Source: a virus
IMG/VR virus record: IMGVR_UViG_3300011115_000146
Location: 1 to 37,964 of that record
DNA: 37,964 nucleotides
Direction: 5' to 3' (one strand)
In this document: one piece after another, positions 1 to 37,964 of the stretch
Numbering within the stretch: the first letter of the stretch is position 1
How the letters are laid out: each line of letters starts with the position of its first letter
The notes under the pieces: model-generated
What the model saw: the letters and a program-made list of their open reading frames with translations, nothing else
The model's database searches: none
Told to the model about the DNA's origin: nothing
Translations under genes and position numbers: made by a program

Positions 1-1416
1 AAGCGAACGCTTAATTTGTACCCCGGCAACGTGACTGCGTTTGAGGGAACGCCCGAAGACAAGCAATTGAAGGCTGTTTACGGCCAACCAAAGAAGTCGA
101 GACAGGCAGAACGCAAGAAGATCAAGTGGTGCAAGATCAACGGCTACGAAATCCTTGAAGAACAGAAGTGGCCGGGGGAATTCATCCCTGTTGTGCGGGT
201 GATTGGCAACGAATTTGAGGTTGAAGGTCGCATTTACATCAGCGGGTTGGTCCGAAACGCCAAAGATGCTCAGCGGATGTACAACTATTGGACTAGCCAA
301 GAGGCAGAGATGCTGGCGCTGGCTCCAAAGGCACCGTTTATTGGTTATGGCGGGCAGTTTGAGGGGTATGAAACCCAATGGAAGACTGCGAACACCCAGA
401 ATTGGCCGTATTTGGAGGTCAACCCGGATGTAACGGACGGGCAAGGCGCGGTTTTGCCGTTGCCACAGCGTGCTTTGCCGCCAATGGCCCAGACTGGTCT
501 GATTCAGGCCAAAATGGGGGCGTCCGAGGACATCAAGAGTGCGACTGGACAATACAACGCATCACTTGGGCAAACATCCAACGAACGTTCTGGCAAGGCT
601 ATTCTGGCCCGCCAGCGCGAAGGTGATGTCGGTACTTACCACTATCAGGACAACCTAGCTCGGGCAGTTCGCCACATCGGGCGGCAACTGGTCGATCTGA
701 TTCCCAAGTATTACGACACGCAGCGCATCGCCCGCATTATCGGGCTGGACGGCGAGACGAAGATGGTCAAGATTGACCCGACTCAGGCCGAGCCTGTGCG
801 TAAGATTCAGAACCAAGAAGGGATTGTGATCGACAAGATCTACAACCCCGCAGTTGGTAAGTACGACGTAGTGGTTGCAACGGGTCCGGGATACGCCACC
901 AAGCGCCAAGAGGCGCTAGAGGCGATGGCGCAACTGTTGCAGGGCAATCCGCAACTGTGGGCGGTCGCGGGCGACTTGTTCGTCAAAAACATGGATTGGC
1001 CTGGGGCGCAGGAAATGGCAAAACGGTTTGCCAAGACGATTGATCCTAAGCTCATGGGTGACGCCGAAGACAATCCAGCCCTGCAAGCCGCTAACCAGCA
1101 GATGCAAGCGATGGCGGCAGAACTGGATCAGTTGCACCAGATGTTGCAAAATGTCGGCAAGTCCATGGAAGCGCAGGACATGGAGCGCAAGGACTACGAA
1201 GCCAAGATCAAGGCGTTTGACGCTGAAACGAAGCGTATCAGCGCGGTTCAGGCGGGTATGTCAGAACAGCAGATCCAAGACATTGCGATGGGTGTAGTGG
1301 CTGCGGCTATGGAATCACAGAGTATGCTAATGCCGGAAATGCGTGAAGGTCCTACGCAAATGGAAATGATGCCGGAACAAGCTGAGTACGCTCAACCGCA
1401 AGGGGTTATGCAATGA
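1..1416 (+). CDS. Portal protein, C-terminal part (5' end outside the window; strain-variant copy)
   Basis: The reading frame is open from base 1, so this is the 3' part of a longer gene. It aligns along its whole length with codons 258 onward of the complete portal gene at 34325-36490. The portal forms the dodecameric ring through which P22-like phages package and eject DNA. The C-terminal third is rich in Gln, Met and Glu and probably helical, as expected of a portal barrel. Most differences from the other copy are silent third-position changes. This copy has seven extra residues just before the shared C-terminal GVMQ. The TGA overlaps the next ATG (ATGA). I read it as the allele of a related strain rather than a second functional portal. 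Confidence 0.88.
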   Translation, partial: KRTLNLYPGNVTAFEGTPEDKQLKAVYGQPKKSRQAERKKIKWCKINGYEILEEQKWPGEFIPVVRVIGNEFEVEGRIYISGLVRNAKDAQRMYNYWTSQEAEMLALAPKAPFIGYGGQFEGYETQWKTANTQNWPYLEVNPDVTDGQGAVLPLPQRALPPMAQTGLIQAKMGASEDIKSATGQYNASLGQTSNERSGKAILARQREGDVGTYHYQDNLARAVRHIGRQLVDLIPKYYDTQRIARIIGLDGETKMVKIDPTQAEPVRKIQNQEGIVIDKIYNPAVGKYDVVVATGPGYATKRQEALEAMAQLLQGNPQLWAVAGDLFVKNMDWPGAQEMAKRFAKTIDPKLMGDAEDNPALQAANQQMQAMAAELDQLHQMLQNVGKSMEAQDMERKDYEAKIKAFDAETKRISAVQAGMSEQQIQDIAMGVVAAAMESQSMLMPEMREGPTQMEMMPEQAEYAQPQGVMQ

Positions 1417-1775
1417 AGTGCGCGGATTTTGTCGGTCTGCTATTCTTGGGGCGTGATGTAGCGCATTCGGTTCATTTGAATACCAGAAGTTACAGCAAGC
1501 ACAAGGCATTGCAGAAGTTCTACGAATTAATTATTGAAGCGGCAGATGATTTTGCCGAAGCGTACCAGGGTCGGCACGGTCTGATCGGGCCGATCACGTT
1601 GATGACTGCCAAGAAAACGACTAACATCATAGAATTCTTGGAAGATCAACTCAAGGAAATTGAGGCTTGTCGGTACGAAGTTGTGGACAAGACGGATATG
1701 TCTTTGCAGCAGTTGATCGACAACATCATTGAAGTTTATCTGAGAACCCTCTACAAACTGCGCTTTTTGGCGTGA
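1413..1775 (+). CDS. Conserved phage helical protein (DUF5856/Dps-like appearance), left copy
   Basis: A 120-residue, probably all-helical protein. Its start overlaps the portal stop by 4 nt, so translation is likely coupled. It has a His- and Asp/Glu-rich pattern: HLNTRSYSKHKAL near residues 22-34 and ADDFAEAYQG near 44-53. This is reminiscent of ferritin/Dps-type helical bundles and of the phage family DUF5856, but I am not certain of either. The position directly after the portal suggests a virion-associated or portal-linked role. The copy at 36487-36849 is almost identical in protein (one Val/Ile change near residue 108) while differing at many silent sites, so the sequence is under purifying selection. 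Confidence 0.7.
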   Translation: MKCADFVGLLFLGRDVAHSVHLNTRSYSKHKALQKFYELIIEAADDFAEAYQGRHGLIGPITLMTAKKTTNIIEFLEDQLKEIEACRYEVVDKTDMSLQQLIDNIIEVYLRTLYKLRFLA

Positions 1776-1782
1776 GGTAATT

Positions 1783-2058
1783 ATGGCAGCAACGTACAAA
1801 TATCTAACTGCCTCGGCCAACGTCAAGCCGATGGCGGGTAAGCTCAAGGGCATCTTTGTGTCTGCGGCCAGCGGCACACCTACGATTACGGTGTATAACA
1901 GCGCGGCGGCAACCACAACTGATACGATTGTTGGTGTGTTTACGCCAACGGGTGCGACCAGCTACACGTTCACCGGCGACGAAGGCGGTGTGTATTTCAG
2001 TTCTGGTCTGTACATTGTGATCAGCGGAACTGTCGCTGCAACGGTGTTTTTCGAGTAA
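1783..2058 (+). CDS. Small beta-rich virion-associated protein, left copy
   Basis: A 91-residue protein of alternating hydrophobic and Thr/Ser/Val residues, with no Cys or His and no signal peptide. This suggests a compact beta-sandwich. A clear GAGGTAATT ribosome-binding site precedes the ATG. It sits between the portal-linked helical gene and the tail fibre gene and is duplicated at 36857-37132 with a few substitutions. Small proteins of this kind next to fibre genes are often fibre-base or capsid-surface proteins. No specific function is recognised. Confidence 0.65.
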   Translation: MAATYKYLTASANVKPMAGKLKGIFVSAASGTPTITVYNSAAATTTDTIVGVFTPTGATSYTFTGDEGGVYFSSGLYIVISGTVAATVFFE

Positions 2059-2061
2059 AAC

Positions 2062-4281
2062 ATGGCAAATACCACGATTTCAGCACTACCGTCAGCGACT
2101 ACCCCGCTCGCGGGTACTGAAGTCGTTCCAATTGTCCAGAGTGGCGTAACCAAGAAGGTTGCCGTAAGTGCTATTGGGGGCGGTGGCTCGGGTACGGTCA
2201 CCAGCGTTGGGATCTCTGCCCCGGCATTTTTGTCGGTTTCGGGAAGCCCAGTTACTACATCGGGAACACTTGCGCTTTCGTATTCCGGTACTGCGCTGCC
2301 CGTTGCCAACGGCGGTACGGGTCAGACGACGGCAAACGCTGCGCTTAACGGGTTGTTGCCGTCTCAGTCTGGTCAAAACGGCAAAGTTTTGTCTACTGAC
2401 GGGACAAATACAACTTGGACTGCTGTAACCGGCACGGGAACGGTTACCAGCGTTGCGCTTTCTGCACCAGCATTTTTGACTGTTAGCGGCAGTCCAATTA
2501 CAGCGTCTGGAACGCTTGCGCTGTCGTATTCTGGAACGGCTTTGCCTGTTGCAAATGGTGGTACAGGCGCAACTACCACAACGGCTGCGTTTGATGCGCT
2601 TGCACCCACCCAAACCGGCAATTCTGGAAAGTATTTAACCACCAACGGCGCAACAACGTCTTGGGCTACGGTGTCTGGCGGCGGCTCCCCCGCTGGTGCA
2701 GACACGCAAGTTCAGTACAACAGCGGCGGGACTTCTTTTGGTGCTTCGTCAGCGTTTACGTTTACTAGTGCTACTGGACTGGTAACCGCTACTGGTTTTG
2801 CAGGTGCGCTTAACGGCACGGTTGGTGCTACGACGCCAACAACCGGGGTGTTTACCACCGCAACTGCTCGCTCAAGCGCGGTACAAGATTCTGTTACTTT
2901 GCAAGGCCGAGCCGGTGGCACTAACAGCTATGGCGTAACGCTTACGCCAACGACGCTGACTGGTAGCCGGACGCTGACGCTGCCAGACGCAACTGGCACT
3001 ATATTGCAAAGCGGTACGGCTGTTACGGTTCCGCAAGGTGGTACTGGACTAACGTCCGGCACTTCTGGTGGTGTTCCATACTTCTCTGCCGCTAACACAA
3101 TTGCATCAAGCGCAGCGTTAACAAATAACGCGCTAATGATTGGTGGAGGTGCTGGTGCTGCCCCTGCAACCATTGCCACCGGAACTGGTGTTGTTGGCGC
3201 TCTTGGCACTAACGTCGGGTCGGCGGGGGCGTTTGTCACTAATGGCGGCGCTCTCGGGACGCCTTCGGGTGGTACGGTCACGAATCTGACCGGCACGGCC
3301 AGCATCAACATCAATGGAACGGTTGGGGCGACAACTCCTGCTGCCGGTACGTTTACAACGGTTGGTTATAAAGGATCAACGTCAGGAACAATTACTTTCC
3401 AAGCACCAGCGGTTGCAGGGTCAGCAACATATACATTGCCAAGTTCAGATGGCACATCTGGTCAAGTGCTTTCCACTAACGGTTCTGGAACGCTTTCTTG
3501 GGTTACTGCTGGCGGTGGCTCTTCAGTCACACCAACTGTTGAATATCTTGTTGTCGCTGGCGGTGGAGGTGGCGGCGGCACAAACAGCGGAGAACCCGGA
3601 GGTGGCGGCGCTGGTGGTTATTTAACCAATGCTGCTTATGTTGTTTCTGCTAGTTCAACATATAACGTAGTTGTGGGAACCGGTGGTTCAGCGGGAAGTA
3701 TTGCGGTAACTGGCGGAAATGGGTCGTCTTCTTCTTTTGGAACTGGAACGGTAACCAATTCTGCGGCAACCAGCGGAACAATTACTTCTGTTGGCGGTGG
3801 AGGTGGTGGTTCCGCAGGGCCAATTAATGCCGACGGAGCAAATGGTGGCTCTGGGGGTGGCGGCTCTTACCAACATACTTTTGGAACTGCAACCTCTGGG
3901 CAAGGAAACAACGGCGGTGCTGGCTGGTCAGGTGGAGTTAGTGGCGGCGGCGGCGGCGGCGGCGCTGGTGGTGTAGGTGGTACAGGCGCATCCGGTTCAA
4001 ATGGTGCGGGCGGTATAGGCATCAACTGGAATAGTTTAGGAACGACGTATGCCATTGGCGGCGCGGCTGGCTCATCTAATGGTTCTGGGCCAACAGCATA
4101 TACTGGTAATGGCGGCGCTGGGAATTATCTTACTGGGTATGCTGGGGCTACTGGTATTGTTGTTGTCCGTTACGCAGACACTTATCCAGCAGCAACTTCC
4201 ACAACTGGTTCGCCAACAATTACAACCTCTGGCGGGTATCGTTATTACACTTGGACTGGCGCTGGTTCAATTACGTTCTGA
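2062..4281 (+). CDS. Tail fibre-like protein with glycine-rich C-terminal domain
   Basis: A 739-residue, low-complexity, Gly/Thr/Ser/Ala-rich protein. Two tandem units of about 80 residues (roughly 45-205) share the order GTVTSV, APAFL, SGTLALSYSGTALPVANGGTG and GK-L-T-G. They are followed by further short beta repeats (PQGGTG, GALGTPSGGT, TLPDATGT) typical of phage fibre shafts. From about residue 490 to the end there is a poly-Gly domain with runs of 5-8 Gly ending in RYYTWTGAGSITF. This matches the glycine-rich adhesin domain found on many marine and enterobacterial phage fibres. A role in host recognition is likely. A fibre gene between portal and scaffold is unusual for P22-like gene order. 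The 5' quarter is repeated, diverged, at 37136-37964. Confidence 0.8.
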   Translation: MANTTISALPSATTPLAGTEVVPIVQSGVTKKVAVSAIGGGGSGTVTSVGISAPAFLSVSGSPVTTSGTLALSYSGTALPVANGGTGQTTANAALNGLLPSQSGQNGKVLSTDGTNTTWTAVTGTGTVTSVALSAPAFLTVSGSPITASGTLALSYSGTALPVANGGTGATTTTAAFDALAPTQTGNSGKYLTTNGATTSWATVSGGGSPAGADTQVQYNSGGTSFGASSAFTFTSATGLVTATGFAGALNGTVGATTPTTGVFTTATARSSAVQDSVTLQGRAGGTNSYGVTLTPTTLTGSRTLTLPDATGTILQSGTAVTVPQGGTGLTSGTSGGVPYFSAANTIASSAALTNNALMIGGGAGAAPATIATGTGVVGALGTNVGSAGAFVTNGGALGTPSGGTVTNLTGTASININGTVGATTPAAGTFTTVGYKGSTSGTITFQAPAVAGSATYTLPSSDGTSGQVLSTNGSGTLSWVTAGGGSSVTPTVEYLVVAGGGGGGGTNSGEPGGGGAGGYLTNAAYVVSASSTYNVVVGTGGSAGSIAVTGGNGSSSSFGTGTVTNSAATSGTITSVGGGGGGSAGPINADGANGGSGGGGSYQHTFGTATSGQGNNGGAGWSGGVSGGGGGGGAGGVGGTGASGSNGAGGIGINWNSLGTTYAIGGAAGSSNGSGPTAYTGNGGAGNYLTGYAGATGIVVVRYADTYPAATSTTGSPTITTSGGYRYYTWTGAGSITF
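2689..2815. repeat. 127-base exact repeat of the right contig end
   Basis: Read base by base, this stretch of the fibre gene is identical to 37838-37964, the last bases of the window. Immediately upstream the two copies differ (2688 C versus 37837 T). An exact 127-base match that ends at the contig end is the expected mark of k=127 de Bruijn assembly. Confidence 0.9.
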
Positions 4282-4289
4282 GGCACAAC

Positions 4290-4661
4290 ATGGCTTGTTT
4301 TGCAAAGTTAGATAACGACAACAATGTTATTGAAGTCATTAGTTTGAACAACATTGAAATGCTCGCTGCTGACGGATCTGAATCGGAAGTAATGGGTATT
4401 GCATTCCTAATCCGTTGGTCGGGCGGCTACAGCAATTGGAAACAAACTAGCTATAACGGAAAGATTCGCAAGAACTACGCAGGTATCGGATATAAGTACG
4501 ATGTTCAGCGGGATGCGTTCATCCCGCCACAACCGTTTCCGTCTTGGGTTCTAAACGAAGACACTTGCTTGTGGGATGCGCCAACACCGATGCCTACTGA
4601 TGGTCAGCGGTATAAATGGGATGAACCAACAACTTCTTGGGTTGCAGTTCCAACCGAATAA
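4290..4661 (+). CDS. Conserved small phage protein of the fibre region
   Basis: A 123-residue protein starting at the ATG 8 nt after the fibre stop. An upstream in-frame codon exists but lies within the fibre gene. The N-terminus MACFAKLD, the central WKQTSYNGKIRKNYAGIGYKYD and the C-terminal PTPMPTDG-YKWDE block are a pattern I recognise from small proteins near tail-fibre genes in cyanophages and other aquatic phages. It is rich in Trp and Tyr, like surface-exposed beta proteins. It may be a fibre-associated or chaperone-like protein. The biochemical function is unknown. Confidence 0.7.
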   Translation: MACFAKLDNDNNVIEVISLNNIEMLAADGSESEVMGIAFLIRWSGGYSNWKQTSYNGKIRKNYAGIGYKYDVQRDAFIPPQPFPSWVLNEDTCLWDAPTPMPTDGQRYKWDEPTTSWVAVPTE

Positions 4662-4669
4662 TGTAAGAT
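4642..4669 (+). promoter_or_regulatory. Candidate promoter ahead of scaffold and coat genes
   Basis: TTGCAG and TAAGAT are separated by 16 nt. The -10-like box lies just after the stop of the preceding gene and 43 nt before the scaffold start. The same -10-like word occurs in the candidate promoter ahead of the Cro-like gene. Both boxes match the sigma-70 consensus only partly, so this is a weak call. Confidence 0.3.
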
Positions 4670-4711
4670 AACCGTACTGGCGCGGCACACCAGGGAATCC
4701 AAGGATTCAAA

Positions 4712-5446
4712 ATGTCCGAAGAAGTAGCGACTGAAGCGGAAGTAGCGCCCGCGCCGGAACTGGAAGCCACGGCGGCCCCGGAACCTGTAGATACGCCGGA
4801 AGTTGCGCCCAAGACCTTCTCGCAAGAGGAACTTGATGCGGCAATTCAAAAACGTCTCGCAAGAGAGCAGCGAAAGTGGGAGCGTGAGCGTCAAGCACCG
4901 CCGCCCGTTGCCGTTGATGTCCCGCCTGTAGATCAGTTTGATTCGGTTGATGCTTATGCAGAAGCCAAGGCAATCAAGCTAATCGAGCAGCGTGAGCAGC
5001 AAAAGCAGCAAGCGGAGATTCTTGAGGCGTATCACGACCGTGAGGAAGAGGCTCGGGCCAAGTACGATGACTTTGAACAGGTCGCGTATAACCCGACGCT
5101 GAAGATCACGACCGTGATGGCGCAAGCAGTTCAAGCCTCTGATGCTGGCCCTGATATAGCCTACTATCTCGGGTCCAATCCAAAAGAAGCTGATCGCATT
5201 TCCCGTCTTAGCCCGATTTTGCAGGCAAAGGAGATTGGAAGACTTGAGGCTAAAATAGCCTCGGATGTTCCGGTTAAACGTACTACATCAGCGCCCGCAC
5301 CGATTAGTCCGGTGACTGCCAGAACTTCAGGCAATCCGAGTTATGACACGACCGATCCTCGGTCAACCAAAACGATGTCTACCTCGGAATGGATTGAAGC
5401 AGAACGGCAGCGCCAGATTAAAAAGTGGAACGCTCAGCATCGCTAA
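4712..5446 (+). CDS. Capsid scaffolding protein
   Basis: A 244-residue, highly charged protein immediately upstream of the coat protein, the standard scaffold position in P22-like phages. An acidic, Ala/Pro-rich N-terminus (residues 1-35) leads into FSQEELDAAIQKRLAREQRKWERER (36-60). This is a long amphipathic coiled coil typical of phage scaffolds. A second coiled coil spans about 88-115. The C-terminus (WIEAERQRQIKKWNAQHR) is basic and helical, as expected of the coat-binding helix-turn-helix end of P22 gp8-type scaffolds. It would act inside the procapsid and leave during DNA packaging. The ribosome-binding site (AAGGA) sits in a short dyad at 4695-4708. Confidence 0.85.
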   Translation: MSEEVATEAEVAPAPELEATAAPEPVDTPEVAPKTFSQEELDAAIQKRLAREQRKWERERQAPPPVAVDVPPVDQFDSVDAYAEAKAIKLIEQREQQKQQAEILEAYHDREEEARAKYDDFEQVAYNPTLKITTVMAQAVQASDAGPDIAYYLGSNPKEADRISRLSPILQAKEIGRLEAKIASDVPVKRTTSAPAPISPVTARTSGNPSYDTTDPRSTKTMSTSEWIEAERQRQIKKWNAQHR

Positions 5447-5467
5447 CTTCTTTTAGGAATTAATATC

Positions 5468-6679
5468 GTGAGTAATTCGATCCTAACGATTGACATGATC
5501 ACCAGGAAGGCCCTGGAGATCCTGGAAAACAATCTTGTTCTTACCCGTAACGTCAACCGCCAATACGATGACTCCTTCGCTGTCGAAGGTGCCAAGATTG
5601 GTTCGACCCTGCGTATCCGTCTGCCCGACCGCGCTCTGGTAACTGACGGTGCCGCCCTGCAAGTTCAGGACGACAACGAGCAGTTCACAACCCTGACCGT
5701 TTCGACCCAGAAACACATCGGCGTGAACTTCACTTCTGCCGAACTGACGATGCAGTTGGATGACTTCGCAGAGCGCGTTCTCAAGCCGCGTATCTCGCAG
5801 TTGGCCTCCAGCATTGATGCTGACGTTGCCAATGCGTACAAGAACATCTACGCATCGGTCGGCACTCCCGGCACGACTCCAGCTTCTTCGCTGGTTCTGT
5901 TGCAAGCGCAGCAGAAACTGAACGAAAACGCTGCCGTGATGAACCCGCGCTACGCAACGGTTAACCCCGCTGCCAACGCTGGTCTGGTCGAAGGCATGAA
6001 AGGTCTGTTTAACCCAACGGATACCATCAGCAAGCAGTTTAAAAACGGCATGATGGGTACTGGTGTTCTCGGGTTTGATGAGATCAATATGTCTCAGTCG
6101 ATCAAGCAGCACACCACGGGTAACTTCCCTGTTTCGCCAATTGTTTCCGCAAGCGCCACGTTTGCCGAAGGTCAATCGACCCTCGCCATTACGTTCTCTA
6201 GCGGGACCAAAACGGTTAACCAAGGCGACGTTTTCACTATCGCTGGCGTGTACGCGGTCAACCCACAGACCCGTGAGTCCACTGGTTCGCTTCAACAGTT
6301 CGTTGTGACCGCTGCCAACAGCGTGACCTCCGGCACTTCGATGACCCTGAACATTTCCCCGGCGCTTTATACGTCGGCAAATGCTTTGGCTACCGTTGAT
6401 TCGTTCCCAGCGACTAGCGCGGTTATCACGTTCCTTGGAACTGCTTCAACCCAGTACCCACAGAACTTGGTTTACCACAAGGACGCAATCACGTTTGCTA
6501 CGGCTGACCTCCTGCTGCCGCAGGGTGTTGATATGGCGGCTCGCGCTGTGCATAACGGTATTTCGTTGCGTGTCGTGCGCCAGTACGATATCAACAACGA
6601 CCGTCTGCCTTGCCGTATTGACGTTCTGTATGGCTTCTCAACGATCCGTCCACAGATGGCTTGCCGTCTCTGGGGCTGA
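5468..6679 (+). CDS. Major capsid (coat) protein, P22 gp5-like
   Basis: A 403-residue protein starting with GTG after TTAGGAAT. The N-terminal MITRKALEILENN, the region VGSTLRIRLPDR-like 'IGSTLRIRLPDR' (about 46-57), the 'HIGVNFTSAELT' strand (about 83-94) and the 'CRIDVLYGF' block near the C-terminus are hallmarks of the P22 coat protein family (HK97 fold). The central part (about 225-320) is Thr/Ser/Val-rich and fits the telokin-like insertion (I) domain of gp5. Codon use is more GC-rich and regular than in the ejection genes, consistent with high expression. Together with scaffold, portal and TerL it fixes the virion type. Confidence 0.92.
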   Translation: MSNSILTIDMITRKALEILENNLVLTRNVNRQYDDSFAVEGAKIGSTLRIRLPDRALVTDGAALQVQDDNEQFTTLTVSTQKHIGVNFTSAELTMQLDDFAERVLKPRISQLASSIDADVANAYKNIYASVGTPGTTPASSLVLLQAQQKLNENAAVMNPRYATVNPAANAGLVEGMKGLFNPTDTISKQFKNGMMGTGVLGFDEINMSQSIKQHTTGNFPVSPIVSASATFAEGQSTLAITFSSGTKTVNQGDVFTIAGVYAVNPQTRESTGSLQQFVVTAANSVTSGTSMTLNISPALYTSANALATVDSFPATSAVITFLGTASTQYPQNLVYHKDAITFATADLLLPQGVDMAARAVHNGISLRVVRQYDINNDRLPCRIDVLYGFSTIRPQMACRLWG

Positions 6680-6703
6680 ACTTTTTAATAGCAAGGAAAT
6701 ATC

Positions 6704-7108
6704 ATGGCTCTTCCCAATGGCGCAGGTGGGTATCAAATCGGTGATGGCAACATCGGCGAAGCCCAGCTCATCGTTCAAGGCGCACCAACTGCGATTACCG
6801 CAACCACCGCAACCCTAACGGGTGCTCAACTGGCTAACGGTCTGATCACCAGCAACACTTCGGCTGACACCGTGGTTACGCTGCCAACCGTTGCTGATCT
6901 GGAAGCTGCAATTAGCAGCGCCGCCAAGGTCAATGCTGCATTTGACTTTGCAGTAGCAGTTGATGACACCGCGTATCAGCTTACGTTGTCTACCGCTACC
7001 GGCTGGACATTGCTTGGCAACATGGTGGTTTTGGAAAACACCGGGGCTTTGTTCCGTGCTCGCAAAACGGGTGACGGTTCTTGGACTTTGTACCGCATCG
7101 CGGGCTAA
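6704..7108 (+). CDS. Small virion protein next to coat (decoration-like)
   Basis: A 134-residue protein preceded by AGCAAGGAAATATC. It lies directly after the coat gene and before a strong terminator. The block 'NGLITSNTSADTVVTLPT' (about 46-63), a hydrophobic beta-rich middle and the end 'FRARKTGDGSWTLYRIAG' form a pattern common to small proteins that follow coat genes in environmental podoviruses. It probably decorates the capsid or sits on the head surface. That role is inferred from position and size; I do not recognise a characterised homologue. Confidence 0.7.
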   Translation: MALPNGAGGYQIGDGNIGEAQLIVQGAPTAITATTATLTGAQLANGLITSNTSADTVVTLPTVADLEAAISSAAKVNAAFDFAVAVDDTAYQLTLSTATGWTLLGNMVVLENTGALFRARKTGDGSWTLYRIAG

Positions 7109-7114
7109 ACCAAG

Positions 7115-7143
7115 GGGGAGGGCCACAAGCTCTCCCCTTTTTT
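7115..7143 (+). terminator. Rho-independent terminator after the coat and decoration genes
   Basis: A nine-base-pair stem (GGGGAGGGC with GCTCTCCCC, one G-T wobble) closes a CACAA loop and is followed by six T. It lies just after the stop at 7108 and overlaps the leader of the next gene. It probably acts as a partial terminator that keeps coat mRNA more abundant than downstream tail mRNA. Confidence 0.85.
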
Positions 7144-7154
7144 AAGGAATCATC

Positions 7155-7559
7155 ATGCCTAATACGCAAGCAGTTGGAGTCGCGTATTCCGATCCTGAGT
7201 TCACCACGATGTACGCAAGTCAGGAAATTGGGTACTCAGCAGGAGCGCAGGGTGCGGTTACTCAGTTGACTAGCAAGTCTACTGCCGTTACGTTGAACAA
7301 GTCTGCTGGCCGCATCACAATGAGCGGCGTGGAACTGGCGGCTAACACCGCTGTTTCGTTTACAATGAATAATTCGTTGATTTCTACCAACGACGCAATC
7401 ATTGTGAACGTGTCTGGTGGTGGTACGGTAGGGGCGTATACAACCTACATTTCCAGCATGACCGCTGGATCTGCGGTTGTTACGTTGCGTAATTTGACTG
7501 CCAGCGCTCTTTCTGAGGCTGTTATCATCAACTTCGCAACTATCCACAGCGCAAGCTAA
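7155..7559 (+). CDS. Second small beta-rich virion protein
   Basis: A 134-residue protein with a good ribosome-binding site (AAGGAATCATC). Residues about 35-130 (TQLTSKSTAVTLNKSAGRITMSG..., ISSMTAGSAVVTLRNLTASALSEAVIINFA) form a beta-rich repeat seen in many small phage head or fibre-associated proteins. It is flanked on both sides by GC-rich hairpins and therefore likely made as its own transcript segment. A capsid decoration or head-fibre role is plausible; no function is proven. Confidence 0.68.
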   Translation: MPNTQAVGVAYSDPEFTTMYASQEIGYSAGAQGAVTQLTSKSTAVTLNKSAGRITMSGVELAANTAVSFTMNNSLISTNDAIIVNVSGGGTVGAYTTYISSMTAGSAVVTLRNLTASALSEAVIINFATIHSAS

Positions 7560-7564
7560 CGGAC

Positions 7565-7583
7565 GGGGCTTCGGCCCCTCCTT
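7565..7583 (+). terminator. GC hairpin with TTCG loop, weak terminator or processing site
   Basis: GGGGC-TTCG-GCCCC is an extra-stable tetraloop hairpin just after the stop at 7559. The following sequence (TCCTTC) is only moderately T-rich, so it may attenuate transcription or mark an RNA processing site rather than terminate fully. Confidence 0.5.
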
Positions 7584-7595
7584 CTGAGGTTTACG

Positions 7596-8327
7596 ATGGC
7601 AACATATTCGGCTGGCGATCAAATCAACCGCGCCCTGCGTTTGTTGGGTGTCTTAGCCGAAGGTGAAACGTCATCGGCCTCGGTGTCTCAAGATTCATTG
7701 ATGGCGATGAATCAGATGATCGACAGTTGGAACACCGAGCGACTGTCGGTGTTTTCAACCATAGATCAGATTGTCAATTGGCCTGTTGGTGCAATCAACG
7801 CTACGCTTGGACCGTCAGGGTCTTTGACACGGTTAAATGGTACTGCAATTCGTCCGATTTTGGTTGACGATGCAACCTACTTCCGCGATCCGCAGACCAA
7901 TGTGTCTTACGGCATCAAGCTGATCAACCAGCAACAGTACGACGGGATTGCGGTCAAGACCGTAACGTCTACCTATCCGCAAGTCATGTTTGTAAACATG
8001 ACTTACCCCAACATTGACATCTACCTTTACCCCAAGCCGACGCGCTTGCTGGAGTTCCACTTCATCAGCGTTGAGGAGTTGTCCCAACCGGCGACGCTGG
8101 CGACTACGCTGGCTTTACCGCCAGGATACTTGCGGGCGTTTACTTACAACTTGGCGATGGAAATTGCGCCCGAGTTTGGTGTTGAACCATCCGATCAGGT
8201 CAAGCGGATCGCCATGACCAGCAAGCGTAACCTCAAGCGCATCAACAATCCTGACGATGTGATGTCGATGCCTTATGCAATCGTTGCAACGCGCCAGCGT
8301 TTCAACGTCTACGCCGGTAACTACTAA
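7596..8327 (+). CDS. Tail accessory factor, P22 gp4-like head-to-tail adaptor
   Basis: A 243-residue protein. The order of features matches the gp4 family: N-terminal 'INRALRLLGVLAEGE', 'MAMNQMIDSWNTERLSVF' (about 36-53), 'YGIKLINQQQYDGI', 'IDIYLYPKP' and 'LPPGYLRAFTYNLAMEIAPEFG' (about 174-195). In P22, gp4 binds beneath the portal after packaging and begins to close the head. The C-terminal region is basic, as expected for a portal-contacting tail. Its TAATG stop/start overlap with the next gene shows tight coupling to the gp10-like gene. Confidence 0.87.
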   Translation: MATYSAGDQINRALRLLGVLAEGETSSASVSQDSLMAMNQMIDSWNTERLSVFSTIDQIVNWPVGAINATLGPSGSLTRLNGTAIRPILVDDATYFRDPQTNVSYGIKLINQQQYDGIAVKTVTSTYPQVMFVNMTYPNIDIYLYPKPTRLLEFHFISVEELSQPATLATTLALPPGYLRAFTYNLAMEIAPEFGVEPSDQVKRIAMTSKRNLKRINNPDDVMSMPYAIVATRQRFNVYAGNY

Positions 8328-9853
8328 TGCACACGCCGATTTTGGGATCGGCGTATGTTGCTCGGAGCATCAATGCTGCGGACAACAGAATGGTCAATCT
8401 TTTTCCTGAGATTGTCCCAGAAGCTGGTAAAGAACCCGCCTTTCTGAACAGAGCACCAGGGCTTCGCTTACTCACTACTGCTGGCGACGGTCCCGTTCGG
8501 GGACTGTGGACGTATGGCGGTATTGCCTACGTTGTCAGCGGTGACAAACTCTACTCAATGGCTGGGTTTGGAACGCCGGTTGTTATCGGTACGGTGTCTG
8601 GCACAGGTCCGGTCAGCATGGCTGACAACGGAACCCAACTGTTCATTGCTTGCGGTGGGCCAAGCTACATCTACAACAACAGCACAGGCGGATTTGGTCC
8701 AATCACCGATCCAGACTTCCCCGGCGCGTTGACTGTTGGCTACCTTGACGGGTACTTTGTTTTTATTGAACCCAACAGCCAGAAAGTCTGGGTAACCAGT
8801 TTGCTGGACGGCACTTCAATTGACCCGTTAGAGTTCGCCAGCGCAGAAGGTAGCCCTGATAATCTGGTTAGCATGATTGTTGACCACCGCGAAGCGTGGT
8901 TGTTTGGGACAAACTCGGTCGAAGTCTTCTACGACGCTGGCAACGCAGACTTCCCGCTGCAACGCATCCAAGGCGCGTATAACGAGATCGGTTGCGCTGC
9001 AACATTCTCGGTCGCCAAGTTAGACAACGGGTTGTTCTGGTTGGGGGCAGATGCTCGCGGTCAGGGGATCGTTTACCGTTCGCAAGGTTATTCGGGCCAG
9101 CGAATCAGCACCCATGCGATTGAATACGCAATCGCTCAGTACGGCAACATCAGCGATGCGATTGCCTATACCTACCAGCAGGAAGGCCACTCTTTTTACG
9201 TCCTGACGTTCCCATCGGCTGATAAAACGTGGGTGTACGATGTATCTACACAAGCGTGGCATGAGCGGGCTGGCTTTGATAACGGCAACTTTACGCGGCA
9301 TCGCAGCAACTGCCAGATGGCGTACAACAGCGAAGTGGTTGTTGGCGATTACGCTAATGGCAACTTGTACGCTTTTGACCTAGACGTTTACGCTGACAAC
9401 GGCAGTGTCCAGAAATGGTTGCGTTCTTGGCGAGCGCTGCCAACCGGCCAGAACAATCTAACCCGCACCGCGCATCACAGTCTGCAACTAGACTGCGAGT
9501 CCGGTGTTGGTATTAGCGGGTCAGATTATACGGACCCAACCTTTTTGATTACCGAAAGCGGGTTGTACTTAACGACCGAATCTGGTGATTTCTTGATTTC
9601 TTACGAAGGTAGCGCCACGGTTGGAGTTGAACCTCGGGCAATGCTGCGCTGGTCGGATGATGGCGGTCACACTTGGTCAAACGAGCATTGGTCAGTCATG
9701 GGCAAGATCGGCGTTTACCAGCAGCGCGTATTTTGGCGGCGGCTCGGTATGACACTCAAACTGCGTGATCGAGTGTACGAGGTATCTGGTACAGATCCGG
9801 TCAAGATTGCCATCATGGGCGCTGAACTGCACTTGAGCGGGACAAATGCGTAA
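8327..9853 (+). CDS. Packaged DNA stabilization protein, P22 gp10-like
   Basis: A 508-residue protein. It has the family pattern 'SRSINAADNRMVNLFPE'-like N-terminus ('ARSINAADNRMVNLFPEIVP'), 'RAPGLRLLTTAGDGPVRGLW', 'YLDGYFVFIEPNSQKVWVTSLLDGTSIDPLEFASAEGSPDN' and 'AWLFGTNSVEVFYDAGN' (about 190-210). Repeating beta strands suggest the beta-propeller/barrel fold of gp10. In P22 this hub sits under gp4 and carries the tailspikes. The C-terminal 130 residues contain 'MLRWSDDGGHTWSNEHW', a conserved block also seen in gp10-like proteins of many podoviruses. It overlaps both neighbours by one base. Confidence 0.88.
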   Translation: MHTPILGSAYVARSINAADNRMVNLFPEIVPEAGKEPAFLNRAPGLRLLTTAGDGPVRGLWTYGGIAYVVSGDKLYSMAGFGTPVVIGTVSGTGPVSMADNGTQLFIACGGPSYIYNNSTGGFGPITDPDFPGALTVGYLDGYFVFIEPNSQKVWVTSLLDGTSIDPLEFASAEGSPDNLVSMIVDHREAWLFGTNSVEVFYDAGNADFPLQRIQGAYNEIGCAATFSVAKLDNGLFWLGADARGQGIVYRSQGYSGQRISTHAIEYAIAQYGNISDAIAYTYQQEGHSFYVLTFPSADKTWVYDVSTQAWHERAGFDNGNFTRHRSNCQMAYNSEVVVGDYANGNLYAFDLDVYADNGSVQKWLRSWRALPTGQNNLTRTAHHSLQLDCESGVGISGSDYTDPTFLITESGLYLTTESGDFLISYEGSATVGVEPRAMLRWSDDGGHTWSNEHWSVMGKIGVYQQRVFWRRLGMTLKLRDRVYEVSGTDPVKIAIMGAELHLSGTNA

Positions 9854-11721
9854 TGGCTGTTAGCAATAACATCACTACGATTCCGGCCTCTCGGGTTCCG
9901 TTAACAGACGAACGAACCAAGCTAATCTCGCGTGAATGGTATCGGTTTTTTAACAACCAATACACCAAGACCAACCAAAGCGCCAATGCGGTCACGCCTG
10001 GCGACTACGGCGCGATTGGCAACGGACTGGTTGATGACTCGGCCAGCATTCAGGCAGCGCTTGATTCCGGGTTTGATGTTTACCTGCCGCCTGGGAACGT
10101 CTACGCAATTGGCACAACGCTTACGATGTCCACGCCCAACCAGTCGTTTGGTGGGCCGGGTGTCTTGCGGATTGTTGGCGCAATTAACGGGCTAGAATTG
10201 ATCTCGCCAACCGCCACGATTGTGACGGGCATTCAGTTGGATTTGACGTTTAACTCGCCAACGCAAACTTCGGGTTGGGCGGTCTACATCAACAACAGTA
10301 GCCGCGTCAAAATCAACAAGCTAAACATCATCAGCGGTTTCGGCGGGTTGTACGTCCAGCAGGCCAACTGGGTGGTTGTGGACTTTATGTGGGCTTCGCT
10401 CTCAGGCCCCGGCGTCAAATGGTACGGCAACGACTCCACTCGATCTGATCTGTTGATCCTCAATGCCGTTGTGGTGGATACGGGCGACGCCTACTACGGC
10501 ATGGATTGGGACGGTAACTGTCACAGTTTGACGGTTAAGTACTTGGGCATTGTCGGCGGCAAGGGCATGATCATCCGTAATACCGGAGGATCTACAACCT
10601 TTCCCGCTATCGGGAGAATCGGTCAGGTGGAAGTGGACTACTCCACCGGCATCGGCGTTGAGATTCAGGCCGGTTTGGACTATGACTTTGTAATGCCCTA
10701 CGTTCTCGGCGCGGCGTCTGACGGGTTCCGAATTGCTGCGGCAATTAACGCTTACGAAGTGCGGATTACGGGCGGCAAGTCTATCGGCAACGGTGGCTAC
10801 GGCATTAACAACTTGGGTGGCGTGTTGCTGTACGCGGGCGATACGTCGCTGTACTCCAACGGCTTAGGAGAAACAAACGGATCAGTCTGGAGCAAGACGC
10901 CGCGTCAGGCGATTGATGACGATTACTATCTGACGGTCAGTAGCGGTTCGCCATTACTTGTTTTTGCGCCCACTGACTACCTTTCTTACGACAGAACCGC
11001 TAATCAGTACAACTTCCAAATTGCGGGCAACGGCATTTTCAATATGTCGGCTACTGCGGTTCAATCGTACAAACCAATTCGTATCCAAGGCTCAACATCT
11101 GGGTATGTTGGTTTGACTGTTCCAGCGGTAGCTGGCGGCACAACGTACACTTTTCCCTCTTCCCCAACTAACGGGTACTTTCTTCAGACAGACGGGTCTG
11201 GAATTTTATCGTGGGCGGCGGCAACTAGCGGCGGCGTTACCAGCGTTAGCGCAACCAGTCCGGTTAACTCTTCTGGCGGCACAACACCAAATATTACTGT
11301 AAACGCAACCAGCGCCAACACCCCGCTGTATCTTGTGCAGCGCAACAGTTCTGGAGACTTTAGCGGGAACTACATTACTGCTACTGGGTTTTACGCTGAC
11401 GCGACCTACTATATGCAGATGTCTGGGGCCAACCCAAATCTGGTGTTTGACACTAATGATTATTTAGCCTACGACCGGACTAACAACAGCTACAACTTTC
11501 AAATTGCTGGCAACGGGATTTTTAAGGTAACCCCAACTTATGCCCAATCGCTCCAGCCTTTTGTCTTACCTCAGTACACGGTGGCAACGCTTCCAACGGG
11601 CATTCAGGGAGCAACTGCTTACGTTACAGACGCCTCCGCTCCTGCGTATAATACAACCGTTGCCGGAGGCGGCTCCTCCGTTGTCCGTGTCTTCTTTGAC
11701 GGTACTTCGTGGAAAACCTGA
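9853..11721 (+). CDS. Tailspike/tail fibre A with pectate-lyase-like beta-helix
   Basis: A 622-residue protein. The N-terminal 60 residues (REWYRFFNNQYT) form a short particle-binding segment. Then 'TPGDYGAIGNGLVDDSASIQAALDSG-DVYLPPG' (about 49-83) is the start signature of the pectate-lyase superfamily beta-helix used by phage depolymerases. The beta-helix continues to about 330. Next come two copies of a 'DYL-YDRT-N-YNFQIAGNGIF' unit (about 375-400 and 535-560). The C-terminal block is 'YTVATLP-G--A-VTDA---TVAGGGSSVV-V-FDGTSW', shared with the next gene. It probably binds or cleaves surface polysaccharide. It is paralogous to tailspike B over the helix. Confidence 0.82.
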   Translation: MAVSNNITTIPASRVPLTDERTKLISREWYRFFNNQYTKTNQSANAVTPGDYGAIGNGLVDDSASIQAALDSGFDVYLPPGNVYAIGTTLTMSTPNQSFGGPGVLRIVGAINGLELISPTATIVTGIQLDLTFNSPTQTSGWAVYINNSSRVKINKLNIISGFGGLYVQQANWVVVDFMWASLSGPGVKWYGNDSTRSDLLILNAVVVDTGDAYYGMDWDGNCHSLTVKYLGIVGGKGMIIRNTGGSTTFPAIGRIGQVEVDYSTGIGVEIQAGLDYDFVMPYVLGAASDGFRIAAAINAYEVRITGGKSIGNGGYGINNLGGVLLYAGDTSLYSNGLGETNGSVWSKTPRQAIDDDYYLTVSSGSPLLVFAPTDYLSYDRTANQYNFQIAGNGIFNMSATAVQSYKPIRIQGSTSGYVGLTVPAVAGGTTYTFPSSPTNGYFLQTDGSGILSWAAATSGGVTSVSATSPVNSSGGTTPNITVNATSANTPLYLVQRNSSGDFSGNYITATGFYADATYYMQMSGANPNLVFDTNDYLAYDRTNNSYNFQIAGNGIFKVTPTYAQSLQPFVLPQYTVATLPTGIQGATAYVTDASAPAYNTTVAGGGSSVVRVFFDGTSWKT

Positions 11722-11722
11722 C

Positions 11723-13564
11723 ATGACCACCTACATCTCGCCCCAACCGAAACTGCAATTTCTGGACAACAACGGTGTACCGTTGTCGGGCGGTAAGGTT
11801 TACACCTACGCAGCCGGAACCACCACGCCGCTGACCACCTACACGGATTACACCGGCAACACGGCAAACTCCAACCCGGTCATTCTGGATAGTCGCGGTG
11901 AATGCAGCATCTGGTTGGGTACGTCTTCGTACAAGTTTAAACTCACCACATCCACGGACGTTGAAGTCTGGACCGTTGACAACATCTCGGTCCTGACCAG
12001 TTCTGCCAACATCACCTTTATTGAGTCTGGCACAGGCGCGGTTACTGAAACGGTTCAGGCCAAACTGCGCTTGGGTTATGTCTACCCCGAAGATTTTGGC
12101 GCTGCCGGTGATGGCACGACCAACGACACCACCGCGCTACAGAACGCAATCAATACCGGGCGTGACGTTTATCTTGCTGCTGGCAAAACCTATCTGCACA
12201 CCGTTGCGCTATCGGTCACGACCAATTACCAATGGGTTGGTGGCCCCGGCATCCTGAAGACTTCCGGCGCAATTAACAGCGTCAGCGTTGGCGGGGGCAG
12301 CATCGGCGTCAAGTTGTCGCTTAACTTTAACTCACCCGGCCAAACCAGCGGTTACGCAATTTACATCAGCAACGCCAGCCGAGTGACAATTGAGCGGGCG
12401 TATCTGTACGATGCGTTTGGGGCGCTGTACGTTGAACAGGCCAACACCGTTCAGTTGGAATGGATGTGGGGTATCCTGCGCGGCCCAGGCATCAAATGGT
12501 ATGGCGACGCTGCCAAGCGGTCGGACATCCTGTCGATTAACTTCTGTGTGCTTGATCCCGGCCCTAACTACTATGGATTTGAATGGGACGGCAACTGTAA
12601 TAGCCTGAACGTCAAGTACATGGGTTTGGTGTGCGGAGCCAGCAGCAGCACACAATCCAGCTACGGGTTCATCATCCAGAACACAGTGGGCGGCTACAAA
12701 TCGTCCACGGTCGGAACGATCTCTGGCACGGCGATGAACCTCAGTACGTCGCCCGCCAATCCGATTCTGGTGGGAATGGTTGTGACGGGTGCTGGCGTTG
12801 CGGCCAATACTACGGTTACCGGCGTTACCAACCCAACGACGTACACCGTTTCTCCTAGCCAAACGGTCGGCACTACGCTTACCACGACCCCCGCGTTTTA
12901 CCCGGCAATCGGTCGGATTGGTCAGGTTGAGATTGACTACGCTAAAGGAGCGGCAATTCAAGTCTTGGTCGGCGTGGACTACGATTTTGTCATGCCTTAC
13001 GTCACCGGCTCGGTCAGCGACGGAATGTACGTTTCGTCCACAATTGACAGCTACAACGTGCGCGTGACGGGTGGTAAGTTTATTGGTAATGGAGGCTACG
13101 GCATCAACAACACGACCGCTGGTCCGTTGCTTTTTGCTGGTGACACGCAACTGACTGACAACACTAGCGGGCAAACCAACGGCAGCGTTTGGAACTTGTC
13201 GCCTCGCCAAGCGGTAGATGAGTATTTCTATCTCGACGTTGGCGGTGACAAGTCGCTTGCCAGCGGTATTGCTCAAGTCAACTTCGCGCCTACTGATTAC
13301 ATTTCGTACGCCAGAAGCACCAACTTGATGGACTTCTTGATCGGCGGCACAAGCATCTTTCAGATTGGCGCAACTTCGGCCAACGCCCTCGCGCCGCTCA
13401 AACTTAAAACCTACACCGTTGCTACGCTGCCATCCAGCCCTGTTTTAGGCTGGACTGCGATGGTCACGGACGCTAACGCCACGACGTTCGCCAGCACCGT
13501 CGCTGGTGGTGGAAGTAATAACGTTCCCGTGTACTATGATGGCACGAACTGGAGGATCGGATGA
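11723..13564 (+). CDS. Tailspike B with head-binding domain and beta-helix
   Basis: I choose the ATG one base after the previous stop; earlier in-frame codons lie inside tailspike A. Residues about 5-90 (PQPKLQFLDNNGVPLSGGKVYTYAAGTTTPLTTY...ILDSRGECSIWL) match the P22-type tailspike head-binding domain. Residues about 115-150 carry the beta-helix entry 'YPEDFGAAGDGTTNDTTALQNAIN'. The helix is paralogous to tailspike A (for example WYGDAAKRSD versus WYGNDSTRSD). It is interrupted at about 325-380 by an insertion (GTISGTAMNLSTSP...TVSPSQTVG) that tailspike A lacks. The C-terminus ends in the VPVYYDGTNWRIG block. Of 613 residues, the N-terminus suggests that this protein is the one attached directly to the tail hub. 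Confidence 0.83.
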   Translation: MTTYISPQPKLQFLDNNGVPLSGGKVYTYAAGTTTPLTTYTDYTGNTANSNPVILDSRGECSIWLGTSSYKFKLTTSTDVEVWTVDNISVLTSSANITFIESGTGAVTETVQAKLRLGYVYPEDFGAAGDGTTNDTTALQNAINTGRDVYLAAGKTYLHTVALSVTTNYQWVGGPGILKTSGAINSVSVGGGSIGVKLSLNFNSPGQTSGYAIYISNASRVTIERAYLYDAFGALYVEQANTVQLEWMWGILRGPGIKWYGDAAKRSDILSINFCVLDPGPNYYGFEWDGNCNSLNVKYMGLVCGASSSTQSSYGFIIQNTVGGYKSSTVGTISGTAMNLSTSPANPILVGMVVTGAGVAANTTVTGVTNPTTYTVSPSQTVGTTLTTTPAFYPAIGRIGQVEIDYAKGAAIQVLVGVDYDFVMPYVTGSVSDGMYVSSTIDSYNVRVTGGKFIGNGGYGINNTTAGPLLFAGDTQLTDNTSGQTNGSVWNLSPRQAVDEYFYLDVGGDKSLASGIAQVNFAPTDYISYARSTNLMDFLIGGTSIFQIGATSANALAPLKLKTYTVATLPSSPVLGWTAMVTDANATTFASTVAGGGSNNVPVYYDGTNWRIG

Positions 13565-13905
13565 TCCAGCACTTTTTCGGCCCCGGCGTCTACGCCAAAG
13601 AATCACGCATCCCGGCGGGTCATGTGTTGGTTCAACACGCCCACAAGTATGACCATCTTTCTATTTTGGCTAGCGGGTCTGTAGAAGTTGTGGTTGATGG
13701 AAAAACATCGGTTGTCAACGCCCCCGCGTGTTTTACTATTGAAGCCAACAAGCACCATGGTGTTAAGACTCTGACCGACGCGGTTTGGTACTGCATACAC
13801 GCGACAAATTGCACAGACGAAAACGAAATTGATGACACGCTGATCCAACCAGCAAACATGACAGAGTTTGCAAATGTGATGCAGATTCTGGAAAAGGAGT
13901 ATTGA
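13561..13905 (+). CDS. Cupin-fold protein
   Basis: A 114-residue protein whose ATG overlaps the tailspike B stop. 'PAGHVLVQHAHKYDHLSILASGSVEVVVDG' (about 19-48) and 'APACFTIEANKHHGVKTLTDAVWYCIHAT' (about 57-85) have the two-motif cupin layout. His26, His28 and Asp31/His32 in motif 1 and His63/His64 in motif 2 could bind a metal. Single-domain cupins of this kind occur beside tail genes in other phages. A sugar-modifying, sugar-binding or structural role next to polysaccharide-binding tailspikes is possible. The substrate cannot be read from the sequence. Confidence 0.72.
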   Translation: MIQHFFGPGVYAKESRIPAGHVLVQHAHKYDHLSILASGSVEVVVDGKTSVVNAPACFTIEANKHHGVKTLTDAVWYCIHATNCTDENEIDDTLIQPANMTEFANVMQILEKEY

Positions 13906-13906
13906 G

Positions 13907-14641
13907 ATGCCTTGGATGATAGCTGCGGCCACCGTTGCGTCGGCGGTTATGGGGTCTAGATCGGCCAGCAAAGCCGCCGATGTACAAGCGCAAGCAACTC
14001 AATCCGCGCAAGATGCTCAAGAACGGATGTTCAACAAACAAGTTGAACTGCAAGAACCGTTTCGACAAGCTGGCGTTGGGGCGCTAAACAAACTGGTTTC
14101 TCTTAGTGATTACACCAAGTTTGGACAAGATCAGTTTCAGCAAGATCCTGGGTACGCGTTTCGGCTGTCCGAAGGTATGAAAGCACTTGACCGCACCGCT
14201 GCTGCTCGCGGCGGTTTGTTGTCTGGTGCCGCCCTTAAAGGGGCGACGCGGTACGGTCAAGAGATGGGTTCGCAAGAGTATCAAAACGCTTTTAACCGTT
14301 ACCAAGCAGAACGGGCGGCGCAACTTAACCCGCTGCAATCGTTGGCCGGTGTTGGTCAAACTTCTGCCAACACGCTGACCGGAGCGGCGGGCGCGTTTGG
14401 CGCACAGACAGGTCAAAACTTACAAGATGTCGCAAGCGCCCGCGCTTCTGGGTATCTGGGTGGGGCAAACGCGTTGTCCAGTGCTCTTGGTCAAGGCGGG
14501 CAAATGTATCAGTACAACCAACGCACAAATGCGTTGTCAGATATGTATGGTCGCGGTGGAAGCAACGCCGCGCCAATTTACGCGGCTACGCCTAGCTACG
14601 CTAGCAATTTGCTACCCGGCGGCGTCGGCAACCCATACTAA
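13907..14641 (+). CDS. Internal virion/DNA ejection protein (P22 gp7-like position)
   Basis: A 244-residue protein. A hydrophobic Ala/Val segment at residues 2-15 (PWMIAAATVASAVMG) is followed by an Ala/Gln-rich helical stretch. The conserved block 'DPGYAFRLSEGMKALDRTAAARGGLLSGAALKG' lies at about 80-112, then 'NALSSALGQGGQMYQYNQ'. This block is widespread in podovirus ejection proteins in the gp7 position. Such proteins leave the virion with the DNA and help it cross the cell envelope. It is the first of three consecutive genes of this class and lies where P22 has its ejection genes. Confidence 0.75.
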   Translation: MPWMIAAATVASAVMGSRSASKAADVQAQATQSAQDAQERMFNKQVELQEPFRQAGVGALNKLVSLSDYTKFGQDQFQQDPGYAFRLSEGMKALDRTAAARGGLLSGAALKGATRYGQEMGSQEYQNAFNRYQAERAAQLNPLQSLAGVGQTSANTLTGAAGAFGAQTGQNLQDVASARASGYLGGANALSSALGQGGQMYQYNQRTNALSDMYGRGGSNAAPIYAATPSYASNLLPGGVGNPY

Positions 14642-14650
14642 GAGTCAATC

Positions 14651-16141
14651 ATGGCACTTCGACCTCTTGACCCAGCAATCGTCAACGCTTACCAAGCGCC
14701 CAAGTTTAATATGCCAGATCCTTTGCAGGATGTGGCGGCGCTTGAGCAGATCAAGTCTGGACGTGTTGCTCGCCAAATCCATGAGCAACAACTAGCCCAA
14801 CTTCAGCAAGATCGTCTTGCGTTGGACGAAATGCAAAAGCGCATCACTGAAGCAGGTGGACCGTCGAACTTAAAGTCGGCGTTCACCGAGATGATCAATT
14901 CCAAACTGCCAGAATACGCAAAAATTGGATACGCTGGTCTTCAAAAGATTAAAGAACAAGAAGATTTTCAGTCTTTAATTAGCCCAAAAGCACCTGAAGC
15001 ACCGCCAAGCCCGGCGGTATCAACCGCGCCGATTACCGGTCAAGCAATATCAATGCGTCCTGTCAACGCTCCTTACAATGCGTTGGCTACTCCTGAAACT
15101 GACAGAGCAAACCAGTTGGCTACAATGGCTGCGCCACAACCCGCACCAAGTTTGCCAACTAATATGCTGGCATCTGATTCTGATCAAATAAATCGTCAGA
15201 TTCAAGGTGCTTATCTTTTGGGTACGCCGCCAGCGCTGGCTTATGCAAAAGCATTAGAAGCGCGTAGAGATGAAGCCAATAAAAATGTAGTTGTTTCTCC
15301 TGGATCAAGTGTATTTCAAGGCGGCAAAGAAGTTTATAGAGCGCCGGAAAAATCTGCTGAACAACCAACTTTGGTTAAAGAATTTCTTTTTGCAAAAAGT
15401 CCTGAAGGTGGAAATTTCAAAGGAACCATTCAAGATTTTCGGCTTGCTATGGCTGCTGCTGGTCGAACTCCGGCGCAACCTCTGGCTCCTGTTTCCACTT
15501 TTGACCAAACACTTGGACAAAATGTTTACGCTACCAGAGAAGAAATTCTTAAAAATCCAAAAAGATATTTGCCTCCAAGCGAAAAACCTGAGCAAATTAA
15601 AGCTGGTGAATTGCGTGATGAGTTTAACGCTCTAACTAAAGACTTCAGAGCTGTACAAGACGCTCACACCAAGATCACCACAACAGCGCCAACTGGCGCT
15701 GGTGATATGTCGTTGCTTTACAACTACGTCAAGCTTCTTGACCCAACATCTGTTGTGCGTGAAAGCGAATTTGCTGCTGCTGCTGCGTCTGGATCGTTTG
15801 GTGAGCGAGTACAAACCGCTGTCAACAAAGTGATGACTGGTCAGCGTCTTAGCGCAGATCTAAGAAAAGATTTTATTAATGAAGCAAGCAATCTTTACAA
15901 GGCTCAAAAAGCTGGCGCAGATCGCATCAAAGATCAATATACAAACATGGCCAAACGCGCCAAGTTGAATCCAGAAGATGTGATTGTTGATTATGCTGCT
16001 CCTGCTGCCCCTGTTGCCACAACCACCCCATCAAACATACCCAAAGAAGCAATAGATTTTTTGAAGCAAGGTCGCGGCACAAGAGAGCAATTTGATGCTC
16101 AATTTGGCCTAGGGTCTGCAAAAAGAGTTCTGGGGAATTAA
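14651..16141 (+). CDS. Putative internal virion/ejection protein
   Basis: A 496-residue, Ala/Gln/Pro-rich soluble protein. An N-terminal coiled coil (about 28-75, EQIKSGRVARQIHEQQLAQLQQD) is followed by a low-complexity Pro-rich linker (about 115-185). The C-terminal helical domain (about 315-450) contains 'GDMSLLYNYVKLLDPTSVVRESEFAAAAASGS' and 'VMTGQRLSADLRKDFINEASNLY', a block I recognise from ejection or internal virion proteins of many podoviruses. The base composition is visibly more AT-rich than the coat and tail genes from about 14.9 kb on, which suggests separate ancestry for this module. Confidence 0.68.
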   Translation: MALRPLDPAIVNAYQAPKFNMPDPLQDVAALEQIKSGRVARQIHEQQLAQLQQDRLALDEMQKRITEAGGPSNLKSAFTEMINSKLPEYAKIGYAGLQKIKEQEDFQSLISPKAPEAPPSPAVSTAPITGQAISMRPVNAPYNALATPETDRANQLATMAAPQPAPSLPTNMLASDSDQINRQIQGAYLLGTPPALAYAKALEARRDEANKNVVVSPGSSVFQGGKEVYRAPEKSAEQPTLVKEFLFAKSPEGGNFKGTIQDFRLAMAAAGRTPAQPLAPVSTFDQTLGQNVYATREEILKNPKRYLPPSEKPEQIKAGELRDEFNALTKDFRAVQDAHTKITTTAPTGAGDMSLLYNYVKLLDPTSVVRESEFAAAAASGSFGERVQTAVNKVMTGQRLSADLRKDFINEASNLYKAQKAGADRIKDQYTNMAKRAKLNPEDVIVDYAAPAAPVATTTPSNIPKEAIDFLKQGRGTREQFDAQFGLGSAKRVLGN

Positions 16142-18187
16142 ATGGCTGAAAATCCGTTTGCCCAATTTGTTAAGCAACCTAATCCTTTTGCTCAGTTTGT
16201 CACGCCGTTACCAAGCGCAACACCAGCAGACATCCCCGGCGCAGTCCCTCAACCAGAAGTTGATCAAGGGCCATCTTTTTTTGCAAGAGTAGGCGCGGTT
16301 CCGGAAACCGCTGCAAGAATGATCTACGGTGGCTTGACTGGTATAGCCGCAGCGCCGATTGGTTTGGGTAAAGAAATTTTGACTGGTACTCCCAAGGAGC
16401 AGACCGCCCGTCAGATTATGGAATTGGGTAGTAACGTACCCATCAGTCCTGCTGCACAAGCAAATCTTCAGACGGTTGGCAATCTAATGCCCAACCTTCC
16501 TGCGTTTGTACCTGCTGTTGGTCAAGCAGGCCAAATCGTTCAAGGCGCAAACGCACTTGCTACTCGAGCGACACCAGCGGCACAACGTGCCGTTCAAACG
16601 GTGCAAAATGCTTTGACGCGAACGCCAGAAACACAAGCAACCCAACCGTCTACTTTCCCTGCTGCGTTGCCCATTTCTCCTGCTGTTCCTGTTGCAAGCG
16701 TTGGCGCTCAACGGGCTAAAAACAATCCGTTTTCTGGTATTACCGGGGAAGAAACTGCTCGAGGCAATTTCCCTTCGGTCAAACAATCAAAAACGGCAGC
16801 AGATGTTGCAGTTCCAGAACAAGAAACAAGAGCAACGATTGCCGCAGAAATTCTTGGGGATGTTAACCGTATTCGCCCTGGCGTTTTGACTGGTAACGAA
16901 AACACGTTACGTACAGAATACACAGAAGCCAAGATGCCGCAACCAACACCAAGTGGTGAGTTGCTCAAGCGTCAGTTGGCTGACGAGCAAACTGCTTTAA
17001 GTCGTTATGCCCAACAACGTGTTCAAAATAGTGGGGCCAGCCCTACTCTTATGAATCCTTATGAGCGTGGCGAAAGAATTAACAGCGCGTTGTTCCCGAC
17101 AAACCCAATTGAAGAACCATATCAAGGTTTGACTGGCGCGTTTAACTTAGAAAAGCGTAATCTGTACAACGAAGTAAAGTCAAAAGTTGGTTCCAACCCA
17201 ATTGAGTCTACTCACGTTTCAGACCTGCTTAAAGACCAACAATTTAGGGCTGGCCTTGGGCTAAAAGGAAACGAAGGCGTAGCTTCCAGCGCAGAAAAAC
17301 TGATCAACTTGGCAAGAACAACTGGTTTTAGAGATGAAGCTGACGTTACGCACGCGCCAAATACAGTTGACGCTTGGGTTGCCGTGCAAAAAGCATTGAA
17401 CAAAAACTGGACTCCAGACAACGCTGGAGTAATTAAAAGAATCAACGAGGCTATTGAAAAGGACATTGGTGCTGCTGGCGGCATTGAATTACTCAAAAAA
17501 GCAGACTCCCTGCATCGAGTACAAAAAACTTTGCTTGAGTCAAAAGGTATTAAAGATCTGTTTGGTTCAGTTGATCCAAATGGCGTGCAGACTGGCGTGG
17601 ATTTTGAAAGAATTCCGCAACGCATGAACAGTATGCCGTTTGACCAATGGCGGCACATTTACGATCTGGTTGACTCGGTTGCTAATGGAAAAATTCCTAA
17701 ATCACCAGATTTTGTTGTCAGTCCAGAACTTCAACAAGCCGCTTCCTCTGCTAGAGCGGAAATCAAAGGCAACATTGCAAGGGAAATTTACGAGTCTGGA
17801 TCAAAACGGGCTGGCGTATGGAACGCTGAAGACGCCAACAAAACAATGAACGCTCGAGATCAAAAAATCAGACACGCTTTTGATCCTGATGAACAACGGG
17901 CGTTTCACGTTCTCAATTACGGTGGCTACTTGATGCCTGGTTCTCATGCTTATGAAGGTGCTGCACTTCAAAAACAACGTCTGGGTGGAATTGTTGGTTC
18001 GTTGCCTACGGCTGGTCAAGAAGCTGGTGCGCTTATACCAATCCCAGGCGCTTCCACGGCAGGTCGTTTTTTGGGAACCAAGGCCCAAGAATTTCTTGGT
18101 GGAAGAAACGAACTGAAACGAGCGCAAGAACTTGAAGCGCAAATGACTCAAAATGCTTTGATTGGGCAAAGACGCAGGAATCCATAA
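16142..18187 (+). CDS. Large putative ejection protein
   Basis: A 681-residue protein whose ATG follows the previous stop directly. It opens with a tandem NPFAQFV repeat (residues 4-10 and 14-20). A Gly/Ala-rich amphipathic segment, 'MIYGGLTGIAAAPIGLGKEILTG' (about 60-82), could insert into a membrane. The rest is long, helical and charged, with no enzyme motif. The order of three consecutive ejection-like genes after the tailspikes, followed by lysis genes, parallels gp7-gp20-gp16 in P22. It would enter the cell with the DNA. Assignment is by position, size and composition rather than clear family recognition. Confidence 0.62.
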   Translation: MAENPFAQFVKQPNPFAQFVTPLPSATPADIPGAVPQPEVDQGPSFFARVGAVPETAARMIYGGLTGIAAAPIGLGKEILTGTPKEQTARQIMELGSNVPISPAAQANLQTVGNLMPNLPAFVPAVGQAGQIVQGANALATRATPAAQRAVQTVQNALTRTPETQATQPSTFPAALPISPAVPVASVGAQRAKNNPFSGITGEETARGNFPSVKQSKTAADVAVPEQETRATIAAEILGDVNRIRPGVLTGNENTLRTEYTEAKMPQPTPSGELLKRQLADEQTALSRYAQQRVQNSGASPTLMNPYERGERINSALFPTNPIEEPYQGLTGAFNLEKRNLYNEVKSKVGSNPIESTHVSDLLKDQQFRAGLGLKGNEGVASSAEKLINLARTTGFRDEADVTHAPNTVDAWVAVQKALNKNWTPDNAGVIKRINEAIEKDIGAAGGIELLKKADSLHRVQKTLLESKGIKDLFGSVDPNGVQTGVDFERIPQRMNSMPFDQWRHIYDLVDSVANGKIPKSPDFVVSPELQQAASSARAEIKGNIAREIYESGSKRAGVWNAEDANKTMNARDQKIRHAFDPDEQRAFHVLNYGGYLMPGSHAYEGAALQKQRLGGIVGSLPTAGQEAGALIPIPGASTAGRFLGTKAQEFLGGRNELKRAQELEAQMTQNALIGQRRRNP

Positions 18188-18375
18188 TGGTTACTCTCAC
18201 CGAAGTTGATCACAAAATTGACGCCCACGTTGACATCTGCGCGGTCCGGTACGAAGGTATCGAAAAGGAAACGCGAGGCATCCACGCTAGGATCAAGCGT
18301 CTTGAGCAGATATTGATCACGGGCGGTGGGGCGATCATTATGATGCTGCTGTCCATCATCGTCAAAGGTCACTAA
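18187..18375 (+). CDS. Small membrane protein with C-terminal transmembrane helix
   Basis: A 62-residue protein overlapping the previous stop by one base (TAATG). Residues 1-40 are charged and helical, and residues 42-59 (ILITGGGAIIMMLLSIIV) form a single transmembrane helix close to the C-terminus. This resembles C-tail-anchored phage membrane proteins, possibly an accessory holin or anti-holin. No family is recognised. It opens the lysis region. Confidence 0.6.
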   Translation: MVTLTEVDHKIDAHVDICAVRYEGIEKETRGIHARIKRLEQILITGGGAIIMMLLSIIVKGH

Positions 18376-18431
18376 ACTTTCACCGTCTGTTCATAAGATA
18401 CGGTTTCCCGCCACCTTTTTTGGACACTGAC

Positions 18432-18641
18432 ATGAAAGACGCAATTATTGACGCAATTGATGGATCTGAACCAGTTGACGCTCTGCAAGCACTTTTTGCT
18501 GTTGCCTACGCGGTTGCAGCAGAAAGCGGTGTTAGCCGGTTTACCTTGACCGAAATGTTTTCGTCTGTGGTTGATGCACATTTTCAAATTGCTGACGCTG
18601 CTGAAGAACTTGTCATTATTGACGAACAAACTGAAGAGTAA
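18432..18641 (+). CDS. Small acidic protein of unknown function
   Basis: A 69-residue protein using the ATG at 18432; a TTG 12 nt upstream is possible. It is acidic, with a helical pattern (AIIDAIDGSEPVDALQALFAVAYAVAAESG) and no Cys. Small proteins with 'VDALQALFAVA' and 'FTLTEMFSSVVDAHF'-like helices occur in other phages, but I know no role for them. It precedes the hairpin-controlled phosphoesterase gene. Confidence 0.55.
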   Translation: MKDAIIDAIDGSEPVDALQALFAVAYAVAAESGVSRFTLTEMFSSVVDAHFQIADAAEELVIIDEQTEE

Positions 18642-18655
18642 TCTGCTAGCAACAC

Positions 18656-18715
18656 AACCGTGGTATCTGGTGGGTTCGTTCCAAAAGGATGAATAATGTC
18701 ACCAGTACCACGGTT
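18656..18715 (+). promoter_or_regulatory. Inverted repeat enclosing the RBS and start codon of the phosphoesterase gene
   Basis: AACCGTGGTA-t-CTGGTG at 18656-18672 pairs with CACCAGTACCACGGTT at 18700-18715: 16 base pairs with one bulged T. The 27-nt loop (18673-18699) contains the Shine-Dalgarno AAGGA (18685-18689) and the ATG (18696-18698). The right arm codes for residues 2-7 of the protein. As mRNA this would place the initiation region in a hairpin loop, so translational control is likely. Confidence 0.7.
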
Positions 18716-19655
18716 AACAGACAAAGAGTTTTTAGATTTGTGGGAGCAACACCGATCACCTTCAGTAATAGCGCAACTCACCGGATTGTCTGAAAGACGA
18801 ATCCACAGCAAACGAAGAGCGCTTGAGGGCAAACTCAAGATACAACTTGATGCCACTGGCGCACAATCGCACATTCAAAAATCTAGGCACAAGGCTGGCC
18901 TGACTGACGGCATAGCGCTAGTCTTCTCTGACGCTCACTTCTGGCCTGGGATCAGAACTACCGCGTTTAAGGGCTTGTTGTGGGCCATTAATGAACTTAA
19001 GCCGCACGTTATTATTAACAACGGCGACGCCTTCGATGGAAGCGCGATCAGCAGGCACCCTAGAATCGGTTGGGCGAATGTGCCAAACGTTAAGCAAGAA
19101 CTCGACGCTTGCCAATCAGCGTTGAAAGAAATTGAAGACGCCTGCGAAAAGGCCCGTCATCACACGCAATTGATCTGGCCGTTGGGTAACCACGACACGC
19201 GGTTCGAGTCGCGCTTGTCACAGGCCGCGCCTCAGTTTGAAGGCGTCGGCGGTACCGCGTTAAAGGATCACTTCCCTAAATGGAAAACCTGTTGGACTTG
19301 CTGGTTGTCAGATGACGTAGTGGTCAAGCACCGCTACAAGTCTGGCATCCACGCCACGCACCAGAACACTGTTTCCGCTGGTACGACCATTGTGACCGGT
19401 CACTTGCATAGCCTCAAGGTTACGCCATTCGGGGACTATAATGGCACCCGTTGGGGTGTAGATACGGGTACACTCGCGGAAATAGACGGGCCGCAGTTCA
19501 TGGACTATCTGGAAGACGGCCCGGTCAACTGGCGCTCTGGGTTCGCGGTTCTGACCATGCAGAATGGTAAGTTACTCTGGCCTGAGTTGGTCAGCAAACA
19601 TTCGGAAGGTGTTATAGACTTCCGTGGATCACTGATAGATGTGAGCAAACTATGA
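18696..19655 (+). CDS. Calcineurin-like metallophosphoesterase with N-terminal HTH
   Basis: A 319-residue protein. Residues about 8-45 look like a helix-turn-helix (EFLDLWEQHRSPSVIAQLTGLSERRIHSKRRAL). The catalytic domain then shows all the main metallophosphoesterase motifs: SDAHFW (78-83), NNGDAFDGS (108-116), GNHDTR (164-169) and GHLH (235-238). The fold binds two metal ions and hydrolyses phosphodiesters or phosphomonoesters, but the substrate cannot be told from sequence. The HTH suggests nucleic-acid binding, so a DNA or RNA substrate is plausible. It lies between small membrane proteins and the muramidase, an odd place for an enzyme of nucleic-acid metabolism. Initiation is probably governed by the hairpin at 18656-18715. 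Confidence 0.85.
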   Translation: MSPVPRLTDKEFLDLWEQHRSPSVIAQLTGLSERRIHSKRRALEGKLKIQLDATGAQSHIQKSRHKAGLTDGIALVFSDAHFWPGIRTTAFKGLLWAINELKPHVIINNGDAFDGSAISRHPRIGWANVPNVKQELDACQSALKEIEDACEKARHHTQLIWPLGNHDTRFESRLSQAAPQFEGVGGTALKDHFPKWKTCWTCWLSDDVVVKHRYKSGIHATHQNTVSAGTTIVTGHLHSLKVTPFGDYNGTRWGVDTGTLAEIDGPQFMDYLEDGPVNWRSGFAVLTMQNGKLLWPELVSKHSEGVIDFRGSLIDVSKL

Positions 19656-19963
19656 CTGAAAAATTAGAAGCCAAGTCGCAACTAATTGAGAAGACCGCGT
19701 TTGCGGTCTTGCCGATCCTGTTTACTTGCGTTGTTTACTTGATGTCTGCGCTCGATAAGTTGACGCATGAGGTTACTGTACTTAACGCAAAGATTTCTCT
19801 TGTTGTCACAAGCGACAACAAGCAAGCCGTGAACTCCGGAGCGGAACTTGCGCGGGAAAAATTGCGTCAGGAACTTGAGAAAGAAATCCAGCACAACCGC
19901 GACATGATAAATGAAAACCAAAAGCGCATTAGCATTATTGAAGACCGGATGGCGAGAAAATAA
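19652..19963 (+). CDS. Membrane-anchored coiled-coil protein in the lysis cassette
   Basis: A 103-residue protein whose ATG overlaps the previous TGA by 4 nt and which ends in a TAATG overlap with the muramidase. One transmembrane helix lies at about 15-33 (AFAVLPILFTCVVYLMSAL), followed by a long charged coiled coil (about 65-102). This topology fits an inner-membrane spanin-like or holin-accessory protein. There is no lipoprotein box and no embedded second gene that I could find, so a standard Rz/Rz1 pair is not shown. Confidence 0.62.
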   Translation: MTEKLEAKSQLIEKTAFAVLPILFTCVVYLMSALDKLTHEVTVLNAKISLVVTSDNKQAVNSGAELAREKLRQELEKEIQHNRDMINENQKRISIIEDRMARK

Positions 19964-20475
19964 TGGCTGACTTCAACGCCGCTTTTGTAAAAATGATCCA
20001 CGACGAAGGTGGGTTCCAACTAACAGACATACCGGGCGACCGGGGAGGAATGACCTATGCTGGCATCGCTCGCAACCCAAATCCGCAATGGCCCGGCTGG
20101 AATTTGGTTGACCGTAAGGAATTCGGTGGACCGCTTACTGATATGGTGCGGGAATTTTATCGCCAACATTTTTGGAACGTGGTTAGAGGCGATGAAATTA
20201 AAGAGCAAACTATCGCGGAAAACATCTTCAACTTCGGCGTCAACACAGGCACCTCAGTAGCGATCAAGCTGGCCCAGGTCATTGTAGGAGCAACACCAGA
20301 TGGCGGTATCGGTCCTAAAACTGTTGAACTCCTTAACCAATGCGCGCCGGAGAAGTTCGTTTCTTTTTACGCAGTTGCCAAAATCCAGCGCTACGCTAAC
20401 ATCTGCAACAAGGATCGAAGCCAGTCCAAGTTCCTCCTCGGTTGGATCAACCGCACCCTTGCAGGACTCAAGTAA
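19963..20475 (+). CDS. Endolysin: GH108-type N-acetylmuramidase
   Basis: A 170-residue protein. The N-terminal 'FVKMIHDEGGFQLTDIPGDRGGMTYAGIAR' has the EGG motif with catalytic Glu15 and the 'D-GG-T--GI' pattern of glycoside hydrolase family 108. The C-terminal half contains 'NFGVNTGTSVAIKLAQVIVGATPDGGIGPKTVELLN', a peptidoglycan-binding-type region found in the same family. It cleaves the glycan backbone of peptidoglycan. There is no signal peptide, so it needs the holin encoded next to it for release. Confidence 0.88.
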   Translation: MADFNAAFVKMIHDEGGFQLTDIPGDRGGMTYAGIARNPNPQWPGWNLVDRKEFGGPLTDMVREFYRQHFWNVVRGDEIKEQTIAENIFNFGVNTGTSVAIKLAQVIVGATPDGGIGPKTVELLNQCAPEKFVSFYAVAKIQRYANICNKDRSQSKFLLGWINRTLAGLK

Positions 20476-20912
20476 TGGACTTAATCGGGATAGGGAGCAT
20501 CATTGAAGGCGTGGGTAAGGTTGCCGGTGACCTCATTACCACCGATAAAGAACGGCTCCAGATGGCACTCGAGGAACGGAAACTCGATCTGGAGGAAAAG
20601 AAGATTGACCAAGCCACAGACCTGGCCCAAGTCGAAATTAACAAGATTGAAGCTGGAAGCGCTAGCGTATTTGTCGCTGGCTGGCGTCCTGCTGTTGGTT
20701 GGGTTGGGGTTGCTGGTCTGGCTTACCAGTTCTTAGGCTATCCCCTGATGCAGTGGATCTGGGCGTTTGGGCAGGGCGTTGACCTTATACCTAAAGGTCT
20801 AGCCCCGCCGCCGGATCTGCAAACGGATCAACTTATGGTGCTACTGTCGGGCCTGTTGGGATTCGGCGGTATGAGATCCTTTGAGAAGAGCAAAGGAGTC
20901 GCTGCGAAGTAG
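20475..20912 (+). CDS. Holin, three-TM gene-transfer-agent type
   Basis: I choose the ATG at 20475, which overlaps the muramidase stop (TAATG). The protein has 145 residues. A charged coiled-coil N-terminus (about 22-58, ERLQMALEERKLDLEEKK) is followed by 'ASVFVAGWRPAVGWVGVAGLAYQFLGYPLMQWIWAFG' (about 63-99) and a last hydrophobic segment (about 119-132). This is the pattern of the 'holin of 3TMs, for gene-transfer release' family. It would form the membrane lesion that releases the muramidase. Its last 72 bases overlap the convergent minus-strand gene ending at 20841. Confidence 0.82.
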   Translation: MDLIGIGSIIEGVGKVAGDLITTDKERLQMALEERKLDLEEKKIDQATDLAQVEINKIEAGSASVFVAGWRPAVGWVGVAGLAYQFLGYPLMQWIWAFGQGVDLIPKGLAPPPDLQTDQLMVLLSGLLGFGGMRSFEKSKGVAAK

Positions 20913-21050
20913 ACAGCGGTACGCTTCAATCGCGGTCTTGAGGTCGGCGTTTAGCGCTTCGATCTCAACGTTGAGCAGGTTGATTCGCTCAGTGGCTTCT
21001 TTGGCAAACTGAACTAGGTTCTCATAGCGCCATGTTTCAAAGTTGGTCAT
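20841..21050 (-). CDS. Small coiled-coil protein, last gene of the minus-strand operon
   Basis: I choose the ATG at 21050, which has a GAGGA ribosome-binding site and overlaps the previous gene by 14 nt. The protein has 69 residues with a central helix (about 8-45: ENLVQFAKEATERINLLNVEIEALNADLKTAIEAYRCLL) likely to be a coiled coil. No function is recognised. The 3' end runs 72 nt into the convergent holin gene, so late and early transcripts overlap here. Confidence 0.6.
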   Translation of the reverse strand: MTNFETWRYENLVQFAKEATERINLLNVEIEALNADLKTAIEAYRCLLRSDSFALLKGSHTAESQQARQ

Positions 21051-21348
21051 GCGATTCCTCAAGAAGTTTGATTGAATGTTCCAGAAAATGTTCCTTCGGC
21101 AAATTTCTGAGGAAATATACCGAGTCAGATTCGTTCCTAAACTGATGAGGACGATCTGGGCCTTGGATTGCGGTGTACGCCCACAGTTCGCCTTTTGGCG
21201 TTGTGACCATCCGGCGGTCAATAACGCCCTTTTCGTACATCCGGCTTAACTGACCAATCAACGTTCTTCGATTAAGCCGTGGAAACGGCATCTCCGGCAT
21301 TGTACATTCGCCGTGGGATATTAAAAATTGAATTACTTCGTTGCTCAT
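21037..21348 (-). CDS. Small protein, possible winged-helix DNA-binding
   Basis: A 103-residue protein with a good AAAGGTGAT ribosome-binding site. The N-terminal 'VIQFLISHGECTMPEMPFPRLNRRTLIGQLSRMYEKGVIDRR' followed by a short beta hairpin ('MVTTPKGELWAYTA') has the helix-helix-wing order of winged-helix regulators. The C-terminal half is charged and helical. A regulatory role in the early region is possible, on structure-like reasoning only. Confidence 0.58.
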   Translation of the reverse strand: MSNEVIQFLISHGECTMPEMPFPRLNRRTLIGQLSRMYEKGVIDRRMVTTPKGELWAYTAIQGPDRPHQFRNESDSVYFLRNLPKEHFLEHSIKLLEESHDQL

Positions 21349-21515
21349 CTGATCACCTTTTCAATCAGGTTGCGGGCCAACGGAGTCTGCCCAAGAAGCC
21401 AGCCTTGAAAACGGCCCATGTCCCAGGTGATGACCCGAAACTGATTTGGCTTTTGATAGCCGGTTGAGATCTGGGACTTGTCCCAATCTTTCACGATCTT
21501 TCCTTTTACAATCAT
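21345..21515 (-). CDS. Small protein of 56 residues
   Basis: The ATG follows a clear GAGGTAAAC ribosome-binding site and the TGA overlaps the start of the next gene (ATGA). The protein begins MIVKGKIVKDW and carries 'FRVITWDMGRFQGWLLGQTPLA' near residues 27-47. It is Trp-rich and probably a small beta domain. Function is unknown. The coupling and ribosome-binding site make it a real gene despite its size. Confidence 0.6.
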   Translation of the reverse strand: MIVKGKIVKDWDKSQISTGYQKPNQFRVITWDMGRFQGWLLGQTPLARNLIEKVIR

Positions 21516-21522
21516 GTTTACC

Positions 21523-21660
21523 TCAGAATGGTGCGTCCGGTACGCTGGACAAATCCAGCTTGGGTTTGCGTGGGCGTTTCTGGACTATGTGCGAATACGA
21601 TGGTTTATCCCACACCCACCGCACAACTCGCCCTTCATCGTCAAGAATTCCGTACTTCAT
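21523..21660 (-). CDS. Micro-protein of 45 residues, conserved-looking
   Basis: A short gene preceded by AGGAGAAGAATGC. The sequence MKYGILDDEGRVVRWVWDKP followed by YSHIVQK and a basic RPRKPK segment resembles a small protein I have seen in other aquatic phages. The start overlaps the previous stop (ATGA). The first half looks like a beta hairpin and the second is basic and disordered. Function is unknown. Confidence 0.58.
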   Translation of the reverse strand: MKYGILDDEGRVVRWVWDKPSYSHIVQKRPRKPKLDLSSVPDAPF

Positions 21661-21818
21661 GCATTCTTCTCCTGCAAAATTTCTTCCAGCATGGCGACAA
21701 ACTTGTAGATGTCGCCTTCAAAAACATGGATGCCAGTCTGTACAACGCACCGATGAATCTCATCTTTGGTTAGACCAACCCACTGTTTGGGCATCTCTTG
21801 TACTGAATAATTTTTCAA
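21657..21818 (-). CDS. Small protein of 53 residues (TTG start)
   Basis: The TTG at 21818 lies at normal distance from GGGAG. An internal ATG at 21794 (45 residues) is the alternative. Residues 9-29 (MPKQWVGLTKDEIHRCVVQTG) and the acidic helical C-terminus suggest a small helical domain. Function is unknown. Both ends overlap the neighbours, as throughout this operon. Confidence 0.52.
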   Translation of the reverse strand: MKNYSVQEMPKQWVGLTKDEIHRCVVQTGIHVFEGDIYKFVAMLEEILQEKNA

Positions 21819-21964
21819 GTGTTTTTCTCCCTTAATTTTTTTTCAATCGCATCAGTCAGTTCAGCAAACCACTCAGTCGGTGGGTTGCCAAAATTCTTTC
21901 GAAGTTCATCCCATTCTTCGTCGCTCAGGTATTCCCACGGCAACGGGTTTCTTTGTGGGTGCAT
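21815..21964 (-). CDS. Small Trp-rich acidic protein of 49 residues
   Basis: The ATG lies within the 3' end of the zinc-ribbon gene (59-nt overlap in another frame) and the stop overlaps the next start. The sequence contains 'LPWEYLSDEEWDELRKNFG' and ends in a charged helix. Small acidic Trp-rich phage proteins are sometimes inhibitors of host enzymes, but nothing here proves that. Confidence 0.5.
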   Translation of the reverse strand: MHPQRNPLPWEYLSDEEWDELRKNFGNPPTEWFAELTDAIEKKLREKNT

Positions 21965-22091
21965 TTTTGAATCCGCTTGGTCTAGATCTGGCAAAACAGG
22001 TGGCGCACTTCCAACGAAAATGCCCGCCCTTGGCTGTTGGTACTTTTACAGTGCCAAGATTGACTTGACACTGCTGACACGTTGGAGTCAT
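21906..22091 (-). CDS. Zinc-ribbon-like small protein
   Basis: A 61-residue protein with the ATG overlapping the previous TGA, so translation is probably coupled; there is no separate ribosome-binding site. Two CxxC pairs (Cys5-Cys8 and Cys30-Cys33) are separated by about 21 residues containing 'GTVKVPTAKGGHFRWK', a standard zinc-ribbon arrangement. The C-terminus is basic (PTKKPVAVGIPERRRMG). It may bind nucleic acid or a host polymerase. No family was recognised. Confidence 0.58.
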   Translation of the reverse strand: MTPTCQQCQVNLGTVKVPTAKGGHFRWKCATCFARSRPSGFKNAPTKKPVAVGIPERRRMG

Positions 22092-22276
22092 TCGCGGGCT
22101 GGGCAGTTGCGCCCTTCGTTGCATTCATGATTGCAGCAAATTTGCTTGGCAGCGTACCAACCTGCGTTCCACGCTTTCCACATATTTTCTTCAATTGGGT
22201 TGTAACTGCCCGCTGGTGATTTGTTTCCTTGAAAAACAGACCACCAGTCTCGCCATAGTTTGTTCTTGTCGTTCAC
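22088..22276 (-). CDS. Small Trp- and Cys-rich protein
   Basis: A GTG-start gene of 62 residues after GAGGGCAAGACT. The protein has five Trp and a Cys-rich end (ICCNHECNEGRNCP, about 46-59) that could bind a metal. 'AWNAGWYAAK' is helical. Function is unknown. It overlaps both neighbours. Confidence 0.52.
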   Translation of the reverse strand: MNDKNKLWRDWWSVFQGNKSPAGSYNPIEENMWKAWNAGWYAAKQICCNHECNEGRNCPARE

Positions 22277-22593
22277 AGTCTTGCCCTCAAAACAATTTCA
22301 AGGTCACCAATCGTAATGCTGCGCGACCTGCCTTTGAAGATCGCATCTTCAATCCACGGACGCCGCCACATACACTTGAACTCAGGCTTGGCTCGAGAGT
22401 TCATCAGTTCGTCCGTGGAATACGTCACGCCGCCCAACCCAACCCACTCATGGGCGCGGATGTAGTGCGGCACAATAATCTGGTTGGTGTTAGGGATACG
22501 AAACACGGGTTCTAGTTCATAGTCTGTGTTTCGTTGCCCAAGTTCAACAACGCTAAAGTTGACCTTGTATTTTGGGTTCTGTCTTTTTGTCAT
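22273..22593 (-). CDS. Protein of unknown function (106 residues)
   Basis: A basic, beta-rich protein with a GGAGAGCAGAA ribosome-binding site, overlapping the VRR-NUC gene stop by 4 nt. 'IIVPHYIRAHEWVGLGG' and 'WRRPWIEDAIFKGRSRSITIGDLEIVL' are the most structured parts. It has no recognised motif. Its place directly after the nuclease suggests a role in the replication/recombination module or a late addition to it. Confidence 0.52.
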   Translation of the reverse strand: MTKRQNPKYKVNFSVVELGQRNTDYELEPVFRIPNTNQIIVPHYIRAHEWVGLGGVTYSTDELMNSRAKPEFKCMWRRPWIEDAIFKGRSRSITIGDLEIVLRARL

Positions 22594-22919
22594 TTCTGCT
22601 CTCCAATTTTGGTTCTGGCATCGTCAAATCCGTACCCCACAATGACCCGATGCCCGCAGCCTTGTAGGTATTCAATCCAGTCTTTTTGTTCTGGTCGTAT
22701 CACACCTCCTTTTTGACGTTTCATCTCAATCCACAACCCCCAAGCCGGGACAAACAAGTCTGGGACCCCGGCGCTAACGCCTTCAGCCTTCAACCTATTT
22801 GCCACGCTAATGCTGCGCTTTTCCCCGTTGGGTATCGCAAAAATACGCACGTCTGGGTAAGTCTGTCGAAACCAGCGCACCAGTTCACGTTGCTCTTCAT
22901 GTTCGGTTGGCATCACCAT
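22590..22919 (-). CDS. VRR-NUC domain nuclease
   Basis: A 109-residue stand-alone VRR-NUC protein of the PD-(D/E)XK superfamily. 'EHEEQRELVRWFRQTYPDVRIFAIPNG' (6-32) is followed by 'GVPDLFVPAWGLWIEMKRQKGGVIRPEQKDWIEYLQGCGHRVIVGYG' (about 51-97), with Asp54, Glu69 and Lys71 as the likely metal-binding DEXK core. Phage enzymes of this type act on branched DNA or as nickases in replication and recombination. The start may instead be the ATG at 22913, which overlaps the helicase TGA (TGATG). Confidence 0.85.
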   Translation of the reverse strand: MVMPTEHEEQRELVRWFRQTYPDVRIFAIPNGEKRSISVANRLKAEGVSAGVPDLFVPAWGLWIEMKRQKGGVIRPEQKDWIEYLQGCGHRVIVGYGFDDARTKIGEQK

Positions 22920-24514
22920 TTGCGCTTTACCACTCGAAAGAATTTTCCATCGCGCTTATACTCAATGGATACTGGGGGAAACCCTTGGTTCATCTGCGCC
23001 GCCACATAATCAATCGCGTCCGAGTCGGTGACATCGTTGATCTGGTTCAAAACGGACTGCGCTTTGTTGGCGATGTAGTACAAAGTACCCAACGCTTTCT
23101 CACCGGCAAACCCCGCGTGGAGCAGCGGCAAATATTCGGTGATCGGCGGGTCGCTCAAACCACCGTAGTACGTTACTGACACCATCAGTTTCCCACTAGC
23201 CTGGCTAACGTGACGCCGCCAAGACCAGTCGCTGACCGACATCTCGGTTCCTTGATCGCCCATGATGTCATCGTTGTGCAGCTTCAACTTTTTGGGTTCT
23301 GGCGCAGGAAATTCCTCGCCACAAGCGCTGCATACTCGGGCCGCAAGAGCGCACAACTCACCGCAATGATCACAAACCTTGACCGGAGCAACACCGTCGC
23401 CTGTGCCTCCCTTTTTGGGAGGTTGAACGTTAGTAATCGGGCCATGCGTCGCCACCACCTTGGCAAAATCCAACACCATGCAATGATCTGTGTGGCTTTT
23501 GGGGCGCATCCCTCGGCCTGCCATTTGAAGGTACAACCCAGGCGACATTGTTGGGCGCAACATGGCGATCAAGTCAATGTCTGGATAGTCAAACCCGGTT
23601 GTCAGAACATTGGCGTTGGTCAGCGCTCGGATCTTGCCAGAACGAAAGTCATTCAAAATAGCTTCGCGTTCTTTCTTGGGCGTGTTGCCGGTTACGCACT
23701 TGGCAGGCACTCCCCAATAGTTCAGGATCTCGCAGACGTTTTCGGCGTGAGATACGCCGGTGCAAAAAAACAGCCAGTGCTTCCGGTCTTCAGCCAGCGC
23801 TATCACTTCTGAAACCACCCGCACGTTCTGGTCTTTTGTGTTGACCGCCTTCTGCAACTCACCTTCCACAAACTCACCGCCCCTTTTGGCAACGCCTGCG
23901 GTATCTAATTTGGTGGTCGTCACCTTGGAGCGCAGCGGGGCAAGATGCTTTTTAAAGATCAACTCTTCAATGGTCACAGGCTCAATCAGCGCATCAAAGA
24001 TTGCTGGATCATCCGTGATCATGCCGTGACCCAAACGGTACGGGGTGGCTGTCAGGCCAACAACCCGCAGGTTTGGATTGATCAGTTTCAGTTTGCTCAG
24101 TAGGTTGCGATACCCGCCTGCCTCCTTGTGATTGACCAGATGCGCTTCGTCAATGATCACCAGATCAACGTGGTCAATCTGCGCTGCCTTGTTACGCACA
24201 GACTGAATGCCTGCAAACGTAATGGGCTGGTGCAGTTCACGCCGCCCTATCCCTGCGCTGTAGATCCCAAGCGGTGCGTCCGGCCAATGTGTGTACATCT
24301 TCTCGGCGTTCTGCTCAATCAACTCCTTTACATGGGTAAGCATCAACACCCGCGTTTCCGGCCACTTGGTAATCGCATCCTCACAAAGCGCAGCAACAAT
24401 GTGGCTTTTGCCTGATCCGGTTGGCAACACCAGACAAGGGTTGCCTTCGTAGCCCGCCAAAAACCAGTTGTAGAGATCGTCTATGGCGCGTTGCTGGTAA
24501 TCACGCAGGATCAT
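22913..24514 (-). CDS. Superfamily 2 DEAH helicase (RadD/UvrB-like type) with zinc finger
   Basis: A 533-residue protein. Motif I is PTGSGKSH (31-38), motif II DEAH (122-125), motif III TATP (155-158), and motif VI QMAGRGMRP (330-338). After the helicase core comes a four-Cys zinc finger (CDHC 381-384, CSAC 395-398) and a C-terminal domain ending in 'FFRVVKRKW'. This is the layout of RadD-like and type III restriction-like helicases common in phage replication modules. It would unwind or remodel DNA using ATP. Neighbouring nucleases on both sides suggest a helicase-nuclease team. Confidence 0.88.
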   Translation of the reverse strand: MILRDYQQRAIDDLYNWFLAGYEGNPCLVLPTGSGKSHIVAALCEDAITKWPETRVLMLTHVKELIEQNAEKMYTHWPDAPLGIYSAGIGRRELHQPITFAGIQSVRNKAAQIDHVDLVIIDEAHLVNHKEAGGYRNLLSKLKLINPNLRVVGLTATPYRLGHGMITDDPAIFDALIEPVTIEELIFKKHLAPLRSKVTTTKLDTAGVAKRGGEFVEGELQKAVNTKDQNVRVVSEVIALAEDRKHWLFFCTGVSHAENVCEILNYWGVPAKCVTGNTPKKEREAILNDFRSGKIRALTNANVLTTGFDYPDIDLIAMLRPTMSPGLYLQMAGRGMRPKSHTDHCMVLDFAKVVATHGPITNVQPPKKGGTGDGVAPVKVCDHCGELCALAARVCSACGEEFPAPEPKKLKLHNDDIMGDQGTEMSVSDWSWRRHVSQASGKLMVSVTYYGGLSDPPITEYLPLLHAGFAGEKALGTLYYIANKAQSVLNQINDVTDSDAIDYVAAQMNQGFPPVSIEYKRDGKFFRVVKRKW

Positions 24515-25536
24515 CCCGTCACCCGCCCACCAAAAGCCTTACGCAACTCAGCCATGTTTTCGTCAGCCTCAGCACAAGCATCAGCGTTGGCAACCAATTC
24601 TTTGGACCCAAACACACCATCACCTGGCTCGCCGTTCACCACTTCTTTGCCTTTGATGACGTAGATGGTCTGCCATTGGTCACCGGCTTCTTTACGTTGC
24701 CACGGGACCATATCGGGATGCAGAACATGACTGTCGCAACCCTCACGTTGCCATTCCACAGGGATCTCGTTACCCGCGTGGCGCTCACAGATCCACTTGG
24801 AATCTTCGGTCGCAGTGCTATGAGCACAGGTTCGGCAGTTGACCTCCTTAGTCAGTCGGTCGCCGTGACAGAACTCATGCGCGGGGCACCACTTGCACTG
24901 ATACCAACTAGGGTCAACGCTCAGTGGCTCCGGCATCCGGTCTGACAACGCAATACGCTTGCCTCTGGCTATTGCGTTTTCGGCAACGCCTTTGTCGTAC
25001 TCCACCCGCTCGGTGTAGATGCGGTCGTCATCCTTGCAGATAGCAACATAAAGAGCGCGATCAATACCAGTGCCATGCATATAAGACTGCATTTGCACAA
25101 AGTGATCAAATTTTGCACGCTCCACACCTTTGTCTTCGACTTGTTCAAACGATTTCTTGTTGTGGGTCTTGTATTCGCATACGTGTTTCTTTGATGGCGC
25201 TCCCGGCACCCCAGATAATGCGATGTCATCTATGCTCCCGCTGATGTGGCAACCAAAGTCCACGCGCTCCTGCGCGGCCCCTGGCTTGAACTGGACACCG
25301 ATGGCCTGTAGATCAGCCTTGATCGTGGCTTCTTCGTTCTGACCACGGCGAAAGATCCGTAAGGTGCGACCTTCAAACTTGGATGCCACGGCCCATCGAA
25401 ACGACAACCACAACCAACGGTCACAACCATGACCAAGTTGGCTTGCCCCAAGATGCGCCCTAGGTTTGTCAGGCTTTGACGCATGGTATTGGTCAATTTG
25501 TTCAGCAATGCTATATTGGGCGTCAGGAATTTTCAC
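24511..25536 (-). CDS. PD-(D/E)XK nuclease with Cas4/AddB-type Fe-S cysteines
   Basis: A 341-residue protein starting with GTG after AAGGAGAGGAG. The nuclease core shows 'RRGQNEEA' (63-70), 'GSIDD' (100-104), 'EYK' (121-123) and 'QMQSYMHG' (148-155), the order of the RecB/Cas4 nuclease family. Cys38, Cys214, Cys217 and Cys223 (C-x2-C-x5-C) form the cluster pattern that holds a 4Fe-4S centre in AddB and Cas4. A second Cys set (C234-x2-C237, C250, C267) may bind zinc. It probably resects DNA ends for recombination together with the helicase encoded next (ATGA overlap) and the Sak4-like ATPase upstream. Confidence 0.82.
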   Translation of the reverse strand: MKIPDAQYSIAEQIDQYHASKPDKPRAHLGASQLGHGCDRWLWLSFRWAVASKFEGRTLRIFRRGQNEEATIKADLQAIGVQFKPGAAQERVDFGCHISGSIDDIALSGVPGAPSKKHVCEYKTHNKKSFEQVEDKGVERAKFDHFVQMQSYMHGTGIDRALYVAICKDDDRIYTERVEYDKGVAENAIARGKRIALSDRMPEPLSVDPSWYQCKWCPAHEFCHGDRLTKEVNCRTCAHSTATEDSKWICERHAGNEIPVEWQREGCDSHVLHPDMVPWQRKEAGDQWQTIYVIKGKEVVNGEPGDGVFGSKELVANADACAEADENMAELRKAFGGRVTG

Positions 25537-25567
25537 GCTGTCTGTCTCCTCTCCTTAGTTTGGGATT

Positions 25568-25597
25568 TGCCCCGGCGCAATACCGGGGCATTTTTTT
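25568..25597 (+). terminator. Plus-strand Rho-independent terminator inside the minus-strand operon
   Basis: TGCCCCGG (25568-25575) and CCGGGGCA (25583-25590) form an 8-bp stem with a 7-nt loop and are followed by seven T. The T tract is on the plus strand. Read on the minus strand the stem has no U tract after it. It lies in the only real gap (25537-25603) of the minus-strand operon and would stop antisense transcription reading in from the late genes. Confidence 0.75.
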
Positions 25598-25603
25598 GCC
25601 TGT

Positions 25604-26077
25604 TTACTTTTTGATCCAAGGCGGCGAAGCCTTGACATTGGTAGTGGCGGCAGCAGGTTTCGGTGCAGGCGCAGACCCACCGTGCATGGCACGGAACGCC
25701 TTAACTTCGTTGCTGTTGCCGTACTGCTCGGAGATCCGAATGTCCAACTTGATCGACAAGTTGCCGCCGATCATCTGATCCGTATCCTTCAAGCTGGTCA
25801 GGCCAATCGCCCGCATGATCTCGCCCAACTGCTGCCGCCCAATCTCCTCGGCCTTCGGATTTGGGTTGCGAACATTCAAGTTGCCAAACACCACGCGCCC
25901 TTGGTGGGTTGGGCCGTTAATGTCGTAGCGCACCTTGATGTATTTACCAGTACCCATCTTCGTCGCCATGATCTCAGCGTTTGTGATTGTTGCGTCATAC
26001 CAGCCAGCAGGCAGCGGCTCAAAGTTACGGTCGGACACCGGCAAAGCGGCAACGTCAAAGGTTTCATCTAACAACAT
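25604..26077 (-). CDS. DUF669 family protein, likely single-stranded DNA-binding
   Basis: A 157-residue protein with an AAGGAAAG ribosome-binding site. 'PLPAGWYDATITNAEIMATKMGTGKYIKVRYDI' (about 21-53), 'LNVRNPNPKAEEIGRQQLGEIMRAIGL' (about 67-93) and the Pro/Ala linker with C-terminal PPWIKK fit DUF669. Members of this family sit beside phage recombinases and are taken to be SSB-like. The Trp-containing tail recalls SSB tails that bind partner proteins. It lies just after the recombination ATPase block and would coat single-stranded DNA during replication or annealing. Confidence 0.8.
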   Translation of the reverse strand: MLLDETFDVAALPVSDRNFEPLPAGWYDATITNAEIMATKMGTGKYIKVRYDINGPTHQGRVVFGNLNVRNPNPKAEEIGRQQLGEIMRAIGLTSLKDTDQMIGGNLSIKLDIRISEQYGNSNEVKAFRAMHGGSAPAPKPAAATTNVKASPPWIKK

Positions 26078-26078
26078 T

Positions 26079-26489
26079 TCAATCTTTCCTTGTGATTGTG
26101 AACGAGGGACGCCCTGCCTTGGCGGTGATCGCCTTGGACAAAGGTTTGGTAATTGACTGGTCTGCGGATTTCCAGGCAGTCATGTTGATTTCAGGTTTCC
26201 AACGAAACAGCGCAGAGATTTGTGTCTCCAACCCTTCTTCGTCAGCGATGGCGATTAGTTTCTCTGCGTTGACGGTCCGGTTGATGCGGCCTTCGATCTT
26301 GATCGCGTAGGGAGAACCCGCCGCAGTCACGTTTTCAGTGCCTTCAAAAGTTTCAGGAAAGTTCAACCGGCAGGCAATCTGGTCTTCGATCTCGCGGCGC
26401 TTTTCCACCGCGATCTTCTCCGTTTCCTTGTGAGCAATCCAGCGGTCGGCCAGATCATCGATAGTGATGTCATCAAATACGCTTGTCAT
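26079..26489 (-). CDS. Conserved phage protein of the recombination module (136 residues)
   Basis: Residues 1-45 form an acidic helical segment (DDLADRWIAHKETEKIAVEKRREIEDQIACRL). Residues about 50-110 are beta-rich ('GTENVTAAGSPYAIKIEGRINRTVNAEKL'), and the C-terminus is basic ('ITAKAGRPSFTITRKD'). This arrangement (DUF7173-like appearance) is common between Sak4-like ATPases and DUF669 genes in aquatic phages. No biochemical function is known to me. It ends one base before the DUF669 ribosome-binding region. Confidence 0.65.
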   Translation of the reverse strand: MTSVFDDITIDDLADRWIAHKETEKIAVEKRREIEDQIACRLNFPETFEGTENVTAAGSPYAIKIEGRINRTVNAEKLIAIADEEGLETQISALFRWKPEINMTAWKSADQSITKPLSKAITAKAGRPSFTITRKD

Positions 26490-26668
26490 TGCTCCTCCAA
26501 GTCTAGTTTTGCTTCGATCATTTCTTCGGCGTACTCATATGCCAAATTTGAAAGCCATTTGGTTGGTTCTTCTTTTTTCCATTCCTGCCTGTGATCGCGA
26601 GAAATCAACCCAATCAACGCAGCAGCGGCAAAGAAATCCAAAGAAGTAATGGTTTTGGGGTACTTCAT
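26486..26668 (-). CDS. Small protein of 60 residues in the recombination module
   Basis: It overlaps the ATPase stop and the following start by 4 nt each. 'MKYPKTITSLDFFAAAALIGLIS' is a hydrophobic Ala-rich N-terminal helix and 'LAYEYAEEMIEAKLDLEEQ' an acidic helix. Similar short proteins with 'DFFAAAAL-GL' and 'AYEYAEEMI' are common phage neighbours of SSAP genes. Function is unknown. Confidence 0.62.
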   Translation of the reverse strand: MKYPKTITSLDFFAAAALIGLISRDHRQEWKKEEPTKWLSNLAYEYAEEMIEAKLDLEEQ

Positions 26669-27342
26669 GTTTCACCTCCAATCTTCTTGATGATTTCGCC
26701 CAAGTCAGCGTCTTCCCAAACCTCCAACTTGCCCGACCTATCCTTGGCAAGCCACAGGCCATCCCCGTCAGTCAGTAGTGCGCGGCGAGTGTTGCCCTCC
26801 GAATCCTTCTCAACCCGCAGGGCTAACACTTCGTCAAAGAAGTATGGGAGGCTTTGGCCGGTTTTGTTCCCCGGCATAGACGGAGCGTACAAAACCCGCC
26901 CCATCTCGTCCTGCGTCTTCTCAAGCTTTGCACTCATGTAAACGTGCTTGCCGGGCAAGTCCCGAAAGCCGCGAATGATGTCGGCCATCTGTTCCTGCAT
27001 AGCCCCATAAGCGGCGCGTGGGTCTTTGTTGACCTTTTTCTCAAAATTAAGCACCACCTCGGCGATCTCCGAAATACTGTCTAGCGCAACCGATTGAAAC
27101 TCCTTCGCCTCGGCGCTGCCGTTGAGCCACTGGTACGCCTCGCGCAAGTCCTGCATTGAGGTGATCTCGATGAAGGGCAAGTTGGTATCGGCGATGCTTA
27201 ACAAACCACCCTCGGCGCTTAGAATCACCGGCGTGGGCAACGTCGGGATCAAGCTGGTCTTGCCGGCACCGGCTTGACCGTAAACGAGAAGTTTCACCGC
27301 CTGCGCGGTGGCTTCCTTGGTGCGTTTAAGTTGAATAGCCAT
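26665..27342 (-). CDS. Sak4-like P-loop ATPase (RecA-like single-strand annealing/recombinase)
   Basis: I choose the ATG at 27342, which has a GGAGG ribosome-binding site; the open frame continues upstream through another gene. The protein has 225 residues. Walker A is GQAGAGKT (22-29) and Walker B 'SVALDSIS' (84-91), followed by 'GKHVYMSAKLEKTQDEMG' and 'LPYFFDEVLALRV'. This is the AAA_24/Sak4 pattern, a RecA-like core without the ends of full RecA. Such phage proteins promote single-strand annealing and recombination with an SSB partner, here probably the DUF669 protein encoded three genes downstream. Confidence 0.8.
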   Translation of the reverse strand: MAIQLKRTKEATAQAVKLLVYGQAGAGKTSLIPTLPTPVILSAEGGLLSIADTNLPFIEITSMQDLREAYQWLNGSAEAKEFQSVALDSISEIAEVVLNFEKKVNKDPRAAYGAMQEQMADIIRGFRDLPGKHVYMSAKLEKTQDEMGRVLYAPSMPGNKTGQSLPYFFDEVLALRVEKDSEGNTRRALLTDGDGLWLAKDRSGKLEVWEDADLGEIIKKIGGET

Positions 27343-27452
27343 CAGATGCCTCCTGACAGGGCAAAGAACAAGCAAGCGCCAGCGGCAACGCCAACCAGCA
27401 ATGCAACCAACGCGGTGACCCAAAGCGGGTCTTGGTAGTCTTTATCGTCCAT
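27342..27452 (-). CDS. 36-residue membrane micro-protein, first gene of the early operon
   Basis: The ATG follows AAGGAG at a spacing of 6 and the stop overlaps the ATPase start (TGATG). After an acidic N-terminus (DDKDYQDP) comes one strong transmembrane helix (about 11-32, Ala/Val/Leu/Gly-rich), then SGGI. As the first gene of an early operon it may act on the host membrane soon after infection, for example in superinfection exclusion, but no family is recognised. Confidence 0.58.
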   Translation of the reverse strand: MDDKDYQDPLWVTALVALLVGVAAGACLFFALSGGI

Positions 27453-27501
27453 CTCTAACTCCTTGGTGTCTGCACATTCGGGCCATCCGTTCGTGCAGTG
27501 T

Positions 27502-27530
27502 TTGCAAGACTACGCAGTTCTCCGTAAGAT
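27502..27530 (+). promoter_or_regulatory. Candidate promoter for the Cro-like gene and replication operon
   Basis: TTGCAA (27502-27507) and TAAGAT (27525-27530) are separated by 17 nt, the ideal sigma-70 spacing, with four of six matches in each box. Transcription would start at about 27537, downstream of the ATG at 27529 and upstream of the GTG used for the Cro-like gene. The minus-strand early promoter must lie in the same 110-nt divergent region, but I could not pick it. Confidence 0.45.
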
Positions 27531-27564
27531 GTCAACACCAGATTTCATCCGGAGTGGAAAAAAA

Positions 27565-27735
27565 GTGACAACAGACGAAGCGGTGCAGTTTTTCGGCGGG
27601 CTGAAGAAGCTAGCCGACGCCTTGGGGGTGTGGCCCCAAGTGATATACAAGTGGGGCGAACGACCACCAATGGCACGCCAGTACGAGATACAAGTCAAAA
27701 CAGAGGGGAAGTTGCGTGCAGATGAGCAAACTTGA
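27565..27735 (+). CDS. cro: Cro-like transcriptional repressor
   Basis: I choose the GTG at 27565, preceded by GGAGTGG and giving 56 residues; an ATG at 27529 would add 12. The HTH runs 'EAVQFFGGLKKLADALGVWPQVIYKWGERPP' and is followed by 'ARQYEIQVKTEGKL'. This is the same order as in P22 and other lambdoid Cro proteins ('HFG-QRAVAKALGIS--AVSQWKE-IP---AYRLE--T-G-L'). It would bind operators in the divergent 27453-27564 region and control early transcription. No CI partner is encoded nearby. The 3' end overlaps the primase gene. Confidence 0.75.
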   Translation: MTTDEAVQFFGGLKKLADALGVWPQVIYKWGERPPMARQYEIQVKTEGKLRADEQT

Positions 27736-29587
27736 AGCGGCCCTGCGTTACGCAGAATGGGGCTGGGCGGTGCTGCCCGTAGTGCCCAACGGCAAGATCC
27801 CTGCTACCGCCCACGGGGTCAACGACGCCACCATAGACCCAGAACAGATCAAGCGCTGGTGGGCGCAGAACCCAAACCTGAACATCGGTATCGCCTGCGG
27901 TGGCGCCAGCGGGATCGTAGTGTTTGACATTGACCCACGCAACGGCGGTGATCAGAATTGGGAACGCTGGGTGTCCGATCACGGGCCGATGCCAGACGGG
28001 GCAATGGCTCTGACCGCAGGCGGTGGACAACATTACCTGACGTTGCACGCAGATGGCGTCAGATCGTGCAAGTTAGCAGACGGCATTGACCTTTTGTCGG
28101 ACGGTCGCTACTTCTTGGTCTACCCGTCTAGCATTGAGGACCGCGCTTACGAATGGGAAGCCTCAAGCGATCCGTTTGATGGTGTAGCACCGGCCAAGAT
28201 CCCAGACCCGTGGCTTCCCCACTTGGGCCAGCGTAAGGTCGTACCAACTACCAACGGCGATCTGATCCAAGGCAACCGTAACGATGGCTTGACCAGCCTT
28301 GCCGGGGCTATGCGCTCGTTCGGCATGACGGAAGCCGAGATTCTGGCCGCGATCAGTGTGGCAAATGAGACACGCTGCGAAATACCATTACCATCTAGTG
28401 AGATCAAACAGATCGCTCGGTCCGTCTCACGCTATGAGCCTGACGGGGATGTGGCCGCAAGTACGGCAATCGGTTCAGAGGCCGCAGACGCTCTTTTGGC
28501 AGAGCCGCCCACATCAGACTACTTCCTGACCCGCGCAACCTCCTTCTTGGGCCAACCAAGCCCCGTGCCGTGGATTGTGAAGGGTTGGTTGCCAGCATAC
28601 GCCACAACCATGATGTACGGCGAGTCAGGCGTGGGTAAGACTTTCGTTGCGCTAGACATGGCTTGCTCAATCGCGGCAGGGCTACCTTGGGGCGGTATCA
28701 AAACCAAACCCGGAATCGTGGTGTATCTAGCCGGTGAAGGTAACTACGGGATGCGGCAAAGGGTTGCTAGTTGGTGCAAGCGTAACAATCTAACGAGCCT
28801 GGACAATCTTTTGATCAGTAACAAGGCGATTGATATGGATGCCGCAGGCGCAGCAACGCAGGTCATCGCAGCAGTCCGGGCATTAACGTCCGAGCCAGTT
28901 GCGCTGGTCAACATTGACACCCTGAATAATCATATGAGCGGGGATGAGAATAGCGCCAAAGATACAAGGGCGATGATCAATGCTTGTAACATCGTCTCAA
29001 TGGCCCTGAGTGCCACAACAATGTTGATCCACCACCTAGGGCACAACAGCGAGGCAAAACAGCGTGCACGAGGTTCTAGCGCGTGGCGCGGGGCATTGGA
29101 TGCCAGTATTTTGGTTCACGGCAAGACCAATGAGATTACGGTTAGTTGCACCAAGCAAAAAGACGCGCCAGAACCAGCGGATCGCTATGGTTGTCTCAGT
29201 CCAGTGGATCTGGGGTGGCAGGATGAGGATGGGTTGCCGCTGCCTGGTGCAGTCTTTGAGATGTTCCAAGAGGGCGATCTGCGTATGCCTACTCCAAAAG
29301 AGGATAAGTTGGCAGAGCATAAGATCAACTTGGAGCGGGCGTGGTTCGTTGGCGGGGCCGAAGTCGTCAACAACCAGCCGTACATCGCTCGAGAGGCATT
29401 TAAGACGTTTTTGCTTGAGCAGGGTGTCAAAACCACAGTGGTCGATCAGCACCTGAAAGCGTCAGCCAGGACGGGGATGATCGTTAAGGATCTGACCGAT
29501 GCCAAAATAATAGGCAAGCAGGACAAGGGTTGGGTAGTTTTGGATCGGGAGTTGGGATCTAAACTCATTCTAAAAGTTAGTCCGTAA
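27722..29587 (+). CDS. Prim-Pol primase fused to RepA/DnaB-like helicase
   Basis: A 621-residue protein (ATG at 27722; a GTG at 27716 is possible). The N-terminal domain is a bifunctional primase-polymerase: 'GWAVLPVVPNGKIPAT' (14-29), the metal-binding FDIDPR (68-73), GGGQHY (100-105) and GIDLLSDGRYFLVYPSS. A PriCT-like helical domain follows (about 180-240, 'GNRNDGLTSLAGAMRSFGMTEAEILAA'). The C-terminal AAA_25 ATPase has Walker A GESGVGKT (300-307) and Walker B ALVNIDT (394-400), then 'LIHHLGHNSEAKQRARGSSAWRGALDASI'. It would prime and unwind at the phage origin, probably the adjacent repeat array. Confidence 0.9.
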   Translation: MSKLEAALRYAEWGWAVLPVVPNGKIPATAHGVNDATIDPEQIKRWWAQNPNLNIGIACGGASGIVVFDIDPRNGGDQNWERWVSDHGPMPDGAMALTAGGGQHYLTLHADGVRSCKLADGIDLLSDGRYFLVYPSSIEDRAYEWEASSDPFDGVAPAKIPDPWLPHLGQRKVVPTTNGDLIQGNRNDGLTSLAGAMRSFGMTEAEILAAISVANETRCEIPLPSSEIKQIARSVSRYEPDGDVAASTAIGSEAADALLAEPPTSDYFLTRATSFLGQPSPVPWIVKGWLPAYATTMMYGESGVGKTFVALDMACSIAAGLPWGGIKTKPGIVVYLAGEGNYGMRQRVASWCKRNNLTSLDNLLISNKAIDMDAAGAATQVIAAVRALTSEPVALVNIDTLNNHMSGDENSAKDTRAMINACNIVSMALSATTMLIHHLGHNSEAKQRARGSSAWRGALDASILVHGKTNEITVSCTKQKDAPEPADRYGCLSPVDLGWQDEDGLPLPGAVFEMFQEGDLRMPTPKEDKLAEHKINLERAWFVGGAEVVNNQPYIAREAFKTFLLEQGVKTTVVDQHLKASARTGMIVKDLTDAKIIGKQDKGWVVLDRELGSKLILKVSP

Positions 29588-29707
29588 CAACCGTAACACG
29601 CCGTAACACGGCGTAACATGTTACGGCGGCAAAGGCGTTTTTACCGTAACGTAACGTAACACACTCTTAGAGTGTTACGGTGTTACGGTACGATGCGGGC
29701 CGTTACG
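29583..29707. repeat. CGTAAC/GTTACG iteron-like array (candidate origin or operator)
   Basis: Seven CGTAAC (starting 29583, 29592, 29602, 29612, 29645, 29650, 29655) and four GTTACG (29620, 29674, 29682, 29702) lie within 125 bases. The first four direct copies are spaced 9-10 bp. CGTAACATGTTACG at 29612-29625 is a perfect palindrome, and ACACTCT-T-AGAGTGT at 29661-29675 is a second dyad. The array occupies most of the 158-bp gap between primase and methyltransferase genes. Initiator binding fits, and so does a repressor operator. Confidence 0.75.
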
Positions 29708-29745
29708 GTGATGTAGGATGTCGCATTGAGGAGAAAATCGGTAAC

Positions 29746-31032
29746 ATGAAAAAAATTAGTATGAATCCAGCAGATCAGGTGGAAAAGTGGGATATTGAAA
29801 AGTTGATCCCCTACGCGAGAAATGCCAGGACGCACTCAGATGAGCAGGTTGGGCAGATCGCTGCTTCGATCCGTGAGTGGGGGTGGACGACACCTGTGCT
29901 AGTAGATGAGGATGGAGGGATCATCGCGGGACACGGCAGGACGATGGCAGCAAAACGTCTTGGGATGCGTGAAGTGCCTGTGATGGTTGCTCGAGGATGG
30001 AGTGACGAGAAGAAACGAGCCTACGTCCTGGCCGACAACAAGTTGGCTATTAACGCTGGTTGGGACGAGTCAATGTTGGCCCTAGAACTAAAAGAACTGG
30101 GCGAGACAGGGTTTGACCTAGATTTGACTGGTTTTTCCTTAGATGAGATCAATGCGCTCACGCCAATCGAGGTGGAACCGGGGCTAACCGATGAGGATGC
30201 CGTTCCAGAGGCCCCAGATGAGCCTACAACGCGACTTGGCGACATTTGGATACTAGGACACCACCGACTGATGTGCGGCGATTCTACGTCGATTGACGCG
30301 GTTGAGAAATTGATGAATGGATCGCTTGCCGATCTTGTCGTTTCCGATCCTCCTTACGGAGTCAGCTACGCAGATAAAAACAAAAGTTTGAATTCGGTGA
30401 ACAAGGGGAATCGCAACCAAACTCCAATTAAAAATGATCATCTGAAAGATGGCGCATTGGAAGATTTTTTTCTTGGTGCTTTTTCCGCAATTTTCATTGC
30501 AATAAAACCCGGCGCTCCATTTTACATTTTTGCTCCTCAAGGTGGTGAGCAAATGATGATGATGATGATGATGATGCAAAAAGCGAGCCTGCCGGTGCGT
30601 CATGAGTTAATTTGGGTAAAAAATAATCACGTTTTAGGAAGGGCTGATTACCATTACAAGCACGAACCTGTTTTGTATGGATGGAAAGAAGGCGCTGGTC
30701 ATCCGTGGTATGGAGAAAGAAGCAAGTTTAGTATTTGGAATGTAAACAGACCAAATCAATCAAAACTTCATCCAACTATGAAACCTGTTGAATTGTTGGA
30801 AATCCCAATTAACAACAGTAGCAAAGGGCAAGACGTTGTGCTCGACCTATTCGGCGGCTCAGGATCTACGCTCATTGCTTGCGAGAAAACAGCACGGCAA
30901 TGCAGGATGATGGAACTTGACCCCAAGTATTGTGATGTGATAATTAAACGATGGCAGGATTACACAGGCAATCAAGCAATCCATGCAAAAAACTCCAAAA
31001 CATTCAATGAGTTAGCATCGAATGGAAGTTGA
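29746..31032 (+). CDS. ParB-like domain fused to beta-class DNA methyltransferase
   Basis: I choose the ATG at 29746, after GAGGAG. The protein has 428 residues. The N-terminal ParB/sulfiredoxin-like domain covers about 14-110 ('LIPYARNARTHSDEQVGQIAASIREWGWTTPVLVDEDGGIIAGHGR'). Then comes the methylase with DPPY (201-204) ahead of FGGSGST (369-375), the motif order of beta-class N6-adenine or N4-cytosine enzymes. Residues 270-277 are eight consecutive Met encoded by (ATG)8. The middle (30380-30830) is clearly more AT-rich than both ends. Such fusions in phages protect DNA against restriction or mark it for replication or packaging. The target sequence is not predictable from here. Confidence 0.87.
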   Translation: MKKISMNPADQVEKWDIEKLIPYARNARTHSDEQVGQIAASIREWGWTTPVLVDEDGGIIAGHGRTMAAKRLGMREVPVMVARGWSDEKKRAYVLADNKLAINAGWDESMLALELKELGETGFDLDLTGFSLDEINALTPIEVEPGLTDEDAVPEAPDEPTTRLGDIWILGHHRLMCGDSTSIDAVEKLMNGSLADLVVSDPPYGVSYADKNKSLNSVNKGNRNQTPIKNDHLKDGALEDFFLGAFSAIFIAIKPGAPFYIFAPQGGEQMMMMMMMMQKASLPVRHELIWVKNNHVLGRADYHYKHEPVLYGWKEGAGHPWYGERSKFSIWNVNRPNQSKLHPTMKPVELLEIPINNSSKGQDVVLDLFGGSGSTLIACEKTARQCRMMELDPKYCDVIIKRWQDYTGNQAIHAKNSKTFNELASNGS

Positions 31033-31564
31033 AACGCAACAACAACAAAATCGTCACGGTGGTGCGAGGGAGAATGCGGGACGCCCCCGCTTTGAGCCTA
31101 CGGACGAAGAACGCAAGCAGGTTGAGGCAATGGCTGGTTATGGCGTTGCTGAAGCGCACATTGCCGCTTTGATTCGCGGCGGGATTGGCGTTTCGACTTT
31201 GCGTGAACGGTTTAAGGCGAATCTTGAGCAAGGCCGCGCCAAGGCTCACGCAGGAATCGGCAAGACGCTTTATCAGAAGGCTATGGCTGGCGACGTGGCA
31301 AGCCTGATCTGGTGGACGAAGACGCAGATGCGCTGGACCGAAGCACCGCGCCAGATCGAGGTGAGCGGGAATATTTCCATCACCGACGCGCTTGCCCAGG
31401 CGCAAGCACGGCTAATCGAGGCTGAGATCGTGGAGATGGACACGCCGCTGCTTGGCGTAACAGATGCCGTTACGGTTGACGTTACGCCTGTTACGGATGC
31501 GGTTACGATGGGAACAACGATGGGAACGGGAGTCGAACACCCCGCAAACCCGCATGAATCCTAG
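31022..31564 (+). CDS. terS: Terminase small subunit (putative)
   Basis: A 180-residue protein overlapping the methyltransferase end by 11 nt. The basic 'GGARENAGRPRFEPTDEERKQVEAMAGYGVAEAHIAALIRGGIGVSTLRERFKANLEQGRAKAHAGIGKTLYQKAMAGDVASLIWWTKTQMRW' (13-104) is an HTH followed by an oligomerisation helix. I recognise this pattern from TerS-like proteins of aquatic phages. TerS binds the pac site and brings TerL to DNA. The C-terminal tail (145-180) is Val-Thr-rich and its DNA carries five copies of the CGTAAC/GTTACG word. The position two genes before TerL supports the call. Confidence 0.75.
   Translation: MEVETQQQQNRHGGARENAGRPRFEPTDEERKQVEAMAGYGVAEAHIAALIRGGIGVSTLRERFKANLEQGRAKAHAGIGKTLYQKAMAGDVASLIWWTKTQMRWTEAPRQIEVSGNISITDALAQAQARLIEAEIVEMDTPLLGVTDAVTVDVTPVTDAVTMGTTMGTGVEHPANPHES
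31456..31507. repeat. Second CGTAAC/GTTACG cluster inside terS
   Basis: One CGTAAC (31456) and four GTTACG (31469, 31481, 31490, 31502) lie within 52 bases of the terS 3' end. Each is read as a Val-Thr dipeptide, so the protein has a VT repeat. The word is the same as in the array at 29583-29707. P22 carries its pac site inside the small terminase gene, so this is a candidate packaging site. Confidence 0.6.
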
Positions 31565-31777
31565 GGTTATGGCGGAAGCCGTCTCCGCCACGCCTTTCGA
31601 TGATGTGCCGCCGTCGAGCCAAAAGTCCAATCAAATCAACGACTTAGGGCCGAAAGTTCAAGCACCGACAGGGCCGACCAGGGTTTTCCCGTACGGACCG
31701 AGGGGGCCGGGTAGGGCCGGCGGCGACCGGTCACGGTAACGGTGGCCCCACGCCAATTTTTTTTTATTTTTTAAAAA
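31565..31777 (+). other. 213-base gap after terS with hairpins and an A/T palindrome
   Basis: I see no convincing gene here. GGCGGA/TCCGCC (31571-31576 and 31584-31589) forms a short hairpin. A GC-rich stretch beginning GGGGCC near 31704 can pair with GGCCCC near 31744-31749 and is followed by nine T from 31757, so it may terminate terS transcription. The gap ends in ATTTTTTAAAAAAT (31766-31779), a perfect palindrome that includes the next start codon. A proline-rich frame of 56 codons exists from 31570 but lacks gene-like features. Confidence 0.5.
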
Positions 31778-32224
31778 ATGCCCTTATTGATCACGCCGAT
31801 CTCGCTGGAAGAAGCCAACGCCTTTGTGGCGGTGCATCACCGGCATCACAATCCGGTGGTTGGGCATAAGTTTTCAATTGCGGTGAGCGATGGCGATAAG
31901 GTGGTTGGCGTGGCGATTGTTGGGAGGCCGGTATCTAGGCATCTGGATAACGGGTGGGTGCTTGAGGTAAACCGTTGTTGCACGGACGGAACCAAGAACG
32001 CTTGTTCAATGCTGTACGGTGCTGCTTGGCGAGCGGCAAAAGCGTTGGGGTATCGGCGGTTGATCACTTACACGTTGCCAGCCGAGGGTGGGGCGAGTCT
32101 GAAAGCGTCTGGCTGGCATTACGTAGGTGAGCGAGGTGGTGGCAACTGGAATTGCAAGACTCGGCCACGGATTGATACTGACGAACTTCTGCGCGGGCAG
32201 AAGTCGCTATGGGAAGCGGTTTAA
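31778..32224 (+). CDS. GNAT-like acetyltransferase of the XF1762 type
   Basis: A 148-residue protein starting inside an A/T palindrome. 'ISLEEANAFVAVHHRHHNPVVGHKFSIAVSDGDKVVGVAIVGRPVSR' (8-54), 'EVNRCCTDGTKNACSMLYGAAWRAAKALGYRRLITYTL' (63-100) and 'GWHYVGERGGGNWNCKTRPR' match the XF1762 family, small GNAT-fold proteins frequent in phages. It would transfer an acyl group from acyl-CoA to an unknown target. It lies between the terminase subunits, where an enzyme is not needed for packaging, so an anti-restriction or host-modifying role is possible. Confidence 0.78.
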   Translation: MPLLITPISLEEANAFVAVHHRHHNPVVGHKFSIAVSDGDKVVGVAIVGRPVSRHLDNGWVLEVNRCCTDGTKNACSMLYGAAWRAAKALGYRRLITYTLPAEGGASLKASGWHYVGERGGGNWNCKTRPRIDTDELLRGQKSLWEAV

Positions 32225-32233
32225 GGGATAACC

Positions 32234-33757
32234 ATGCAAAAAACTCGCTACAGCGCCGAAGACGAACAGATCCTGATGACCAAACTCTGGTCGCCAACGA
32301 TTGCGGATAACCCGGAGAACTTCGTCTTGTTCGCGTTCCCGTGGGGCCAAGCGAACACGCCGCTGGCGAAGTTCAGCGGGCCGAGAAAGTGGCAGCGAGA
32401 GATCCTGCGAGACATTGCCGCCCACATCAAGGCGAATCAGGGCAAGGTGGACATGGAGACGCTGCGCGAAGCAGTCTCGAGCGGGCGCGGAATTGGCAAG
32501 AGTGCGCTGGTGAGTTGGTTGATCCTGTGGATGCTGACCACTAGGATTGGTTCAACGGTGATTGTGAGTGCGAACAGCGAGAGCCAGCTACGCTCGGTGA
32601 CCTGGGGTGAGTTGACCAAGTGGCAGGCGATGATTATTAACAGCTACTGGTGGGAGATCAGTGCCACGAAGATTGTGCCGGCTGCGTGGTTAACGGAACT
32701 GGTTGAACGGGATTTGAAGAAGGGAACGCGCTATTGGGCGGCAGAGGGGAAGCTTTGGTCTGAGGAAAACCCAGATGCGTATGCGGGTGTGCATAACCAT
32801 GACGGCATGATGTTGATCTTTGATGAGGCGTCGGGGATACCAGATCCGATCTGGGCGGTGGGTTCTGGGTTCTTTACCGAGAACATTCTGGACCGCTATT
32901 GGTTTGCGTTTAGTAACCCCAGGCGTAACAGCGGGTACTTTTTTGAGACATTCCACGGCAAACGGGATTTCTGGAAAGGCAAGCAAATTGATGCGAGGGA
33001 AGTGGAAGGCACGGACAAGAACACTTATGAGCAGATCATTGCCGAGTACGGTGAAGATTCTCCACAAGCGCGGGTGGAAGTGTACGGAGAGTTCCCAGCG
33101 AGTGGGGATGATCAGTTTATTGGACCCAGGATTGTGGACGATGCGATGGAAAGGGAAAAGTATAAAGACACGACTGCGCCGATTGTCATTGGGGTTGATC
33201 CGGCGAGGGGTGGGTTAGATGCGACGGTGATTGTGGTGAGGCAGGGCCGGGACATTGTGGCGATCAAGAGGTTCCGTGGGGACGATACGATGACCACGGT
33301 TGGTAATGTGATTGACGCGATTGAGGAGTACAAGCCAACGCTGACGGTCATTGATGAAGGCGGTCTAGGGTATGGGATACTTGACAGGTTAACGGAGCAG
33401 CGGTATAAGGTGAGGGGTGTCAATTTTGGCTGGAAGGCAAAAAACCCAGTGATGTGGGGCAATAAGCGGGCGGAGATGTGGGGTGCGATGCGGGACTGGT
33501 TACGGTCTGCGAGCATTCCGAAGGATCGGCAACTGAAAGCAGATTTGGTCGGACCCATGAAGAAGCCCAATAGTGCCGGGACTATCTTTCTTGAGGGAAA
33601 GAAAGAGATGAAGGCTAGGGGGTTGGCGAGTCCTGATGCGGCGGATGCGTTGGCAGTGACGTTTGCTTACCCCGTGGCGCATCGTGAGTACAAAGAGCCA
33701 CCTAGGACGTTAAAGTCTAGTGGGTCTACAATGTCTGGATCTTGGATGGGTGCATAG
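32234..33757 (+). CDS. terL: Terminase large subunit
   Basis: A 507-residue protein with an AAGGGAT ribosome-binding site. The ATPase has a deviant Walker A SGRGIGKSA (83-91) and Walker B MLIFDEAS (193-200). The RNase H-like nuclease starts at GVDPARGGLD (320-329), with VIDEGGLG (372-379) and a C-terminal 'SPDAADALAV' Asp motif (about 465-475). The fold and motif order match headful-packaging terminases. It translocates DNA into the procapsid and cuts it when the head is full, which fits the circularly permuted assembly seen here. Confidence 0.92.
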   Translation: MQKTRYSAEDEQILMTKLWSPTIADNPENFVLFAFPWGQANTPLAKFSGPRKWQREILRDIAAHIKANQGKVDMETLREAVSSGRGIGKSALVSWLILWMLTTRIGSTVIVSANSESQLRSVTWGELTKWQAMIINSYWWEISATKIVPAAWLTELVERDLKKGTRYWAAEGKLWSEENPDAYAGVHNHDGMMLIFDEASGIPDPIWAVGSGFFTENILDRYWFAFSNPRRNSGYFFETFHGKRDFWKGKQIDAREVEGTDKNTYEQIIAEYGEDSPQARVEVYGEFPASGDDQFIGPRIVDDAMEREKYKDTTAPIVIGVDPARGGLDATVIVVRQGRDIVAIKRFRGDDTMTTVGNVIDAIEEYKPTLTVIDEGGLGYGILDRLTEQRYKVRGVNFGWKAKNPVMWGNKRAEMWGAMRDWLRSASIPKDRQLKADLVGPMKKPNSAGTIFLEGKKEMKARGLASPDAADALAVTFAYPVAHREYKEPPRTLKSSGSTMSGSWMGA

Positions 33758-33759
33758 GT

Positions 33760-33787
33760 GCCTAGTCTTTTTCTAGGCGTAATTTTT
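33760..33787 (+). terminator. Hairpin after terL, possible terminator
   Basis: GCCTAG (33760-33765) and CTAGGC (33773-33778) form a six-base-pair stem with a T-rich loop, followed by GTAATTTTTA. The hairpin is short and the T run is displaced, so termination is probably partial. Confidence 0.5.
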
Positions 33788-33799
33788 ACCTTAGTAGAT

Positions 33800-33928
33800 A
33801 TGCTCAAAAAGTCTGCCTCCCCCAAAGCGTTCAAAGAAAACATCAAGACTGAAGTGAAGGCTGGAAAGCCAGTCAAGCAAGCAGTTGCGATTGCATACGC
33901 TACCAAACGAACGGCGGCGAAGAAATGA
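33800..33928 (+). CDS. Lys-rich mini-protein 1 (42 residues)
   Basis: The protein is basic: 'MLKKSASPKAFKENIKTEVKAGKPVKQAVAIAYATKR'. It has a pattern of short helical proteins often found between TerL and portal genes in podoviruses. There is no strong ribosome-binding site; TTAGTAGAT lies upstream. The stop overlaps the next ATG (ATGA). It may bind DNA or the portal. Function is unknown. Confidence 0.65.
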   Translation: MLKKSASPKAFKENIKTEVKAGKPVKQAVAIAYATKRTAAKK

Positions 33929-34071
33929 AGCCGGGTCTGTACGCTAACATTCACGCCAAGCAAGCGCGTATCGCTGCTGGTTCTGGCGAGAAGATGAACA
34001 AGGTTGGCAGCAAAGCAGCGCCAACGGCTAAAGACTTTAAAGAATCGGCTAAGACGGCCAAAAAGAAATGA
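33925..34071 (+). CDS. Lys-rich mini-protein 2 (48 residues)
   Basis: 'MKPGLYANIHAKQARIAAGSGEKM' opens a basic protein ending in KTAKKK. The motif 'GLYANIHAK-RIAAGSGEKM' is one I recognise as a recurrent small phage protein upstream of portal genes. It is probably partly disordered. It is coupled to both neighbours by ATGA overlaps. Confidence 0.68.
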   Translation: MKPGLYANIHAKQARIAAGSGEKMNKVGSKAAPTAKDFKESAKTAKKK

Positions 34072-34325
34072 AGAAAAGCGTGTCTTTATCGGTTGGGCGC
34101 GGCGAGAAACTCTCGGTCAAAGAGGGCGCTGGTCTGACCGCGAAAGGGCGCGAGAAGTATAACGCGGCGACTGGTAGTCATTTAAAAGCACCAGCGCCAA
34201 ATCCTAAGACTGAAGCCGATAAAGGGCGCAAGTCTAGCTTCTGCGCTAGAATGGAAGGCGTTGTAGCCCACGCAAAAGGCGATGCTGAACGTGCCAAGGC
34301 ATCCTTGAAACGCTGGAAGTGTTGA
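34068..34325 (+). CDS. DUF6321-like basic protein
   Basis: An 85-residue protein. 'SLSVGRGEKLSVKEGAGLTAKGREKYNAATGSHLKAPAP' (about 5-43) and 'GRKSSFCARMEGVVAHAKGDAERAKASLKRWKC' (about 53-85) match DUF6321, a family common in environmental podoviruses next to portal and terminase genes. It is strongly basic with two Cys. A role in packaging or DNA binding is plausible but unproven. Its stop overlaps the portal start (TGATG). Confidence 0.78.
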   Translation: MKKSVSLSVGRGEKLSVKEGAGLTAKGREKYNAATGSHLKAPAPNPKTEADKGRKSSFCARMEGVVAHAKGDAERAKASLKRWKC

Positions 34326-36490
34326 TGTCTGACTACACTGGTATTAACGCTGTCGGCAACGTCGCACTTGGGGGTAAACCCTTAAAGAGCGACTCAGATG
34401 TGTTGTCAACAGCGCGGGATCGCCTGTCGATGGCAATTTCGGCGTATTCCGAGAGCAGGGAAGACGAGTTAGACGATCTGCGGTTCTACGCAGGCAGTCC
34501 AGATAACCAGTGGCAGTGGCCGGCAGATGTGCTGGCGACCCGTGGTGCGGTGCAGGGTCAGACGATTAACGCGCGGCCATGCTTGACGATTAACAAGCTG
34601 CCGCAGCACGTCCACCAGATTACCAACGACCAGCGTCAGAACCGGCCTAGCGTCAAGGTCATCCCTGTTGATGATAATGCTGACGTTGAGGTTGCCGAAG
34701 TTTTTAACGGCATGGTGCGTCACATTGAGTACATCTCTGACGCAGATGTAGCCTACGACACGGCGTGCGAGAACCAAGTCGCCTACGGCGAGGGGTACAT
34801 CCGGGTTCTGACCGAGTATTGCGACGACAATACGTTCGATCAGGACATCAAGATTGCGCGGGTGAGGAACAGTTTCTCGGTCTACATGGACCCGCTGATC
34901 CAAGATCCGTGCGGCAGCGATGCTGAGTGGTGTTTTATCACCGAGGACTTGTCTAAAGCCGAATACGCACGGCTTTTCCCCAACGCTTCCCCGCTTTCCA
35001 CGCTGGAAACGCTGGGTGTAGGGGATCAGAACCTAAGCCAGTGGCTAAATACGGATACGATCCGTATTGCTGAGTATTTTTACTGCGAATACGACACGCA
35101 GACGTTGAATTTGTACCCTGGCAACGTGACTGCGTTCCAAGGGACGCCGGAAGACAAAGAGTTGCGGGCGGTTTACGGCAAGCCAAAGAAGTCGCGCCAA
35201 GCGGATCGCAAGAAGATCTGCTGGACAAAGATAAACGGCTACGAAATCCTTGAAAAGCAGGAATGGGCGGGTAAGTTCATCCCTGTTGTTCGGGTAATTG
35301 GCAACGAATACGAGGTTGAGGGCCGGATTTACATCAGCGGGTTGGTGCGTAACGCCAAAGATGCCCAACGGATGTACAACTATTGGACTAGCCAAGAGGC
35401 AGAAATGCTGGCGCTGGCGCCAAAGGCTCCATTTATTGGTTATGGCGGTCAGTTTGAGGGGTATGAGACCCAGTGGAAGACTGCAAACACGCAGAATTGG
35501 CCGTATTTGGAGGTCAATCCTGATGTGACGGACGGTCAGGGCGCGGTTTTGCCGTTGCCCCAACGTGCGCAGCCCCCTATGGCGTCATCTGGTTTGATGC
35601 AAGCTAAAGTTGGCGCTTCTGAAGACATTAAGTCTTCAACTGGGCAGTACAACGCCTCGCTAGGCATGACTTCTAACGAACGCTCTGGCAGGGCTATTCT
35701 GGCCCGTCAGCGTGAGGGTGATGTTGGTACTTATCATTACCAAGACAACCTAGCGCGGGCTGTTCGCCATGTTGGGCGCCAGTTGGTCGATATGATCCCC
35801 AAAATCTACGACACGCAGCGCATCGCTCGCATTATTGGTCTGGATGGCGAGACCAAGATGGTCAAGATTGACCCGATGCAGCAAGAACCAGTGCGTAAGA
35901 TCCAGAACCAAGAAGGGGTTGTGATCGAAAAGGTCTACAACCCGTCTGTTGGTAAATATGACGTGGTGGTTGCGACGGGTCCAGGGTACGCTACAAAGCG
36001 TCAGGAAGCGCTGGAAGCAATGGCCCAACTGCTACAGGGTAACCCGCAACTGTGGACCGTGGCTGGCGACTTGTTTGTCAAGAACATGGATTGGCCTGGT
36101 GCTCAAGAGATGGCAAAACGGTTTGCCAAGACGATTGACCCCAAACTTATGGGTGAAGCCGAGGACAATCCAGCCTTGCAAGCCGCTAACCAGCAGATGC
36201 AAGCAATGGCGGCAGAACTGGATCAGTTGCACCAGATGCTTCAAAATGTCGGCAAATCCATGGAAGCGCAGGACATGGAGCGCAAGGATTACGAAGCTAA
36301 GATCAAGGCGTTTGACGCTGAAACCAAACGCATCAGCGCGGTTCAGGCGGGTATGTCAGAGCAGCAGATCCAAGACATTGCGATGGGCGTGGTGGCTGCG
36401 GCTATGGAATCACAGAGTATGCTAATGCCGGAAATGCGTGAGGGACCTACGCAAATGGAAATGATGCCTGATCAAGGGGTTATGCAATGA
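34325..36490 (+). CDS. Portal protein, complete (P22 gp1-like)
   Basis: I choose the ATG at 34325, coupled to the previous stop; a GTG at 34319 is possible. The protein has 721 residues, close to P22 gp1 (725). 'ESREDELDDLRFYAGSPDNQW' (about 42-62), 'RPCLTINKLPQHVHQITNDQRQNRPSVKVIPVDD', 'YISDADVAYDTACENQVAYGEGYIRV' and 'ERSGRAILARQREGDVGTYHYQDNLARAVRHVGRQLVDMIP' are hallmarks of P22-type portals. The C-terminal helix-rich tail (about 600-721) would form the barrel. It is a component of both packaging motor and virion. The 3' part is repeated, diverged, at 1-1416. Confidence 0.92.
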   Translation: MSDYTGINAVGNVALGGKPLKSDSDVLSTARDRLSMAISAYSESREDELDDLRFYAGSPDNQWQWPADVLATRGAVQGQTINARPCLTINKLPQHVHQITNDQRQNRPSVKVIPVDDNADVEVAEVFNGMVRHIEYISDADVAYDTACENQVAYGEGYIRVLTEYCDDNTFDQDIKIARVRNSFSVYMDPLIQDPCGSDAEWCFITEDLSKAEYARLFPNASPLSTLETLGVGDQNLSQWLNTDTIRIAEYFYCEYDTQTLNLYPGNVTAFQGTPEDKELRAVYGKPKKSRQADRKKICWTKINGYEILEKQEWAGKFIPVVRVIGNEYEVEGRIYISGLVRNAKDAQRMYNYWTSQEAEMLALAPKAPFIGYGGQFEGYETQWKTANTQNWPYLEVNPDVTDGQGAVLPLPQRAQPPMASSGLMQAKVGASEDIKSSTGQYNASLGMTSNERSGRAILARQREGDVGTYHYQDNLARAVRHVGRQLVDMIPKIYDTQRIARIIGLDGETKMVKIDPMQQEPVRKIQNQEGVVIEKVYNPSVGKYDVVVATGPGYATKRQEALEAMAQLLQGNPQLWTVAGDLFVKNMDWPGAQEMAKRFAKTIDPKLMGEAEDNPALQAANQQMQAMAAELDQLHQMLQNVGKSMEAQDMERKDYEAKIKAFDAETKRISAVQAGMSEQQIQDIAMGVVAAAMESQSMLMPEMREGPTQMEMMPDQGVMQ

Positions 36491-36849
36491 AGTGCGCGGA
36501 TTTTGTAGGTCTGCTATTCTTAGGGCGTGACGTAGCGCATTCGGTTCATCTTAATACCAGAAGCTACAGCAAGCACAAAGCGCTACAGAAGTTCTACGAA
36601 CTGATCATTGAAGCGGCAGATGATTTTGCCGAAGCGTACCAAGGTCGGCATGGCTTGATCGGCCCAATCACGTTGATGACTGCCAAGAAAACGACTAACA
36701 TCATAGAATTCTTGGAAGACCAACTGAAGGAAATCGAGGCTTGTCGGTACGAAGTTGTGGACAAGACGGATATGTCTTTGCAGCAGTTGATCGACAACAT
36801 CATCGAAATCTATCTCAGAACCCTCTACAAACTGCGCTTTTTGGCGTGA
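36487..36849 (+). CDS. Conserved phage helical protein, right copy
   Basis: The protein has 120 residues and differs from the left copy (1413-1775) at one position that I can see (Ile for Val near residue 108). It shows the same 4-nt overlap with the portal stop. Many silent differences in DNA show that the two copies come from different lineages. In the closed genome this is the resident copy. Confidence 0.7.
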   Translation: MKCADFVGLLFLGRDVAHSVHLNTRSYSKHKALQKFYELIIEAADDFAEAYQGRHGLIGPITLMTAKKTTNIIEFLEDQLKEIEACRYEVVDKTDMSLQQLIDNIIEIYLRTLYKLRFLA

Positions 36850-36856
36850 GGTAATT

Positions 36857-37132
36857 ATGGCTGCGACGTACAAATATCTAACCGCCTCGGCCAACGTGAA
36901 GACGATGGCGGGCAAGCTAAAGGGCATTTTCGTGTCTGCCGCCAGTAGTACGCCTACGATTACGGTGTACAACAGCGAAGCCGCAACGACTAGCGACACG
37001 ATTGTTGGTGTGTTTACGCCAACTGGTGCGACCAGCTATGTGTTCACCGGCGACGAAGGTGGTGTGTACTTTAGCTCTGGTCTGTACATTGTGATCAGCG
37101 GAACTGTCGCTGCAACGGTGTTTTTCGAGTAA
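36857..37132 (+). CDS. Small beta-rich virion-associated protein, right copy
   Basis: The protein has 91 residues and carries several conservative changes relative to 1783-2058 (for example Thr for Pro at about 18, Ser for Gly near 32, Glu for Ala near 43, Val for Thr near 66). It has the same GAGGTAATT ribosome-binding site and the same spacing to neighbours. Confidence 0.65.
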   Translation: MAATYKYLTASANVKTMAGKLKGIFVSAASSTPTITVYNSEAATTSDTIVGVFTPTGATSYVFTGDEGGVYFSSGLYIVISGTVAATVFFE

Positions 37133-37135
37133 AGC

Positions 37136-37964
37136 ATGGCAAATACCACGATTTCAGCATTACCGTCAGCGACTACCCCGCTCGCGGGTACTGAAGTCGT
37201 TCCAATTGTCCAGAGCGGCACGACCAAGAAAGTTGCGGTCAGTAACCTAATTAGCCTGACCACCACTGGAACCAGTGGTGCGGCTACGTTTGTTAATAGC
37301 GTTCTCAATATTCCGCAGTATTCTGGTGGTGGTGGATCTGGCACTGTAACGAGCGTTGGTCTTTCTGCACCTGCGTTTTTGTCGGTTACGGGAAGCCCGG
37401 TTACGACATCTGGAACGCTTGCGCTTTCGTATTCTGGCACTGCGCTTCCCGTTGCCAACGGAGGTACGGGTCAAACGACGGCAAACGCTGCGCTAAATGG
37501 TCTGTTGCCATCTCAGACTGGTCAAAACGGCAAAGTTTTGTCTACTGACGGGGCAAATACAACTTGGACTGCTGTAACCGGCACGGGTACGGTTACGAGC
37601 GTGGCAATGTCCGTTCCGGCATTTTTGTCGGTTACCGGGTCGCCGATTACCGCTAGCGGCACTTTGGCCGTTTCGTTGTCTGGCACGGCTTTGCCGGTTG
37701 CTAATGGCGGCACTGGCGCAACTACAGCAACTGCTGCGTTTGATGCGCTTGCCCCATCGCAGACGGCCAACTCTGGCAAATACCTGACAACCAACGGCAC
37801 AACAACGTCTTGGGCCACGGTGTCTGGCGGCGGTTCTCCCGCTGGTGCAGACACGCAAGTTCAGTACAACAGCGGCGGGACTTCTTTTGGTGCTTCGTCA
37901 GCGTTTACGTTTACTAGTGCTACTGGACTGGTAACCGCTACTGGTTTTGCAGGTGCGCTTAACG
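37136..37964 (+). CDS. Tail fibre protein, N-terminal part (cut by contig end)
   Basis: The frame is open to the last base. It aligns with codons 1-251 of the fibre gene at 2062-4281 but carries 25 extra residues after the shared 'TKKVAVS' (NLISLTTTGTSGAATFVNSV... segment, residues about 37-61). The final 127 bases are identical to 2689-2815. If the ends are joined there, the full fibre continues from 2816 to 4281 and would be 25 residues longer than the left version. Confidence 0.82.
   Translation, partial: MANTTISALPSATTPLAGTEVVPIVQSGTTKKVAVSNLISLTTTGTSGAATFVNSVLNIPQYSGGGGSGTVTSVGLSAPAFLSVTGSPVTTSGTLALSYSGTALPVANGGTGQTTANAALNGLLPSQTGQNGKVLSTDGANTTWTAVTGTGTVTSVAMSVPAFLSVTGSPITASGTLAVSLSGTALPVANGGTGATTATAAFDALAPSQTANSGKYLTTNGTTTSWATVSGGGSPAGADTQVQYNSGGTSFGASSAFTFTSATGLVTATGFAGALN
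37838..37964. repeat. 127-base exact repeat of 2689-2815 at the contig end
   Basis: It is identical to 2689-2815 over 127 bases and ends at the last base of the window. Joining the two copies gives a closed unit of 35,149 bases (2816-37964). Confidence 0.9.

Follow-up and report, generated by a model that had tools for sequence, protein, structure and literature searches.

A putative replication origin with lineage-specific iterons 3' of the AAA_25 primase-helicase gene of a metagenomic phage

Replication origins located 3' of an initiator-helicase gene are already known. In SaPIs and PICIs, two iteron sets lie immediately 3' of the initiator gene, and the SaPI Rep recognises its iterons through a C-terminal domain (PMC6092414, PMC7581432). 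For pRN1, an essential element directly 3' of the primase-helicase gene (ORF904) is described as the proposed origin, and in the same text iteron reading, unwinding and hairpin priming are split among different proteins in RSF1010 (RepA/RepB'/RepC, oriV and ssi hairpins; PMC4234260). In the record of phage P4, crr and its type 1 repeats are annotated immediately downstream of the alpha gene, with a second array elsewhere, and the record of Streptococcus phage Sfi21 annotates an origin directly 3' of the primase gene. Here, an array of short repeats in a comparable position was analysed in a viral stretch of 37,964 nt (IMG/VR record IMGVR_UViG_3300011115_000146, the window). Judged from the sequence comparisons below, this array is very probably the replication origin of the phage or an obligatory initiator-binding site.

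The array occupies positions 29583-29707 and holds 11 copies of CGTAAC or GTTACG (hexamer count, both orientations), which agrees with the number that an earlier note on this DNA had given for these 125 bases. Plus-strand copies start at 29583, 29592, 29602, 29612, 29645, 29650 and 29655, and inverted copies at 29620, 29674, 29682 and 29702. The left iterons (29583-29617, plus strand) are the first four copies, at intervals of 9, 10 and 10 bp, as expected from the 9-10-bp phase claimed earlier. A 14-bp palindrome and a second dyad had also been reported, and both were found. The palindrome CGTAACATGTTACG (29612-29625) is perfect and contains the sole inverted copy of the left-hand side (29620, minus strand); a single inverted copy left of the dyad is common among relatives. 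Three overlapping plus-strand iterons, CGTAACGTAACGTAAC (29645-29660), stand immediately left of the second dyad, ACACTCTTAGAGTGT (29661-29675), which extends to a 25-bp CGTAAC...GTTACG element, the central dyad CGTAACACACTCTTAGAGTGTTACG (29655-29679), with the core CTTAG. The right iterons (29674-29707; starts 29674, 29682 and 29702) are in reverse orientation. As single-stranded DNA, the stretch 29645-29692 is predicted to fold with -14.1 kcal/mol (z -3.9). The hexamer occurs 42 times in the whole window, against a mean of 15.9 and a largest count of 26 in 100 shuffles; this mean corresponds to about one copy per 2.4 kb, near the chance rate of about one per 2 kb assumed in the note. The densest 125 bp in 300 first-order Markov sequences of window size held at most three copies, versus 11 in the array. 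The note had also proposed looking for an inflection in cumulative GC skew at the array; none was seen there, and the minimum lies instead at about 27 kb, where two transcription units diverge.

The gene before the array (27716-29587, plus strand) encodes a 623-aa primase-helicase, the proposed initiator. According to Pfam, PHROGs and predicted structure models it carries a Prim-Pol domain (residues 9-164), PriCT_1 (179-243), an AAA_25 helicase (269-445) and a winged helix (about 530-623). It is directly preceded by a P22_Cro-like gene, and a ParB_N/N6_N4_Mtase gene lies downstream of the array, before a terS-like gene. Among PDB sequences, RSF1010 RepA (1g8y) alone matches with E<=0.001 (E 1.7e-7, profile positions 284-463). 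The match is to the helicase half, whose classification as a RepA-like RecA-fold hexameric helicase is by sequence match only (1g8y, as above; AAA_25 in Pfam, E 6.4e-38). No Pfam match to DUF5906, VapE or DUF927 was found in this protein. The last 98 residues (526-623; 29291-29584, plus strand), proposed as the iteron reader from their AlphaFold2 model and from a natural swap with the array, are modelled in a winged-helix layout (mean pLDDT 90.7). Most structural matches of this domain are winged-helix proteins, at intermediate scores, so that the assignment is to a fold class and not to a family. No structural match reached E<=0.001 in Foldseek or Z>=8 in VIA-align, and P4 alpha was absent among the matches listed.

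Like the PICI/SaPI origins, the window has its two iteron sets immediately 3' of the initiator gene, with the TAA stop codon (29585-29587) falling within the first copy. It differs from the systems described in those papers in having a RepA-type AAA_25 helicase instead of Rep helicases of the SF3/D5 or DUF927 type, and in having a dyad between the sets instead of an AT-rich melting site; the AT fraction around the dyad is 0.49. P4 has a similar layout, one array following the primase-helicase gene directly and a second lying elsewhere. However, the array 3' of the P4 gene is crr, the annotated origin of P4 lies elsewhere, and the likeness is one of layout. Iteron reading, unwinding and priming, which are divided among the RSF1010 proteins, would in the window be combined in a single protein, with short iterons. 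The pRN1 system differs in its 100-nt stem-loop and SF3 helicase (PMC4234260). The Sfi21 origin stretch contains nine copies of AGTAAC, which has the core GTAAC in common with the word of the window. On the best reading, an origin in the window would function in the manner of the PICI/SaPI origins and of P4 crr/ori, using a helicase of the RepA type. Such an origin, with interchangeable words, would be a variant of the known 3' arrangement; no description of a phage origin of this type, with interchangeable words and a CT(A/T)1-3AG dyad, was found in the open-access literature searched.

To determine how well the array is conserved, 57 loci of close relatives were compared, of which 53 were testable, the remaining four contigs stopping inside the primase gene. 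The array is present in 53/53 (at least nine copies in 49, six to eight in four, two of these four being truncated by a contig end). Absence from close relatives, named earlier as grounds for rejecting the origin reading, was thus not observed, and this conservation supports the proposal of an iteron-type origin tied to the primase-helicase gene. Hexamer columns are less variable than other columns (mean entropy 0.22 vs 0.51, p 4e-5). The dyad arms vary among relatives yet mostly stay complementary (ACACTCT/AGAGTGT, ACACCCT/AGGGTGT). The overlap with the stop codon, from which the earlier note concluded that the array had been kept compatible with coding, is real in the window but is not required, since an additional ORF separates gene and array in 6/53 relatives. 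In 18 relatives the commonest base 3' of the hexamer is T, not A, and this change is spread over the copies within the array. Residue 585 was tried as its determinant and rejected: lysine is found in 17/18 T-type and arginine in 36/36 A-type sequences (window included), but R585K is confounded by descent, as other residues track the A-to-T change as well.

More distant homologues mostly carry another word in the same place (36-70% identity). From 80 homologue loci, 15 were excluded (six of the close clade, nine with a match ending at or near a contig end), and the 65 used, with four named phage records and the window, gave 70; four had flanks shorter than 150 bp, leaving 66 loci that span 36 to 100% identity. 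The gene end of L186 was set by hand, and near-identical phages (e.g. L224-L226, L243-L245) are included in all locus counts, dereplication having been applied for the partial Mantel test only (46 kept). In an unbiased search (p<=0.01), the first 350 bp downstream of the gene contained an over-represented hexamer in 61/66 loci, compared with 5/396 control windows. Several short direct repeats beside the initiator gene, as expected of an iteron origin, are therefore seen both in the 11 copies of the window and in these 61 flanks. The words found by lineage include CGTAAC, CGATAC, GGGACA, GGGAAC, GGTAAC, GGTACA, GGTTCA, CGTACC and CCCCTA. Among the five misses, the array is displaced 0.8-1.7 kb downstream in L190, L193 and L249, the value for L259 is borderline (p 0.013), and L257 has no array within 611 bp of available flank. 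A scan of genome contigs gave one weak relative. In L213 an additional GGGACA group, accompanied by a separate dyad, lies about 600 bp downstream of the primase-helicase gene; it may be a duplicate of the origin element or a secondary one.

The layout is shared across these words: iterons, then a dyad centred on CT(A/T)1-3AG, then inverted iterons. Dyads that have this core and whose arms continue for 4 bp or more beyond it are present in 41/66 flanks vs 1/1238 control windows. With the search relaxed to arms of 1 bp, the core is found in 58 loci. There, 116/118 iteron copies to the right of the dyad are inverted, and to its left 272 copies are in the major orientation vs 66 in the opposite one. 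Most of the 25 lineages listed have their iteron slots in the same order (alignment by eye). Two motifs appear as weak constant elements, GGCAARG (21/66 flanks vs 122/1884 control windows) and GATGCGG (12/66 vs 54/1884).

Toprim_3 replaces Prim-Pol in 6/10 homologues scanned, with the origin architecture retained, so the array is independent of the type of primase; the AAA_25 helicase and the C-terminal winged helix persist with either N-terminal primase. A natural swap is seen between L223 and L224-L226, which are 97-99% identical in the N-terminus and 95-96% in the helicase but 42-44% in the winged helix (99%, 96% and 42% for the pair L223/L225), and the array word is CCCCTA in L223 and GGTAAC in L224-L226. 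DNA similarity between L223 and L225 disappears at L223 5701-5989 and resumes just past the array. L241 and L242 have CGTAC and CGGGA at like positions (helicase 95%, winged helix 76% identical). Among close pairs (L190, L193, L249 and L257 excluded), a difference in word goes with lower winged-helix identity, whichever bin of helicase identity is considered (same/different word: 0.53/0.36; 0.67/0.44; 0.79/0.54). The partial Mantel test on the 46 dereplicated loci does not favour the winged helix over the helicase, however: word similarity correlates weakly, and with similar weight, with winged-helix identity given the helicase (0.15, reached by 3/1000 permutations) and with helicase identity given the winged helix (0.20). 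Moreover, the winged helix adjoins the array, so that a single recombination can carry both without proving recognition. The C-terminal winged helix is predicted, with fair though not strong likelihood, to be the domain that recognises the iterons. The Prim-Pol N-terminus, which the earlier note offered as a candidate for binding, fits poorly, because the layout survives TOPRIM substitution and the word changes while the N-terminus stays nearly identical. The ParB-methylase, another binding candidate of that note, is not supported either; it is not a constant neighbour, and various genes follow the array in relatives. On these comparisons the winged helix is the preferred candidate for the origin reader, and neither Cro nor the methylase nor the Prim-Pol N-terminus is.

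Conservation, position, two-sided layout, the dyad, the word changes between lineages and the joint change of winged helix and word are computed observations. A mechanism that would suit them is as follows. Copies of the primase-helicase may bind the CGTAAC iterons via the C-terminal winged helix, and the two opposed iteron sets would load AAA_25 (RepA-type) helicase rings on both sides of the central dyad. The dyad would open, possibly as hairpins, and the fused primase could then prime both strands. We lean slightly towards a modular replicon, in which a fixed scaffold of iteron slots, CT(A/T)1-3AG dyad and inverted slots would carry interchangeable words, each matched to an exchangeable winged helix. 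Winged helix and array would be exchanged together as a single cassette, so that phages almost identical elsewhere would fall into different replication-specificity groups, and the primase module (Prim-Pol or TOPRIM) would be exchangeable separately. To our knowledge, the replication origin of most metagenomic phages is not known, and the layout offers a rule for finding it from sequence alone: 3' of an AAA_25 primase-helicase gene, opposed short words around a CT(A/T)1-3AG dyad. The homologues also supply, from nature, a set of protein domains each paired with its DNA word, which could allow a recognition code to be worked out. With the swap pair L223/L225, origin specificity can be put to a direct test, as can the possibility that related phages exclude each other's replication.

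Other functions of the array were considered against the same data. Iteron initiators frequently act as gene repressors, and this, with the P22_Cro-like gene just upstream of the primase-helicase gene, would suit a transcription operator for the downstream genes, read by Cro, another repressor or the primase-helicase itself. Such an operator is nevertheless quite unlikely: no terminator-like site was found in 29300-30000 and no promoter-like site in the array itself, the genes 3' of the array differ between relatives while the array persists, an ORF is inserted ahead of it in the six relatives mentioned, and the word varies together with the C-terminal part of the primase-helicase. A reading of the hexamer as a site for a host factor or for methylation, with an array unconnected to the primase-helicase, is extremely unlikely. 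The ParB_N/N6_N4_Mtase gene that follows the array in the window and the presence of the same word beside unrelated primases would fit, but the downstream gene is not constant among relatives, and a single fixed host factor cannot account for lineage-specific words within one architecture.

Five more copies, one CGTAAC and four GTTACG, form a second cluster (31456-31507), which was overlooked in the earlier note and lies in the 3' end of the terS-like ORF (31022-31564, plus strand; PHROG terminase small subunit, E 2.8e-9, no Pfam match). Its GTTACG copies are in frame as Val-Thr codons, and Val-Thr is spelled GTTACG 4/5 times in this gene vs 6/57 in the other genes counted in the window. Three to five copies are found downstream of the main array in all 38 relatives listed. 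The origin model alone does not explain this cluster, which is possibly an accessory initiator site, as in P4, or possibly a packaging site. Extended to all CGTAAC clusters, the latter idea, pac or cos sites read by the small terminase, draws on the conservation of the terS cluster across the clade of the window and on at least 14 other loci, among the matches listed, with CGTAAC arrays near a Terminase_2 gene. It is very unlikely, since the main array adjoins the primase-helicase in all lineages examined except one, the lineage-word scan gave no terS-type second cluster outside the clade of the window, and word changes accompany the primase-helicase C-terminus. An origin or obligatory initiator-binding site is thus the preferred reading of the main array.

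Arrays of CGTAAC also occur beside other initiators. A search of viral contigs for CGTAAC triples gave at least 120 matches, as did the reversed-word control, and the count was rejected as proof of generality. Among the matches listed, at least five copies with at least two per orientation were found in 52/117 CGTAAC vs 14/120 control loci. In 20 of the 45 listed both-orientation loci outside the clade of the window (hand count), the array is at or overlapping the 3' end of a primase-helicase gene, and these listed proteins are of the DUF5906 (13), Zn_Ribbon_Prim (5), AAA_25 (1) and VapE (1) types. As the search selected for CGTAAC and the control was equally plentiful, these numbers indicate a layout shared across initiators and do not establish the frequency of the word. 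The opposed CGTAAC sets 3' of DUF5906 primase genes, on terminase-bearing contigs among the matches listed, resemble the PICI/SaPI origin. The CT(A/T)1-3AG dyad core was found in 0/26 of the arrays beside genes of other primase families.

Some CGTAAC groups have other settings. In L167 (10904-10992) and at least 13 further loci of gene cluster c11, groups mostly in the same orientation, often of five to six copies, lie about 100 bp from a Terminase_2 small-terminase gene, upstream of its start in L167, and are possibly a packaging site. Arrays within genes are seen in L112 (1222-1289), L160 (10205-10272) and L078 (7827-7985); weak matches link the L112 protein with a DnaD-like loader and the L078 protein with replication initiation proteins, and these two arrays recall the lambda-type origins located within the initiator gene. 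L099 (7833-7946) has copies inside a 1008-aa ORF. The copies in a collagen-like tail-fibre gene of L139 (1788-2474) are probably coding repeats, a case in which dense DNA words may be mere protein repeats. In the window itself, the contig ends (7-2815 and about 35101-37963) repeat each other with 86-87% DNA identity. Either the genome is circularly permuted and was closed with a copy taken from a different strain, or the assembly is chimeric.

Follow-up and report, generated by a model that had tools for sequence, protein, structure and literature searches.

This locus raises the question of whether the window (the whole stretch of DNA analysed, 37,964 nucleotides of one IMG/VR virus record) comes from a phage with two portal genes and two fibre genes, or whether the second set was produced during assembly. 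Self-comparison of the window confirmed the starting observation of an earlier note on this DNA: the last 127 bases (37838-37964) are identical to 2689-2815, the window holds two copies of this segment, and the match breaks at the first base upstream (C at 2688, T at 37837). No end-to-end overlap was detected in the window; the match runs from the end to the interior, with the inner copy at 2689-2815 and not at base 1. A search of the window also revealed no inverted repeats at its ends. From the sequence, we consider it about 90% probable that the arrangement is an artefact of short-read assembly, and that the window consists of a 2,688-nt tail and a closed P22-like genome, circular or permuted, that occupies 2689-37837 (35,149 bp). 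The apparent second portal and fibre very probably represent no real duplication. The join and the two parts that it delimits are as follows.

37838-37964, + strand: terminal copy of the 127-nt join, an exact match to 2689-2815 within the fibre gene; the putative vertex of the assembly graph at which the contig meets itself again
2689-2815, + strand: inner copy of the 127-nt join, an exact match to 37838-37964, within the fibre gene
1-2688, + strand: overhang (the tail of a lasso), 86.6% identical to 35096-37837, its portal not sister to the other copy (AU p 0.002); probable origin in a related phage
2689-37837, + strand: putative closed genome of 35,149 bp, a loop set by the 127-nt match, with size and gene order agreeing with closed relatives

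The length of the repeat was compared with assembler settings. The JGI metagenome recipe runs metaSPAdes with -k 33,55,77,99,127 (PMC11584781), which fits the earlier remark that 127 is the largest k-mer of common assemblers; for the window, k = 127 was taken from the usual pipeline of the collection and from the same length in relatives. The overlap of the window thus equals the largest k of this recipe, and a terminal direct repeat was not found. Passages of the COBRA paper (PMC10914622) state that contig ends at graph branch points share exactly maxK bases, and that such breaks arise from repeats, regions common to genomes and within-population variation. The comparison described in these passages is of contig ends with contig ends, whereas the end of the window matches its own interior. 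Because of this, end-to-end tests call the window linear, as does IMG/VR, which classes the record as linear. A literature search found nothing specific on lasso-shaped contigs.

A de Bruijn graph path would account for this structure. The assembler (probably metaSPAdes with a largest k of 127) would enter the graph on the tail 1-2688, which would belong to a related phage of the same sample, and would meet the path of a second phage at the shared 127-mer 2689-2815, where the fibre gene is conserved. From there the path would circle the circular or circularly permuted genome of the second phage once (2816-37837) and stop on reaching the same 127-mer again. The real unit, about 35,149 bp long, would then contain a single portal gene and a single fibre gene (764 aa).

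The window and 156 relatives, 157 whole contigs in all, were surveyed for self-overlaps. Five (G009, G011, G029, G045 and G047) carried end-to-end repeats of exactly 127 nt, marking closed circles, and four (G019, G021, G022 and the window) had end-to-interior overlaps of the same exact length, so that lassos were not rare here compared with plain closed contigs at k 127. The loops of the other three lassos measured 37,168 bp (G019), 37,435 bp (G021) and 36,719 bp (G022); as in the window, each match ended in a mismatch at the next base with homologous sequence beyond. G019 (L086/L087), G021 (L092/L093) and G022 (L094/L095) are probably likewise closed genomes, each carrying a tail of foreign or variant sequence. 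All self-overlapping contigs were at least 35.9 kb, and none of the shorter fragments carried an exact 127-nt overlap. Contigs of one sample also shared exact 127-nt ends with each other (G002/L135, and L209/L211 at both ends), and L209 and L211 would fit one stretch present in two variants. After removal of the overlap, the closed relatives measured 35.8-38.1 kb, and the loop of the window (37838 minus 2689, 35,149 bp) lies slightly below this range. These results support the earlier estimate of a closed genome of about 35.15 kb.

Repeats of other lengths were recorded in the same survey. Four genome-length contigs carried exact 123-nt end repeats (G001, L084/L085; G040, L233/L234; G041, L235/L236; G051, L255/L256), perhaps reflecting another largest k, and the end repeats of other contigs were 62-117 nt long. 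In G031 (L105), the last 114 nt (17043-17156) were an inverted copy, 99% identical, of 14150-14263, 3 kb inside the contig, perhaps a hairpin-type artefact of assembly or library preparation.

The genes on which the comparison of loop and overhang rests are listed below.

32234-33757, + strand: terminase large subunit (phrog_2, E 1.4e-42)
34319-36490, + strand: full-length P22-like portal gene, 723 aa (PF16510, E 1.1e-178; PDB 7sfs, E 2e-42, and 3lj5, E 1.5e-27)
36487-36849, + strand: helical protein, DUF5856 (PF19174, E 3.3e-20), directly 3' of the portal
36857-37132, + strand: small beta protein, an open reading frame
37136-37837, + strand: fibre N-part of the loop; the reading frame runs off the contig end and continues in frame on to 2689-4281 if the genome is closed
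1-1416, + strand: 5'-truncated portal of the overhang, cut by the contig start
1413-1775, + strand: helical protein of the overhang
1783-2058, + strand: beta protein of the overhang, 94.5% identical to the copy at 36857-37132
2062-2688, + strand: fibre N-part of the overhang
2062-4281, + strand: fibre reading frame as printed in the contig, combining the overhang N-part with the loop C-part; contains a glycine-rich domain (PF21722)

The window portal matched solved P22-type portals by sequence, and the major capsid protein matched the P22 coat protein (PF11651, E 2.2e-41), both the portal and coat profiles scoring above their cut-offs; head closure, scaffold and terminase were assigned via PHROGs. 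The small beta protein had no match in PHROGs. The nearest named phage found by terminase was DSL-LC05 from Dishui Lake (OR003940.1; circular, 37,569 bp; terminase 76% identical), which has one portal and the same gene order, while environmental relatives reached terminase identities of roughly 70-99%. The window resembles the P22-like phages (Salmonella phage P22 and DSL-LC05) in its P22-type portal and coat, scaffold, head closure and terminase-portal-scaffold-coat order, but its environmental relatives differ from them in a variable fibre block between portal and scaffold. In genome-length relatives, the terminase is consistently followed by portal, helical protein, scaffold and capsid, and the fibre genes usually lie between the helical protein and the scaffold.

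Whether the loop truly closes bears on the strongest alternative, in which 2689-2815 joins pieces of two phages and the true continuation of the phage of the loop (phage B) past the 127-mer lies elsewhere. Position 37837 is tied to 2816 by 127 nt only, and the portion after 2816 could go with the overhang. The fibre region is also highly variable among relatives: the distance from portal start to scaffold start, an interval spanning the fibre genes, lies between about 2.9 and 11.2 kb, which suggests that these genes are often exchanged. No fetched contig near the window (at least 93% identity over the region) spans the closing join, and the only exact match to a 53-base probe of the join was L083 (4,082 bp), from another phage. 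Against such a chimera, 2689-37837 holds a full gene set arranged as in closed relatives, the loop length fits theirs, and by frame arithmetic the fibre frame stays open across the closing join, giving 764 aa if closed. We consider this alternative improbable, and infer that the tail originates in another phage (phage A), that 37837 is directly followed by 2689 on one molecule, and that the region after 2816 belongs to phage B, not A.

The two homologous stretches, copy A (1-2688) and copy B (35096-37837), were then compared, bearing on whether one phage genome truly duplicated its portal-to-fibre block in tandem and the copies have since diverged. As previously described, the copies are homologous, diverged and in the same gene order (portal, helical protein, beta protein, fibre N-part). 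The alignment showed 86.6% identity over 2667 ungapped columns, with two gaps (21 nt near the end of the portal, 75 nt in the fibre). Protein identity was 92.9% for the portal, 99.2% for the helical protein, 94.5% for the beta protein and 91.9% for the fibre N-part, and the corresponding dS values were 0.80, 0.40, 0.49 and 0.63. With dN/dS of 0.02-0.10 and 151 of 197 portal differences at third codon positions, purifying selection acts on both copies, whose reading frames are intact except where the contig start truncates copy A. This intactness would favour a duplication, but the contig start cuts copy A, and the repeat at the contig end is exactly 127 nt, the usual largest k. A tree of the shared part of the portal placed copy B with nine other phages (support 100/99) to the exclusion of copy A, which fell outside with G040 (weak support, 83/75); a sister relationship of A and B was rejected (p-AU 0.002), although recombination can disturb such a tree.

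Portal number was assessed in 59 records besides the window, with the full portal as query. A match was present in 56, and at a single place in 53 of these. The two-place records were explained by a portal split across the 123-nt end repeat (G001), by a lasso (G019) and by adjacent pieces of one gene (G018), so that no relative carried two full portals except another lasso. A true duplication was rejected on the single portals of relatives and the portal tree, and we regard it as very improbable; as the earlier note had warned, an annotation with two portals and two fibres would very probably be false. Reading the window as a closed genome with a tail prevents such a false report.

The distance between the copies also bears on the nature of the overhang. 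Copies A and B are 87.0% identical to each other, and 86.9 and 87.0% identical, respectively, to G007 from another sample. The usual species limit is 95% identity. Because 87% is well under this limit, the overhang is, judged by sequence, from a different, related phage at species-level distance, and no minor strain variant. The earlier reading of a closed genome with an overhang is supported; the term strain variant understates the distance, at 87% identity and a portal dS of 0.8.

Phages commonly carry terminal repeats. A T7-like physical terminal redundancy of the packaged DNA is nevertheless extremely improbable and was rejected, since the match runs end-to-interior and not end-to-end, the sequence beyond it is 13% divergent, relatives break at many genome places with the same 127-nt length, and portal and coat are of the type of P22, a headful packager. 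The break points of the closed relatives, at many places in the genome, are consistent with permutation without proving it; together with the P22-type proteins, they would favour a circularly permuted headful genome over a plain circle.

The shared 127-mer stands out from its surroundings. Elsewhere, the homologous copies match exactly over at most 68 nt, and at 86.6% identity the probability of 127 straight matches at a given place is near 1e-8, assuming independent sites. The segment is 96% identical in L083, from another sample, with flanks at 85-90%, indicating local conservation. The merge point may have arisen through conservation, through recent recombination or through both. Real recombination between the two phages at the 127-mer is also possible, because this segment is without differences in surroundings where roughly every seventh site differs. 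We only tentatively suggest that an identical 127-mer in an 87% background records recent recombination, within the fibre gene, of two P22-like phages that occur together; if true, the graph merge point would mark a real exchange of receptor-binding modules.

The end repeat of the window is very probably an ordinary assembly artefact, serving mainly as an annotation warning and as a simple way to detect complete genomes among contigs classed as linear. The check is simple: where the terminal maxK bases of a contig recur inside it, the contig probably represents a complete genome to which a foreign or variant tail is attached, even though it is listed as linear.

Further observations concern two genes of the loop. 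The DUF5856 gene (36487-36849) overlaps the portal stop, and every genome-length relative examined has a homologue following its portal. Its protein is 99% identical between the copies although dS is 0.4, and the PHROGs label of its family is starvation-inducible regulator (predicted). The ParB-N/DNA methylase protein (29680-31032) contains a run of eight methionines, encoded by an ATG repeat, within its methylase domain.
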